DNA of 50,827 bases, taken from the IMG/VR virus record IMGVR_UViG_3300038429_000331, positions 1 to 50,827 of that record; one strand, written 5' to 3'. Source of the stretch: a virus. Under the pieces are notes generated by a model, which did not search any database, had not been told where the DNA came from, and saw nothing but the letters and a program-made list of their open reading frames with translations. Positions 1-50,827 of the stretch are shown here, piece by piece; positions within the stretch are counted from its first letter, which is position 1; each line of letters starts with the position of its first letter. The position numbers were made by a program, and so were the translations under genes.

Positions 1-180
1 GTTCGCCCACTCCGCGAGCGCATCGATCGCGGCCAGCGTGAGTCCTGTCCATTTCAACTGTGCTGCGATAGGGAGAATGGACTTATACCAACTGGCGGGC
101 ATGACATTCGTCGGGAGCGGCGCCGCGGTGTCGAATTCTCCCGCGGCAGGGTTGAAGACGTAGGGTGCATTGCTCGGCGT
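1..180. repeat. Terminal direct repeat, left copy
   Basis: These 180 bases recur at 50648-50827. The only difference I find is base 128 (G) against 50775 (T). The repeat joins the two ends of a circular or circularly permuted genome of 50,647 bp. An open reading frame runs through the junction without interruption, which supports circular closure rather than a chance repeat. Confidence 0.95.
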
Positions 181-708
181 GGGAAAGTTCGCGTCGTCGA
201 ACCCGATCGTCATGTTGCCGATCGTGAGCGTGATGGAGTTCGAGTCGCTCTCGTTAACCACGGGGTAGGTCAACAGCACCATCTTGGAGGCCGTCACGCT
301 GTTGATCAGGGTCGTGTAGTTGTTCGACGCGCTTCCGCTGATGATGAGCCACTGGCCGGCCACGAATCCCGCCGCGATGAAGTTGCCCCCGGCCGTGTTC
401 ACCGAGTTGTCGGAGGCAAAGAACGTGAGGTCGGTCCGGGTGTAGGACGTCTGCGGGATGTTCGCGTCGGTGAACTCGATCAGATTCGTCTCGAAGAAGA
501 TGGATCCGACCAGCGGCCGGGGGAACGCGCAGAGCAGCCCTACAAAGTTTAGGGTGCCGTCCACGTCCTGCGCCGTCGCGATGGAGAGGTTCGCCCAGTA
601 ATTCGTGAGCGTGAGCTCTGCGTCGCGCGACGCCTTAATGGCATTCGCGATGCACTGGATCACTGCGCCGGAGAACTGGAAGAAGAGATTGGGATTGCTG
701 ACGATCAC
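1..708 (-). CDS. DUF2612-like baseplate protein, N-terminal 236 codons (continues across the junction)
   Basis: This gene starts with GTG at 708, overlapping the gpJ stop (GTGA). It is open to base 1 and continues in frame at 50647 down to 50489, giving about 288 aa. The first ~85 residues resemble the DUF2612 baseplate family that follows gpJ in Mu-like and DUF3383-type myoviruses, including a segment with G-LL-CAFPRP like the family's G-x-x-R-P stretch. Residues ~89-161 are a third copy of a beta-rich domain also found twice in gpJ. The C-terminal part (PASWYKSILPIAAQLKWTGL) is conserved-looking but unnamed. The role is inferred from position and family resemblance: baseplate wedge or fibre attachment. 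Confidence 0.75.
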   Translation of the reverse strand, partial: MIVSNPNLFFQFSGAVIQCIANAIKASRDAELTLTNYWANLSIATAQDVDGTLNFVGLLCAFPRPLVGSIFFETNLIEFTDANIPQTSYTRTDLTFFASDNSVNTAGGNFIAAGFVAGQWLIISGSASNNYTTLINSVTASKMVLLTYPVVNESDSNSITLTIGNMTIGFDDANFPTPSNAPYVFNPAAGEFDTAAPLPTNVMPASWYKSILPIAAQLKWTGLTLAAIDALAEWAN

Positions 709-2375
709 GGCCCTGCAACCACCGCGACGTTCGCAGCCGCGATCTGCGGCATTGAGTCGCCGTTCACCGCCGCCTCGTTCCCCCACGTCCCCGTGGTCAG
801 CGTGATGGAGTTTGAGTCGCTCTCGTTGACGAGCGTGACGATGCTGAGGGTCATCACCGTCGCGGTCAGGACGGTGATGTAGCCTCCGACGAAGTTGTTG
901 GAAGCGCTCCCGGTCACCTTGACGAACTGGCCGACCGCGAACCCGTTCGTGAGGAAGTTGCCGGCCGCCGTCGTGATCGTGTTCCCCGCCGAAGCGAAGG
1001 TAAGGTCGGTGCGCACGTACGTGGTCCCCATCATGGTGCTCACCTGGCTCGCGGTAATCGCTGCATATGCGAAACCTGCGAGGGTTTGGTCAGACATCGC
1101 AGCCGTCACCGGCTGCCCAATGCCGAGCAGCATCGCGCTCACCGCCGCCTGGACGGCCGACGCGGCGCCGGTCTGCACCGGCTGGTTCGGGTCGTACTTC
1201 ACCTGGACGTAGACCTGCTGGAAGGGAGCCACCCGGTAGTAGACCGGGAAGATCTGGCCGCCGAGGGACACGAATGCCTGGGCGGGAAGGAGGGTCAGCG
1301 TGTCGGAGGCGCCCGACGCCTCCGTGACGATGGTGACCTGGCTGACGATGATCTTGTTTGCGGTGACGCTCGTGATGTAACCGCCCGTGAAGTTGTTCGA
1401 CGCGCTGCCCGTTACTCCGATGAACTGTCCCACGGCGAATCCCGCCGTGACGAAGTTGCCGGCCACGGTGTTGATCGAGTTGTCCGCCGGGGCGAAGCTG
1501 ATGTCGGTCCGGGTGTACGCCGTCGTCCCGAATGGGAGGGTCGGGGCATTCATCGCGGCAGCGTAGGCCGCGGCGATGGCTGCCCCCGTGTTGTCCGCCC
1601 CCACGATGAGGAGGTAGGCGGTGCGCGCCGGTATCGACGTCCCGCCGGTGAGAACCAGCGCCGCGGTCGGCGAAGGGTTGAAGTAGATGCGCGACGCGGT
1701 GATCCCCTGGATGTTCTGCAGTCCGAGGGAGGCGCCGTTCAGGCCGACGTTCACGACGTTGCCCGAGAGGATCCTCTGGCGCAGCTGCGGGTAGGTCTCC
1801 AGGTTGCGGCCGATGATGGAGGCCGCCGGGTTGGTGACTGCCGTCACGTGGGGGATGCTCGTGGTGAAGGAGGTCAGGAGGCCGGGGGCGACGGCGATCG
1901 GTCCGATGACGTTCGCCTGGGCGAGGATGTTGACCGTCCCGCTAGCCGGAACCGTCGCGGTAGCGAGGGTCACGAAGTTGCAGATGGATCCGTACGCGGC
2001 CGCCGTCCCTGCCGGGACCGTCGCCCCGGTCGAATCTGCCGTCACCTGGAGGACCACGAGGGAGTACTGACCCGAGATGAGCGACGTGCCGATGATCGAG
2101 AGGATCTCCTGGAGCTGCTGCGTGGAGCACTGCGAGATCGAGAACATCTGCGCCGCGGCGAGGAGCGTCTGGTCGTCGCCCGCGCGCATGGCCCCGATCG
2201 CGAGGCACAGGATCCAAATGGCATTGCTGGCGATGGGCTGGAGCACCATCGCGTTCCCCTGGGAGTCGAGGACGCCGTTGGCGGAAAGCTGAGCGTTGAT
2301 GTCGACGAGCAGCTGGTTGGTGTGCTGGGCGGCGGTCTTCGGGGTCCACGTCCCGGCGTTGTAGACGAACGGCAT
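705..2375 (-). CDS. Baseplate J-like wedge protein with two inserted beta domains
   Basis: 556 aa. N-terminal and middle parts match the gpJ/baseplate_J family: an alpha/beta core with the NLETYPQLRQRI stretch typical of J proteins, followed by TASRIYFNPSP. Two copies of a ~73-residue beta-rich domain are inserted at residues ~287-359 and ~453-525. Each starts near YxRTD and contains GFAVGQF, TGSASNNF and a closing SD(S/T)xxLT. The protein would be a wedge component that drives sheath contraction. It lies between the spike/hub genes and the DUF2612-like gene, the usual order. The repeated domains are additions not expected in a minimal gpJ and are probably surface decorations. Confidence 0.85.
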   Translation of the reverse strand: MPFVYNAGTWTPKTAAQHTNQLLVDINAQLSANGVLDSQGNAMVLQPIASNAIWILCLAIGAMRAGDDQTLLAAAQMFSISQCSTQQLQEILSIIGTSLISGQYSLVVLQVTADSTGATVPAGTAAAYGSICNFVTLATATVPASGTVNILAQANVIGPIAVAPGLLTSFTTSIPHVTAVTNPAASIIGRNLETYPQLRQRILSGNVVNVGLNGASLGLQNIQGITASRIYFNPSPTAALVLTGGTSIPARTAYLLIVGADNTGAAIAAAYAAAMNAPTLPFGTTAYTRTDISFAPADNSINTVAGNFVTAGFAVGQFIGVTGSASNNFTGGYITSVTANKIIVSQVTIVTEASGASDTLTLLPAQAFVSLGGQIFPVYYRVAPFQQVYVQVKYDPNQPVQTGAASAVQAAVSAMLLGIGQPVTAAMSDQTLAGFAYAAITASQVSTMMGTTYVRTDLTFASAGNTITTAAGNFLTNGFAVGQFVKVTGSASNNFVGGYITVLTATVMTLSIVTLVNESDSNSITLTTGTWGNEAAVNGDSMPQIAAANVAVVAGP

Positions 2376-2386
2376 CGCTTACCCCC

Positions 2387-2743
2387 TCATCCTGGATTCA
2401 CCACGACGGTCGGCGGCACGGGTGTCGGGATGACCTGCAGACCGTGCGACGCGATGGCGTAGTTCGGATAGAAGTCGGACCGCCCCACCGATGCGAGGAA
2501 CGCCCGTAGCTGGGCGTCGAGAGTCCCGAACGCCACGGTTCCCGTGAGGAAGCCGAGGTAGTCGCACCCCGCGGCCGGGTTCTGAGGGCACATGCCGAGC
2601 TGCATCCCGCAGGCGACGCTCGCCTCCTGAGTGTTCTCCAGCGGACCGCTGATTATGGGAACGATGTTCGCCCCCACGCCCGGCACCACGAACACGTCCC
2701 AGGTGGGAGGAGTGCCGCCCTCGCCTTGCATCTGCATGTCCAT
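2387..2743 (-). CDS. Small baseplate protein, gp25/GpW-like by position
   Basis: 118 aa, soluble, starting with ATG at 2743. Its position between the spike protein and gpJ is where contractile-tail phages carry their gp25-like wedge protein. I see no diagnostic motif, only a Cys-containing loop (ACGMQLGMCPQNPAAGC) and a Pro-rich end. The function is inferred from synteny alone. Confidence 0.55.
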   Translation of the reverse strand: MDMQMQGEGGTPPTWDVFVVPGVGANIVPIISGPLENTQEASVACGMQLGMCPQNPAAGCDYLGFLTGTVAFGTLDAQLRAFLASVGRSDFYPNYAIASHGLQVIPTPVPPTVVVNPG

Positions 2744-2747
2744 CGCC

Positions 2748-3377
2748 TCAGCCCCCCACCTTCACTTTGGCGCTCTGCGCGCTGCTGATGTTGAGCGCGA
2801 GCGCGCCGAGGCTCCCGCCGCTCCCCCCCTGACATCCGGCGGCCACCGCGGCCTTGAGCGCGGTGAGGAACGTCTGCAGCGCCGTGTTCAGGTTCTCGTA
2901 CAGGGTCATGGAGTATGTCGACCCCGCGAGCTGGAGCACGCCCCCCGTGACCCTGATGACGAACGCCGCAGCGCTGTTGTACGGGCCCAGGGGGACTGCC
3001 TTCAGCGTCTCCTGCGTGTAGTGCAGGGGGACGTCTGTCGGCGCGGGCTGCGGTGCCACCACCGTCTTGACGAAGTCGCGGAGGCCCACCAGGAGGACGG
3101 GATCTCCCACGCTGACGTCCCATTCGAACGACATCCCGCCGCCACCGCCGGGGAACAGGAGCTCGACGCCCTTCGTCAGCGTCGTCGGCATTTGCTGGCC
3201 GTAGACCTTCGGTTGGACGGAGTGGTTCACATCCACCGTCGCGGGGGGCGAGCCGTAGACCGCCGCGACCGTCCCGAAGTCCGCGAAGAAGAATTCCGCG
3301 ATGATGCTTTTGATCACGTCGCGATCCGTGGTGCTGTGGTTCTCGAGGAGCTTTCCGAGCTTGTCGGACGCGGTCAT
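2748..3377 (-). CDS. Baseplate spike protein (gpV/Gp138-N type)
   Basis: 209 aa; the ATG at 3377 overlaps the upstream stop at 3374-3376. The region around residues 50-110 (VQPKVYGQQMP, ELLFPGGGGG, GDPVLLVGLRD) has the look of the OB-fold at the start of Gp138/gpV central-spike proteins. A Gly/Ser-rich stretch near residue 185 precedes the end. It would pierce the host envelope during contraction, and it sits directly after the hub gene, as expected. The family assignment rests on pattern and synteny. Confidence 0.7.
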   Translation of the reverse strand: MTASDKLGKLLENHSTTDRDVIKSIIAEFFFADFGTVAAVYGSPPATVDVNHSVQPKVYGQQMPTTLTKGVELLFPGGGGGMSFEWDVSVGDPVLLVGLRDFVKTVVAPQPAPTDVPLHYTQETLKAVPLGPYNSAAAFVIRVTGGVLQLAGSTYSMTLYENLNTALQTFLTALKAAVAAGCQGGSGGSLGALALNISSAQSAKVKVGG

Positions 3378-4273
3378 TGGACGTTCGCCTCCGCCGCAGA
3401 AGCCTGCGGCTGATTGACCGTGATCATCACCGCCTGGTTCTCGTCGGTGTCCGTCGCTAACGCGAAGTCGATGCGGATCACCTGGAAGGTCGTCCCCGCC
3501 GGCCCCCCGAGCGCCCCGGAGATGTCCTGGCGGAAGTAACGCGGGTCGGCGAACACGGTGTCGCCCGGGCGGATGGTGGGGATCCACGGGCCGTAGAAGT
3601 CGACTCCGCGCGCGGAGTGCCGCGCGTTGCCGAGATATTTCAGCGTGTAGGTGACGCCCGTCCCCTGGTCGCCGCGGTAGCAGAGGAGGTTGTCGCCGAA
3701 TGGCACGATGCGCAGCCCCACGTACTGCGTCGCAGCGTCATACGCCCAGAAGAGATCGACGAGCTTGTCGACGAGGCCCTTCGCGTCGCGGTTCCAGTTA
3801 ACGGCGATCGGCAGCGTGAACGGGGTGGCGTAGTACTGGAGGCTCAGCCCGAGGATGCCCGCGACATCGGCAAGCACACTCTGGAGAGACGATCCGGCGG
3901 GGTAGTTGCGCGTGATCGGCGTCGTCAGCCACGCCTCGGGGTCTCCGACGATGAGCTGGAAGACGGTGATCTTGTCAGGGCCCGGCTGCTCGGTGAAGGC
4001 GTTCCACACGGTCCCGCTGATCGTGCTGTGCAGGTACCCTGCGTAGCCCGCCTGGATTCGGATCTTCGCGTAGTTCGTCAGGGGCACGCTGGTCTCGAAG
4101 TTCCAAACGCGGAGCTCGATATTCATCGGCTGAGAGGCCGAGACGAACGTCCCGCTGATGCGGATCCCGGGCTTCCGCCCCGCAGGCGGGGTGGCGACCT
4201 GCGCGAGGACGTTCCCGTTCGCGTCGTAGAACGTGAGCTGAACCTGCTTGTCGAAGAGCGGGAGCGTCGCCAC
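3374..4273 (-). CDS. Baseplate hub protein
   Basis: 299 aa, GTG start at 4273. It begins with a beta-rich domain (FDKQVQLTFYDANG) and includes the pattern PLTNYAKIRIQAGY, which fits the hub/gp44-like fold that forms rings with the spike and plug. The preceding 101-aa gene looks like a baseplate plug and the following gene is the spike, which is the order seen in phages with a DUF3383 sheath. The hub would connect the tail tube to the spike. Confidence 0.7.
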   Translation of the reverse strand: MATLPLFDKQVQLTFYDANGNVLAQVATPPAGRKPGIRISGTFVSASQPMNIELRVWNFETSVPLTNYAKIRIQAGYAGYLHSTISGTVWNAFTEQPGPDKITVFQLIVGDPEAWLTTPITRNYPAGSSLQSVLADVAGILGLSLQYYATPFTLPIAVNWNRDAKGLVDKLVDLFWAYDAATQYVGLRIVPFGDNLLCYRGDQGTGVTYTLKYLGNARHSARGVDFYGPWIPTIRPGDTVFADPRYFRQDISGALGGPAGTTFQVIRIDFALATDTDENQAVMITVNQPQASAAEANVQ

Positions 4274-4274
4274 G

Positions 4275-4580
4275 CTACGGCCCCCAGTCCAGCAGCAGCA
4301 GCGCGGAGTTGAAGATGTCCGGCTGACCGAACGCCGCGAGCGGGGAGACCCACACGAGGCCGAAGTCGGTGTAGCCCGTCCAGTTGATGACGCCCGGGAT
4401 GCACCCGAAGAGCCGCACCTCCCCCGACGGGAGCGTCGCCCACCCGATCCACTGCGAGCCCGTCCACATGAGGTTGAGCTGCCATGCGCCGTCCTGATTC
4501 TTCGTCTCGAACTGGAAGTTGACGGCCGAGGTGTCTCCCTGAGCGATGTTGACCAGGCAGATCGTTTTGATGGGCCTCAT
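4275..4580 (-). CDS. Baseplate plug-like protein (Pam3 gp18 type)
   Basis: 101 aa; ATG at 4580 overlaps the stop of the upstream gene (ATGA). It is a single small beta domain with a Trp-rich core (WQLNLMWTGSQWIGW) and a tail ending LLLLDWGP. This resembles the small baseplate plug proteins described for cyanophage Pam3 and related myoviruses. Size, fold pattern and position before the hub agree, but the name is a family-level inference. Confidence 0.6.
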   Translation of the reverse strand: MRPIKTICLVNIAQGDTSAVNFQFETKNQDGAWQLNLMWTGSQWIGWATLPSGEVRLFGCIPGVINWTGYTDFGLVWVSPLAAFGQPDIFNSALLLLDWGP

Positions 4581-5254
4581 CCGAAGCTCACTCCCGGGAT
4601 CGCCGCGAGGCTCACTCCCGATGCGCTCGAGGGCGCCTGGATGGCGTTCTCAGTCGTGCCCAGGTCCTCGGGCGTCCCGTACGCCGTTCCGTCGGCCGGA
4701 GAGGCGGCGGCCGTCACGGGGTTCACGACGACGCCATTCGCCCCCACCACCTGGACGTTTAGCTCCACGAGGTGCAGCCGCACGAGGATCGCATTCTCCT
4801 CGTCAGGGGTGGGCTCATACTCGAAGCGCTGGACGACGATCTGCCAGAGCTTCTGGAATTTGTCGAAGAAGCCGACCTGCTGGCGGCTCATGTAGGCGTT
4901 GTCCAGAGCGGCGAGCATCATCCCGATCGACGGCATGAACCGCGAGGTGATCTCAAACGGCAGCCCCCCGACGTGGGCCTCGATCTCCCACTCGTGAGGG
5001 CCGGGCGCGACGTTGTCCGTGGCGTTCTGCTTCCCTTGGTTGAGGTTGATGACGACGCGCCGCGAGACGGCCGACTCGCCGTAGCACCTGTAGTGGTGGC
5101 AGCTCAGGGGCACGGGGGTCGTGATCGGGACCGGATCCGTCACCGATCCATTCGGGGGCACCGGGCACACGAGGACGGGCTTCAGGACATACTGCTTGAT
5201 GAGCGTGATCGCGTAGGCGGAGTTGGACGCGAGGAGGCTGATGATGTTCGCCAT
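4577..5254 (-). CDS. Tail/baseplate protein between tape measure and plug
   Basis: 225 aa; ATG at 5254 overlaps the tape-measure stop (TGATG). The N-terminus has a modestly hydrophobic stretch, then PVPITTPVPLSCHHYRCYGE, a repeated alpha/beta part with FDKFQKLWQIVVQRF, and a low-complexity C-terminus. In phages of this layout the gene after the tape measure encodes a baseplate/tube-end protein, sometimes with LysM. I see no clear LysM motif here. Confidence 0.6.
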   Translation of the reverse strand: MANIISLLASNSAYAITLIKQYVLKPVLVCPVPPNGSVTDPVPITTPVPLSCHHYRCYGESAVSRRVVINLNQGKQNATDNVAPGPHEWEIEAHVGGLPFEITSRFMPSIGMMLAALDNAYMSRQQVGFFDKFQKLWQIVVQRFEYEPTPDEENAILVRLHLVELNVQVVGANGVVVNPVTAAASPADGTAYGTPEDLGTTENAIQAPSSASGVSLAAIPGVSFG

Positions 5255-6396
5255 CAGCGCGCCCCGCTGTTGAAGGACCGCTGCGCGACGTCGCTGAGGC
5301 CCTGCCCCGTGGCCTTGACGCCCGCGCTCGTCTTGTCCTCGATGGTGATCTTCACGGTGCCGCCGCCGTACAACTCGCGGGGGACGAGGCCCCGCAGGAC
5401 GTCCGGAACGGCCGTCGACCTCCTTGGGCTGGGGATGAGGGGATTGCTGTTGTTCGCCCAGTCCTGGATGCTCTTCGGGAGCATCTTCGCCATAGTCTCG
5501 CCGAAGTCGCTCAGCTTCGAGGGGTCGAACTTCCCGTGAAAGAGCTTGTCGATAAAGGTTACGATGTCGATCATCCCGTGGATGAAGCCGAGCACGCCGG
5601 AGGTCATCGTGCCGAACACCGCCGCGAGGTCCTTGATCGTCTGGATGATGTCGGCCTTGTCCTTCTTCATGAAGTCGTTGAACCCCTGGAGGGCGGGCTG
5701 CGCGTCCTGCAGGAAGCTCATCGCGAAGAGCGCCTCCGACTCCTTCACCGTCGCGTTGAAGAGCCCGAGGTCCATCTGCGGGCCGATCGCCCCCCGGATC
5801 TCCCCCTGCGTCGTCATGATCGACCCGCCCGCCCGGGCGAGCATTCCGGCCGTGTTCGCTCCGAGGTAGTTCTCGGCGGTGACGAGCCGGTTGCCCGTCG
5901 TGCCGAGCAGAGAGTCCAGCGCGTTCCGAACCCGCGCCTCGCCGACCTTGTCGCCCTTCCCCTGGTACTGGCGGATGAGCTTCGCCGCGTTGTCGAGCAG
6001 CTGGGTGGCAAGCTGCGTCGGCGGGACGCCCTGCCATTTCGACACGCCGAGGATCCCCATCATGTCGATGAACTTCTGGTTGTCCGGCGTGATTCCCCGC
6101 CCGAGGTTGGCGGTGATGTCCATCAGCCCCTTGAGGGAGCTCGCCATCTCGTCGGCGCTCCCCCCGACCATGTCCGCCATGATCTGCCACTGCTTAAGCT
6201 CGATCGTGCTGATGCCGATCTGCGCAGAGGTCGTGTTGAGTATCGCCTGCTGCTCGTTGATCTTCCCCATCGCGGCGAGAAGCTGCATCATCCCTTCGCC
6301 GACCTTGAGCAGCGCGAACCCCTTGAGGATCCCTGCGATGTTCGACAGCGCGCCAGCGCCCTTGGCGAACGAGGCGTCGTCGGTCTGCATGCGCAA
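5254..6396 (-). CDS. Tape measure protein (start uncertain)
   Basis: 380 aa from ATG 6396. It is largely helical with hydrophobic stretches (GVLGFIHGMIDIVTFI) and ends near IEDKTSAGVKATGQGLSD. It lies after the tail chaperones and is the right type of protein to set tail length; 380 aa implies a short tail. The reading frame is open upstream of 6396 for about 25 codons, including IEDIGGFWASLR. That stretch resembles the beginning of many tape measures (GGFYASL), but no ATG or GTG precedes it and no good ribosome site sits before 6396. The homing endonuclease immediately upstream has probably displaced the native start. Confidence 0.75.
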   Translation of the reverse strand: MRMQTDDASFAKGAGALSNIAGILKGFALLKVGEGMMQLLAAMGKINEQQAILNTTSAQIGISTIELKQWQIMADMVGGSADEMASSLKGLMDITANLGRGITPDNQKFIDMMGILGVSKWQGVPPTQLATQLLDNAAKLIRQYQGKGDKVGEARVRNALDSLLGTTGNRLVTAENYLGANTAGMLARAGGSIMTTQGEIRGAIGPQMDLGLFNATVKESEALFAMSFLQDAQPALQGFNDFMKKDKADIIQTIKDLAAVFGTMTSGVLGFIHGMIDIVTFIDKLFHGKFDPSKLSDFGETMAKMLPKSIQDWANNSNPLIPSPRRSTAVPDVLRGLVPRELYGGGTVKITIEDKTSAGVKATGQGLSDVAQRSFNSGAR

Positions 6397-6413
6397 TGAG
6401 GCCCAGAACCCCC

Positions 6414-7226
6414 CTATGTCTTCGATGGGGATAGCCCTCTTCTTTTGGCGAGAGAGTCAGCAATTTTCCGTTTGGACTCCTCTGAATGATGTTGACCGAG
6501 CATAGGATGGACTCTCCCGTGCCAGAGCCCGACTCCTTTGTGGGCCTCGGCGATCTTCCTCCTTGTTTCTTCAGAATGATGCTTGCCAAACATCGGATGA
6601 TTCTCTCCGGAGAACCTTCCTTTTCGGGTCTCTGATAGTTTTCGCCTGGCCTGCTCGGACATGGGCTTTCCTTTATTCCATGCCACCTGGAGACCTTTCT
6701 TTCCCTTGTTCCAGGGACCTCGTCCATTGAAACTGCCTTTGTTCTTTTTCCCGGTCTCTCGGCAGGCCTCAATAGTGGCCTTCGAAGCCGGCACTCCGAA
6801 ATGAGGAGCGAGCGGTCCGCTACGGCCATACATCGGTTGCTTCTCGGGAGGAAGCCCTTTATTCCACGGGACCCTGCCGCGGTGGGATGATATCTTGCGC
6901 CGCGTTTCCTCGCTGACAGTGAATTGCTGGCCTCCTCCGGTCGTGAGGTTGTATCCCGCCGGCGCGAACGTCCCGAGTTCTCGGATGAAGAAGGCTTCCC
7001 ACTCATTGAGCAGTCCCCGAGGAACGCCGTCGATTGTCGTGAACACGAAATCGTCTATGCCATGCTTGGCGATTGCTCTGCCGAACAGGAAACTGTTCTT
7101 AGAACCCCGCTTCACCTGCAGGACGTGGGCTCTGATCCGTCCCTTGAATGACATGACAGTCTGGCCGATATAGGACTTCCCGGAGGCCCTCGAGGTCGCA
7201 ATGTAGATCAGGCCATTTTCCGCCAC
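6414..7226 (-). CDS. GIY-YIG homing endonuclease with NUMOD3 repeats
   Basis: 270 aa, GTG start 7226. The N-terminal nuclease domain shows the two hallmark strands (LIYIATS...SYIGQT, residues ~6-23), then an Arg-helix (GRIRAHVLQ) and a Glu in NEWEAFFIRELG. The C-terminal half holds NUMOD3-type DNA-binding repeats (WNKGK, SEETRRKIAEAHKG, MFGKHHSEE). Such enzymes cut intron-less or intein-less alleles and spread by repair. Here the gene is free-standing, inserted between the tail chaperone pair and the tape measure, and it overlaps the open 5' frame of the tape measure. DNA is visibly less GC-rich than neighbouring genes, consistent with transfer. Confidence 0.9.
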   Translation of the reverse strand: MAENGLIYIATSRASGKSYIGQTVMSFKGRIRAHVLQVKRGSKNSFLFGRAIAKHGIDDFVFTTIDGVPRGLLNEWEAFFIRELGTFAPAGYNLTTGGGQQFTVSEETRRKISSHRGRVPWNKGLPPEKQPMYGRSGPLAPHFGVPASKATIEACRETGKKNKGSFNGRGPWNKGKKGLQVAWNKGKPMSEQARRKLSETRKGRFSGENHPMFGKHHSEETRRKIAEAHKGVGLWHGRVHPMLGQHHSEESKRKIADSLAKRRGLSPSKT

Positions 7227-7229
7227 GGA

Positions 7230-7906
7230 TCACTTCTCCCACGCGAGATTGAGGATCTCCCGCAGCGCGTTGTCTGCGCGGATCCCGTCGAAGAGGTCCT
7301 CCCAGTTCCGCGGCTCCCGCCGGTAGGCCCCGACGAAGCGGTAGTAGAAGAGCGTCATCGGCCCTACCTTCTTGGCGATGTCCCTGGCCCGAGGATCCCC
7401 GCCGCCGGAGGCCGGGCGCTTGTCTGCGGCGGCACGGATTTTCCCATGATGCCCGAGATGCAGACGTCGATGAGGCGCGTGAGTGCCGGAGGGTTGTCCT
7501 TGAGCTCGGGGAAGAGGTCGAACGTCTGGTCGACCTTCGTGAGGATGAACCCAGCCCCCACCTGCACGTCCCCATAGAAGACCAGCACCTTTTTCCCCAT
7601 GACCGCCATCTTGGTGATCTGCATCTTGCGGTCCCAGGGCATTCCGCCCCACGTCGACGCCTCGTCAAGGGCGCGGCAGACCTCCTCGACGGGGACGTCG
7701 TTCATCGATCCGGGGGTCCCGTCTGCGTTGGTGACTTCGACCTCCCAGAGGTCCATCCAGTTGAAATCGACTGCGCCGGCGCCCTTGCAGGCCCCGCAGG
7801 GCTTGCCGCTGATCTTCCCGCTGCCGCTACAGGCCGGGCACGGCTTCTTCCCCGCCGCCCGGATCTTCTCGTTCGTCTCTTTGATGAATGCCGACCCGTA
7901 TCTCAT
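7230..7906 (-). CDS. Tail assembly chaperone G-T fusion made by -1 frameshift
   Basis: The zero frame (7906 to 7364) can slip back one base at the heptamer G GGA AAA, read on the minus strand at 7445-7439. Zero-frame codons there are ATG GGA AAA; after slipping, the sequence reads on through IRAAADKRPASGG to MTLFYYRFVGAYRREPRNWE and stops at 7230, about 225 aa. Paired tail chaperones of the lambda G/GT type are usual directly upstream of the tape measure and bind the tape measure during tail assembly. The heptamer, its frame and its position make a programmed frameshift likely; no experiment is implied. Confidence 0.8.
7364..7906 (-). CDS. Tail assembly chaperone (G product) with DnaJ-type zinc motifs
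   Basis: 180 aa, ATG 7906 after AAAAGGAGAGGCGC. Residues ~22-48 contain two CxxCxGxG motifs (CPACSGSG and CGACKGAG), the zinc-binding unit of the DnaJ cysteine-rich domain. The rest looks like a typical phage tail assembly chaperone (VEEVCRALDEASTWGGMPWD). It follows the tail tube gene. A chaperone carrying DnaJ-like zinc motifs is unusual and suggests a substrate-binding role. Its C-terminal 25 codons downstream of the slippery site are replaced in the frameshift product. Confidence 0.8.
   Translation of the reverse strand: MRYGSAFIKETNEKIRAAGKKPCPACSGSGKISGKPCGACKGAGAVDFNWMDLWEVEVTNADGTPGSMNDVPVEEVCRALDEASTWGGMPWDRKMQITKMAVMGKKVLVFYGDVQVGAGFILTKVDQTFDLFPELKDNPPALTRLIDVCISGIMGKSVPPQTSARPPAAGILGPGTSPRR
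7439..7445 (-). promoter_or_regulatory. -1 programmed frameshift slippery site (GGGAAAA)
   Basis: The heptamer lies in the zero frame as G GGA AAA, matching X XXY YYZ. The downstream minus-strand sequence is GC-rich with repeated CCGCC/GGCGG blocks that can fold into a stimulatory stem. The overlapping second frame begins exactly here and runs to 7230. Confidence 0.75.
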
Positions 7907-7947
7907 GCGCCTCTCCTTTTACGCCGAGACCCCGGAAGGTTCCGGTC

Positions 7948-8427
7948 CTACGCTTCGGTGAACGCCAGGTAGTGCCACTCCACGCGGTAGTCGGGGATGT
8001 CGTTGCCCGCGATCGCGATATCGTCGCACCGCTTGCACACGACACCCGTGAAGTTCTTGTAGTGCGTCACGCCGTTCTGGCCCCAGGAGATCCGGAGGAT
8101 CCCTCCGGCGTTGTCGCCGATCTGCTTCATGAGATGCGAGATCGCCACGATGTCGCCGAGCGCGGGGTTCCACGTGGTCGGGACCGCCGTCCAGCGGAGC
8201 GTCCCTGCCGAGATCGTGTTCGTCAGCGCGATCGCCAGCCCTCCGATGAGGGCGACGAGCTTTGCGCTGTCCATGAGCTGCTCGCCGCGCACGACCTCGC
8301 TGTCGAGCTTGAACCCGACGAGCGGAATGCTGACGCCGCCGAGGACGAGTGGGTGGTTCAGGACCGCCTGGAAGTCCCCTACGGTCTGGACTTGAGAGAA
8401 TCCCGGAGGGAGTGGAGTTCCTGCCAT
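7948..8427 (-). CDS. Tail tube protein
   Basis: 159 aa, ATG 8427 preceded by TAGGAGGC. Located directly after the sheath gene and before the tail chaperones, the canonical tube position. It is beta-rich with GNDIPDYRVEWHYLAF at the end, plausible for a gp19/tube fold. It carries a CKRC pair near residue 129. It would polymerise into the inner tube wrapped by the sheath. Confidence 0.7.
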   Translation of the reverse strand: MAGTPLPPGFSQVQTVGDFQAVLNHPLVLGGVSIPLVGFKLDSEVVRGEQLMDSAKLVALIGGLAIALTNTISAGTLRWTAVPTTWNPALGDIVAISHLMKQIGDNAGGILRISWGQNGVTHYKNFTGVVCKRCDDIAIAGNDIPDYRVEWHYLAFTEA

Positions 8428-8437
8428 GTCGAGCCTC

Positions 8438-9844
8438 CTATGCGGCGATCGTCAGCGTGCCGTAGATGTTCACGCTGCGGACGTTGTCGAGATATTGCGC
8501 GGCCCACGCGTTCGGAACGATGATTGCCCTTCCCGACGCGGGGGGCAGCTGGGAGAAGGGCGGCGCCGTGATGATCGGCCCCTGCGCGCTCGACGGGGGG
8601 ACCTGGCCGTTCGGGAGCACGGTCGGGGCCCCGAGCCGGAGGATCCCCGCGAAGAGCGTCAGCTGCGCCTGCAGGATCGTGAGGATCACCTGGTAGGTGA
8701 GGTTGTTCTTGAACCCGAGCTGCGCGCTGGACGTGAGGTACGTGGTGGTGTTGATCGCCGCCACCGTGTCGATGTAGTTCTTGATCCAGTTCGCGCCGAG
8801 GTTCGCGCCGAGCGGCGTCGACCACCCGAGGCCGGATGCCCCACCCTCCAGGGCGACGTTGCCCGTCCCGTTGCCGAGGGTGGAGAAGAACGCCACGCCG
8901 AGCGTGACGCAGTTCGCCGCCTGCACTGCTGTGAGGTTCGCTCCCGCGGTTCCGCTGGCCGTCCACCCGCTGATCGCCACCCAGTCGAGCTTGTTGCCGA
9001 CGTAGGTCCCGGTGTTGTTGAGCTGCGCCAGCGTCGCGCCGAGCTGGACGAGCGCCCCGTTCTGCGTGGTCGAGGGGTGATAGACGATCGGGACGTCGAT
9101 GTCGAAGGTGAGCGTGAGCGGAACCGCCGAGCCGTTCGCCGACGCGTTCGTGCTCATCACGAGGGCCGTCGACGAGGTGAAGGTGATGATCGTCGCGCCC
9201 GCCGGGATCCCGGCTCCCGCTATGCCCGCGCCGACCCACCCGGGGTTGCATTCGCCGCTGTCGCCGGCGATGGCCGTGATGTTCGGACTCCCCGAAGTCG
9301 TGGTCCCCGTCACTCCGGTGATCTGGGCTCCGATGAACTGATCGGCCTCGTTATCGGCGGTGTTCGTCAGAATGTTCGTGTCGTTCGACCCGTAGAAGTA
9401 CTGCGAGAGCGGGTCGGCGATGCAGAGGCGCGCGAGCTGCACGTTGTTGTCGATATTGTTGACCGCCGTGCTGCCGATCGCCGTCTTGAAGTACGCGCGC
9501 TCGTCGAAGGTCACATAGTCGGCCGCGAGGTTCAGCGGCGTGATGAGCCCTGCCACTCCCGTCACGACGATGAGCTCCACGTACGCCTGGCTGCCCGACT
9601 GGTAGAAGCCCTGCAGCCACGTCTTGAGAAGTCCCTGCGTGATCTGCGCGTAGTTCGAGTAGCTGACCTCGGTGAGCGTGTCGGCCGCCGGCACATTGCC
9701 CGCGGTGAAGTAGGTCGCCGCGTCCGTCGAGCAGATGAAGATCGCCACCTTGCCGTAGTTCAGACCTGGCACGACGGTGACCTGCACGGTCGTCACGAAG
9801 GCGATGTACTTCTGAGTAAGGCTGTTCAAGAAGTCAAAGGCCAT
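8438..9844 (-). CDS. Tail sheath protein, DUF3383-like
   Basis: 468 aa, ATG 9844. The N-terminus (SLTQKYIAFVTTVQVTVV) and the alternating alpha/beta pattern with DERAYFKTAI fit the DUF3383 family of contractile-sheath subunits. A beta-rich domain is inserted at residues ~178-248 (TTTSGSPNIT ... AGAGIPAGATIITF ... ASANGS), a type seen in various phage surface proteins. The C-terminus (GRAIIVPNAWAAQYLDNVRS) resembles the conserved sheath core. The gene marks the phage as contractile-tailed. Confidence 0.8.
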   Translation of the reverse strand: MAFDFLNSLTQKYIAFVTTVQVTVVPGLNYGKVAIFICSTDAATYFTAGNVPAADTLTEVSYSNYAQITQGLLKTWLQGFYQSGSQAYVELIVVTGVAGLITPLNLAADYVTFDERAYFKTAIGSTAVNNIDNNVQLARLCIADPLSQYFYGSNDTNILTNTADNEADQFIGAQITGVTGTTTSGSPNITAIAGDSGECNPGWVGAGIAGAGIPAGATIITFTSSTALVMSTNASANGSAVPLTLTFDIDVPIVYHPSTTQNGALVQLGATLAQLNNTGTYVGNKLDWVAISGWTASGTAGANLTAVQAANCVTLGVAFFSTLGNGTGNVALEGGASGLGWSTPLGANLGANWIKNYIDTVAAINTTTYLTSSAQLGFKNNLTYQVILTILQAQLTLFAGILRLGAPTVLPNGQVPPSSAQGPIITAPPFSQLPPASGRAIIVPNAWAAQYLDNVRSVNIYGTLTIAA

Positions 9845-9859
9845 TTAGGCACCCTCCCC

Positions 9860-10417
9860 TTACGTTCCGGCGATCACGCCCTGGAGCGTGGCTCCCGTGA
9901 GGTAGTCCTGTCCCGTTGGGATCTCGCCCGCGTAGATGACGCGCAGCGCCACGTTGTACGACTTGACGGTGTTCTCTCCCTCTTGGAGGAAGTCCGTCGC
10001 CCGCACCCGCCCGGAGCTCGCGCAGACCCGGCCGTCGACGAGGGCGAACTGCGCCTGCGCGAGCGCGTTGTTCGTCCACTGTCCAATGCTGGAGGCGAGC
10101 GCCATCGCGTTCGTCCCGACGAACTGGAGGACGAGGTTCGCGATCTTGTGCTGCACGCTCCAGTTGTTCGGTGGCGTCGCGCCATCTTGTACGTAGTGCG
10201 CGATGTCCAGCGGCGTCTCGTCCTCGAGGGCGAACGCGCACCAGGTCTGCGGCCTCTGGCTCCCCGGCAGCACCGCCATCAGGAGCGCCGCGCTGTCCTG
10301 CGGGTTCCACCAGTTTCCTTGCTTCGGAACCACATATGCCTGCGGAAGGTTCAGGATCGCCGCAAACATCCCGGCGAGCGTTGTTTCGTTGAGGACAATC
10401 ATTGCGCCGACGCTCAT
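9860..10417 (-). CDS. Neck/tail terminator-region protein
   Basis: 185 aa, GTG or ATG start at 10417, overlapping the upstream stop. Soluble alpha/beta protein (NLPQAYVVPKQGNWWNPQ ... KSYNVALRVIYAGEIPTG). It lies just before the sheath gene, where the tail terminator or sheath initiator is usually encoded. I do not recognise a motif that separates these options. Confidence 0.55.
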   Translation of the reverse strand: MSVGAMIVLNETTLAGMFAAILNLPQAYVVPKQGNWWNPQDSAALLMAVLPGSQRPQTWCAFALEDETPLDIAHYVQDGATPPNNWSVQHKIANLVLQFVGTNAMALASSIGQWTNNALAQAQFALVDGRVCASSGRVRATDFLQEGENTVKSYNVALRVIYAGEIPTGQDYLTGATLQGVIAGT

Positions 10418-10809
10418 GCGAAGTCTCCGGTCCCGACGCTCCCGGGAGAGGTCGGGTCGAGCGTCACGTTGCCGTCATCACCCTCGACCTTGATGAGGCC
10501 GTAAACGGTGAAGCCTCCCTCGTGCTGCCAATCGTTGTCCTTGCCAATCCGGTAGACCATGTTCTGCTTGAGGTCGCGGATGAACCACCCCGTCGTGAGG
10601 ATCTTGCGCGTCCAGAACTTCATCTCGCGGATGGTGACGAGGGTGCCCTGGCTGTTCTTCGTGCGCCGCTCGACGCACTGGAGGATGCCGGTCACCGTCG
10701 AGTACCCGCCTGGGGCGCCAGGGCCCGCGTCGTATCCTGAAAGCGCCTGGTAGTAGGGCACCCGGACGAAGTCCCCCGCGAATGCCGTGAGCACGCTGCC
10801 GTAGCTCAC
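10414..10809 (-). CDS. Head-tail joining protein, family unknown
   Basis: 131 aa. GTG at 10809 overlaps the preceding stop (GTGA). Predicted beta-rich, small; contains CVERRTKNSQGTLVTIREMK and FTVYGLIKVEGDDGN. It sits in the run of four small genes between the connector (DUF4054-like) and the sheath, so a neck role is likely. Confidence 0.55.
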   Translation of the reverse strand: MSYGSVLTAFAGDFVRVPYYQALSGYDAGPGAPGGYSTVTGILQCVERRTKNSQGTLVTIREMKFWTRKILTTGWFIRDLKQNMVYRIGKDNDWQHEGGFTVYGLIKVEGDDGNVTLDPTSPGSVGTGDFA

Positions 10810-11321
10810 TCCGCGGCCTCCATCGAGTCCTGCTGGAGCTCCGGCACCCTCGTCTCGGGCGCCTGGCCGATCTGATAGGTCGTGGCGTCGATCAGCGCCC
10901 CGGTGTCGATCAGCGGGGTGTCCTTGCCGCCCTTCGCCCGGATCGTCGCAGGCGCGTTCGGCAGCATTGTCTTGTAGTAGTCCCCGCGGACGAACTCCTG
11001 CACCGCACCGACCGCCGTGGTGGCGACCCGGAGCCGGAGGGATTCGACATTCTCGCGCTTCGCCTTCTCCGCGAGGTAGAGTTTCATCGCCTTGCGGATC
11101 TCGCCCATGCCCGCCCCGAGCCCCTGCAGCAGGAATGGCCGCGCGACGATCGTCGCCGTGCCGTCGTGCAGCCACTCAGCGAGCTGCGCAGCGTCCTGGC
11201 CGCCCGGAAGTTCCATCCCCGACGGGAACCCGATGAAGATCTCGTCCCCCCGCGCCATGCGCCGGATCGCCCGCACGTCGACCTTCCCCCCGCCACCTCC
11301 GGTGATCTCGAAGGCGCTCAT
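10806..11321 (-). CDS. Neck protein, HK97 gp10-like by position
   Basis: 171 aa. ATG 11321 overlaps the upstream stop (ATGA). N-terminus has a Gly-rich run, then VRAIRRMARGDEIFIGFPSG and a helical part (MKLYLAEKAKRENVESLRLR), with DTGALIDATTYQI near the end. The motif T-G-A-L near the C-terminus is common in gp10-like tail completion proteins. Assigned from that hint and from position. Confidence 0.6.
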   Translation of the reverse strand: MSAFEITGGGGGKVDVRAIRRMARGDEIFIGFPSGMELPGGQDAAQLAEWLHDGTATIVARPFLLQGLGAGMGEIRKAMKLYLAEKAKRENVESLRLRVATTAVGAVQEFVRGDYYKTMLPNAPATIRAKGGKDTPLIDTGALIDATTYQIGQAPETRVPELQQDSMEAAE

Positions 11322-11887
11322 GTCTGCGGCCACCCGGGGAAGACGAGCGGGACCTGGAGCGCGAGCGCGTTGTTCGGCTGAGCCTGCGCGATGATCATGC
11401 GCTCGGGGGCGCTCATGAACAGATGCGCGGCCTTGATTCCGAAAGCGTTGCTCTCGAGCTGCTTCATCCCCGCCTGCAGGCCCATGTCCTTCCGCGTGAC
11501 GGACACCCCGCCGATGCTCTTTGAGGTCAGCGGCATGCCACCGTCGCCCTGCACGCCGCTTGCCTGCTCGGGGAGCATGTCGGTGAGCCACCACGCCACG
11601 AGGTACGCCTCGAGGTTGAACTGCTTCTGAGCCTGGAGCGTCGCGGAGTCGTTCTGCCAGAGCTGGAAAATCCCGGCCCACTCGACCTCGATCAGGGCGC
11701 AGGCGTAATCGACCATCGGTGCGGCGCCCACCTCGTTGTACAACCCGGGGAAGAACTGCGCGTACGGGAACGAGGCGTGGTTCATGTTCGCCCCGACGCT
11801 CGCGGGCGTCTGGATGGCGAACGGCCACACGCCGGACGTCCACTGGTTCTGCATCCAGACGCCCCGCGGCCAGAACGAGGGGGTCAT
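11318..11887 (-). CDS. Head-tail connector, DUF4054-like
   Basis: 189 aa, starts ATG 11887. The middle contains helices with DYACALIEVEWAGIFQLWQ and LEAYLVAWWLTDML, and a loop GGVSVTRKDMG that resembles the DUF4054 connector family (SxGxVSV). Such proteins form the ring under the portal. It lies between two capsid-proximal structural genes and the gp10-like gene. Confidence 0.6.
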   Translation of the reverse strand: MTPSFWPRGVWMQNQWTSGVWPFAIQTPASVGANMNHASFPYAQFFPGLYNEVGAAPMVDYACALIEVEWAGIFQLWQNDSATLQAQKQFNLEAYLVAWWLTDMLPEQASGVQGDGGMPLTSKSIGGVSVTRKDMGLQAGMKQLESNAFGIKAAHLFMSAPERMIIAQAQPNNALALQVPLVFPGWPQT

Positions 11888-12490
11888 TTACGTCACGTCC
11901 ACCGCGAGCGTGGTGCGGTTACCGTTCTGGTCGACCGTGAGCAGGACGCGGTTCTTGACGTTGGCCTGGTCGCGCATCGCGGGCTGTTGCGTCGCGCCGC
12001 CGTTCGACAGGCCGACGAGGTAGCTGATCAGCAGCCGCATGACGCCCTGGAGGTTCAGCGTCCCGCTGACATAGGCTGCGGCGGTCTCAAAGGGGCTCGT
12101 GATGTACCCATAGGCGTCTCCCGACTGCGGGACGTCGCCTGTGATCGTGAGCTGCACCTGGAAGGGCTGCGCTCCCGTCCCGAGGACGGAGAGCTCTACG
12201 AAGTCGGGACCGGAGGCGAACATCGCGTTCGGGAGGTCGAGGCGGTAGAGCCCCGGCATATGCGTGCTGTCCAGCTCATACCACCCGCCCGAGCTGTAGA
12301 CGGCATTCACGGAGCCGAGCGCTGAGAGCGCGATCGACTGCGGGGTGGCGCCCTGCGCCAGGTAGTAGGCGGTGATCGACCCGAAGGCGAGGCCTGTGAC
12401 GGGAGCCCCGGTGGTGGTGGCCACCAGCCGGACGATGATCGAAACGGAAGTGGACCCCGCGATGACCCCGCCGTCGTGAAACTTGCTCAC
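11888..12490 (-). CDS. Structural protein, beta-rich, unknown
   Basis: 200 aa, GTG start 12490. Repetitive beta strands and short turns (GGVIAGSTSVSIIVRLVATT; SGGWYELDSTHMPGLYRLDL) suggest a surface or fibre-like domain of the virion. The stop abuts the next gene. No family recognised; probably head-associated given the capsid neighbours. Confidence 0.55.
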   Translation of the reverse strand: MSKFHDGGVIAGSTSVSIIVRLVATTTGAPVTGLAFGSITAYYLAQGATPQSIALSALGSVNAVYSSGGWYELDSTHMPGLYRLDLPNAMFASGPDFVELSVLGTGAQPFQVQLTITGDVPQSGDAYGYITSPFETAAAYVSGTLNLQGVMRLLISYLVGLSNGGATQQPAMRDQANVKNRVLLTVDQNGNRTTLAVDVT

Positions 12491-12494
12491 GCTG

Positions 12495-13301
12495 CTACCC
12501 TAAGTCCAGCGACGCGCTGATGATCGCCGCGGCGACCGCCGGGGTGATCCACATGACGACGTCCGTCCCTGGCGAGAGGGAATCCCCGTGGTCCTTGAGA
12601 TCGATGAAGGGGAGGAGGGCTCCCGCCGGGAGATAGCGGTCGAACCACACCGCAGGCTGCCCGTCCCAGTTCGGCGAGTTGTCATTGACCCTGCTCTGCT
12701 GAACGATCTGGAAGCGGCACGCCTGTGCGGCGACAGCGAGCGAGAGCATGCGCATGAACATCTTCCCGCCGCGCGCCCCGGAGGTGGGGGCGGGGACGGT
12801 GAAGAACCCGCTGTACGCCGAGAACTGGCCGGCGAGCATCTGGAGGATCCCCGACGTCACCGTGCCGGGAGCGCCCGTCACGAAGGCGCCCGTGCCCGTC
12901 GCGACCAGGGCAACGTTGCCGTCGACCTTCAGGTCTGCCCCGAACGTCGTCGCGGAGATCGCGAACACCGACGTCCAGAAGTCCGCCGTCGTCTGCACGG
13001 TCTGACCGAGCATCGAGTAATTCTTGACTTGCGGAACACCAAGCGGCCCGAGCCCATACATCCAGAACGTCCGGAGGCCGGTGCCCGCCGCGGTGTCGAG
13101 CGCGCTTGTGCTCGCGTAATCGACCTTCACGCCCGTCGCCCACGCGCCCATGAACGCCGAGGGGAGCTGCGTTACGCCGGAGACGATCAGGCCGAGCTCG
13201 TTGCATATCTGAGGAGTCGTCCCGAGCACCGCGCCCGAGTACCCCTTGATCGCCGCGAGGCCCGAGAGACCGCCCTGGCCAAGGACGTTGTTCAGGAACA
13301 T
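12495..13301 (-). CDS. Structural protein near the capsid, unknown
   Basis: 268 aa, ATG 13301. Hydrophobic, glycine- and alanine-rich with scattered charged residues, and a C-terminal LKDHGDSLSPGTDVVMWITP. It lies in the head-to-neck gene run. It may be a minor head or head-fibre protein; no motif gives a name. Confidence 0.55.
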   Translation of the reverse strand: MFLNNVLGQGGLSGLAAIKGYSGAVLGTTPQICNELGLIVSGVTQLPSAFMGAWATGVKVDYASTSALDTAAGTGLRTFWMYGLGPLGVPQVKNYSMLGQTVQTTADFWTSVFAISATTFGADLKVDGNVALVATGTGAFVTGAPGTVTSGILQMLAGQFSAYSGFFTVPAPTSGARGGKMFMRMLSLAVAAQACRFQIVQQSRVNDNSPNWDGQPAVWFDRYLPAGALLPFIDLKDHGDSLSPGTDVVMWITPAVAAAIISASLDLG

Positions 13302-13304
13302 CGC

Positions 13305-13775
13305 TTACTCTTCCGTGTCCGCATCCTCGTCTTCGGATCCCTCGCCGGGTTCCTTCGGAGTGTCCTTCCTCTTCCCCTTGCCTTTCTCGGAGGGGATGAG
13401 AGACTTGAGCCGCTCGATCTCCTGCTGTGCCTCTTCGAGATCCTGCGTCTTCTCGGCGAGCCGGATGGAGTCGTTCTTCGCCGACTCGGGCATCTTGTCG
13501 TGATACACGTAGTCGCCCTTCGCCATGAGGTCGCGGAACGCCGGCGACGCTTCCAGGCGCTCGATCTCCGCGGGGCCGACCATGATGATCATGTTGCGCT
13601 CGGCCTCGGGCAGGAAGACTTCTGGCAGGATGACCGGCTTTCCCTGTTTGTCGAGGACGGCGTTCGTGAGCTTGCCCTTCTCGTCGTACTCGGGCGCCCC
13701 CTCCGTCTTCGTGACCTGAGCGAAGCGCATTCCGAAGCGGTGCTTGCACTGGAGGAACTTGTTCGCCATACCCAT
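13305..13775 (-). CDS. Small capsid-adjacent protein with acidic tail
   Basis: 156 aa; ATG 13775 with AAAGGAGAGC upstream. N-terminal half is globular (MGMANKFLQCKHRFGMRF), then a short coiled-coil (AEKTQDLEEAQQEIERLKS) and a strongly acidic C-terminus (EGSEDEDADTEE). It directly follows the major capsid gene. Position suggests a head-completion or stabilising role; the function is not recognisable. Confidence 0.6.
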   Translation of the reverse strand: MGMANKFLQCKHRFGMRFAQVTKTEGAPEYDEKGKLTNAVLDKQGKPVILPEVFLPEAERNMIIMVGPAEIERLEASPAFRDLMAKGDYVYHDKMPESAKNDSIRLAEKTQDLEEAQQEIERLKSLIPSEKGKGKRKDTPKEPGEGSEDEDADTEE

Positions 13776-13795
13776 GCTCTCCTTTATGGGTAAGT

Positions 13796-13822
13796 GGGGG
13801 CGACACTCGCGCGTTCGCCCCC
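13796..13822 (-). terminator. Hairpin after the major capsid gene
   Basis: On the minus strand GGGGGCGA pairs perfectly with TCGCCCCC around an 11-base loop. It lies in the 63-bp gap downstream of the capsid stop. No T-run follows, so it may attenuate or protect the capsid message rather than end it completely. Confidence 0.55.
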
Positions 13823-13839
13823 GCCCATGCTATCGAACG

Positions 13840-15297
13840 TTAGGTGCTCGTCGACTGCTGCCCGAATCCGTGGTACGCGGCAACTGCCGCAGGCACCGGC
13901 GCGTAGATCCCCGAATACCGGCGCAGGAACTTGTACTCGCTCTGGTACCCGGCGGGGATCACGGGGTAGGCGAATTCCTTCAGCGGCATGCCCGCGAGCA
14001 CGAGGCCCTGCATCTTCTCGTCGGGTCCCGCCTTCACGCGGGGCGCGAGCAGGATCGTGTAGTCATAGGTCTGCGGGTTGAAGGGGTTCGAGAAGATACC
14101 CGTGGTGCCCGTGGTGATCGTCGCGGCGAGCATCGGATCGGCGAGGAACGTGATCTTCGGGTCCTTGCCGTCCTTCATCTTCCCGCCCGCGAAGTTCTGC
14201 GCCCACGCGGCTGCGGCCGTCATCGGGTTGTAGATCTGGCTGTACGGCCACGCGTTGATCAGGTTGTACGCCTTCGGGCTCATGAGCACGATGACCTCTT
14301 CCCACTTGTTGAAGCCCTGGGTGAGGAACGGCTCGAGGATCCCGATGAGCCCCGTGTACATGAGCGAACCGACGCTCGCTCCTGCGGCGACCGCGAGGCC
14401 GTTCATGCTCGTCCCGCCGTACGCGGTGACCGCATTGACGCCCAGCAGGCCCTGGAGGTAGGTGTCCGTCGCGCCGCCGTAGATCATGAGGTAGTCGGTG
14501 AGCAGCTGCAGCGCATAGGCCGCGTACTGCTGCTTGATCGCGATGCCCTGGCTCCCGAACGGGGAGCTCGATACCTCGGAGCGCTTCAGCTCTTCCAGTC
14601 CGAGGGAGTAGCTCGCCGTCAAGTTCATGACGATGGCGGTCATCAGGCCGCTCTGGACGTCGATGTTTTTCACGAGCGTGTTGGACGGCGCGCCCGACAT
14701 TTCGAACGAGCCCCATCCCGCGTAGTCCATCATCATGAGGTTCATGACGGTGCCCCACGGGTTGGTCCCTGTCTCGATCTCCACCGCCTCCTCGACCTTG
14801 CTCCAGAGCAGGGGGGCGCGGTAGATCTGCGGGAACCAGTTGATGTTCCACGGCGAGAGGTATTGCGGCGTCAGCATGTCGGGGGCGGCGTCCAGGACGG
14901 CCTGGTCGCGCACGTACCCGCGCACGACGTCAGCGGACTTCACGCCCACGATATCGTACTTCCCCGTGGAGCGGTTGAGCACCGGCCGCCACGTGACCGC
15001 CTTCGGGTCCTTCTTCGCGAGGGCTTCGAGCTCGTCCTTCACGATGACCTGCCCGATGTGCGGGTTCTTCGGGACGTAGAGCCCGTTGATCCACTTCCCC
15101 GGATCCCTCTGCCGCGAGTCGCCGACGTAGAGGGGAGTGTCCTCCGCGTGCGGCGGCGTCATGTACTCGGGGTCGTTGGAGGGCCCCATCTCGATCTTGC
15201 AGTTCGCGAGCGCCTGGCGCAGGCCCGAGTTCTTCTCGACGAAGTTCTCGAACATGTACTTGATCGGGCGCAGCGGTTCGGAGCACTTGATTTGCAC
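13840..15297 (-). CDS. Major capsid protein
   Basis: 485 aa from GTG 15297, chosen for the AGGGAGGGGG site upstream; the frame is open further 5' but without a better start. It follows the protease and decoration genes, the standard capsid position. The sequence has WINGLYVPKNPHIG, WNINWFPQIYRAPLLW, a long central helix region and a late VMSPKAYNLINAWPYSQIYN stretch of the sort seen in HK97-fold capsid proteins. A strong hairpin follows its stop. Assignment rests on size, order and the pattern. Confidence 0.8.
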   Translation of the reverse strand: MQIKCSEPLRPIKYMFENFVEKNSGLRQALANCKIEMGPSNDPEYMTPPHAEDTPLYVGDSRQRDPGKWINGLYVPKNPHIGQVIVKDELEALAKKDPKAVTWRPVLNRSTGKYDIVGVKSADVVRGYVRDQAVLDAAPDMLTPQYLSPWNINWFPQIYRAPLLWSKVEEAVEIETGTNPWGTVMNLMMMDYAGWGSFEMSGAPSNTLVKNIDVQSGLMTAIVMNLTASYSLGLEELKRSEVSSSPFGSQGIAIKQQYAAYALQLLTDYLMIYGGATDTYLQGLLGVNAVTAYGGTSMNGLAVAAGASVGSLMYTGLIGILEPFLTQGFNKWEEVIVLMSPKAYNLINAWPYSQIYNPMTAAAAWAQNFAGGKMKDGKDPKITFLADPMLAATITTGTTGIFSNPFNPQTYDYTILLAPRVKAGPDEKMQGLVLAGMPLKEFAYPVIPAGYQSEYKFLRRYSGIYAPVPAAVAAYHGFGQQSTST

Positions 15298-15314
15298 GGT
15301 TTTCCCCCTCCCTA

Positions 15315-15866
15315 TTACGACGCGATGGTGAAGAAGTCGATGATCGTATCGCCGGTGTCGGGGTCTTTCCCGACGACCGTCGCGTTGAGCTGCGTCCACC
15401 CGGCGGGAACGCTGTTCGCCGCGGGGAGGAACTGGATGAGCCCCGTCTGGTTGTTGGCGACCACGCGGCACCCGGGCACGGGGTCGATCGCGTTCGCCAC
15501 CGTCTTCGCGTACGACGCGTACAGCAGGCCCCCTTCGACGACGACGGTCGCCGGAATCCCGTTGAACAGCCAGGTGGCCTTCGCCGGTTCCTGCTGAGAG
15601 ACGGAGGGCTCGAAGAGCAGGGGCCCGACGTACACGTCGTTCGTGGTATCGGGGAGCCCCGCGAACAGTTCGCTCGGGACGGATGTGGCGGCCGCCTTGT
15701 TGATGCTCATCATCGCCCCGAAGATCGCGTTGCCCTGCGTGTTGCTCGGGCTGATGAATCCACCTCGTGTGAAGCCGTGCCACACGCTGCCCTCGAACGC
15801 GGCCTTCCGTCCGTTGATGAGGATCGCGCCCTTGAACTCGACCGCCAGAGTCATGTTGGACTGCAT
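15315..15866 (-). CDS. Capsid decoration/cement protein candidate
   Basis: 183 aa, ATG 15866. Beta-rich with a C-terminal sequence GCRVVANNQTGLIQFLPAANS and GWTQLNATVVGKDPDTGD, a pattern like small head-stabilising proteins located between protease and capsid genes. No lysine-rich or signal features. Function inferred from fold pattern and synteny. Confidence 0.65.
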   Translation of the reverse strand: MQSNMTLAVEFKGAILINGRKAAFEGSVWHGFTRGGFISPSNTQGNAIFGAMMSINKAAATSVPSELFAGLPDTTNDVYVGPLLFEPSVSQQEPAKATWLFNGIPATVVVEGGLLYASYAKTVANAIDPVPGCRVVANNQTGLIQFLPAANSVPAGWTQLNATVVGKDPDTGDTIIDFFTIAS

Positions 15867-15868
15867 TT

Positions 15869-17647
15869 TCAGCCCCTCCTATTTACTTCCGCGAACGCTG
15901 CGCGGAGCCCTATTGGCTTGTCCGGGCTAGCGCCCGTGTCTACGTGTGCCGTCGCCGAAGGCATCGCGTCCTGCGTTGCCCTGGCGTCTGATGTGCTTAC
16001 CGTTTTCGGGGGCTCCCCTGCCCCCTTCGCCCCAGCGCTCGCAGCTTCCGCTGCGCCCGCAGGAGTCCCCTGCGCGGCCGGATTGACGGCCGGCGTAGCG
16101 GTGTCCCCCTTCGGGACCGCGGCCGGAGCGCCGGTCGGGCTTGCGGGCGTAGGCGTTGCAGCCATGGCGGGCGCCGCAGTCGGGGAGGCTGCGGGCTTTG
16201 CTGCCGTCGCCTGCTTCTGGATGTCCGCCTTCATCGCATCGAGGAACGCGAACAGCCCGTCGGCCCACACCTGGGGCGGGGACCCCGGCTGAGGCATCGC
16301 GAACGCGGGAGCCGCCGCCGGTGCAGCCGGTGCCGCCGGAGCGGCGGGGGCTGCGCCAGCAGGAGCTGCGGGAGTTGCGGGCGCGGTGCCGGCAGGTGCC
16401 GCTGCAGGAGCCGCGGGAGCGTTCGCCGGCCCGGGCTCATCGGTCGTGACGCCCTTTTGACCAATGTCGGGCGCCGCGCCCTTGGTACCGTCGCTGTCCG
16501 CGGTGACCTTCCCCGACCCCTTGCAGGTCGGGCAGTCGTCGTCTTTCACTTTCCCCGTGCCGTCGCATGTGCCGCAGTCTTTCATCTTGGCCCCCGCGTC
16601 TTTCGACAGCACCTTGTCGAGGAGCTTCCCGCTCCCGTTGCATGCCTCGCAGGACGACCCCCGGTAGTTGCCCGTTCCATCGCAGAAGTGGCAGGGTATC
16701 ATGGCGGCGCCCGTCTCGTGCTCCGTCTCGGCGTCGGAGGTGACCTTCTTGTCGATCTTCTCGATAAGCGAGCAGATGATGTTTTTCATCTGGAAGAGCT
16801 CGTCGTTCTTGAGGTCCTTCATGAGCTTCATGTCGCTCATGTACTTCTCGATCAGCGATCGCTCGTCGCCGGAGGGGAGGTCGTCGATGAGCTTCACGAG
16901 CTCGTCGATCTTCTTCGCGACCTCCTCATCGGTGAGGGTCGCCCGCGTGTCGATGAGGTTGTAGAGGCCCTGATCGAACCCGTTCTCGTATGCCTTGTTG
17001 ACGTCGGGGGCCATTGGCCCCATCGAGTCTTTCACGAGCCCTTTCGCCACGGCGAAGATGCGGATGCGTGCCTGGCGCAGGAGCCCGCTCACCATATGCT
17101 TCTTCACGTTGACCTCTCCGTGGTCGAGGATCGCCGCCGACGGGCCGCCTCGACCTCGCGGGACCATCGACACGTGGTTCACGTCGCTGATGCTCTGCAT
17201 CACGGCGTGGTAGGGCTGGCCGCGATACTGGCCGAGCTTCCACGCGAACATCGCTCCGTACCCGGGGCTGATTTCCTTCACGCCCCGGTTGTATTCGTCG
17301 ATCGCGAGGATATCCTTGAGATTGACCTCCGCGGCGACGCCAACCTCTCCCTCGTCCTCCAGCCAGTCCATCGTCGCGTGGTCGCCGGTCCAGCCGACGG
17401 CGTAGTCGCGGAAGCTGTCGCGGGTGACGAGCTCCGGGGGGTGCTTGACGGTGAGCGGCGTCCGGTCGAACTTGCCCGCGGCTACGGCCGCGGCGAGGAC
17501 GGGGGCGGGGCGCAGGACGTTGTAGAGGTCGAGCTTCGGGAAGTCGGCGGGCGGATCGGCGAGGCCCGAGTCCTTGAGCTGCTTGAGGGTGTACGGGTAG
17601 ATCCCGGACCTGGCGAGAATGGCATGTTTCAGCAGACCATCAGCCAT
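15869..17647 (-). CDS. DUF2213-like prohead protease/scaffold with four DnaJ-type CxxCxGxG repeats
   Basis: 592 aa. Residues ~1-180 resemble DUF2213 proteins (LTVKHPPELVT, KEISPGYGAMFAWK, DVNHVSMVPRGRGG), which are placed at the prohead protease position. Residues ~215-300 are charged helices. Residues ~320-385 hold four CxxCxGxG motifs (CHFCDGTG, CEACNGSG, CGTCDGTG, CPTCKGSG), the number and spacing of a full DnaJ cysteine-rich domain expected to bind two zinc ions. The rest is a long Ala/Pro-rich low-complexity tail with a short helix, then a basic C-terminus. Likely a fused protease-scaffold. The zinc repeats are not typical of the family. Confidence 0.75.
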   Translation of the reverse strand: MADGLLKHAILARSGIYPYTLKQLKDSGLADPPADFPKLDLYNVLRPAPVLAAAVAAGKFDRTPLTVKHPPELVTRDSFRDYAVGWTGDHATMDWLEDEGEVGVAAEVNLKDILAIDEYNRGVKEISPGYGAMFAWKLGQYRGQPYHAVMQSISDVNHVSMVPRGRGGPSAAILDHGEVNVKKHMVSGLLRQARIRIFAVAKGLVKDSMGPMAPDVNKAYENGFDQGLYNLIDTRATLTDEEVAKKIDELVKLIDDLPSGDERSLIEKYMSDMKLMKDLKNDELFQMKNIICSLIEKIDKKVTSDAETEHETGAAMIPCHFCDGTGNYRGSSCEACNGSGKLLDKVLSKDAGAKMKDCGTCDGTGKVKDDDCPTCKGSGKVTADSDGTKGAAPDIGQKGVTTDEPGPANAPAAPAAAPAGTAPATPAAPAGAAPAAPAAPAAPAAAPAFAMPQPGSPPQVWADGLFAFLDAMKADIQKQATAAKPAASPTAAPAMAATPTPASPTGAPAAVPKGDTATPAVNPAAQGTPAGAAEAASAGAKGAGEPPKTVSTSDARATQDAMPSATAHVDTGASPDKPIGLRAAFAEVNRRG

Positions 17648-17657
17648 ATGGCCTGAT

Positions 17658-17687
17658 GTATAACGGTGGTCAACTCAGTTTGTGCAA
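17658..17687 (-). promoter_or_regulatory. Possible promoter before the head-protease gene
   Basis: On the minus strand TTGCAC (17687-17682) and TTATAC (17663-17658) are separated by 18 bases, upstream of the start at 17647. It lies in one of the few gaps (59 bp) in the structural gene run. A moderate sigma-70-like match; could start a capsid message. Confidence 0.4.
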
Positions 17688-17706
17688 TAAATCGTGTGTT
17701 ACAAAA

Positions 17707-17898
17707 TCAGCCGCCATTGAGGCTGGCGTCGTTCGCGCAGTTGTGAATTGCGTACCGGATAACCTCTGAAGGGGTCTCTCCGATGCCGGCACTGATAAGA
17801 TCGTCGATGCGCTTCATGTCCTCATCGTTCATTCTGACGGGGACATAGATCGTCCGCTTCCCCTTCCACCGTCCGTCATTACCGCGCGGTTGCCTCAC
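17707..17898 (-). CDS. Ribbon-helix-helix DNA-binding protein
   Basis: 63 aa; GTG 17898 overlaps the upstream stop (GTGA). After a short basic tail, residues 16-24 form a beta strand (TIYVPVRM), followed by two helices (DEDMKRIDDLISAG and TPSEVIRYAIHN), the layout of Arc/CopG repressors. Such dimers bind operators. It sits at the end of the glycosylation cassette and just before the putative capsid promoter, so a local regulatory role is possible. Confidence 0.65.
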   Translation of the reverse strand: MRQPRGNDGRWKGKRTIYVPVRMNDEDMKRIDDLISAGIGETPSEVIRYAIHNCANDASLNGG

Positions 17899-18533
17899 AC
17901 CGCCTCCGCGAACCCGTGGGCGTGGAGCCAGTCGCGGGCGCGGTTCTCGCAGGGGTTGGCGACGTAATCGTGCCCGTCGTCGTAGCTCATCTTGAGCCAC
18001 TTCATCGCCCACCGTTCCGTGACCTCGTGGACGCAGACCACGAGGAAGGTCGCCGCCGAGAGGAGGTTATGCAAACAGACTTCGTCCTCGAGGCACCAGC
18101 CGGTAGCGCGGTACATCGGTTCTCTCGCAGCCCAGCCGTTCATCCCCATCGTGAAGTCGGGGCAGCCCAGGCCGCCGTCCTTCACCTGTTTGCGGACGAC
18201 GTCGCCATTGACGGTGAAGACTTTCACGACCTCGCCGCCGAAGGTAATATTGAATTGCCAGCGTTTCTCCAGCACCTGGTCGATGTCTGCGATCGCCTGG
18301 CGCACGACCTGCGCGTTCGCCTGTTCGGACTCGCGCGTGATCTGCCATGCGATCGCTGCGATGACGGGATCGAGCTTGCCGGCGAGACCGCTCCTCGACT
18401 CGTCCGCAAGCTCCTCGGCAGTATCCCTCATGATCGCATCGGGAGCGAGGGTTACCGCCTTCTGAGCGACGGCAATCCTGACTGCCAATTGCGCGATTGA
18501 AGAGCCGACGGCGTCGGCCGCCAGATTGCTCAT
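17895..18533 (-). CDS. Unknown protein with HExxE metal-site-like motif
   Basis: 212 aa, ATG 18533 overlapping the previous stop. The C-terminal half has VVCVHEVTERWAMKWL followed by DDGHDYVANPCENRARDWLH. The HExxE plus a later H and E resembles metallo-protein sites seen in some phage proteins, but it is not the HExxH of common zinc proteases. The N-terminal half is alpha-helical. No membrane segment. Function unknown; a metal-dependent role is an inference only. Confidence 0.55.
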   Translation of the reverse strand: MSNLAADAVGSSIAQLAVRIAVAQKAVTLAPDAIMRDTAEELADESRSGLAGKLDPVIAAIAWQITRESEQANAQVVRQAIADIDQVLEKRWQFNITFGGEVVKVFTVNGDVVRKQVKDGGLGCPDFTMGMNGWAAREPMYRATGWCLEDEVCLHNLLSAATFLVVCVHEVTERWAMKWLKMSYDDGHDYVANPCENRARDWLHAHGFAEAV

Positions 18534-18724
18534 TTGCGCCTCCCTCCCCGAACCGACCGCTGCGTCGGCGGGCATGTGGACTTCACCGTGATCCTCGAGA
18601 GGATTGCGGCCCTCACCCACTCAGCTGATGCAAGCGCCACAACGATAGCCAGGTCGAATAGCTGGGAGTCGAATATCCACTGTGCACTGTTCCAGCAATA
18701 CCGCGGCTGCTTGTAAAACTTCAC
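18530..18724 (-). CDS. Small unknown protein
   Basis: 64 aa; GTG 18724 overlaps the methyltransferase stop and the stop overlaps the next ATG. Contains one moderately hydrophobic segment (LFDLAIVVALASAEWVRAAIL), then a basic tail. Its stop-start overlaps on both sides support expression as part of the chain. No family seen. Confidence 0.5.
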   Translation of the reverse strand: MKFYKQPRYCWNSAQWIFDSQLFDLAIVVALASAEWVRAAILSRITVKSTCPPTQRSVRGGRRK

Positions 18725-19290
18725 GCTTCCTCCGGCTTCACCATCACCCAGGACGAATCGGGGAACACCTGCGGAAGTCTCCCGTGGAAGAACTGGTCGA
18801 CCGCCTCCGCGACGTCCGTCCACGCGAAGTAGTTCGGCATGTGATCGTGGCCCCCGATGCAGCGGCCCGGCCGAACCTTCGGCCACCACAGGGAGAGGTC
18901 CCGCATGACGGAGATCATGTCGTGCATGGCGTCAACGTAGACGAAGTCGAGTGATAGATCGGGGACTTCTTTCGCCGCCTCCCGGGAGGTGCACTTGTGC
19001 TTCGTGACGTTCTTCAGCGGCCGCGTCCTCTGGTCGAAATCCTTCTCCACCCAGGCGGCGTCGTGCACTCCGAACATCGTGAGGTCGCTCCACGGGTCGA
19101 CGCAGTGGACTTCCGAGAAGCTCCGCGCGAACACTTCCGCGCTCTCCCCCGCATAACTCCCGATCTCGTACATCCGCCACCCTGGCCGCACGTCCAGCCA
19201 CGCGACCATCGCCTCCAGGCCCTTGAGGATCGCGGGGCCGAGCCTCTCGGGATCCCGCATCAGGTCGTAGCGCCTCGTCTCTGCGCTCAT
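18721..19290 (-). CDS. Class I SAM-dependent methyltransferase (copy 2)
   Basis: 189 aa, ATG 19290 overlapping the glycosyltransferase stop. Motif I is EIGSYAGESAEVFA, motif II is CVDPWSD, and a DFVYVDAMHD motif follows with IGGHDH near the end, all typical of the Methyltransf_24-like small-molecule or sugar methyltransferases. It aligns well by eye with the gene at 20884-21432 (both start near LMRDP and share SYAGESAE, VHCVDPW, SLDFVY-DA, WWPKVR). It is probably a paralogue acting on a sugar or protein modified by the adjacent glycosyltransferases. Confidence 0.8.
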   Translation of the reverse strand: MSAETRRYDLMRDPERLGPAILKGLEAMVAWLDVRPGWRMYEIGSYAGESAEVFARSFSEVHCVDPWSDLTMFGVHDAAWVEKDFDQRTRPLKNVTKHKCTSREAAKEVPDLSLDFVYVDAMHDMISVMRDLSLWWPKVRPGRCIGGHDHMPNYFAWTDVAEAVDQFFHGRLPQVFPDSSWVMVKPEEA

Positions 19291-20081
19291 GATGGCAACC
19301 ACGCGAGCTGCAGCATGCTCTTCGGGACGTTCCACCCCGGGTAGTATTTCTCCTCCTCCGCGCGCTCCGCGTCGGTCATGCCCTCCAGCGGGACGTGCTT
19401 GCGGAACTCCCGCGAGCCCATCACCGTCTTGAACATTGCCTCCCACTTTCCGCGCGAGGTCTCGTGGTCGTACTGGTGGAAATAGTACTTGCTGCCGATC
19501 ATCTCCAGGTTGTACTTCTGCATCATCCCCATGACCCCGACTGCTTTCAGGCCGTAGCGGGCGATGTTGCGCGATAGCGTGTAGTCGTCGATCAGGTGGT
19601 CGGGCCTCATCTTGAGGTTAAACTCGTTGGCGATCGGGTGGATGCGCTTCACCGCCTCCTCGAGCGTGATGTCCAGCGGGTGCCAGAGGTCGAGGCACGA
19701 GCCGGGCGCGATCGCGAACCAGTTCGGCGATCCGATCATTCGGCCGTCGCGGAGGAAGTATTCGTCCATCGACCAGCGGATCGGCGCGAGGTCAAACCCG
19801 TAATGGCAGATATGGTACGGCGGGATGAACGCCGTCCAGTCGGGCGTGTCGGGGTGCACCAGGGCGTCGGCGTCCAGGTACTCGACCCAGTCGTAGCCCC
19901 GGCCGAGCTCGTAGATCTGGAGCTTCTCGTAGACGACCGGCCAGTCGGGGTACTTGCGCTCGGTGATTTCGCAGAACTCCGCGCCGATCTTCCAGGCGTA
20001 GTACCGCAAGAACGGGTAGCTGACCTTGCAGAGGTCTGGCTCGTAGTTGTCGATATTCAGCGTGAACAGCACTTTCCTCAC
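19287..20081 (-). CDS. Glycosyltransferase (GT34/GT8-like GT-A fold)
   Basis: 264 aa, GTG start 20081. The N-terminus (VLFTLNIDNYEPD) and the sequence KLQIYELGRGYDWVEYLDADALVHPD, including a DxD metal/nucleotide-sugar site near residue 71, fit a GT-A glycosyltransferase; the string resembles the alpha-galactosyl GMA12/MNN10 type. Lies in a cassette with a second glycosyltransferase and two methyltransferases inside the head module. The acceptor could be a virion protein or a host surface glycan; the sequence does not say which. Confidence 0.75.
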   Translation of the reverse strand: MRKVLFTLNIDNYEPDLCKVSYPFLRYYAWKIGAEFCEITERKYPDWPVVYEKLQIYELGRGYDWVEYLDADALVHPDTPDWTAFIPPYHICHYGFDLAPIRWSMDEYFLRDGRMIGSPNWFAIAPGSCLDLWHPLDITLEEAVKRIHPIANEFNLKMRPDHLIDDYTLSRNIARYGLKAVGVMGMMQKYNLEMIGSKYYFHQYDHETSRGKWEAMFKTVMGSREFRKHVPLEGMTDAERAEEEKYYPGWNVPKSMLQLAWLPS

Positions 20082-20320
20082 AAAACATATCCTCCCCCGT
20101 CTGCCGGCCGCGCGACGCTGAGCTCCGCTCCCGCCGTCAGGATGATCACCCGGTTGTGGGGGAACATCTGCTGGAGCATGCCGCTCACCTGCTCGAGCTG
20201 CTTGTCCCTCACCGACGGCGGTTCGGCCGCGAGCTTCAGGATCACCACGTCGCCGGGTTTGACCTCCGCGACCTGGATCTTCTCGATGTCGATCTCCTTC
20301 GTACCGTCGACGAGCCTCAC
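20078..20320 (-). CDS. Small unknown protein in the glycosylation cassette
   Basis: 80 aa, GTG 20320 overlapping its neighbour (GTGA). Beta-alpha pattern: IEKIQVAEVKPGDVVILKL then LEQVSGMLQQMFPHNRVIIL. No motif known to me. Possibly an accessory or structural protein; placed directly before the glycosyltransferase. Confidence 0.6.
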   Translation of the reverse strand: MRLVDGTKEIDIEKIQVAEVKPGDVVILKLAAEPPSVRDKQLEQVSGMLQQMFPHNRVIILTAGAELSVARPADGGGYVL

Positions 20321-20697
20321 CCGCGAACCCTCGCGCCCGGAGGCGGGATGATGAGCCCCGATCTGCTCGGCGGCTCCGGCATCGGGGGATTCTCCATCAT
20401 CTCCTTCGGCATCCAGTCAATCCGCGTGTTGATCATCGGGACCATCGGCTGGCCGTTCACGCGGATTGATGTGGTCGTCTCGACGACGACTGGGACGCAG
20501 TTGAACTTCAGGCAGACCCTCGTGACCTCGGAGTCACACTTCTCGCGGCGCACCTGCTGGTCGGGCGCCATGAGGACCGGCGGCCCTTCCTTCGCGCCTT
20601 CGGTCATCTTCTTGAACTGCTCCTCCCAACTTTCGGGAGCCTTCTCCTCGGGCGACCCGTCACTGCCGGGCGGGACCTCCGTCTTCTCTTCTGACAT
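20317..20697 (-). CDS. Unknown protein, acidic N-terminus
   Basis: 126 aa; ATG 20697 with AAAGGAGAGAAGAGTC upstream. The first 35 residues are acidic and disordered-looking, followed by a compact part with CDSEVTRVCLKFNCVPVVVE and Pro-rich end. No catalytic motif. Its role in the cassette is unknown. Confidence 0.6.
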   Translation of the reverse strand: MSEEKTEVPPGSDGSPEEKAPESWEEQFKKMTEGAKEGPPVLMAPDQQVRREKCDSEVTRVCLKFNCVPVVVETTTSIRVNGQPMVPMINTRIDWMPKEMMENPPMPEPPSRSGLIIPPPGARVRG

Positions 20698-20713
20698 GAC
20701 TCTTCTCTCCTTT

Positions 20714-20887
20714 TCAGTTCTCGGACAAACGAACTTCTGGAAACTCCAGAAAGACCGTCACCACGTCATCCTCGGACCGGACCTCTATGAGCCGGATATT
20801 CGCGTTCAGCACGATGTAGCGCATCGTGTCGTCGAGCCACGCGCAGCGCGTCTCCAGCGTCCCTCCCTTGACCTTCACCGCCGTCAC
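20714..20887 (-). CDS. Small unknown protein coupled to methyltransferase
   Basis: 57 aa; GTG 20887 overlaps the methyltransferase stop (GTGA). It is beta-rich with RYIVLNANIRLIEVRSEDD. No membrane segment. Listed because of the stop-start overlap and conserved-looking composition. Confidence 0.5.
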   Translation of the reverse strand: MTAVKVKGGTLETRCAWLDDTMRYIVLNANIRLIEVRSEDDVVTVFLEFPEVRLSEN

Positions 20888-21432
20888 GCGTAGCGCTCTT
20901 TTTTCTTCCAGCCGATCTTCCAGGACGTGTCGGGGTACAAGATGATCTGACCCCGCGGGAAGAACATCCGCACGGCCCGCGCGACCCCCGTCCACTCGAA
21001 GTCGTCGGGGAGGAAGTCATGCCCTCCGATCTCTCCCCCCACCCGCACCTTCGGCCACCAGGCGGCGAGATCGCTCATGACGGCGGACATCGTGTGATCC
21101 GCATCGATGTAGACGAAGTCCAGAGATCGGTCCGGCACCGACTGGGCGACGAACACCGAGCGGCCCTTGTGCTTGATGATGTTCAAGAGCGGCGAGGCCC
21201 TGCGGTCGAACTCCGCTTCCACCTCGTCGTCTCCGGGGACATGATGCGTGGAGCCTTCCCACGGATCGACGCAGTGAACCTCGTCGAAGTGGGCGGCGAA
21301 CATCTCGGCGCTTTCTCCGGCGTAGCTCCCGATCTCGTACATAACACCGCCTGGCAGGGAGGCAATCATCTCCATCAGCCCCGAGCGGATCTCCGGCCCC
21401 CGCACGGCCGGATCCCTCATCAGGTCGATCAC
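20884..21432 (-). CDS. Class I SAM-dependent methyltransferase (copy 1)
   Basis: 182 aa from GTG 21432 (VIDLMRDP); a second start, ATG at the M of LMRDP, is also possible. Contains YEIGSYAGESAEMFAA (motif I), VHCVDPWEGS, DFVYIDADHTMSAVMSDL and GGEIGGHDF, matching Methyltransf_24-type enzymes. By eye it shares most of these stretches with the gene at 18721-19290, separated by a glycosyltransferase and three small genes, which suggests an old duplication. Substrate unknown. Confidence 0.8.
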   Translation of the reverse strand: MIDLMRDPAVRGPEIRSGLMEMIASLPGGVMYEIGSYAGESAEMFAAHFDEVHCVDPWEGSTHHVPGDDEVEAEFDRRASPLLNIIKHKGRSVFVAQSVPDRSLDFVYIDADHTMSAVMSDLAAWWPKVRVGGEIGGHDFLPDDFEWTGVARAVRMFFPRGQIILYPDTSWKIGWKKKERYA

Positions 21433-21440
21433 CGCCGGCC

Positions 21441-21629
21441 TCAGCTCCAGAATATCGTGACGACGAGGAACGGCTCGCCTGATTGGGGATTCTGTCCCGA
21501 GCAGCTGCCCTGCGAACTCACCGTTGGCGCGCCGCCCGACTTGCCGGTCGCAAGAAAAGTGTTCACGCTCGCCTGGAGCGCCTCGAAGCCCATTGCCCAA
21601 TCAGTCCCGACAAACACTGTGCAGTTCAT
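21441..21629 (-). CDS. Small unknown protein
   Basis: 62 aa, ATG 21629 with GGGGGAGTT immediately before it. Composition is mixed with Ser/Gly-rich C-terminal half (GGAPTVSSQGSCSGQNPQSG). No function can be proposed; the ribosome site is the best support. Confidence 0.5.
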   Translation of the reverse strand: MNCTVFVGTDWAMGFEALQASVNTFLATGKSGGAPTVSSQGSCSGQNPQSGEPFLVVTIFWS

Positions 21630-21639
21630 AACTCCCCCT

Positions 21640-22533
21640 TCACGCCACCAGGCGTGTTTTTTGCTCGGCGGTGAGCTCGTACCTCGGCACGAACCCGCAC
21701 CGGCAGTTGTAGTCTTTCCACCGCGGGTCCGCTTCCAGTCCCGCGCGCGTGTAGATCATCCTCCCCCATCCCTCGGGTGCATTGCGGTGTGACGGCCGCA
21801 CCTTGATGTCGTTCGAGTTAAACACCTCGACGTAGGGCGCTTCGGCCGCCTCGAAGCTCGCCAACGTCATCGACCTCTCGAATCTGGAGAACTGGTCGCG
21901 GGCGAAGAACCGGGCGCGCCGCGCGCTCGTCTCCTTCATCTCGTCGACCAGGTCCTTGACCTCCAGCTTCTCCGCGCGCCCCTCCGCCCAGTCGATGAGG
22001 CGCAGCAGGAAGCTCGCCTTGAGGTCGTCCTGCTCCCCGAGCACGCGCTCCACCGCTCCGTCGAGATACAGGCGCCGCAGGCCGTCGAGCTTGTCCGCGA
22101 ACACCGCGTCCTTGTCGAGCGACAGCTGCAGGAGGATCCCCCGGATCCGGGGAGCGCCGCTCTCGAGAAGACGTGCCAGCCACGCGCGCTGCGCGGCTAC
22201 CAGTTGAGTATTGAGGCGGACCCGTAGCGCTTTGGCGTCCGGACCTCGAGCTCCGACGAGCTCCGCGAGCTCGCGGACCAAGTCCTCGGACGCCCGGTCC
22301 TGGACGATCGTGCCCTCCCCCGCGTAGCGGTAGCCGTACTTCTTTCCGATCTCCACCGCAGCTTTCACTAGGCCTTCGAAAAGCTCCTCGTGCGCGATCT
22401 CGATCGATCTGGCCAGTTTATTTTCGAGCGGCAGAGGGATGCGCACGTAGTATTTGAACGTGGAGGCCTTCCGTTCCTTCTCCGCGGCGTCCATGAGCTT
22501 CACTGCTTCGCGAACTATCGAGATCGTTGTCAC
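21640..22533 (-). CDS. MuF-like minor head protein
   Basis: 297 aa from GTG 22533, which overlaps the stop of the 32-aa gene; an in-frame TTG at 22554 would add seven residues. N-terminal helices, then a C-terminal part EVFNSNDIKVRPSHRNAPEGWG and PRWKDYNCRCGFVPRY, the cysteine/histidine pattern of SPP1 gp7 / Mu F head morphogenesis proteins. Such proteins ride on the portal and are injected or help head assembly. Lies downstream of the portal as expected. Confidence 0.75.
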   Translation of the reverse strand: MTTISIVREAVKLMDAAEKERKASTFKYYVRIPLPLENKLARSIEIAHEELFEGLVKAAVEIGKKYGYRYAGEGTIVQDRASEDLVRELAELVGARGPDAKALRVRLNTQLVAAQRAWLARLLESGAPRIRGILLQLSLDKDAVFADKLDGLRRLYLDGAVERVLGEQDDLKASFLLRLIDWAEGRAEKLEVKDLVDEMKETSARRARFFARDQFSRFERSMTLASFEAAEAPYVEVFNSNDIKVRPSHRNAPEGWGRMIYTRAGLEADPRWKDYNCRCGFVPRYELTAEQKTRLVA

Positions 22534-22628
22534 TTCCTGTGTGCCGTCGTCCAATCGCTTTCGATCCAGAAGACCATCGCGGCGATCAAGCCCAGACAGG
22601 CGAGGGCCAGTACTGCCAGCAAGATCAC
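22530..22628 (-). CDS. 32-aa single-pass membrane peptide
   Basis: GTG 22628 to TGA 22530; the start overlaps the stop of the preceding small gene (GTGA) and the stop overlaps the MuF-like start. The first 20 residues are one hydrophobic segment (ILLAVLALACLGLIAAMVFW) then a short polar tail. The overlap pattern matches the rest of the operon, so it is probably translated. Function unknown. Confidence 0.45.
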   Translation of the reverse strand: MILLAVLALACLGLIAAMVFWIESDWTTAHRK

Positions 22629-22777
22629 GGCGTCTCTTCTTTGCGGTCCTTCTTCCTTCCGCGCGGTGGCCTTCTCCCGAGGAGAAAGCCGGCGATGAAT
22701 ACCGCGATCGCCATCGTGATCAGGACCAGGCCGATCGTCAGCATTTCGCCGAAATCCATTGCCATCGGTCCACCCAT
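22625..22777 (-). CDS. 50-aa single-pass membrane protein
   Basis: ATG 22777 with GGGAGGGGTAGGAGA just upstream; an internal ATG is also available. One membrane helix (MLTIGLVLITMAIAVFIAGFLLG) followed by a basic tail RRPPRGRKKDRKE. Lies between a glycosyltransferase and another membrane peptide. It could anchor the glycosylation enzymes or be unrelated; nothing in it decides. Confidence 0.55.
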   Translation of the reverse strand: MGGPMAMDFGEMLTIGLVLITMAIAVFIAGFLLGRRPPRGRKKDRKEETP

Positions 22778-22791
22778 TCTCCTACCCCTCC

Positions 22792-23442
22792 CTACTGAAT
22801 CGTGTAGACCTTCGGTCCGATGTGGCCGAGCTTGATGGCCGTGTCCACGAAGATCTTCCCGCCGAGAGCGCGCCACGCCTGGCAGAAGAAGACATCCTCG
22901 GAGATCATCTGGCCGTCGAACTTGTATGCGAAGACCCCGCGCAGATGCGTGCCCTCATCTGTGTATGGATGCGCCCGGGCCCAGAGCATCGTCAGCGCTT
23001 CCTTCGATGCGCGCAGAAATCCAGTTCCGCACCAGTCCACCTTCAGCAGTCCGGTCTCGTTCGGCTTCTCACCATTTCGCTGGCCATAGACCCCTACCGT
23101 CTGCTCCACGCGCTTTCGGTAAAGGCCGCCCACCACGGCGCCTGCGCCGTTCTTTTCTGGAGGACCTCCTGCGTTCTGAAGGTCGTAGGCGAGCAACCTC
23201 GCGAGATGACCAGGAGCCCACGCCATGTCGCTGTCAATGAACACCAGGTCCGTCACATCTTTGATGTCTTCGATGCATAACTTCACCAGGCGATTGCGCG
23301 CGTTGGCCAAGTCCCCGGTCAGGAACACGGGAATGAGCTCGATGTCGTGGAGCTCCTTGATCGAACGGATGAGGCAGTCGACGTACCGGAAATCCAGGAA
23401 TTCCCCGCCATGAATCGGTGTCCCGATGATGACCTTCTTCAC
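22792..23442 (-). CDS. Glycosyltransferase, GT-A fold
   Basis: 216 aa, GTG 23442 overlapping the previous stop. Residues ~68-74 FIDSDMAW carry a DxD motif, and the sequence has the Anp1/GT2-like pattern (PIHGGEFLDFRYVDCLIRSI, VGGLYRKR, VDWCGTGFLRA, SEDVFFCQAWRALGG). The final SEDVFFC matches the conserved E/D position of GT2-type enzymes. With the second glycosyltransferase it suggests glycan decoration made by the phage. Target not determined. Confidence 0.75.
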   Translation of the reverse strand: MKKVIIGTPIHGGEFLDFRYVDCLIRSIKELHDIELIPVFLTGDLANARNRLVKLCIEDIKDVTDLVFIDSDMAWAPGHLARLLAYDLQNAGGPPEKNGAGAVVGGLYRKRVEQTVGVYGQRNGEKPNETGLLKVDWCGTGFLRASKEALTMLWARAHPYTDEGTHLRGVFAYKFDGQMISEDVFFCQAWRALGGKIFVDTAIKLGHIGPKVYTIQ

Positions 23443-23690
23443 CTACCCCTCCTCAGCAGCCTCTCCACTGCTGGATTGATCTGGCCTCCATCGGGCCAGC
23501 TTCCGCTGTAATCGATCGGGTCCAGGATCGTGTGCCGTGGCTGCGCCTGCTTACGGATCCTGCCGAGCGCGTCCATGAGGCGCTTCTTCGCCTTCACGCG
23601 GCGCAGGGCCGCGGCCTTCCGGCGGTTCGTCCCGCTCGAGACATAGACCATCTCGGAGACGTCTCCCACCTTGACCGTTCTCAATATCAT
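23439..23690 (-). CDS. Small basic unknown protein
   Basis: 83 aa, ATG 23690 overlapping the upstream stop. N-terminal beta part (MILRTVKVGDVSEMVYVS), then a strongly basic helix (RRKAAALRRVKAKKRLMDAL). May bind nucleic acid. No family recognised. Confidence 0.55.
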   Translation of the reverse strand: MILRTVKVGDVSEMVYVSSGTNRRKAAALRRVKAKKRLMDALGRIRKQAQPRHTILDPIDYSGSWPDGGQINPAVERLLRRGR

Positions 23691-23929
23691 CCGATCCTCC
23701 TGACGGTGTACTTGAAGTTGAGTTTGCCTTGCCGCTGCAGGTGCCGGTATGCCCTCGGCGAGAAGTACGCGATCGTCGGGGGCTCCGAGAAGATAGGGCT
23801 CGTCTTGCGTAGCCACTCCCCGAAGTTGAAACGCTTCGCCTCGAGCTCCATCTGGCGCTGGGCGCGATAGTTCACGGAGACCCACCACATCACGATCCGC
23901 CAGTAGCGCCAGCCATGCCACTTCGTCAC
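23687..23929 (-). CDS. Small unknown protein after the portal
   Basis: 80 aa, GTG 23929 overlapping the portal stop (GTGA). Aromatic and basic: WHGWRYWRIVMWWVSVNYR near the start, then KLNFKYTVRRIG at the end. Possible head-associated small protein. No motif. Confidence 0.55.
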   Translation of the reverse strand: MTKWHGWRYWRIVMWWVSVNYRAQRQMELEAKRFNFGEWLRKTSPIFSEPPTIAYFSPRAYRHLQRQGKLNFKYTVRRIG

Positions 23930-25704
23930 GCGGCCTCCTGGAGCATGATCTGCTGGATGCGCAACGCCGCCTCGGGGTACATCCGCATGAGCTCGCGCAT
24001 ACCGCCGCCGGGCGTCTGGAGCGCCTCGGGCGAGTACACGGCCGCGACCGAATTGATCTGCGTCATGACGTCGGCCGGGATCTCCACGTTCGGGAAGAAG
24101 AGCTTCGTCAGCGGCACCGCGGCGCCCAGGGGCACGCCCGCCTGGACCGCCGTCTGGAGGCACGTCATGAACTTCGTCCCGCTGTCGGCCAGCTCCTTCG
24201 GCGTCTGCATGATCGGGACCTCGAACAGGACATTGAGCGTATGCAGCTTCTTCAGGATGGGAACGCCCGCAGCGTCGACGTAGTCCGGGCCGAACACCGA
24301 GAGGGCGAGCATCCGCACCATCGGCGCAAGCTGCGGCTTTACCTGTATCGAGACGAGTTTCACCGCCTCGCTCTGCTTCAGGAGCACGTCCTCCTTGTTG
24401 TCGCTGAATCCCGTCGGCTGCGTGTGGAAGATCACGCTCTCGGGGATGCTGCACGACCCCGCGACGTGCTGACGCGAGACGATCACGAGGTCGTTGAACC
24501 CCTCGTAGTGCCGCTCGATGACCTTGAGCTCGCCGAACATGCTCATCGCCCGCGGCTGCGCCATGCTCCAGGAGTCGAGCGCCGCCTGCGTGTTCGACAT
24601 GAACTGTTGCGCCTGGTTGATGCCGTCCTGCGCGACGATCGAGTCCATCGGGATCGAATGCATCAGCAGGCTCATCTGCTGCGCCATGATCGGTATCGAG
24701 GCGATGATGATCTCGTAGGCCTTCAGCGGTTTGATCCAGCCCTCGAAGTCTGGCGTCGTCCAGCCGATCTGCCGGATCGCGTCCCAGTACGGGAGCATCT
24801 TCGGGCGAACCACCGCGCCGCGCGCCGTCGCGACGCGCACCCCGCCGATCGGCACGTAGATCGACCGCGGGTAAAGGTAGTCGCGTGCGGTGACGTCGTA
24901 GTTCGGCACGAGGACACAGTTCCAGCGGTCGGCGTTCGCGAAGTGGTCGATGCAGTCCTTGTCGATGAGGCGCCGCCCCTGGTCGTCCCGGTACGCGAGC
25001 ATTTCTGGGAGGTCCATGCCCGTCGTATAGGCGTTGTCGAGCTTGAGCGCGGGGTACGCGAACGCGCCTCCGAAGACGAGGCCGTCGCGCAGCACATTCG
25101 TGTACGCCTCGCCCACGTTCAGGAGCTCTCCGCCCTCCTTGAGCGCCTTGATCTCGTCAGGCGTCCAGCCGCTCCCCTCGTAGGTGTACCCGTTCAAGAG
25201 GACGCCCTTCGCCTTCTTGTCGATGATGACCTGAGGGATGCCGCCGCTGGAGTAGAACGCGCTCGCCTGGTTCGGGTCCATGATGACGGGCGAGTTCATG
25301 TAGTTGTACTGCCCGGGGTCGACCGACGTGCCCATGCCGGTGATTGGGTTGAAGATCGAATCTTTGACGAAAGAGTCCTTCACGATCTTGCGGAACGTCG
25401 TGATGAGATGCGCGGCATTCGCGACGCTGTCGCGGACGAGCTTCGCCGGGTCGAGCATCATGCCCCGGTGGAGCTCCTTCGGCGTGATCCAGTCGATGCC
25501 GTCGCGGATGTGGTTGTACTGGACGTGCTCCCAGAGCTGGTCCCGGATCTGAACGAGGTCGTCGGCCTTGTGGTCGATCGGGTCCTTGTCCGAGTCGGCG
25601 ACGTACTGCCTATTGCCCGCCCTCCCTGCGATCACCGTGAAGACGTCCTTCACCCACCCCGTCCCCTTCTCCGCCAGCTCCTGGAAACCGCCGAATCTTC
25701 CCAT
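23926..25704 (-). CDS. Portal protein (DUF1073-like)
   Basis: 592 aa from ATG 25704, preceded by GGCGGGAGGGAAGA; a longer frame starting further upstream is mostly Arg-rich and looks spurious. Contains an N-terminal acid-polar part, WITPKELHRGMMLDPAKL, repeated alpha/beta regions and SIPMDSIVAQDGINQAQQFM, as in DUF1073-type portals. It is directly after the terminase large subunit apart from one small gene. It would form the ring for DNA packaging and tail attachment. Confidence 0.75.
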   Translation of the reverse strand: MGRFGGFQELAEKGTGWVKDVFTVIAGRAGNRQYVADSDKDPIDHKADDLVQIRDQLWEHVQYNHIRDGIDWITPKELHRGMMLDPAKLVRDSVANAAHLITTFRKIVKDSFVKDSIFNPITGMGTSVDPGQYNYMNSPVIMDPNQASAFYSSGGIPQVIIDKKAKGVLLNGYTYEGSGWTPDEIKALKEGGELLNVGEAYTNVLRDGLVFGGAFAYPALKLDNAYTTGMDLPEMLAYRDDQGRRLIDKDCIDHFANADRWNCVLVPNYDVTARDYLYPRSIYVPIGGVRVATARGAVVRPKMLPYWDAIRQIGWTTPDFEGWIKPLKAYEIIIASIPIMAQQMSLLMHSIPMDSIVAQDGINQAQQFMSNTQAALDSWSMAQPRAMSMFGELKVIERHYEGFNDLVIVSRQHVAGSCSIPESVIFHTQPTGFSDNKEDVLLKQSEAVKLVSIQVKPQLAPMVRMLALSVFGPDYVDAAGVPILKKLHTLNVLFEVPIMQTPKELADSGTKFMTCLQTAVQAGVPLGAAVPLTKLFFPNVEIPADVMTQINSVAAVYSPEALQTPGGGMRELMRMYPEAALRIQQIMLQEAA

Positions 25705-26113
25705 TCTTCCCTCCCGCCTTCTGCATCGCCCGCACCGCCGCGAGCACCGCCGCCTGATCCTGAACGGGCGCCGCCGGCCCGAGCACCTTCTCCACGTCCG
25801 CCTGCGCGCGGTTCTCCTGCGCGATGTATTCTGCGGTGAGCCCGTGGTGCGTAATGACGTCCTCTGCAGCACGGAGCTTCACCAGCATATTCGCGAGGAA
25901 GTTCACCGTGCCCGTCGCGTGGAGCTCCACCTGGGCCCGCGTGAGCCCCGGCGGGCAGTACTTGTGGCCGCCTACCGCCATGTGGCAGCGCAGCCCATAC
26001 TGGAGTGCGTTCCAGTCGTCCATGATCTTCTGCGCCGACGATGGCGGCGTGGCCGTCTCGACGCTCAGTGAAATGCGCAGAGTCGATGCGAGGAACTTCT
26101 TCCACCAGGTCAT
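25610..26113 (-). CDS. Unknown protein overlapping the portal start
   Basis: 167 aa, ATG 26113 overlapping the terminase stop (ATGA). Its last ~30 codons overlap the first codons of the portal gene by 95 bp. N-terminus WWKKFLASTLRISLSV, then a middle region with HMAVGGHKYCPPGLTRAQVE and helical parts. Possibly a small head or packaging accessory protein. The overlap is long for this genome and may indicate that the true stop lies elsewhere. Confidence 0.5.
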   Translation of the reverse strand: MTWWKKFLASTLRISLSVETATPPSSAQKIMDDWNALQYGLRCHMAVGGHKYCPPGLTRAQVELHATGTVNFLANMLVKLRAAEDVITHHGLTAEYIAQENRAQADVEKVLGPAAPVQDQAAVLAAVRAMQKAGGKNGKIRRFPGAGGEGDGVGEGRLHGDRREGGQ

Positions 26114-27546
26114 CGGATCTCTCCTTCTCCGGGATTTGGCAAGTTGAATATCGCCCGCGACCCGGGCAGGCTGAACACCTGCACCGCCTTGAGAGTCGGC
26201 TTCTTCTTTTGCGCAGCGCGCCCCATGAGCGTCGTCTGGTAGATATCGGCGAAGTCCGGATCCCACGCGACGATCTTCCAGATGACGTACTCGAGGCCGT
26301 CGCAATAGTGGCTCGGGTCGTTCTCGCCCTGGCGCTTCACAGGCTCGCCCGCCTCGTTGTATTGCCGCACCTTCAGCGCCATCGCGAGCTCGCTGAGCTC
26401 GGGAAAGAGGTGCAGCAGCCCCATCTCGAAGAGCTTGTTGATGACGAAAATCCGGTCGACGACGTGCGGGTTGACTTTGCTCGTGCGGAGCTGGATGCGC
26501 GCCTCGGCGATCTCTTGCTTGTAGCCGGCGAGGATCTCGTTGCCCGTGGCGTCTGGGTACCATTCGATCTCGCTCGCGGGGAAGTCGTTGCGCATGAGTT
26601 TCGGCCCGTGGCCGATCTGACCGAAGCTCCACGTCTTCACGACGAACAGCGTCGGCCTCAGTTCTCCATCCGACCCGGGCCAGGAGCGCTTGATGATCGC
26701 ACTCCCGCGCGAGTACCCAGCGTTGAGGTCCTGGCCGACGCGCACAAGATCCGACGGTTGCGGCTCGAACGGCCGCTCCTTGAACCGGTTCTTGCTCTCG
26801 TCATAGCCGTAGTAGACGCGCCCGGTCGTGAGGTTGACGAATCTTCCTTCGAGGAATGCGAGCCGTTCATTGGGCGTGTACAGACGATTCCAGCGCTCGA
26901 AGACCACGCGCGAAAGAATGCCGGCGCGCACGGCAGTGATCGACTCTCCGCGAATGATCATATGGGGCTCTCTCTTTTCCTTCAGGTCGGTCACGATCTG
27001 AAAGAGGCCCTTATATCCCTGGGCCGTTGAGGAGAAAAAGAAGAATGGTTGTCTCCCATCAGGGAAAACCCGACGCGTGCGCTCGTGGATCGCCTTGAAA
27101 GAATCGATACACTTCTCGAATGGCAACTCATCGGGTTCGTCCCAGATGAAGGCATGGTAGTTGTAGCCGTAGATCAGGTCCGGCTCGTCGGTTGCGATGC
27201 ACATGAACTTCATCTTGTCGACCGTGATGATGCCGGTGCGAATATTCCAGTCGTACGGAATCCCGAAGCTGTTGAAGAGCAGGAATAGATCATTCAGCAG
27301 GGTCTTTTCCAGGAAGATGCGGGTCGGGCCACCAATACCGATGACAACCTCTTCCGCGTGGTAGCGGCGGACCAGGTTGATCGCGCAACCGCAGTCGAGG
27401 TAGGTTTTCCCCGAACTATAGCCCGCGACAAGCAGGAAGTAGTCAATCCCTGTCAGCTGCTTGTTCCACGGCGCGTTGATCATCTGCGCCTGATGGCGGA
27501 TGAGCGTCAGGTTAGGCTGTGGGCGTGTTGCTACTTCAGCTGCCAT
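26110..27546 (-). CDS. terL: Terminase large subunit
   Basis: 478 aa from ATG 27546, chosen because CGGAGACTGAG lies immediately before it and it follows the small-subunit stop by one base. The ATPase has Walker A (GYSSGKT) near residue 45, Walker B (HAFIWDEPDEL), and the C-terminal nuclease starts near VGQDLNAG, with later acidic residues. The enzyme translocates DNA into the prohead and makes the packaging cut. It follows the DUF5681-type small subunit and precedes the portal. Confidence 0.9.
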   Translation of the reverse strand: MAAEVATRPQPNLTLIRHQAQMINAPWNKQLTGIDYFLLVAGYSSGKTYLDCGCAINLVRRYHAEEVVIGIGGPTRIFLEKTLLNDLFLLFNSFGIPYDWNIRTGIITVDKMKFMCIATDEPDLIYGYNYHAFIWDEPDELPFEKCIDSFKAIHERTRRVFPDGRQPFFFFSSTAQGYKGLFQIVTDLKEKREPHMIIRGESITAVRAGILSRVVFERWNRLYTPNERLAFLEGRFVNLTTGRVYYGYDESKNRFKERPFEPQPSDLVRVGQDLNAGYSRGSAIIKRSWPGSDGELRPTLFVVKTWSFGQIGHGPKLMRNDFPASEIEWYPDATGNEILAGYKQEIAEARIQLRTSKVNPHVVDRIFVINKLFEMGLLHLFPELSELAMALKVRQYNEAGEPVKRQGENDPSHYCDGLEYVIWKIVAWDPDFADIYQTTLMGRAAQKKKPTLKAVQVFSLPGSRAIFNLPNPGEGEIR

Positions 27547-27547
27547 C

Positions 27548-28084
27548 TCAGTCTCCGCTCCCGCCATGGAAGTCTGCGATGATCTTCTCTGAATCACCGC
27601 GGTTGATCGTCACGTTGTCAGCCCCGAGCAGGTCCGGCTGCTCGACCTCCGGCGCCAGCCCAATATTGAGGTCCACTGCCGGCATGATCTTCACCGTCTG
27701 CGCGGGTGCTCCCACACCCCATTCCATTATCGCTCGCCCCGCGGCCACGTTGCCCTTCATGAATAAGTTCCAGAATTGAGAGAACGCCGCGATTATCACC
27801 GGTGTCGGCTCTATTCCCTTTTTTCGAGATTCGATCGTCAGCGCCAGGACCTCGCTGAACGTCTTGTGAACCTCAACGACGCCGTTATGTCCGAGATTTT
27901 TGTTCAAAGGATTGCCGCTCTGCCCGGGTTTCCACGGCGGTCGAAGGTTCGCAAGACTTTTCGGTGACGGCTTCTTCGGGCCGTGGCCGAGCTTGGGCTT
28001 CCTGAACACGGACCGTCCCTTGTCTCGCCTCGGCTTTGAGTTGTGGCCGCCCTTTTTTCTCCCGGGCTTACCAGGACCTGCCAA
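27548..28084 (-). CDS. terS: Terminase small subunit, DUF5681-like
   Basis: 178 aa from TTG 28084 with GGGAGGGGATA upstream. A very basic N-terminal third (GKPGRKKGGHNSKPRRDKGR) leads to RPPWKPGQSGNPLN, the RPGQSGN motif of DUF5681 proteins encoded beside terminase large subunits. Middle helices probably recognise DNA. Directly upstream of terL. Confidence 0.7.
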   Translation of the reverse strand: MAGPGKPGRKKGGHNSKPRRDKGRSVFRKPKLGHGPKKPSPKSLANLRPPWKPGQSGNPLNKNLGHNGVVEVHKTFSEVLALTIESRKKGIEPTPVIIAAFSQFWNLFMKGNVAAGRAIMEWGVGAPAQTVKIMPAVDLNIGLAPEVEQPDLLGADNVTINRGDSEKIIADFHGGSGD

Positions 28085-28138
28085 TATCCCCTCCCGGTGT
28101 CGGATTAAGACGGTGAGCCGTCCCAGATTGCAAGAGCA

Positions 28139-28513
28139 TCACGCGCTCGCCCCGATGTGCGGAAACTTCTCCAGGACGTCGCGCGCATTGAAATGGCCAT
28201 GGTTTTCCGAATTCTTTAAGGCCTTGATCGTTTCGCTTTTCGTTTTTGGTCCTATCCAAAGTTTCAATTTCCTTATGTATTGGAAAAGTGCGTGCGCCAT
28301 TGCATGATGATTTGGACAAAGAAGAATTATGTTATCCTCTTCAAGACTCCCACCCGCATGAACTGGAACAATGTGATGTGCGCAAATAGGGTTTTTCTTG
28401 AATATCTTTTCGGAAGGATTCCAACCGCATACCTCGCATTTGCGAGGCCTTGATCGTTTAACTTGATTGACAATATTATTTCTGGTATTAGAATTGTGCG
28501 GCCTCATATTCAT
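28139..28513 (-). CDS. HNH endonuclease
   Basis: 124 aa; ATG 28513 with AGGAGAAAGAC before it. It carries CEVCGW, then AHHIVPVHAGG and LCPNHHAMAH, i.e. a zinc-type HNH nuclease with the CxxC, HH and C-x-x-H-H elements. It lies next to the small terminase gene, where HNH nucleases either assist packaging or are homing. The surrounding DNA (28.1-28.6 kb) is noticeably AT-richer than the rest, favouring a mobile origin. Confidence 0.85.
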   Translation of the reverse strand: MNMRPHNSNTRNNIVNQVKRSRPRKCEVCGWNPSEKIFKKNPICAHHIVPVHAGGSLEEDNIILLCPNHHAMAHALFQYIRKLKLWIGPKTKSETIKALKNSENHGHFNARDVLEKFPHIGASA

Positions 28514-28544
28514 GTCTTTCTCCTTTTTGCAGGCGTGTGCAAAC

Positions 28545-28760
28545 TCAATGGTCCTTTCGCCCCGGCGGCTTACGACGTAGCGATTTGATTCCTGCCCAAT
28601 CCATAAGCACTTTCATCCTCTTCGGATCATCCTCAAAGACTTTGGAAAATCGCAGCACTTTATCGATGATAGCGCGTCGTTTCTTCGGACTCATTTTGGT
28701 CCAGATCGTATTAAAGGCCTTGGCAATAGAGATGTTCTTGTTCTGTCGCCCCATCTTCAC
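28545..28760 (-). CDS. Small basic unknown protein
   Basis: 71 aa from GTG 28760, overlapping the nuclease stop; ATG inside the second codon pair is a possible alternative. Highly basic with helical segments (KAFNTIWTKMSPKKRRAIIDKV, KRMKVLMDWAGIKSL). Located beside the HNH gene. A DNA-binding role is a guess. Confidence 0.5.
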   Translation of the reverse strand: MKMGRQNKNISIAKAFNTIWTKMSPKKRRAIIDKVLRFSKVFEDDPKRMKVLMDWAGIKSLRRKPPGRKDH

Positions 28761-29083
28761 ACCCCCGCGGCGATCACGTCATCGACGGACCGCGCCACGA
28801 TCACCACGACCAGGCGCCGGTGGAGCTCGCGCATGAAGTCCTCCTGCACCTGGCTCACGATCCCGTCGGCGCCTTTCACCTCGATGGCGATCATCCTGCC
28901 GTCGTGGCGCGCCCCGATTATGTCCGGCATACCCGGGACGACCGGCTTGTTCCTGGGCCCGTGCGTCGGCCAGGCGAAGATTCCCCGCAGCTTGAGGTAG
29001 CGCAGGATGTCGCGCTCGATTTGCGCCTCGTCCTGGGCGACCAGATCCCGCGGCTTCCAGTGAACGGGGAATGAGCGCCTCAC
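28757..29083 (-). CDS. VRR-NUC domain nuclease
   Basis: 108 aa from GTG 29083, overlapping the small upstream gene. EAQIERDILRYLKLRG at the start, then VVPGMPDIIGARHDGRMIAIEVKG with the PD...ExK nuclease core (D, E-V-K), and SQVQEDFMRELHRR. This is the compact VRR-NUC/Holliday-resolvase-like nuclease common in phages. It would cut branched or replication intermediates. Lies between the PolX-like gene and packaging genes. Confidence 0.85.
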   Translation of the reverse strand: MRRSFPVHWKPRDLVAQDEAQIERDILRYLKLRGIFAWPTHGPRNKPVVPGMPDIIGARHDGRMIAIEVKGADGIVSQVQEDFMRELHRRLVVVIVARSVDDVIAAGV

Positions 29084-29229
29084 GCCGTTCCCCTGGTGCG
29101 CGCCGGCGGTTGGTATGACACCGGCGCGCGGCGATCTGTAGGGCGGTGATTCGCTACACCTTCATCCGCGTCGCTCCTTTTCCTGGACCTTTCGGGCACG
29201 CCAACGGCGGCCATTTGCTTGCAATTCAT
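29080..29229 (-). CDS. Short ORF between PolX-like and VRR-NUC genes
   Basis: 49 codons with ATG 29229 overlapping the upstream stop (ATGA) and TGA overlapping the next GTG (GTGA). The product is basic and low in hydrophobics. The double overlap fits the operon style, but there is no family support, so it may be non-functional. Confidence 0.4.
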   Translation of the reverse strand: MNCKQMAAVGVPERSRKRSDADEGVANHRPTDRRAPVSYQPPARTRGTA

Positions 29230-29795
29230 CCGCGCTGCTCCGGAGCGAAATACGGCAGGCCGACGAAATCGAACACATCTCGCTCGCACTCGACGAGCGA
29301 TTCCTGGCCATTGTCCAGCGCCGTGAATCCCGAGCCGTATGGATGCCACTTCCAGCCGATGCGCTTCGCCTCGCCGGCGATCCGTGCGTTCAGCTCTGCT
29401 GGCCCGGTGCGGCAGACGAGATAGTTGAACCAGTTCTCAGGAGTGGCCGCGAACAGGTCCACGGGGATCCCGCTGGCAACGTGGCGCATGAGCTTATTGA
29501 GCGGGCCGAAGGTTTCCGCGCCTTTCGAATTGAGGCGGCGGGAGAGAATGCCAATGGTCTCCATTTCCAGGATGCGCCTGTCGGCGAGATTGACATCCTC
29601 GGCGAACATCAGGCCGAAGGTGGTATCCATGTCGATCCGCGGGATGTAGACGATCTCGATGTCCCCGACGTCCGCCTTCTTGCGCCGGAGCGAACCCGCG
29701 ATCTCGATGCGCTCACAACACGGCTGCAGAGCATAGACGATTTCCTCGGCGACCTGGCGAGCCACGACATGGGGGTAGCGTTTTTCGCCGCTCAT
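29226..29795 (-). CDS. PolX-like DNA polymerase/nucleotidyltransferase core
   Basis: 189 aa, ATG 29795 overlapping the neighbour. The first half has IEIAGSLRRKKADVGDIEIVY, the palm motif of family-X polymerases (GSxRR...GDIE, with D-x-E metal ligands), then SGIPVDLFAATPENWFNYLVCRTGP, matching the third-carboxylate strand and the following loop, and KWHPYGSGFTAL. It lacks the PolX N-terminal 8-kDa lyase domain and PHP part, so only the catalytic core is present. A role in gap filling or nucleotide transfer is likely. Confidence 0.75.
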   Translation of the reverse strand: MSGEKRYPHVVARQVAEEIVYALQPCCERIEIAGSLRRKKADVGDIEIVYIPRIDMDTTFGLMFAEDVNLADRRILEMETIGILSRRLNSKGAETFGPLNKLMRHVASGIPVDLFAATPENWFNYLVCRTGPAELNARIAGEAKRIGWKWHPYGSGFTALDNGQESLVECERDVFDFVGLPYFAPEQRG

Positions 29796-30025
29796 CCGAT
29801 GCGCTCCTGCTCGCGGTGGAAGATCTTGCTCAGCCGCGACGACTGCTTGAGCGAGAGGTCTATGTCGGCATCTACCAGCGTCTTGATGCTGTCGAGGAAG
29901 CCGGCTTCCCACTCGTTCAGGTAGCGGCCGTGTTCCCAGAGGAACGCGACGTGATGCTTCCAGCGCCGGCGCGTCTCGTCGGACACGAGCTCGGCGGCGG
30001 GGAAGAGCGTGGGCTGCTGACTCAC
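29792..30025 (-). CDS. Small unknown protein
   Basis: 77 aa, ATG 30025 overlapping the replication-gene stop. Helical and charged (WEAGFLDSIKTLVDADIDLSLKQ). It sits between the replication gene and the PolX-like gene and may serve replication. No motif recognised. Confidence 0.55.
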   Translation of the reverse strand: MSQQPTLFPAAELVSDETRRRWKHHVAFLWEHGRYLNEWEAGFLDSIKTLVDADIDLSLKQSSRLSKIFHREQERIG

Positions 30026-31185
30026 GACGGAACCTCCGGGAAATCGTCCACGAACTCTTCAGCGGCAGCCGCGGGCGATTCAGCCGGCGCCGGCAAGCCG
30101 AGCAGCTTTCGCTCGTCGTCATCCAGCTTCATGCCGTGCTCGTGCTTGAACTTTGCAGCCTTCAGCGCCGCAGCTGCGACTTCCTCCGGTGTGGCAGCGT
30201 CCCGTTCCGCGCGCATCTCCTCGGTCGTCGGCGTGTGGTAGCCGTTGTCGGTCGCGGGCTTTGAAGGCGCGCCGTTCTCCCGCCACTTCGCGATCCAGTT
30301 CCATTCAAGGATCCCCTTCACGAACCAGGTCGACGGCTGCTTCCCCTTGCGCGCCTTCCCAATCGCGTAGGCGACAAATGCTTCGTCGGCAGAGCTGGCG
30401 ATCATCTTCGAGGCGCAGGCTTCGAAGTCAGTCAAAGTGAGGTGGAGTCCGGCGGCGGCGAGTTCGGTTTTAAGGCGGTCAGAGAAAGGAGCGGCGGCGG
30501 GAGGCTCTCCGGCCGGTACCGGGATCGGTTGGCTTTTTTGTGCGCCAGAGTTTTCCGGTTCCGGCCCGCCTCCTCTACCTTCTCTACCTCCTCTTCCTAG
30601 TTGCCCGGAAAACCCCTTTTTCCGGCCGGAATCCGGTTGGATAATATGGTTTTCCAGTTGGATTCCAGCCGGAATACTGCCTTTTCCAGATGGATTCCCA
30701 CCGGAAAAAGGGGTTTTCCGGTCTGCATCTGTGGAGTCACCACCGGAAAACTCGGTTCCAGGCTGCTTATCCGGCTGGATTCCATCTGGAATAGGCCCAC
30801 CACTGGATTTCCTGCTGCGATCATGTTCCCTAGCCTTGCGCACCGAGTCGAGTTCTTCCTGGCATCGATCAGTCCAGATGATCCCGTTGTCGTTGTTGAG
30901 GAGGTCACAGATTTCGCGGTTAGAGAGGAAGGCAACAAACTCCCGGAGATCCTGAATCGAAAGGTCCAGTTTTTTGGCGACGTCGGCCTCGATGCCGGCT
31001 TTCGTGAGATCCAGCCGGCAAGCCGCAGCTTCTCCGATCATGCAGTTCAGCGCCCAGAACTTTGCCTCCATGGCCCAGCCCTTTTCCCCTCCGTAGTGCG
31101 CATGCAACGCCGAGAATTTCCAGTTTCTGGGAGCGTTCACGTCGTGCGAAAAGAAGAGGATGCTGTCCTTCAGAGGTCTTCCCAT
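30022..31185 (-). CDS. DnaD/DUF4373-like replication protein
   Basis: 387 aa from ATG 31185, with GGAG six bases upstream; ATG 31197 is an alternative without a good site. Residues ~1-110 resemble the Lin1244/DUF4373 domain (DSILFFSHDVNAPRNWKF...YGGEKGWAMEAKFW), a winged-helix start shared by phage replication initiators. The middle (residues ~130-200) is low-complexity and coded by repeated sequence. The C-terminus has EEMRAERDAATPEEVAAA and LDDDERKLLGL. A DnaD-like primosome or origin-binding role is likely. Confidence 0.65.
   Translation of the reverse strand: MGRPLKDSILFFSHDVNAPRNWKFSALHAHYGGEKGWAMEAKFWALNCMIGEAAACRLDLTKAGIEADVAKKLDLSIQDLREFVAFLSNREICDLLNNDNGIIWTDRCQEELDSVRKAREHDRSRKSSGGPIPDGIQPDKQPGTEFSGGDSTDADRKTPFSGGNPSGKGSIPAGIQLENHIIQPDSGRKKGFSGQLGRGGREGRGGGPEPENSGAQKSQPIPVPAGEPPAAAPFSDRLKTELAAAGLHLTLTDFEACASKMIASSADEAFVAYAIGKARKGKQPSTWFVKGILEWNWIAKWRENGAPSKPATDNGYHTPTTEEMRAERDAATPEEVAAAALKAAKFKHEHGMKLDDDERKLLGLPAPAESPAAAAEEFVDDFPEVPS
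30601..30800. repeat. Iteron-like repeat cluster inside the replication gene
   Basis: Between 30601 and 30800 the plus strand has units of about 32 bp beginning TTTTCCGG or TTTTCCAG and containing GGATTCC and CCGGAA (starts near 30617, 30650, 30682, 30714). Mirror copies of CCGGAAAA/TTTTCCGG are interleaved, so the cluster has inverted symmetry. It codes the low-complexity part of the replication protein. In lambdoid phages the replication origin lies in the initiator gene in the same way, so this is a candidate origin. Confidence 0.55.
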
Positions 31186-31186
31186 T

Positions 31187-31354
31187 TCAGTCTCCATTAC
31201 ACTCGTCTATGTCGGGACGGGTCACACTCTGCATGCGCCCGCACGCGGGGCACTGCACGATCTCGCGGCATCCCTCCGGCGTGCGCTCGGTCTTGATTAC
31301 GTGCGCACGCTGGAGCTCCCAGGTGATGCCGCATTTCGGATTCCCGCAGGTCAC
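31187..31354 (-). CDS. Small zinc-ribbon protein
   Basis: 55 aa, GTG 31354 overlapping the upstream stop, TGA at 31187-31189 just before the replication gene. Two CxxC-type pairs (CGNPKCG at the start, CPACGR near residue 35) form a zinc ribbon. Probably a small DNA- or RNA-binding or adaptor protein expressed with the replication gene. It is short enough to be missed by ordinary gene calls. Confidence 0.6.
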   Translation of the reverse strand: MTCGNPKCGITWELQRAHVIKTERTPEGCREIVQCPACGRMQSVTRPDIDECNGD

Positions 31355-31497
31355 TTCTTCACCCGTGGCAGGATCTCTTGCGCGATCTTCTCAGCTGCAG
31401 CGTCGATCGCGTCCGCCAGATAATCAGGATCCTCGAGCTTGCGCCGCAGCTCAGCCAGTCTGGCAGGGTGGAGCAGCTGCTCTTTGCTGCGCTTCAT
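31351..31497 (-). CDS. Small helical protein
   Basis: 48 aa; ATG 31497 overlaps the ParB-like stop (ATGA) and its TGA at 31351 overlaps the zinc-ribbon GTG start. Predicted all-helical (LLHPARLAELRRKLEDPDYL, AIDAAAEKIAQEILP). Translational coupling on both sides is the support. Function unknown. Confidence 0.55.
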   Translation of the reverse strand: MKRSKEQLLHPARLAELRRKLEDPDYLADAIDAAAEKIAQEILPRVKK

Positions 31498-32192
31498 GCG
31501 CCGTCCTTCGCCAGGGCGCGCAGTGCGCGGATGACTCTGCCCTTCACGTGACTGGAGGCGCAGACTACGATGACGTTCGGTCCGTTCGCGTCGATGATTT
31601 CGAACCCCTTCGTGGGTGTCCGGTCTCCTCGGTGGAACGTGCTGGTGCGGCCGTTAACCTTGCGCTTCTTCCCGTGCAGCTCGATCTTCGATTTCAACTC
31701 GCGCAGCTCGTCCCCTGTCATTGCGCGCAGGTGATCCTTCTTCAGGCCCTGCCCGGCCAGCCACTGGAAAGTGCGGAGCATCGAGCGGTGATAGGACAGG
31801 TACCCCGGCTTCCTGCCAAGCAGCCGGTCTATCTGCTGATCGTTGAGCTCGGGCCGGCGTTTCTTGATCTCGTCCGCAGCGGCCACGATTTCATCGTCCG
31901 TGAGCTGCTTGCGAACGATGTTCTCCTGCAGCTTGAGCAGTGGGATGTCCGACTCGCTGATGTTCTCCAGGATGTGTGCGGCGATCGTGGCCTCGTTGTT
32001 CATCTGGGCAACGCGGTAGCGTCGGTGTCCCCAGACCAGTTCGAAGCGCTCCCCGCGCGGGTACACGCCGATCGGCTGCAGCTGACCGTGCTTCGAGGTG
32101 CTCTCGATGAGCTCGCCCAGCTCGTCGTCGGTGTCGAAGCGCACGTTCTTGGTGATGAAGATCTTGTCCAGGAAGATCTCGCGGACCTTCAC
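31494..32192 (-). CDS. ParB-like protein, second copy
   Basis: 232 aa, ATG 32192 overlapping its neighbour. N-terminal ParB/Spo0J-type fold: FDTDDELGELIEST, then HGQLQPIGVYPRGERFELVWGHRRYR matches the Box II GxRR motif, and ENISESDIPLLKLQENIVRKQL follows with the HTH region. No ParA gene is seen nearby. Possibly a nuclease/adaptor or replication-associated ParB-family protein rather than a plasmid partition factor. Confidence 0.75.
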   Translation of the reverse strand: MKVREIFLDKIFITKNVRFDTDDELGELIESTSKHGQLQPIGVYPRGERFELVWGHRRYRVAQMNNEATIAAHILENISESDIPLLKLQENIVRKQLTDDEIVAAADEIKKRRPELNDQQIDRLLGRKPGYLSYHRSMLRTFQWLAGQGLKKDHLRAMTGDELRELKSKIELHGKKRKVNGRTSTFHRGDRTPTKGFEIIDANGPNVIVVCASSHVKGRVIRALRALAKDGA

Positions 32193-32524
32193 CTGGCGTC
32201 TCCCTGCGGCTGTCGCTGGTGCTCATTCACCAGGTGGACACCGGGGTTCAGACGATTGCGGCGAAGGAAGGGCTTGACAGGAACGTCGTCCACCGCGGCG
32301 CGCCGGCGGATCTCGCTGAGGCTGCCGTAGTAGACCTCGTTCACCTGCAGCATCCGGACCAGGTCCTGTCTGACCCCGAGCTCGCGCAGTCGCTTCAGCT
32401 TCCGGCGCATTCCCATGATCGCAGCTTTCGTCCGGTGCAGTCGCCAGACCAGGTATGCCGCGGTGTTGTGAGGGTTGTAGATGAGAAACTCTGCGATCTC
32501 CTGCTTCGACCATGCGCGCTTCAC
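32189..32524 (-). CDS. HTH-type DNA-binding protein
   Basis: 111 aa, GTG 32524 overlapping the transglycosylase stop (GTGA). The first 45 residues (WSKQEIAEFLIYNPHNTAAYLVWRLHRTKAAI; more basic later) form a Myb/homeodomain-like helix-turn-helix. The C-terminus is Arg-rich. Likely a regulator or an accessory DNA-binding protein. Confidence 0.55.
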   Translation of the reverse strand: MKRAWSKQEIAEFLIYNPHNTAAYLVWRLHRTKAAIMGMRRKLKRLRELGVRQDLVRMLQVNEVYYGSLSEIRRRAAVDDVPVKPFLRRNRLNPGVHLVNEHQRQPQGDAR

Positions 32525-33075
32525 GCCCCGCCTCCCATGATCGCGCGCACATACTGCACGCTCTCCGGTTGCCAGTCCCCGAACTTGCTTGGATTGAGCC
32601 AGTGCCCGAGACCTCCGTCGTACGCCATGAGCGCCACGCGCCAGGATCCGGTGCGCTCGTGCAGGTCGGCTAGATAGTGCAGGCCGATGCGAATTGCCGT
32701 CTCCGGGTCGAACGGGTCGAAAAGCTTTCCGCCGTTGTAGAGGATCGCGAACAGGCCAAGATTCACCGGCATGATCTGCGCCAACCCCTGCGCCCCGGCC
32801 CAGGAGACCGCATGCGGATTCCACACCCCCGATGTGGGCTGACCGACGCTCTCCTGGCCGAACAGGCGGCAGGCGATCCACACCGGTACGCCGGTCTGGT
32901 AGCAGTAGTGCAGGACGAAGGCAGCGAAGCGCATGTCCAGCGCGTACGGCCTCTCGGCAGGCGCGTCCTCATGGAGCGCCGCTGGCGCGACAAATGCGTC
33001 AACTGGTGGCAGGCAGAAACTCGAAAGAGAAATCGCGACGGCGAGAAAGAGCATCAGCACGCCGGCCGTCTTCAA
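32521..33075 (-). CDS. Lytic transglycosylase (SLT/goose-lysozyme fold)
   Basis: 184 aa from TTG 33075 overlapping the 39-aa gene stop (TTGA). A signal peptide (residues ~1-27, MLFLAVAISLSSFCLPPVDA) is followed by the catalytic domain: CRLFGQESVGQP with the Glu, SWAGAQGLAQIMP, PFDPETAIRIGLHYLAD and ALMAYDGG. It cleaves peptidoglycan in the periplasm. It sits among DNA genes, not in the late lysis cassette, and could make a local hole for injection or assist release. Confidence 0.8.
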   Translation of the reverse strand: MKTAGVLMLFLAVAISLSSFCLPPVDAFVAPAALHEDAPAERPYALDMRFAAFVLHYCYQTGVPVWIACRLFGQESVGQPTSGVWNPHAVSWAGAQGLAQIMPVNLGLFAILYNGGKLFDPFDPETAIRIGLHYLADLHERTGSWRVALMAYDGGLGHWLNPSKFGDWQPESVQYVRAIMGGGA

Positions 33076-33191
33076 TCGCGGTATCCGATTTCGGACATGT
33101 CGCCAGCCGCATGATCAATCTTGCGCCGGCGACAGAGAAGCCAGCTGGCCGCTGCAAAGACAACGATCGCAAGAAGAACTGCCCATACCAT
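33072..33191 (-). CDS. 39-aa membrane protein with strong ribosome site
   Basis: ATG 33191 with GGAGGGGACA directly upstream, TGA 33072 overlapping the transglycosylase start (TTGA). One N-terminal membrane helix (MVWAVLLAIVVFAAASWLLC), then a basic stretch and tail. Coupled to the transglycosylase, so a holin-like or secretion-anchor role is plausible. Not in the ordinary length range of gene callers. Confidence 0.6.
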   Translation of the reverse strand: MVWAVLLAIVVFAAASWLLCRRRKIDHAAGDMSEIGYRD

Positions 33192-33209
33192 TGTCCCCTC
33201 CCCTTCAAA

Positions 33210-33295
33210 GAGTCACGGCATCACCAACAGGCACTCTGGCCATCCCGCCCTCCACGATGCTCTGCATTCCGTGGCATCCCACCGTGCCGTGACTC
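33210..33295 (-). ncRNA. Candidate structured 5' leader RNA
   Basis: In the minus strand, an 11-bp perfect arm (GAGTCACGGCA...TGCCGTGACTC) closes an 86-nt region that contains a nested hairpin CCACG-GA-ATGC-AGA-GCAT-CGTGG. It ends 19 bases before the start codon of the 39-aa gene. This looks like a cis-regulatory element. No known riboswitch class is recognised, and covariation evidence is not available to me. Confidence 0.5.
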
Positions 33296-33299
33296 CTTC

Positions 33300-33326
33300 A
33301 AGAAATCGGGAGAAGGCGCTCCCGAT
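33300..33326 (-). terminator. Hairpin upstream of the structured leader
   Basis: On the minus strand ATCGGGAG pairs with CTCCCGAT across a 6-nt loop and is followed by TTCTT. It stands between the 150-aa gene and the leader at 33210-33295, a 200-bp gap. It may be a weak intrinsic terminator separating the two transcripts. Confidence 0.45.
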
Positions 33327-33389
33327 CGCTGCGTGCCGCCGAAACTGCGCTCCGCCCTTCTCGTGCCGGCTTATCCCCCGGCGGGGATC

Positions 33390-33842
33390 TCAGCTCAAAC
33401 GCAGGGTCGACATCGGCTCGAGCTTCAGCTCCAGCTGAGCCCGTTCGCCGCCGTCGACGTAGCTCAGCGCCAGGCGCTCGAGCTCTACCAGGTCCAGCGT
33501 GCATTGCGCGCCGAAGCTGGTCGTGTGCGGGCTGTTGATGCAAAGTGGTGCATCCTGGTGCTCGAGCTCGCGCAGGCCGGTAATTACGAGGCCCGTTCCG
33601 TCATCACCGATCGTGCGTGTGATGCCGATGATCGTGAGCTCGTCGATCCAGTCCGCCGGGAGCTCCGCGATCGCAACCAGGTGCTTCGCCATGCGGCCGA
33701 ATTGATTGATCAGCGCGGCGGATGGTTTCTCGGTGCTCTCCAGGGTGATGACGTCGAGCCCTCCGTCCTTGCGCTTGACGTCGTACTTCACGAGGACCTC
33801 AACTCGGTCCCGATCGCATTTGAACTTCAGCAGGCGTCTCAT
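33390..33842 (-). CDS. Unknown protein translationally coupled to ParB
   Basis: 150 aa; ATG 33842 overlaps the ParB stop (ATGA). Beta-rich start (RLLKFKCDRDRVEVLVKYDVKRKDG), then FGRMAKHLVAIAELPADWIDELTI and a final part with LELKLEPMSTLRLS. No motif known to me. Its stop region is followed by a long intergenic stretch with several hairpins. Confidence 0.6.
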   Translation of the reverse strand: MRRLLKFKCDRDRVEVLVKYDVKRKDGGLDVITLESTEKPSAALINQFGRMAKHLVAIAELPADWIDELTIIGITRTIGDDGTGLVITGLRELEHQDAPLCINSPHTTSFGAQCTLDLVELERLALSYVDGGERAQLELKLEPMSTLRLS

Positions 33843-35332
33843 TCGGAGGCCTCCTCGAGCACGTCGATGTATTCGGGATCCTTCTGCTTCTCCTGAGCTT
33901 TCAGCAGCGCAGAGGCCGCCTTGCGGGCATCTTTCAGGTCGACGCGGCATATCTTCGCTGCCGCCATGAGCAGCTCGCCTTTTCTCCCCCAGTAACGGGT
34001 TTCGATGTCCCCCGCGATCGTCATCTTCACCAACATGACGAATAGTCCCTTGCGGTCCATCCCGCGGATCCGCTTCTCGACCATGGCTCCCCGCTCCCAT
34101 TGCTCGATCTTGGCTAGTTCATACGACCCCTCACCGTGCTCGGCGAGGTCCAGGACGACCAGCCGAAGTAGTTCGATATCGAGATCCCTCTGCTTCGCGA
34201 CAGCTTCGACCGTCTTTCCGTAGATGATGCATCGGAAAGCCGCATTCAACTTGTGCTTCTGCTCCTCCTTCTCTCGCTGCGCCTTTTCCTTGGCGGCGGA
34301 GATCTGCGGAAGTGCGTGTGAATTGCCATTGCCGCGCACCTTGCCGTAGGTCATGCGCCCGATGCCCTCGCCGGCGACGATCAGGACCTTTTTGGCGCCG
34401 CGATCGTCCTTCTTGCATTCGTTCCAGTCATACGATCCGAGCGCGCCCTTCGGCTTGCCGCCGCCGCTCCAGCCCTTCTCGACCTCGAGGTGAGGGACGT
34501 CCTTCAGCTGTTCTCGTAGCTGATTGAGAAGGGCGGTCTGCTTCTTGGAGAAACAGGCGCGGTCGGTGCAGTAGTCCTTCTTGCCGTCTTTGCTGACGTC
34601 TGCAAAAAGCGCCGGCTGGAATCCTGCTCGTTTCGGACAGAGCTTGCAGGATCCCGCTGAGGGCACGAGGGTTTCGTCGTCCAGCTTCCAGCAGGCCTTC
34701 GAGAGCTCCATGAGGATGGAACGGTGGATCCAGGAATCCAGATCACGCACCGGAATAATCGACCCGTCGCCCCACCGATTGGTGATCCCGTTCTTCAAAA
34801 TTTCCTGCTGCTGCTTTGGCGCCAGACGAGCGATCAGGATCGCGTGCCCCGCGGTGATTTTATCCTTCACGAAGAGATCCCGGGCCTCCGGGACCAGGTC
34901 GAGAAGCTTCAACCGCTGGTAGATGTAGCTGGCCGACTTCCCGACTTCCTTCGCAATCTGCTCGATATCGTAGCCGGCCTTGTCGATGAGCCGCGCGAAT
35001 CCATCCGCCTCATCAAGGGGGTGGACGTCCTCCCGCTGCAGGTTCTCGATCGTCTGGATCTTGAGGACCTGCAGGTCGTCGAGCTCGCGCACGATCGTAG
35101 GGATCTCTGCCAGGCCTGCGAGCTTTGCGGCCCTCCAGCGTCGTTCGCCAGCGACGAGCTCGAAGTCGCCGTTCATCAGTTGCTTGCGCACGATAATCGG
35201 CTGCTGCACACCGACTTCTTTGATCGAGTCCGCGAGCTGCTGGAGCTTCACGGGATCGAAGCCGCCCACGCGGCGGTTGTCTGGATGTGGGATGATCTTC
35301 TCGAGAGAGAGCTGCTGTACTTGCTCGCTCAT
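33839..35332 (-). CDS. ParB/Spo0J family protein, main copy
   Basis: 497 aa, ATG 35332 with AAAAGGAGAACATC upstream; a longer frame further upstream is not supported. Residues ~5-90 contain IIPHPDNRR, VGVQQPIIVRK and GERRWRAAKL, the ParB/RepB signature; ENLQREDVHPLDEADGF is Box-like, and DIEQIAKEVGKSASYIYQRL is the HTH. The middle has a cysteine cluster (CKLCPKRAG, CTDRACF). The long C-terminus is unlike plasmid ParB. It lies in the recombination operon and may be a nuclease or a DNA-organising protein. Confidence 0.75.
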   Translation of the reverse strand: MSEQVQQLSLEKIIPHPDNRRVGGFDPVKLQQLADSIKEVGVQQPIIVRKQLMNGDFELVAGERRWRAAKLAGLAEIPTIVRELDDLQVLKIQTIENLQREDVHPLDEADGFARLIDKAGYDIEQIAKEVGKSASYIYQRLKLLDLVPEARDLFVKDKITAGHAILIARLAPKQQQEILKNGITNRWGDGSIIPVRDLDSWIHRSILMELSKACWKLDDETLVPSAGSCKLCPKRAGFQPALFADVSKDGKKDYCTDRACFSKKQTALLNQLREQLKDVPHLEVEKGWSGGGKPKGALGSYDWNECKKDDRGAKKVLIVAGEGIGRMTYGKVRGNGNSHALPQISAAKEKAQREKEEQKHKLNAAFRCIIYGKTVEAVAKQRDLDIELLRLVVLDLAEHGEGSYELAKIEQWERGAMVEKRIRGMDRKGLFVMLVKMTIAGDIETRYWGRKGELLMAAAKICRVDLKDARKAASALLKAQEKQKDPEYIDVLEEASE

Positions 35333-35345
35333 GATGTTCTCCTTT

Positions 35346-37034
35346 TCATGCGAAGAGCTCCTCGCTCGCGCGGAGCTCGCCCCTTCCGAGGACCTCAACG
35401 AGCTGCCGTGAGCGAAGGCGCTGGATGTAGGTATCGCGACTCGAGCGCTTGTACCCGGTCGATTCCTCGAGGGCTTCGCGAGCGATCGCCCCAGGGTAAG
35501 CCTCAATAAGGTGGGCGAAGATCTTGCGCTCGCCCTCCGGGAGCCGGCTCAGCCAGTGGGCTCGCAGTTCTGCCCCGGTGGCCATCGGCTCGAAGTCAGG
35601 CCCGAGCGCAGCAATGCCTTCTGCGGTTGCCGTGATCGTCGCCCCGACCTGGATGTATCCGCGGGACTGCAGGCGCTGCAGGTACGTATCTCGAGAGCTC
35701 CGCTTGTACCCGGTGAGCACCGTGATCTGCTCGCGGGTGGCTCGTCCCGAATATTGCGCGCAGATGGTCAGGATCGCCTTCTCGCCTGGCGCCAGACGGC
35801 CCTCTGGAGTCTCGGTGGCCCGAGCAGACTGGATCCGAGGCGGTCTGGACGGAAGTGGCACAGGAACCGGCCGGCTGGACGCCTGGACAGGACCTGGCAG
35901 AAGATTTCCGTTGAGCAAGGGAAGGACTTTGTTGAGGTCATCGATTACGCGGCTGATGGCCACCCAGAGCTGTTTCGAGGTCGCCTGCACGGCCTTCTGT
36001 GCCGCCGCATACCCCTGGGCCTGCCCATCCTTGAGTGCCCGTTGCAAGGCCCCGGGATCCTCCGCCGCGGCCGCTGGCTTCTTCGCGAGCTCGGCCTCCA
36101 GCTTAAAGATCTTCCGCTTGAGCTCTCGGGGATCCTCCGCCTTCGCCCGCTCGATCGTGGCCGCCATGCGCTCCTGGAGGATCTTCAGGTCGACCTGAGC
36201 GAGCTTCTTCGGCTCGATCTTCCTCTGCCCTGGCTCAGGCGTCGCGCTGGAGTTGAACGTCTCGCGCTCCCGGACGTGCACGCGCTTGAATAGATCTAGC
36301 CAGCCGGCGGACATGATCCAAGCGTCGCCCAGGGGAAGTGTCGCGAGAGTCTCAGTCACCTGCTCGAGCTGCTTCTCGGTGGCGTGGACTTTCATCCATT
36401 CAAGGATCGGGGCGCGGTCCCGGGGGTGCGCCGTACGCAGTGCGACCAGAACCTCCATCTGGGTCAGAACGTCCTTGTTGAGAACGGCCGATCGCTGGGT
36501 AACGAGCGTGCATCCCAGGCCACGGATCCGTCCGCGCCGCACGATCTCATCGATGGCGCCGAGCATTCTCATTTCATCCGGCCTCGGCTTCTGCGGGCAG
36601 AAGGCGTCCGCCTCATCCATGATCAGGTGAAGCGGGTTGCGGTTCTTGCGGTAAAGCTCCTCGGCGAAGTCGGCAACGAAGCGGCGCATGGCGGACTTCG
36701 AGAAAAGCGACAGATCGATCACCAGCTGCGGCGCCTCGTCCGCCAGGAGCGCGGCGATCACCTTGCCGGCGGCTTCCTCGAGCGGCACGTCCCCGTGGTC
36801 CCCGCCGAGGATCGTTACCGGGTAGCCGACGCCCTTCCCATCCGCGCTGGCCCTCAGCCCCCACCAGGCGCCGGTCGGGTCGAGGACCGCAAACGGCAGG
36901 CTGGCCTTCGAGAACTCCTCCGCGAGCACGGACGCCGTGTACGTCTTGCCGACCCCACGCATTGCCAGGATGGCGAACGTCTGGGTCACGGCCTTCAGGG
37001 GCAGGGAAAGGCCGGTGGCGATATGCAGGGTCAC
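35346..37034 (-). CDS. HerA/FtsK-like ATPase with tandem winged helices
   Basis: 562 aa, GTG 37034 overlapping the SbcDC stop. Residues 24-31 AMRGVGKT are Walker A; residues 137-143 LIMDEAD are Walker B; GCTLVTQRS follows as sensor. This is a HerA-type motor (DUF87). Then ~200 residues of coiled, charged sequence (PRELKRKIFKLEAELAKK). The C-terminus has two tandem winged-helix repeats sharing GYKRSSRDTY(L/I)QRL, at ~450-475 and ~525-550. HerA motors work with Mre11-Rad50 in archaea and here the gene is next to a fused SbcD-SbcC. No NurA is evident. Confidence 0.75.
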   Translation of the reverse strand: MTLHIATGLSLPLKAVTQTFAILAMRGVGKTYTASVLAEEFSKASLPFAVLDPTGAWWGLRASADGKGVGYPVTILGGDHGDVPLEEAAGKVIAALLADEAPQLVIDLSLFSKSAMRRFVADFAEELYRKNRNPLHLIMDEADAFCPQKPRPDEMRMLGAIDEIVRRGRIRGLGCTLVTQRSAVLNKDVLTQMEVLVALRTAHPRDRAPILEWMKVHATEKQLEQVTETLATLPLGDAWIMSAGWLDLFKRVHVRERETFNSSATPEPGQRKIEPKKLAQVDLKILQERMAATIERAKAEDPRELKRKIFKLEAELAKKPAAAAEDPGALQRALKDGQAQGYAAAQKAVQATSKQLWVAISRVIDDLNKVLPLLNGNLLPGPVQASSRPVPVPLPSRPPRIQSARATETPEGRLAPGEKAILTICAQYSGRATREQITVLTGYKRSSRDTYLQRLQSRGYIQVGATITATAEGIAALGPDFEPMATGAELRAHWLSRLPEGERKIFAHLIEAYPGAIAREALEESTGYKRSSRDTYIQRLRSRQLVEVLGRGELRASEELFA

Positions 37035-40000
37035 GCCGCGGTCCTCTTCATCTCGATCTTCTGCCCGATCGCCTCCTGGACCTCGGGCGAGTGCGTGATC
37101 ACGATCGTGTTTCTGCGCCCGCTCTCCTGATGCGCGGCCTCGAGCATCGTGAAGTACTTCTGGCGGGATTCAGGATCCAGCGCGCCATCCGCCTCGTCAG
37201 CGAACACAGTGAGGAACCGGATCCCTGTCGTGCGATCGCGGATAATGGCGAATGCGTCGAAAAGTGCACGGTAGATCCATACGCGCTCACCGCCGCTGAG
37301 CGTCTCGATCGGCTGCTCAGTCAGGAGCTCGTTGTCGATCACGATGATTGAGAAATCCTCGATCTGACGGGTTTTTGCGCCTTTGCCAGCAATGCGCGTC
37401 GTGCGGAATTCCACGGAGAACCGTGAGCCGTAAGCAGATGAGAGCATTCTGTTCGTGACTTCCGCGATCGAAGGCCCGAGTGCATCCAGCTCGAGCGCCT
37501 GGATCCCGTCGGGCCCGCAGGCCTGCTCGAGGTAGCGCCACTCCGCGGCCTCGGCCTCCGTCTTCGCCAGTGAGGTCCTCAGCTGCTCAAGCTCGCACTT
37601 CTGCTTTGCGATTGCCTCGAGCTGTTTCAGCGCGGCCTCCAGCTTCGCCGCGGCGGTCGCACGCTCCTCCTTGGCCGCGGTATAGGCCGTCCGAGCGGCC
37701 TCGTATTGCTTCAGAGCTTCGGCGTGGGCCGGCCGGATTTTCGGATCCAGCTGGGCGCGGAGGTCCTCGGCCTTCCGCGATAGAGCAGCTGCGTCGCCTT
37801 CCAGCGCGGCGATCTGGACGTTGAGCCTGTCGATCTCCTGCTCGGCTTTCGCCGCGGTCTCAAGCGTCGCCCGGGCCGTGACGACATCGATCTGTCGTAG
37901 TACCGTACGGATCCTCGTGAGCTCTGTCTCGTCGGCCTCTGGCAGCTTCGGTGGCGTCGGATTCGCCGGGTCCTTGATCACGATGAGCTCGGCCTCTTTG
38001 GCCATGATCTGATTGCCGAGAGTGTGGATCTTCTTCCTGATCGCCTTCAGCTGCGCGTCCTTCTCTGCGCGGCCCGCGTTGAGATCCTTGTGCCAGTGCT
38101 CTTTCCCGGCTCCGCACTCGGGGCATTCGTCGGTCAGCGGCTGCGCGAGCTCCTCCTGGAGAGTCTCGCCCTGGGAAAGAAGAACTCGGTGATCGCCCTC
38201 CAGGCGCGCCTTCTCCGTGCGGATCCTGGTGCGCTGCACTTCGAGTCCTTTGACATCAGCTGCATGAGCCTTGAGCGTGTCTCCATACTCAGCGCTGAAT
38301 CGGGCTCGCTCGGCATTGATCGCTGAAAGCCGCTCATTCTCGGCGCCCTCCTGTTCCTTCAGTTTCGCGTGACGATCGACATCGGCCTGCGCCTGGTCGC
38401 GCTGTGAAAGGGATACCTGGTAGCCCTTGATCGCCCTCTGTGCGGCCTGTACCTGGCTGAGCTTCTTCTGCGCATCATCCGCCGCGGCAGCGATGTCCTT
38501 TCCGATCTGATCCTGTTGGGCGACGTCCTTCGCGAGCTGCTCGACCTCCGCCTTCAGCTGCTTGCCCTGCTCTACTGCCTTCCCAATCGCGACGTCGGCT
38601 TCGTACACGTCGACGTCCGCCTGGAACTTCGATGCCTGAACGTTCGGCTCTTCCGCGACCAGCCGCTCCATGAGAGTGATCTGACCGCGGCCGACTGTGA
38701 CCTGGCTCTCCAGCGCAACAGCCCGCGCCTTCGCGCTCTCGCTGTAGGCCTGGATGTAGTCCAGCCCGGCGAGCTCGCGGAAGATGGCCTTCTTCTCGCC
38801 CTTCGTGGCGTCCGACAGATCCGGGTTGCTCTTTGTTGGCCGCTGGCTGACAAACGCGGACCGGAGGAACAGTGGGAGGCTGCCGATCAGCTTCTCGATG
38901 GCAGTCTCATATTCCTCTTTCCTCCCGTTCGTGAGCGGGATCCAGCCGAGACAGAGCTCGGCGGGACGGTCCGGCGGATCGCCGTGGAACAGGTGGTACT
39001 TCACGCTGCCGCTGGTGTTCGCGCCGTCGATCTCAATGAGCGCTCGGTATTCGGTCCCGGTGCGCTCGTCCACGAACCAGAGCTCCCGCGCCGAATCGCG
39101 AAGCCGGAAATGATCCTGCAGCTTGCCGTCGCGCGTGAGCATGCAGGGGTATGGGTGCATGTTCTCGATGAGCGTGGACTTACCGGCGCCGTTGGCCCCG
39201 ATGAGCGCGATGAGTCCCGGATCCTTCTTGTCCAGATCGATGTCGATCTCGTCCTGGCGGAGGCCCTTCCAAATCCCTACGGCCCCCCGGAGGCGCAGGC
39301 GGCGCAAGCGGAAGTGCATGCCCGCGGCCGCGCCCCGCTCCTCTGCCTCGCGTTCCAATACTGCTGCCTTCAGCTCGACGGAGGTCGGAACGTTGTAGCC
39401 CTGGCCGCTCGCTTCGGCGTAGATTGAGAGTTTCTCTGCCAGCCGATGCTTCTCCGTGATCTCCGCCGCGCGCACGGTCTCCGTCGGAATGAGGTCCACC
39501 GTCACGCGGGAGCCGGGAAGCGCGCCTGCCAGCAAGTAGGAATTGAGGTAGGACATAGTATCGATCTTCGCGGCCTCCTCCTTCGTCGCTCGATAGCAGA
39601 CCCACGCTTGCACGCCTTCAACATCGCCGGCCGGCTCGGGCCAAGGGAGGGAGAACTTCACGCGCCGCGGATGCGGGAACGGAATGCGCTCAACTTTCGG
39701 CGGAATCCCGGGGCCTTCGAGCGTGACCAAGTTGCAGCCGCATGTTCCCAGGTGGCCCCAGTCGGTGTGGTAGGCAGGCCCAGGGTAATAGGCTTCGAGG
39801 CCGTCGATCTTCTGCTCAAGGTGGACATGGCCAAGAGCCGCATAATCAAATCCCGCGAGTTGGAGATCCTCGCGCCCGATGCCGTCTGCGGAGACGGTGC
39901 GATTCTGGAGCGTAGAACCCTGAACCGATCCGTGGAAAAGGAGAATCGCAGGAAATTCAGGCTGGGCTGCGCGCATGGCACCAAAACTCAGCAGAATAGA

Positions 40001-40447
40001 TCGAACACTTTCTGAGAGTTTCCGATTTGATTCGTCTGCGCTGAGATCCTGCTCGCCAGCAAGGAGCCATTCTTTTCCTGCTTCCGGCATTCCGAAGAAC
40101 ATGATTCCAGCGACAACCTGAGCATCATCGGGGCGCAGATTGATGAAGCGATGCCCCGCTTCCAACTCGCACAGAACGTCATACGCCCCTGGTACGTCGT
40201 GAGTGACGGTGCCCTCGATCGACAGGATTGGGGCGACTTCGAGCATGCGCTGAATCACGTTCACGAGCCGCGGGAATCCCGCACTATGTGAATTCTGAAC
40301 GCCGCGGTCAAAGAGATCTCCCGCGAACGCCCAGGCGTCGATCTGCTCGCGCGTTCCTACTTCCAGTGCACATTCAAGACTGGCGATCGCGAGATCTTGA
40401 TTCTCTTTCGAGAAATGCACGTCTGCAAGGTGAATCATTTTTTTCAT
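37031..40447 (-). CDS. SbcD-SbcC (Mre11-Rad50) single-chain fusion
   Basis: 1138 aa from ATG 40447. Residues 1-~375 are the SbcD/Mre11 phosphoesterase: LADVHFS (D9, H11), GDLFD (D44), THD (H83, D84, where GNHD is expected), LLFHG and GHVH (H207/H209). From ~377 to the end is a Rad50/SbcC ATPase: Walker A GANGAGKS (417-424), a coiled coil, a CPEC zinc hook near residue 775, SGGER signature and Walker B VFADEADGA. The two proteins are normally separate. It would resect DNA ends for recombination and lies with the HerA-like motor. Confidence 0.85.
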   Translation of the reverse strand: MKKMIHLADVHFSKENQDLAIASLECALEVGTREQIDAWAFAGDLFDRGVQNSHSAGFPRLVNVIQRMLEVAPILSIEGTVTHDVPGAYDVLCELEAGHRFINLRPDDAQVVAGIMFFGMPEAGKEWLLAGEQDLSADESNRKLSESVRSILLSFGAMRAAQPEFPAILLFHGSVQGSTLQNRTVSADGIGREDLQLAGFDYAALGHVHLEQKIDGLEAYYPGPAYHTDWGHLGTCGCNLVTLEGPGIPPKVERIPFPHPRRVKFSLPWPEPAGDVEGVQAWVCYRATKEEAAKIDTMSYLNSYLLAGALPGSRVTVDLIPTETVRAAEITEKHRLAEKLSIYAEASGQGYNVPTSVELKAAVLEREAEERGAAAGMHFRLRRLRLRGAVGIWKGLRQDEIDIDLDKKDPGLIALIGANGAGKSTLIENMHPYPCMLTRDGKLQDHFRLRDSARELWFVDERTGTEYRALIEIDGANTSGSVKYHLFHGDPPDRPAELCLGWIPLTNGRKEEYETAIEKLIGSLPLFLRSAFVSQRPTKSNPDLSDATKGEKKAIFRELAGLDYIQAYSESAKARAVALESQVTVGRGQITLMERLVAEEPNVQASKFQADVDVYEADVAIGKAVEQGKQLKAEVEQLAKDVAQQDQIGKDIAAAADDAQKKLSQVQAAQRAIKGYQVSLSQRDQAQADVDRHAKLKEQEGAENERLSAINAERARFSAEYGDTLKAHAADVKGLEVQRTRIRTEKARLEGDHRVLLSQGETLQEELAQPLTDECPECGAGKEHWHKDLNAGRAEKDAQLKAIRKKIHTLGNQIMAKEAELIVIKDPANPTPPKLPEADETELTRIRTVLRQIDVVTARATLETAAKAEQEIDRLNVQIAALEGDAAALSRKAEDLRAQLDPKIRPAHAEALKQYEAARTAYTAAKEERATAAAKLEAALKQLEAIAKQKCELEQLRTSLAKTEAEAAEWRYLEQACGPDGIQALELDALGPSIAEVTNRMLSSAYGSRFSVEFRTTRIAGKGAKTRQIEDFSIIVIDNELLTEQPIETLSGGERVWIYRALFDAFAIIRDRTTGIRFLTVFADEADGALDPESRQKYFTMLEAAHQESGRRNTIVITHSPEVQEAIGQKIEMKRTAA

Positions 40448-40929
40448 GATGCTGCCTGCCTTTCGTTGCTGTGCAGGCGCGTATGGCACCGATCACAGAG
40501 AATGAGCAGGTTGGATGGATCATGATTCGGTCTGGCGCTGGTGCGTCCCATGCCGTCGATATGATGGACCGTCAGTTCGCGACCGAAGGTAGCCTTATGC
40601 TCGGCGTTGCTTATGCCGCAGTGAGTGCATCCGTCACGTTCTCTCCGCTCGATTACTTCAGGATGAGCTCCGAAGTGGTACTTCTGTTGGTAGCGCCTGA
40701 TGTACTCGCGCGACTTCTGGAGATTTTTCCTCCAATACCATTTCGAATAACATTTCTCACAGAGGCCGTGGCCAGTGATGATTCCAACCGTTCCGCATCC
40801 AGAGCAGGCCCTTATCTTTTCGGGCTTCATGGGGATGCCTTGTTCCCGTCTCTGCCGTCTCTTGTAGCAGCGCAGACAGAGATCCTTAAAATCAATTTCT
40901 CTTTCGTTACAATCCATGCAGAGCTTCAT
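40444..40929 (-). CDS. HNH endonuclease with zinc-ribbon arms
   Basis: 161 aa, start 40929. It opens with two CxxC pairs (CMDCNE, CLRCYK), then CSGCG and CEKCYSKWYW, and closes with the HNH core CTHCGISN ... LTVHHIDGMG ... NLLILCDRCHTRLHS. The multi-ribbon layout is like free-standing homing endonucleases. It separates the 86-aa gene from the SbcDC gene and its DNA looks AT-richer, suggesting insertion. Confidence 0.8.
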   Translation of the reverse strand: MKLCMDCNEREIDFKDLCLRCYKRRQRREQGIPMKPEKIRACSGCGTVGIITGHGLCEKCYSKWYWRKNLQKSREYIRRYQQKYHFGAHPEVIERRERDGCTHCGISNAEHKATFGRELTVHHIDGMGRTSARPNHDPSNLLILCDRCHTRLHSNERQAAS

Positions 40930-41186
40930 CTGAGCGCCTCCACGTCGTCGTCGCTGACGAGCTCGACCGCCATGCGCGAGAGCGGCTGCGGGGTCTCGAA
41001 GGGGATCTCGTCGATCGCCGCTTCCGCCGCGGCCTCCGCGATGCGTTCGAGACTCGGCGCACTCAGGAGCTTCTTGATATCGGCACCGTTGCCCTGAACG
41101 AGGACGGAGTGAACGTCAAAGCCGTTTGCGTGCTTGATGCCACCTACCGTGAAAGCAACCCCTTCCAAGTGAAAATAGACTGTCAT
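40926..41186 (-). CDS. Small unknown protein
   Basis: 86 aa from ATG 41186 (TVYFHLEGVAFTVGG), which overlaps the upstream gene stop. Beta strands first, then helical segments with EIPFETPQPLSRM. Belongs to the recombination operon by position. No motif recognised. Confidence 0.6.
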   Translation of the reverse strand: MTVYFHLEGVAFTVGGIKHANGFDVHSVLVQGNGADIKKLLSAPSLERIAEAAAEAAIDEIPFETPQPLSRMAVELVSDDDVEALR

Positions 41187-42166
41187 GCGGCACCGCCTTT
41201 CGGCGCGTTCTTCTGCAGCCACGCTTCGAAGCGGTCGATGGCACTGTTGATCTCCTCGATTGTCGCGTCCTTCTTCGCCACCAGGTCTTCGAGCAGCTTC
41301 GTCGCCTTGGCGGAGCCGCTGATCTTTTCCCGGTAGCTCTCCATCATTTCGCGCGCGGCCTGAAGCGGCGTCTTCTCGGGTGCCGGGGGAGCATCGTCGA
41401 AGTCGTCGAGAGGGAGCTCTCCCTCCGCATGCGCGGGCCCCGGGATCCTCTCGCCGTTCTCGTCGTACGTGCGCTGGATCTGCTTCGGAGGCCCGAACAC
41501 GGTCTCCGTCGCACCCAGGGCGTGGCTGATCACAGCGTCGCGCATCGTCGGATCGGTCATGATACCGTTCACGTTGCGGTCGATGCGGAGGATTTTCATC
41601 CCGCGCATGAGCTCCTGCGGAGTCTTGAAGCTGCGCGCGATCTTCGCCAGCTTGTGAATAAGCGCATGCTGAAATCCGGTCACCGCACGCTGCTCGCCAA
41701 ACTTCGCGGTTTCAAGCACGTGCTTGCGCTTGGCATTGTCGGTGCTGTACTTGCCTTCGGTGTCACTGAGAAAATCCAGCTCGGCGCGCTGCTCGGCGTC
41801 AAACTCATAACTGGCAGTCTCTCGAAGCATCGAGCCGTCAGGCTGCCGTTTTTCACCTGCTCCTGAGCAGACGTAGACATACTTGCTACGTTTGCTCGTC
41901 GTCTGTTCCGTGATCGTGATCCCGGCCTTTTCCCTGATCAGGTTGACGAGCTGCGGTTTTGCCATGATGCCGACCTTCGGGATTGGCGGGTAGAAATCGT
42001 CAACTGTCGGTTTGATGATGCTGACGACCGGAATGAACAGCGCCGCGGTCTCCAGGTCCTCGGGTCGCACGTAGGAAATACAGTTCGGCTCGGAATTGAG
42101 GATCGCCAGCGCCCTGGCCTTCGCTTCCGCCTGTATCTTGGCGGGCACGTTTTCTGTAGAATCCAT
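41183..42166 (-). CDS. Unknown 327-aa recombination-operon protein
   Basis: ATG 42166 with GAAGGAGCCGAGAT; a longer frame from 42700 is probably not used. The middle resembles phage conserved proteins with a basic, helical core (RETASYEFDAEQRAELD, FGEQRAVTGFQHALIHKLAKIA, DRNVNGIMTDPTMRDAVISHA). It lies before a fused Mre11-Rad50, where phages often encode a single-strand annealing protein, so that role is possible. I cannot assign a family. A terminator and an RNA hairpin lie just upstream. Confidence 0.6.
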   Translation of the reverse strand: MDSTENVPAKIQAEAKARALAILNSEPNCISYVRPEDLETAALFIPVVSIIKPTVDDFYPPIPKVGIMAKPQLVNLIREKAGITITEQTTSKRSKYVYVCSGAGEKRQPDGSMLRETASYEFDAEQRAELDFLSDTEGKYSTDNAKRKHVLETAKFGEQRAVTGFQHALIHKLAKIARSFKTPQELMRGMKILRIDRNVNGIMTDPTMRDAVISHALGATETVFGPPKQIQRTYDENGERIPGPAHAEGELPLDDFDDAPPAPEKTPLQAAREMMESYREKISGSAKATKLLEDLVAKKDATIEEINSAIDRFEAWLQKNAPKGGAA

Positions 42167-42202
42167 ATCTCGGCTCCTTCTTCCCCTCGCGGGGAGTGCT
42201 TG

Positions 42203-42248
42203 AAAAAACCGGGTCGGCGGGGTGAGTTGACAGCTTCCCGCCGCCCGG
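42203..42248 (-). terminator. Intrinsic terminator upstream of the 327-aa gene
   Basis: On the minus strand CCGGG-CGGCGGG pairs with CCCCGCCG-A-CCCGG around a 14-nt loop, with one bulge, followed directly by TTTTTT. It lies 37 bases before the start codon. It ends the upstream early transcript or acts as a regulated attenuator for the recombination operon. Confidence 0.75.
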
Positions 42249-42250
42249 CA

Positions 42251-42292
42251 GGAGCCGAACACGCGCTGCTGTCGTAGCGCGCACTCGGCTCC
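42251..42292 (-). promoter_or_regulatory. Hairpin whose arm can pair with the downstream ribosome site
   Basis: On the minus RNA, GGAGCCGA...AGCGCG forms a 17-bp stem (14 Watson-Crick pairs plus three G-U) around an 8-nt loop. The 3' arm contains UCGGCUCC. The same GGAGCCGAG is repeated at the ribosome site (42177-42169), so the arm could alternatively cover that site. A switch is an inference; covariation is not tested. Confidence 0.55.
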
Positions 42293-42306
42293 GATTGCCA
42301 AGACCT

Positions 42307-42624
42307 TTACGCGGGACCTGCCTCCTTTGGTGCTTCGGCCGCATTGATGCCGGCCGCGGGATTCGGCGTCGCGATCGGAACGGAGGTCGAAACGATCTTT
42401 ACCGTCGCCTGCCCTGTCCCGTCGGGGTTGAAGTGGCCCTGGCTCTCGACGTGGATGCCGAGTTCGCTCTTGACGTCGGTGAACAGCTTGGAGATCTCCG
42501 TCACCACGGCCTTCTCTCCGGCTGCCACGGCGCGGTGCAACGCACTGGCCTCCTTTGCGATGTCCTTCTCGATTGAGGCAGCGACGTTTTCTGCCTTCCC
42601 GATCAAATTCCGATACCAGCTCAT
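42307..42624 (-). CDS. Small unknown protein
   Basis: 105 aa, ATG 42624 overlapping the previous stop (ATGA). N-terminal helices (NLIGKAENVAASIEKDIAKEAS), then a beta segment and a Pro/Ala tail. TAA at 42307 is followed by the regulatory structures. No family recognised. Confidence 0.6.
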   Translation of the reverse strand: MSWYRNLIGKAENVAASIEKDIAKEASALHRAVAAGEKAVVTEISKLFTDVKSELGIHVESQGHFNPDGTGQATVKIVSTSVPIATPNPAAGINAAEAPKEAGPA

Positions 42625-42887
42625 TCAAACCTCCTCGAACGATTTTTCGCGCCGGCCAACAGCCGGCCCTCCCGGTTTCCTCCCAGCTTGATTTGGTCAT
42701 CCACGGCTTTCTTGATCTCAGCCTGCATCCAGCAGGTGAGCTCGTCAGTCACGTCCACCGCGGCGCGTAGAATGCGAATCACCTGCGCGTCTTTCGCTGC
42801 AGCGCGAGCAGGAAATACACGCACAAGGACGTCATATCCAGCACCGCCCACACTCACACGCATGGAGCGAAAGTGCGGCTTCTTCAT
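42621..42887 (-). CDS. Small unknown protein
   Basis: 88 aa, ATG 42887 overlapping its neighbour (ATGA). Alpha/beta with RMSVGGAGYDVLV-like beta strands early, then IRILRAAVDVTDELTCWMQA and a basic end (GAKNRSRRFE). Early gene by position. Confidence 0.55.
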   Translation of the reverse strand: MKKPHFRSMRVSVGGAGYDVLVRVFPARAAAKDAQVIRILRAAVDVTDELTCWMQAEIKKAVDDQIKLGGNREGRLLAGAKNRSRRFE

Positions 42888-43096
42888 GCCGGCCGTCCCT
42901 CAGGATTGCCCCCAGACCGCGGGGCGGGGGCCTCGCCCCTACCCCGGTGATGAGCGCCGTATCTATTGACCTCCATCTCCCTGAAGACGCAGTAGCGAGC
43001 AAAGTCGCTGACGTGCTTCCAGCGCCGCTTCTTGGCGACGTAGGCTTCCAGGGATGCGCGCTCCTCGGCAGTTACTCTGAAACGAACTTCGCTCAT
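42884..43096 (-). CDS. Small DNA-binding-like protein (RHH type)
   Basis: 70 aa, ATG 43096 overlapping the lipoprotein stop. VRFRVTAEERASLEAYVAKKRR and WKHVSDFARYCVFREM have the strand-helix-helix layout of ribbon-helix-helix or mobilisation-type DNA-binding proteins. The Arg/Pro-rich tail is disordered. Early gene with possible regulatory role. Confidence 0.5.
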   Translation of the reverse strand: MSEVRFRVTAEERASLEAYVAKKRRWKHVSDFARYCVFREMEVNRYGAHHRGRGEAPAPRSGGNPEGRPA

Positions 43097-44073
43097 GCCG
43101 GTGACCTCCCGAGAATCGCAACATCCGATCCACCCTGTTCGACAGCCAAGAATTTCCCGTCGCCGTAGGTAATTGCTGTCCAGAAATTCTCCGATGGCAG
43201 GTTATCGAGATACCAATGCACCCCATCAGCAGATACAGCCGCCGTGCTGGTCGGCTGGCTGTTCGTCTCGCAGGAGACGACGACAAACTCGCCACCTCCC
43301 GCAGTGATAGCCTGCCAACACGTCACGCCTGGAAGCTGCACCAGCGTCCAATCGACTCCATTCGGCGATACCGCGGCGGAAGAACTCTCCTCTGAAATTG
43401 CTACGAACTCTCCATCGCCAAACGTCACCGATTCCCAACAGAGGACGGCGGGCATCTTTTCTATTTGCCAATGGATTCCGTCTATTGACGTCACCGCGGC
43501 ATCAGAGTTTCTGGCAGGGGCCGTCCCCTGGGCGACAGCGACAAACTTGCCATCACCGCACGTGACCGATTGCCACTCTGCAGCCTTAGGTAGTTTCTCC
43601 AAAGTCCAGTGCTGCCCGTCGGGAGAGGTTGATATGAGATCGTTCGCACTTCCGCCACCAGAGAAGGCAACGAACAATCCATCGCCATAGGTGATCGAGT
43701 ACCAATCCGCAGCCGCGCCCAGGTCAGCTGTCGACCAGGTCTTTCCGTCGACAGACCAGATCGCGATTGAGCTCCCGTACGCGATCGCGACGAATCTACT
43801 GTCGCCGAATGTCACAGCCTCCCAGGCTTCTACCGGGACGCTGTATGAGGTCCACGCGACTCCATCGCTCGAAACGTGGTCGAGAGATCCATCCCATTCG
43901 AGCGTGACAAAGATCCCGTTTCCGTAGGTGACGCTCTCGCAAGAGACCTGAGATAGCGAGGAAGGCTGCCAACTGCTCGACTGGGGAATCACTGGATTCT
44001 GAACCGTTGGCGCGGCGACGCTGCAGCCGATTGTCAGGATCAGAATCCCCAGGAGCAGAAGGACCTTCTTCAT
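43093..44073 (-). CDS. Early lipoprotein with seven-bladed beta-propeller
   Basis: 326 aa, ATG 44073 overlapping the HTH-gene stop. Signal peptide with lipobox: residues 1-16 hydrophobic, then ...LTIGC (Cys ~17). The mature part has seven repeats starting near W(E/Q/Y)(A/S)(V/I)T(F/Y)GDG-FVA and including SxDGxxW (blades 1-6 clear, seventh partial), closed by an N-terminal SSWQPSSLS strand, i.e. a velcro-closed BNR-like propeller. It would sit on the membrane surface. Such early lipoproteins can exclude other phages, but that is inference. Confidence 0.8.
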   Translation of the reverse strand: MKKVLLLLGILILTIGCSVAAPTVQNPVIPQSSSWQPSSLSQVSCESVTYGNGIFVTLEWDGSLDHVSSDGVAWTSYSVPVEAWEAVTFGDSRFVAIAYGSSIAIWSVDGKTWSTADLGAAADWYSITYGDGLFVAFSGGGSANDLISTSPDGQHWTLEKLPKAAEWQSVTCGDGKFVAVAQGTAPARNSDAAVTSIDGIHWQIEKMPAVLCWESVTFGDGEFVAISEESSSAAVSPNGVDWTLVQLPGVTCWQAITAGGGEFVVVSCETNSQPTSTAAVSADGVHWYLDNLPSENFWTAITYGDGKFLAVEQGGSDVAILGRSPA

Positions 44074-44324
44074 GCAGGCCTCACAGAACGGCCAGGGCGA
44101 GGGCGGGGTGCCCCGCCCTGGTCCGGGATCTCGATCACAGCCTCACGGGTATTGCGCCGCGCGTACTCTTGAGCCTGGGCCTTGGTGACGCGGTAGCCAG
44201 CGCCGACACGGATGCAGCCGAGGCGCTTCGCGGCGATCTCGCGGTACAACGTCTTCGCTGAAACGCGGAAGCATTCAGCAACTTCGGGAACGGTGTTGAT
44301 GTCGGCGAGCTGCTCGAGGGTCAC
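44070..44324 (-). CDS. Excisionase-like winged HTH protein
   Basis: 84 aa, GTG 44324 overlapping its neighbour. NTVPEVAECFRVSAKTLYREIAAKRLGCIRVGAGYRVTKAQAQEY-type layout (positions ~8-55, only partly quoted) matches the MerR-like HTH of excisionases, ending with IPDQGG and a basic tail. In temperate phages it directs excision with integrase. Here the integrase is broken. Confidence 0.7.
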   Translation of the reverse strand: MTLEQLADINTVPEVAECFRVSAKTLYREIAAKRLGCIRVGAGYRVTKAQAQEYARRNTREAVIEIPDQGGAPRPRPGRSVRPA

Positions 44325-44512
44325 GCAGATACCGCCTTTCGCTTTTCCTCGCGATCCAGCTTCTCCAGGATTGCCAGACGAGCGAATCCGCCCTGGGTCT
44401 GCTCGTTGCCATCGCAGAAATCCAGGAAGTGCTGCAGTTCGTTGCCCTTGAACGGAACCCTCAAGAGCTTTCCCTTGACTCTGTCCGCTTGCGGTCTTTT
44501 TATCCTGTTCAC
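44321..44512 (-). CDS. Small RHH-like regulator, leaderless candidate
   Basis: 63 aa with GTG 44512. The -10 element at 44524-44519 predicts a start point at or very close to the GTG, so the message would be leaderless. The sequence is basic with a strand (KLLRVPFKGNELQ) and helices (GGFARLAILEKLDREEK), a ribbon-helix-helix-like layout. First gene of the leftward early operon. An alternative TTG further in has GGGAAAG upstream. Confidence 0.55.
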   Translation of the reverse strand: MNRIKRPQADRVKGKLLRVPFKGNELQHFLDFCDGNEQTQGGFARLAILEKLDREEKRKAVSA

Positions 44513-44518
44513 GATTAG

Positions 44519-44547
44519 ATTATGTCCTGATACGGACTATTTGTCAA
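44519..44547 (-). promoter_or_regulatory. Strong leftward early promoter
   Basis: On the minus strand TTGACA (44547-44542) and CATAAT (44524-44519) are 17 bases apart. Drives the RHH-like gene and the early operon. The spacer contains an inverted repeat GTCC-N6-GGAC, a probable operator. Confidence 0.8.
44524..44537. promoter_or_regulatory. Inverted-repeat operator in the early promoter spacer
   Basis: GTCCTGATACGGAC on the plus strand has GTCC and GGAC arms separated by six bases. It lies between -35 and -10 of the leftward promoter, so a bound dimer would block it. The size fits a lambda-like or RHH operator. Confidence 0.5.
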
Positions 44548-44567
44548 GCAACTTTTATATTTTTTTG

Positions 44568-44596
44568 TTGCGTTATGGTTTTCTTGTCAGTATAAT
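44568..44596 (+). promoter_or_regulatory. Rightward promoter facing the repressor fragment
   Basis: TTGCGT (44568-44573) and TATAAT (44591-44596) with a 17-base spacer. Points to the XRE fragment and attP. Divergent with the early promoter, as in a lysogeny switch. Confidence 0.7.
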
Positions 44597-44631
44597 GAGT
44601 TATTGAATCCTGGGAGGGGGCGGAGAAGCGT

Positions 44632-44733
44632 TTGCACAGGTTTCTCGAAAGCCTCGACAGGGTTCTTGACGAACGAGAAGAACGTCGGCCTTGGCTCGCA
44701 AAGACATCAGGCGTTCCGCTTAGAGTCCGGTGA
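44632..44733 (+). pseudogene. Truncated XRE-type repressor
   Basis: TTG 44632, with GGAG 6 bases upstream at 44622-44625, to TGA 44731-44733; 33 aa. FLESLDRVLDER, WLAKTSGVPL are the opening helices of an XRE/CI HTH domain. The reading frame ends just where helix 3 (recognition) and the rest of the repressor should follow, four bases before the tRNA half. The divergent promoters and operator agree with a repressor position. As encoded here it cannot be an intact repressor. Confidence 0.65.
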
Positions 44734-44737
44734 TCGC

Positions 44738-44784
44738 GGTGGCTGTTAACCACTAGGTCGCTGGTTCGAGTCCGGCCGGGGGAG
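44738..44784 (+). other. Probable attP core: 3' half of tRNA-Asn(GTT)
   Basis: The sequence gives an anticodon stem (44738-44754) with anticodon GTT at 44745-44747, T arm GCTGG-TTCGAGT-CCGGC (44760-44776), and acceptor 3' strand CGGGGGA plus discriminator G (44777-44784). The matching 5' half is not present upstream. A tRNA 3' half beside an integrase is the usual attP of a tRNA-targeting phage. Integration would regenerate the host tRNA-Asn. Confidence 0.8.
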
Positions 44785-44816
44785 CGAAAAGAATGACGGC
44801 GAAAAGAAATAGAGAG

Positions 44817-44841
44817 AGGCTCCTGGAGAGGGAGCCTTTTT
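44817..44841 (+). terminator. Rho-independent terminator after attP
   Basis: AGGCTCC-TGGAGAG-GGAGCCT followed by TTTTT on the plus strand. It would end the repressor-fragment transcript and, after integration, the restored tRNA transcript. It probably came from the host with the tRNA end. Confidence 0.8.
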
Positions 44842-44896
44842 CATGCCCGATGGATCGCAAATGGATTGCAGACGTTTGCAAATCCGGGAGTGAACC

Positions 44897-45835
44897 ATGA
44901 CGTACCCCAAGCCGTTCAAACGTCCCGGGCGCAAGACCTACTCCTTCATGTATGCGGATCCCGATGGGACCCGCCGTCTGGTTTCGACGGGCTGTGAGAG
45001 ACGCAGCGACGCCGACGACTTCGTGCGCAACTACGTTGACGCGCGAAGCTCGCGCAGCGGAAACATCACGTTCGGAGAGTACCAGGTCCCGTTCTACAAA
45101 CCTGACATCTGCCCCCACGTCCAGCGGCTCCGCGATTCCAGACGTTCAATCGGGTTGACGCACATCGTGAAATGCCGGCAGTGGCTCGATCGTTGGATCG
45201 TCCCGGACAAGCTCTTCATGGCGAGGCCGATGAACAGGATCACCCGCGGAGATCTCCTGGAGCTCCGCGGCCGAGTGCGGGCCCGCGTGAAGGTGGATTC
45301 GAAGCGGATCCGCGGGGACGGGATGAACACCGTGAACAAGGCCATGAGCGCGGTCTTCACCGTTTTTGCCGAGGCCGCCTTCCGCCAACACATCCCGGCA
45401 AACCCCGCGGCCGATATCGGGAATGTGCTCTATGATCTTGAAGAGCGTGAGGTCCTCTCCCTCGAGGAGCTCGAGCAGCTCTTCGCGAAGCCATGGGAAA
45501 GCCGGCTCGCGTTCGATGTATTCCGCTTTGCCGAGCTCACCGGTATGCGCTGCAGCGAGATCCTATCCATAGTGCCTTCTGCCCAGCTGCGCGGCGACGT
45601 CCTGCAGGTGGATACCGCATTCAAGGGAAAGGAGCGCGGGAAGCCGAAGTGGGGAAAGACCAGAACGATAGTGCTCTGTGCGGCCGCGCTCGAGATCCTT
45701 TCCCGCCGCCCGGGCGGTTTCCGATACGAGGATGGACGACGTTTGGGTGAGACCTGGTGGCGCGACGGCAGAATTGAATTACACTATAAATGTCTTAGAG
45801 GACGAATTGTGTCTCTATTTGCACTTGAAATGTAA
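44897..45835 (+). pseudogene. int: Tyrosine integrase, N-terminal part
   Basis: ATG 44897 with GGGAG upstream. Residues ~1-90 form an arm-binding-like domain, followed by SAM-like helices and the catalytic domain start: TGMRCSEIL with the first catalytic Arg, KWGKTRTIVL with the beta-hairpin Lys. The frame then runs into AT-rich foreign sequence after WWRDG and stops at 45833-45835. Box II (HxxR) and the Tyr are absent from this part. The phage therefore seems unable to make a complete integrase from this copy. Confidence 0.85.
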
Positions 45836-45870
45836 TAAATAGGAGCGTTCATATGGATAGTGTGGCAGCC
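45770..45870. mobile_element. AT-rich insertion splitting the integrase (IS end or chimera)
   Basis: About 28% G+C by count in the core (45770-45840) against GC-rich flanks. It begins after GACGGCAG and ends before GCAACAGGTC, replacing ~10 integrase codons and shifting the frame. It includes a short inverted pair ATTACA/TGTAAT (45779-45784, 45831-45836 region) and an AGGAGCGTTCATATG string that looks like a ribosome site plus start codon. This resembles the end of an insertion sequence, or a misjoined read. No transposase is present. Confidence 0.5.
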
Positions 45871-46178
45871 AGCACTTCGCAACAGGTCTCGAGGATCGGG
45901 AGCTCAAGCTCGGGAATCGTATTCTCACGCCGCACTGCCTCCGGCATTCTTTGAACACGCACCTGTTGGACGCCGGCGTGGATCCGCTGAAGGTCCAGCT
46001 CTATCTGTGGGGCAAGACCGCCGACGACGCCGAGCAAGGAAAGACAAGCAGGTTGACGAAGACGCAGGCGATCTACACCCACCTTCTCGATCGAATGACA
46101 GAGCCGGTGGCTCAGGCAATCGAAAAACTCTACAAAGCGGGGAAGGGCATGTCCGAGAAGGCCTCAGGGACCGCATAA
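45861..46178 (+). pseudogene. Tyrosine integrase, C-terminal part
   Basis: Frame differs from the N-terminal part and has a TAG just upstream. Contains LTPHCLRHSLNTHLLDAGVD, with the HxxR box, and KTQAIYTHLLDR, with the catalytic Tyr. These match a single tyrosine recombinase split in two. No proper start codon with a ribosome site precedes it. TAA at 46176-46178 is followed by the shared terminator. Confidence 0.85.
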
Positions 46179-46182
46179 CCGC

Positions 46183-46215
46183 GGCGCGCCCCCGCCCCAT
46201 ATCCGGGAGCGCGCC
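46183..46215. terminator. Bidirectional terminator between integrase and lysis genes
   Basis: GGCGCGCCCCCG pairs with CGGGAGCGCGCC with one mismatch around a short loop; plus-strand T-run (TTT) at its right and convergent genes on both sides. It separates the plus-strand integrase remnant from the minus-strand lysis cassette. Confidence 0.7.
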
Positions 46216-46217
46216 TT

Positions 46218-46850
46218 TCAAAACTTGTGGAAGAGATCTCCGCCCAGCTTTATCACGAAAGCAGCGCCCGCACCGATCCCCGCGCCCGCGGCTGCGGACA
46301 CGGCATCCTTCCCCGCCGCAGCTCCGCCGATCGCTCCTGCCGCGGCGCCGACGGCTGCCCAGGTCGTGTAATCAGTCAGTACCCGGTGCGCTCGCTCCTG
46401 CGCCAGCTGCTGGTTGAGCAGCTGCTGTGCTGATTCCGAGGCTTTGACATAGTCGCTGAATGTCGCTGATTCCTTTGTCTGCGCTGCCTGCAATGATTCG
46501 TATGCGCTCTGCGTCTGTTGTCGCGCTGCTTCCGAGACTGCCAAGTCCGATTTGGATTTGTCCGATATCGACTTGTTCTCGTCCAAGAGCCGAGCTGAGG
46601 TCGCTTGCAAGTTTGCTATTTGCTGCGGCCATGTCTGCAAGTCCGAGCCGAGCAGCGCCGAGAGCTCTTTGACTGTCAGCAGCTGCTTCAATGAATCCAG
46701 TATCAGCGACTGCTGCAGCGGCGTTAGCTGCGGCGAGCTGCTTTGCGATTGGGCTGAAAGGCCGGGCAAGCACCAGGTAGCAAAGAAAAGCGCCAGCAAG
46801 AGCGCCGGCCACCACGAGGATGGCCGGCAGAAGGAGCTTGCGCACCTCAC
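46218..46850 (-). CDS. Secreted coiled-coil protein with glycine-zipper end (o-spanin-like candidate)
   Basis: 210 aa from GTG 46850, which overlaps the holin-like stop (GTGA). Signal-like segment WWPALLLALFFATWCLPGL (residues ~13-31), then a coiled-coil (LTPLQQSLILDSLKQLL; SDLAVSEAARQQTQSAYESL) and a glycine-zipper tail (AAVGAAAGAIGGAAAG). Fully encloses the 157-aa gene in another frame. In phages a nested pair at the end of the lysis cassette is usually Rz/Rz1. No clear lipobox is seen. Confidence 0.65.
   Translation of the reverse strand: MRCASSFCRPSSWWPALLLALFFATWCLPGLSAQSQSSSPQLTPLQQSLILDSLKQLLTVKELSALLGSDLQTWPQQIANLQATSARLLDENKSISDKSKSDLAVSEAARQQTQSAYESLQAAQTKESATFSDYVKASESAQQLLNQQLAQERAHRVLTDYTTWAAVGAAAGAIGGAAAGKDAVSAAAGAGIGAGAAFVIKLGGDLFHKF
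46372..46845 (-). CDS. Membrane-anchored nested protein (i-spanin-like candidate)
   Basis: 157 aa from GTG 46845, five bases after the GTG of the other frame. N-terminal membrane helix (LLLPAILVVAGALAGAFLCYLV), then an alanine-rich helical stretch with coiled-coil character (ARLGLADMAAANSKLASDLS) and a Pro/Ala tail. Type II membrane topology with a periplasmic coiled coil is the i-spanin plan. It lies wholly inside the 210-aa gene. It could instead be a non-coding frame; confidence is moderate. Confidence 0.5.
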   Translation of the reverse strand: MRKLLLPAILVVAGALAGAFLCYLVLARPFSPIAKQLAAANAAAAVADTGFIEAAADSQRALGAARLGLADMAAANSKLASDLSSALGREQVDIGQIQIGLGSLGSSATTDAERIRIIAGSADKGISDIQRLCQSLGISTAAAQPAAGAGASAPGTD

Positions 46851-47203
46851 GGCCCGGCCTTCGCCGGAGCCGCGGAAGCAGTAGGCTCGGCCGGTGCCGC
46901 AGGTGCCGGGAGCCCCAGGGCGTTTCTTATCCATCCGATCAGCGTCTGCCAGAGAAGCTCATAGCCGAGCTGCCCGACGGCCCATGCGAGCACACCGATC
47001 GTCAGGAACACCACGACCACTGCCGGCAAGAAAACGTACCCTGCCGCGAAGATGAAGTACAGCGCGAAGGCGCTGACTGCCCAGACCCACGTGGGCGCCT
47101 TTTTGAACAGGCCTTTCAGGTGCTGCACCACGCCGAGCACCGCGAAGGCCACTAGGACGATGACCAGGACGGCGACCGTCCTTCCTGCAATTGTGATGTC
47201 CAT
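46847..47203 (-). CDS. Holin-like membrane protein (118 aa)
   Basis: ATG 47203 with GGGAGGGATGTC upstream. Two or three membrane helices (AVLVIVLVAFAVLGVV; WVWAVSAFALYFIFAAGYVF; VVVFLTIGVLAWAVGQLG) and a Pro/Ala-rich tail. Follows the amidase, so a holin or antiholin role is likely. Another holin candidate lies upstream at 47953. Confidence 0.6.
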   Translation of the reverse strand: MDITIAGRTVAVLVIVLVAFAVLGVVQHLKGLFKKAPTWVWAVSAFALYFIFAAGYVFLPAVVVVFLTIGVLAWAVGQLGYELLWQTLIGWIRNALGLPAPAAPAEPTASAAPAKAGP

Positions 47204-47238
47204 GACATCCCTCCCAGTTTAACGCCCTTCGGCGATGA

Positions 47239-47826
47239 TCACGAAACCATTCGGCTCTTCACGTCCTGACGGAATGTGTCGACCAGGGCCGGCTGACTCG
47301 TCCAGAGCCGCGGGCAGTCCTTCCAGCCGACCACCTGGTGGTGCGTGGCCAGGTCAACGAGGGGATCCAGCTGCAAACGTCGGCAGATGTCCGCGGCGAG
47401 TTCGCCCGCGGCGTCCAGCGTCTGAACGGTGAAAGTTCCCGGGGCGTCGATCGGCTCCATCTCAATGCCCAGTGTGCAGATGTTCGGGCCGATACTCTGC
47501 GGGTCGTCGATGTGAACACCGAACTTTGCTCGCGCCCAGTCGGTGTAGATCTTTCCGCTCGCCGGATCGACCTGGTTGCTTCCTACGTGGTAAGCGACCT
47601 CGCTCTCGGGGATGCAGCGGATGATCGATCCGTCCATATCGATGATGTAGTGCGCAGAGCCGTAGCCGGTGGTGCCGTTCTTTCGGTCCTCGAAATACTG
47701 GCGAGTTTCGATGGCGCGCTGCCGGGGGACCGCGGTCCAATGCATGATCAACGCAAGCGCGGAATGCAGTGGTGTCCCCGGTCTCGAAAACGTGTTGATC
47801 GTGAGAAGGTTCTCGGTGATGTTCAT
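47239..47826 (-). CDS. N-acetylmuramoyl-L-alanine amidase (endolysin)
   Basis: 195 aa, ATG 47826 with TAGGAGGATCATC upstream. Amidase_2/PGRP type: IMHWTAVPRQ near residue 27 has a zinc His; GYGSAHYIIDMDGSIIRCIPE follows; LGIEMEP, and DLATHHQVVGWKDCPRL holds the second His, the Lys and the Cys. Cuts the glycan-peptide bond of the wall at lysis. It lies between holin-like genes. Confidence 0.9.
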   Translation of the reverse strand: MNITENLLTINTFSRPGTPLHSALALIMHWTAVPRQRAIETRQYFEDRKNGTTGYGSAHYIIDMDGSIIRCIPESEVAYHVGSNQVDPASGKIYTDWARAKFGVHIDDPQSIGPNICTLGIEMEPIDAPGTFTVQTLDAAGELAADICRRLQLDPLVDLATHHQVVGWKDCPRLWTSQPALVDTFRQDVKSRMVS

Positions 47827-47939
47827 GATGATCCTCCTAAGAGAAGTTCAACTCCTCCGGACGTTACGATCAGAAAGAGCGGGAGCCGCACAAAAGGAGA
47901 GGAAAAGCGGCCCCGCCCCGACGGCAACGCCGTCTTCAT
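47823..47939 (-). CDS. Small ORF before the amidase
   Basis: 38 aa, ATG 47939, TGA at 47823 overlapping the amidase start (ATGA). Contains a hydrophobic segment PLFLIVTSGGVELLLGG. The overlap with the amidase start is in the style of this genome, but there is no ribosome site. May be a lysis regulator or non-coding. A perfect hairpin GACGGC-GTT-GCCGTC lies in its first codons. Confidence 0.35.
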   Translation of the reverse strand: MKTALPSGRGRFSSPFVRLPLFLIVTSGGVELLLGGSS

Positions 47940-47952
47940 CTCATCGCCACTT

Positions 47953-48279
47953 TCATTCGCCGCTGCCGATCAGCAGCTCGACGAATACTTCGATCGCGTC
48001 GCCAGCGCCGCGCCACGTAAACCCGTGCGAGAACCCGTTGATCATCCGCGACCCGAGGTCCTCCTTCTTCTTTGCGCCCTTCTTCCGGAGTTCGGTCCGG
48101 GCCACGATGCCGATCGCCACCAGGGACCCAACGGCGCTCGCCGCGATGAATGTCGTCCAGTTCTTCCGCCGGTGGTGCGACGCGGCGTAGACGTTCGCGA
48201 GCACTGCGCCGGCCGCAGTCGCCAGGAAGACGACTGCCACTGTAGTGATTGACCGGACCCACTCCATTATTTCAGCCAT
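47953..48279 (-). CDS. Holin candidate with two membrane helices
   Basis: 108 aa, ATG 48279 overlapping the upstream gene by 13 bases. Helices ITTVAVVFLATAAGAVLANVYA and FIAASAVGSLVAIGIVA, with basic residues between and after them. Upstream of the amidase, fitting a holin. Similar in kind to the 118-aa protein. Confidence 0.6.
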   Translation of the reverse strand: MAEIMEWVRSITTVAVVFLATAAGAVLANVYAASHHRRKNWTTFIAASAVGSLVAIGIVARTELRKKGAKKKEDLGSRMINGFSHGFTWRGAGDAIEVFVELLIGSGE

Positions 48280-48821
48280 GGCACTGTGATGTGGAACACC
48301 TTCAGGAGCTCCTGCAGCCCGATGAGCGCCGCGAGGAACCCGCTGTACTTCACGACCGATAGCGCCCACTTCCCGCCTCTGCTCTCTAATGCGACGATGC
48401 GCGGTTCAAGTTGCTTCGTGTGGTATTCGATGTGCTCCCGCAGCGAGTCGTGGGCGTTCTTGAGGTCCTTGTTCGTCGAGACGACCAAGCCGTCCAGAAG
48501 CACCGCCGTCTTGGTCAACAGTTCGGACGTCTTCTGCTGACGGCTCTCGTAGCCCTCGATCCGGTGCTCGACGTCGGTCTGTCGCCGGAGAATGGCGGTG
48601 TCCATTTCGATCTTCTGCTGCACGAGAGCGTGGATTTCGTCGAGCTTCTTGTCCGTGTGTCTCCGCTGTTCGTCGCGCGCCTCGCCCTGTTGGCTGATGA
48701 ACTGATCCAGGCGGACGAAGCGGTCTTCGTCGTGCTTGTGCAGGAGCTCGATCTCGCGGCCGAATTGATCGTGCTCCGCGCGCCGCCTGGCGTGCTCTTC
48801 CATCTCTTCTTTCGTGGGCAT
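48267..48821 (-). CDS. Coiled-coil protein with C-terminal membrane helix
   Basis: 184 aa, ATG 48821. Residues ~5-130 are a long coiled coil (HARRRAEHDQFGREIELLHK; DEQRRHTDKKLDEIHALV), ended by one membrane helix near ALSVVKYSGFLAALIGLQEL and a short tail. It begins two bases before the tail-fibre stop. Possibly a tail-fibre chaperone, holin partner or membrane-bound assembly protein; not decided by sequence. Confidence 0.6.
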   Translation of the reverse strand: MPTKEEMEEHARRRAEHDQFGREIELLHKHDEDRFVRLDQFISQQGEARDEQRRHTDKKLDEIHALVQQKIEMDTAILRRQTDVEHRIEGYESRQQKTSELLTKTAVLLDGLVVSTNKDLKNAHDSLREHIEYHTKQLEPRIVALESRGGKWALSVVKYSGFLAALIGLQELLKVFHITVPWLK

Positions 48822-48822
48822 G

Positions 48823-50478
48823 TCACACTCCTGGAATCACCTGCAGGTCGAGGACTGTTGTGGAGAGAGCTTGTCCGATCTTGGCCTCACCTACGACTAT
48901 CGTGAGGTTCCCGTTGTCGTCGATTCCATACTGGACTCCCTGCGTGAGGCCGCTGAGGCCACTGACAGCCCCCGCCCGCTGAACTGTGCCGAGAGTGTCA
49001 ACCGCCACACCGAGTATCGTGTTGCGGCGACGCTGTGTCACAACCTGCGCCTGGCTCAACGTCCCGCCGCCCTGGACCATGATGATAGTCCCGAAGCCGG
49101 GTAATGCGCAGGCTCCTCCCTGCGCTTGGGTTGTATAGCCCTTCGTGACAAGCTCGTCACCATAATCCCACTCAGCTTGGTCGCTCGCCGAGCCGCCCTT
49201 CCGCTTCATGACGATTGTCTTCTGCCAATAGTTGCCGTCCGCTCCTAACACGTTGGCACTGAACAGGAACACCCCATTCGCCCTATCTATAGGCTTCAAG
49301 ATGACTTCATAAGAGTTGGGAAGGAGGGAAAGCTGCTTGGGTGCGAGTATTGGAAGTGCAAGCGTCCCTGCGGCTGTTCTCCTGAAAGAAAAGAGATAGG
49401 GAACATATATACTGGCGCCGTAGAGGATCGCGTTTGAGAACCCAAACCATGTATCCTTCGGGCCTTCCTCGACAAACCAGCCTCCAATATTCGCACTTGT
49501 AATCAGCCCATCGAAAAACGCGACCGCTCCAATAGCCGTTCCTGACAGAGTGAAGTAATTGATCTGGATGTAAGCGCCCGCGGTATCGTCGGCAGAAATT
49601 GCTATCAAGTCGGCATTGAGGCTGACAGTCAAACCAAGATGGGAGTTTGCGTTTAATCCCGTATAAAGCGTTGCGGCAGTGAAGACCACCGGTGTATTGA
49701 TGACCGGGGTGTTGGTGTTGGCGGAGCTGATGACAGCTACATAACCAGTATTATTCGCCGTCAGGTAGGCGATAACTACATTCGATGATCCGGGGACCGG
49801 ATAGGCAGTGCAACGTGCCGCTGCCGCTACGCCGTTGACTGCTGCGTTTACCGTGATGGCTGTCCCTGCGATCGTTAGGGAAACAACAGAAAGTTGCGTA
49901 TATGAAGCGCCTGTCAAATTGTAGACAATAAGAACGTGCGTGCTGTCCGAGGCAGAGATGTCGAAATCGGAGAGCGTAGTTGTTGAGGTTTTGACGGCTT
50001 GCGGCGTTCCGAACGTAATCGACAGGTCGAAGGGATTGATCGTCGCAACGACCGCGCTGAGATTCAGGCCAACGGCGTAAACGATGACTGCCGTCGTCGC
50101 GGTAAGTGGGGCGACACGTGCACAGACGACTGTGCTTCCGCTCGCCAGCACAGCGCTGTTCGTGCGCTTCGCCTTGCGGATCGTGCCGTCGTAGTTCAGC
50201 TCCACGACATCACCGATGGCCGGCGTATAGCCGGTCGTCGGGGTGTACACCTCTCTAGAAGCGAGCACTGGAATTGCCGCCGCGAGCTGGTTATCTACCG
50301 CGCTGTTCTGCGAGATTCCCGCCGCCGTGAGGACGTTGTTGAATTCCGTCGTCAGGTGGTAGAGGATCCAGTTCCAGTACTGAGAAGCGAGCGTGTTCCC
50401 TGGCACCACGCCGCTCGAGTAGAAGGCTCCGGGGATCGCGATCTTCGACCCGCCGCTTGCGTATTGTGTGGGGATCAT
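48823..50478 (-). CDS. Tail fibre / receptor-binding protein
   Basis: 551 aa, ATG 50478 with AGGAGAGAGT upstream. N-terminus (PGAFYSSGVVPGNTLASQYW and NWILYHLTTEFNNVL) has the look of a fibre attachment domain. The rest is repeating beta strands with many Thr/Ala/Ser residues. It follows the junction-spanning baseplate gene, the fibre position. Host-range determinant by inference. Confidence 0.75.
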   Translation of the reverse strand: MIPTQYASGGSKIAIPGAFYSSGVVPGNTLASQYWNWILYHLTTEFNNVLTAAGISQNSAVDNQLAAAIPVLASREVYTPTTGYTPAIGDVVELNYDGTIRKAKRTNSAVLASGSTVVCARVAPLTATTAVIVYAVGLNLSAVVATINPFDLSITFGTPQAVKTSTTTLSDFDISASDSTHVLIVYNLTGASYTQLSVVSLTIAGTAITVNAAVNGVAAAARCTAYPVPGSSNVVIAYLTANNTGYVAVISSANTNTPVINTPVVFTAATLYTGLNANSHLGLTVSLNADLIAISADDTAGAYIQINYFTLSGTAIGAVAFFDGLITSANIGGWFVEEGPKDTWFGFSNAILYGASIYVPYLFSFRRTAAGTLALPILAPKQLSLLPNSYEVILKPIDRANGVFLFSANVLGADGNYWQKTIVMKRKGGSASDQAEWDYGDELVTKGYTTQAQGGACALPGFGTIIMVQGGGTLSQAQVVTQRRRNTILGVAVDTLGTVQRAGAVSGLSGLTQGVQYGIDDNGNLTIVVGEAKIGQALSTTVLDLQVIPGV

Positions 50479-50488
50479 ACTCTCTCCT

Positions 50489-50827
50489 TCACGGCTGCTG
50501 CGCCGTCACCTGCGGCGCCGTCTGGTACTGAGTGAAAAGCATGTTGATCGCGGTCAGCGCCCTCTCGTCGATCGGCGTCTTGAACGTGACGAGGATGTCC
50601 TGGTAGGCATTGAACGAGATCGTGTAGCCCGTCCCTGCGCCGTTCGTGTTCGCCCACTCCGCGAGCGCATCGATCGCGGCCAGCGTGAGTCCTGTCCATT
50701 TCAACTGTGCTGCGATAGGGAGAATGGACTTATACCAACTGGCGGGCATGACATTCGTCGGGAGCGGCGCCGCGTTGTCGAATTCTCCCGCGGCAGGGTT
50801 GAAGACGTAGGGTGCATTGCTCGGCGT
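50489..50827 (-). CDS. DUF2612-like baseplate protein, C-terminal part (plus repeat copy)
   Basis: Continuation of the gene entered at 1-708. Bases 50648-50827 are the repeat copy of 1-180; the unique part is 50489-50647, coding the last 52 residues plus the stop, ending NMLFTQYQTAPQVTAQQP. Reading is in frame across the join. The stop precedes the fibre start by 11 bases. Confidence 0.75.
   Translation of the reverse strand, partial: TPSNAPYVFNPAAGEFDNAAPLPTNVMPASWYKSILPIAAQLKWTGLTLAAIDALAEWANTNGAGTGYTISFNAYQDILVTFKTPIDERALTAINMLFTQYQTAPQVTAQQP
50648..50827. repeat. Terminal direct repeat, right copy
   Basis: Same 180 bases as 1-180 with one mismatch at 50775. The mismatch falls in the coding frame of the junction-spanning baseplate gene and changes a Thr codon (left copy) to an Asn codon (right copy). 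It may be population variation or a read error. Confidence 0.95.

Follow-up and report, generated by a model that had tools for sequence, protein, structure and literature searches.

A truncated XRE/CI-type repressor gene beside a tRNA-Asn attachment site in a phage that probably infected a spirochaete

Layout of the locus and its attachment site

The window, by which we mean the whole stretch of DNA analyzed, is the 50.8-kb virus record IMGVR_UViG_3300038429_000331 (50,827 nt). It contains a complete phage gene set, with TerL, portal, capsid protease, tape measure, baseplate and amidase open reading frames (ORFs). Based on the gene order across its two ends, which is that of the interior of a related record (G001), the window looks like a permuted, near-complete phage genome. 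G001 (57% TerL relative) carried neither a tyrosine integrase nor an HTH_3 repressor and is uninformative on the lysogeny module. By eye, a single early region of the window (29226-30122, 31494-32192, 33839-35506, 35346-37034 and 37031-40489) encodes a DNA polymerase beta-like palm/thumb protein, two ParB-like proteins, a HerA/terminase-like ATPase and a large SbcCD-like protein. The features of the region under study are listed below; L124 is a relative described in the next section.

44070 to 44324, minus strand: HTH_17 excisionase-like protein, divergent from the repressor; L124 has a counterpart
44321 to 44512, minus strand: first gene of the early operon, 63 residues, ribbon-helix-helix-like by eye only
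44519 to 44547, minus strand: early promoter TTGACA-N17-CATAAT, with the palindrome GTCCTGATACGGAC (44524-44537) within its spacer
44568 to 44596, plus strand: repressor promoter TTGCGT-N17-TATAAT, sharing its -35 and spacing with L124; one copy per genome
44622 to 44625, plus strand: Shine-Dalgarno-like GGAG, 6 nt upstream of the TTG
44632 to 44733, plus strand: 5' fragment of an XRE/CI-type repressor gene, 33 codons, TTG start, TGA stop, ending before the recognition helix
44738 to 44787, plus strand: attP core, tRNA-Asn 3' half, 50/50 identical to Spirochaetaceae MAG PMZS01000075.1
44812 to 44842, plus strand: hairpin and T-run (GGCTCC..GGAGCC TTTTT) 3' of the core; terminator scan, minus strand only
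44851 to 44873, plus strand: candidate integrase arm sites TGGATCGCAAA / TGGATTGCAGA, P' side, function putative
44897 to 45835, plus strand: tyrosine integrase, N-terminal and part of the catalytic domain, 312 residues, apparently truncated by insertion
45767 to 45868, no strand assigned: AT-rich apparent insertion in the integrase, about 92 nt plus GGCAG on both edges
45870 to 46178, plus strand: remaining integrase (HxxR, W and Tyr motifs), in a different frame after the insertion

The repressor promoter has its -35 hexamer, TTGCGT, at 44568-44573 and its -10 hexamer, TATAAT, at 44591-44596, separated by a 17-nt spacer. The ORF behind it, hereafter the stub, reads MHRFLESLDRVLDEREERRPWLAKTSGVPLRVR in frame 0 from the TTG at 44632 to a TGA at 44731-44733, and four bases (TCGC) separate this stop from the attP core. 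Its codon score was negative (-6.4), an 11-mer inside it (44692-44702) is related to the candidate P' arm-site motif, and an ssrA-like end was not found by eye on the 33-codon ORF. The recognition helix and everything downstream of it were absent from all three frames, which is more than a single base error could account for. Positions 44720-44730 match the tRNA T-loop (44765-44775) at 10 of 11 bases, and this likeness was considered as a possible scar. The idea was rejected, as a simple deletion gives the wrong order and chance is a plausible cause.

The early genes lie on the minus strand, starting at 44512, and their promoter is strong. The palindrome GTCCTGATACGGAC is unique in the genome and is plausibly an operator that has persisted despite the loss of the neighboring XRE repressor. 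The 63-residue protein had no family match in Pfam/PHROG-type searches, and family searches with several other early genes likewise gave no match; one early gene, for example that of this ribbon-helix-helix (RHH)-like protein, could specify an unrelated kind of repressor. A lipoprotein-like protein with EPTP-type repeats is encoded at 43093-44073, where the early operon starts.

The core is followed by the integrase after 110 bp. In the Spirochaetaceae MAG that carries the identical tRNA-Asn, a related integrase likewise lies downstream of the tRNA. Among the best integrase relatives in Spirochaetota genomes, four (L013, L024, L025 and L027) lie directly after tRNA-Asn; other relatives follow tRNA-Val, -Arg or -Gly. 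Together, the identity of the core and the position of these integrases after spirochaete tRNA-Asn argue that 44738-44787 is the real attP of a tRNA-targeting tyrosine integrase, and they make a spirochaete host very probable. The hairpin at 44812-44842 would serve the tRNA as a terminator after integration; tRNA-Asn relatives show the same arrangement after the core. Since phage sequence lies on either side of the core in the window, the sampled DNA was unintegrated and does not represent a prophage end.

Exact and degenerate scans of viral contigs for the tRNA-Asn core found none; these and the other collection scans were exact-word methods, by which distant relatives are missed. In the complete chromosome G010 no core repeat that could mark the attR of a tRNA-Asn element was found within 70 kb, and the other genomes with tRNA-Asn elements stop at contig edges. 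In the same chromosome a solitary tRNA-Asn 3' fragment (G010:C1:4095903, L057) lies a long way from the intact gene; no repressor adjoins it, and it is probably an old attachment scar. The chromosome also has a 96-bp exact repeat (L041) near G010:C1 530850 and 546970, 16 kb apart, which holds a tRNA-Val 5' half and its upstream region and adjoins a related integrase, an unusual arrangement for a tRNA-targeting element.

Homology of the stub and its intact relatives

The Pfam search with the stub gave no match, PHROG_9425 was reached at E 0.081, and a purpose-built generic XRE (HTH_3) profile of 30 spirochaete proteins scored only -0.3 bits. When the 33-residue peptide was searched against 393 spirochaete genomes, the top match was a 122-residue XRE protein whose alignment started at its start codon. 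With a per-genome E of 0.0024, which by itself is not significant across 393 genomes, this match was used as a lead. Following it up led to L124, part of the record G420 (IMGVR_UViG_3300035696_000088), which looks circular because of its 127-bp terminal repeat.

L124 encodes, in this order, HTH_17 on the minus strand, a promoter, a 128-residue XRE repressor on the plus strand and a 372-residue integrase on the plus strand, the same order as in the window and with an integrase of the same family. Its repressor scores above the cut-offs of two Pfam families, HTH_3 and Phage_CI_repr. In the reverse search, this repressor had a single match in the window, at 44635-44745 (E 9.6e-5); the stub ranked first among 1121 stop-to-stop frames, and none of 20,000 shuffles scored as high. 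From the start codon to L30, 17 of 30 residues (57%) are identical. Three-protein alignment of the stub with both relatives showed F4, L5, E6, RRPWL, SGV and L to be invariant. The promoters before the repressor in the window and L124 share the form TTGCGT-N17-TATA(A/T)T, which occurs once in each genome. The homology stops at L30, directly before the recognition helix of the relatives (STINNWF). L124 differs from the window in that its repressor and integrase are complete, no tRNA core was found and its structural genes are unrelated; the two have the lysogeny module and one further protein in common and nothing else.

The 122-residue protein belongs to L119, a spirochaete chromosomal remnant (G350:C80), which has the same-family XRE repressor and the N-terminal part of a related integrase. 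It differs from the window in that its repressor is complete, its integrase is truncated and it is located in the host chromosome. At L119:8429-9218, the neighbors of the intact repressor are the truncated integrase and a host gene whose product has, by eye, a metallo-beta-lactamase fold; the repressor may have been kept as an immunity gene. A related integrase also occurs in L058, which has no such XRE repressor. In both L124 and L119, arm-like repeats lie at or just past the repressor stop codon, overlapping it in L124, from which we conclude that attP and repressor are tightly packed and that a change at one can harm the other.

These data identify the stub, as far as sequence comparison can, as a true 5' relic of an XRE/CI repressor gene. 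They bear out an earlier note on this DNA, which had described a CI-like repressor fragment ending four bases before a tRNA-Asn attP core, with a promoter, GGAG and TTG leading into an XRE helix-turn-helix start: the signals and coordinates were located, and the core identity and the L124 match agree with that description. The recognition helix and oligomerization domain that the note had reported missing were indeed not found, the former in any of the three frames and the latter as any second match in the window to either relative's repressor. The stub thus lacks both a complete helix-turn-helix with its recognition helix and the C-terminal/oligomerization region of a working repressor. The full-length XRE gene that the note proposed to look for at the same place in relatives is present in L124, in a module of the same order. 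Neither finding that it named as contrary appeared: no further XRE or HTH_3 repressor was found within the window, and the two homologues found were full length (122 and 128 residues), with no short form among them.

The interrupted integrase

The break in the integrase was mapped by alignment to eight relatives. The protein is intact to TWWRDG and then stops in frame, and homology returns in another frame (HFATGLEDREL...PHCLRH...YLW...IYTHL). The 312-residue product is without the HxxR, W and Tyr motifs and so does not carry the full set (R, HxxR, H/W, Y) of an intact integrase. The interruption of about 97 bp consists of 92 bases at 31.5% G+C, compared with 62.5% in the flanks, with GGCAG on each side, and looks like a small insertion with target duplication. 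No match to it was found in viral contigs or phages; plasmids gave weak, partial matches only, and nothing was convincing. Its predicted fold was nothing special (z -0.42). An 11-bp inverted repeat flanks it (45749-45759 and 45880-45890). Exact-peptide searches of viral and genome contigs for the integrase and recombination proteins found nothing.

Probable loss of lysogeny and competing explanations

We consider it likely that the window derives from a once-temperate spirochaete phage with a defunct lysogeny module, in which a rearrangement at attP truncated the repressor. The ancestral module would have resembled that of L124, with promoters separating a minus-strand early operon from an XRE/CI repressor, attP and integrase on the plus strand. 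The rearrangement would have had its endpoint inside the repressor gene, directly to the left of the attP core, either as a swap of a tRNA-Asn attP/int cassette or as a deletion reaching the core. It would have taken away the recognition helix and the whole C-terminal part, leaving a 33-residue peptide that, without the DNA-reading helix, should be unable to repress. In a separate event, the insertion of about 97 bp would have severed the catalytic HxxR, W and Tyr region of the integrase. The most economical history would place the repressor truncation first, with the integrase dispensable afterwards.

The relic's identity, the layout, the missing helix, the identity of attP and the broken integrase were all read from the sequence. 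With the helix absent, no other XRE repressor and a broken integrase, lysogeny should be impossible, and the phage has very probably lost its dormancy in the host; it would neither repress itself nor integrate, and would propagate lytically. A sister genome with an intact repressor adjoining the tRNA-Asn core was not found in the collections scanned; the rearrangement itself was therefore unseen, and we infer it, along with what kinds of event took place, in which order, and that the phage lives lytically. The earlier note's suggestion that lysogeny was lost through an att-related rearrangement accordingly stands in part: the loss is backed independently by the broken integrase, and the break fits an att-driven event and an ordinary deletion near the core alike. 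The stub is still open across 30 codons, which counts against a reading of decay; either the loss was recent or the peptide is retained.

Retention could mean that the short ORF acts as a small protein, for example as a leader peptide or by interfering, as a helix-1/2 fragment, with the XRE repressors of other phages, and that the real repressor is another protein, for example the 63-residue RHH-like one. The short ORF retains an intact promoter, GGAG and start codon as well as 30 open codons, and other regulators are encoded adjacent to it. We nevertheless regard such a peptide as distinctly unlikely, given the full length of both relatives, the lack of any short-form homologue among those found, the absent recognition helix and the negative codon score. 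A different concern is that the contig fuses two phages at the repressor/attP and that the truncated gene is unreal. The record is metagenomic, and tRNA 3' halves are common to many elements, so misjoins may arise there. However, a misjoin within the common core would not alter the stub; the join must fall in 44721-44737, a stretch common to no sequence examined, and the window otherwise forms a single coherent phage genome, which makes an artefact very improbable. Finally, the ORF could be no gene at all and simply the left arm of attP, with integrase arm sites and the promoter. Its internal 11-mer resembles the P' arm motif and generic HTH profiles miss it; accidental XRE likeness was in fact favored at first, from the generic profile score, and was overturned by the specific relatives. 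Homology with the L124 repressor from the start codon, together with the common promoter, leaves chance scarcely credible.

If loss of lysogeny is the correct reading, a temperate phage has apparently been caught losing lysogeny, with the repressor promoter and first codons left and the break against the attachment site. L124 provides an apparently circular reference for the repressor-attP-integrase module from a phylum whose described phages are few, and the dense packing of repressor and attachment site makes a link between site-switching and immunity loss testable with more genomes. We also entertain, as a speculation that is rather unlikely to hold, that in this spirochaete phage module arm sites overlap the repressor 3' end, such that integration-site switching destroys immunity in one step and makes virulent phages.

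Comparison with known systems

In mycobacteriophage BPs, attP lies within the repressor ORF and integration replaces an unstable C-terminus (PMC4557955). In this type of immunity, which depends on integration, the repressor of the virus form bears a degradation tag and that of the prophage is stable. The window is similar: a single strand carries both repressor and integrase, attP is located at the repressor gene, and the early promoter is divergent. The earlier note had likened the arrangement to mycobacteriophages with integration-dependent immunity. The gene order supports the likeness; the defining feature fails, as attP is not inside the ORF. Unlike in BPs, the ORF in the window ends before the core and is without the recognition helix. 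Its stop (44731-44733) precedes the core (from 44738), so that integration leaves the gene unchanged and cannot restore it, as the note had also argued. A BPs-type arrangement in which the altered repressor end is activated by integration would draw on the shared order of repressor, attP and integrase beside a divergent early operon (PMC4557955), and on the arm-like repeats that overlap the repressor stop codon in L124. Barring recoding of the stop, we rejected it as a current mechanism and consider it extremely improbable, since the stop lies four bases ahead of the core, the helix is in no frame and the integrase is broken.

We class the phage as a temperate-phage derivative defective in lysogeny, a kind that is already known: its repressor and integrase are broken, and its lytic and structural genes were kept. 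Virulent derivatives of temperate phages that are missing part of the lysogeny module include deletion mutants of Streptococcus thermophilus phages. In those derivatives, likewise, repressor and/or integrase function was lost and lytic genes were retained. The window is unlike them in that its break lies right against an attP core of tRNA origin and that the host, very probably, is an uncultured environmental spirochaete.
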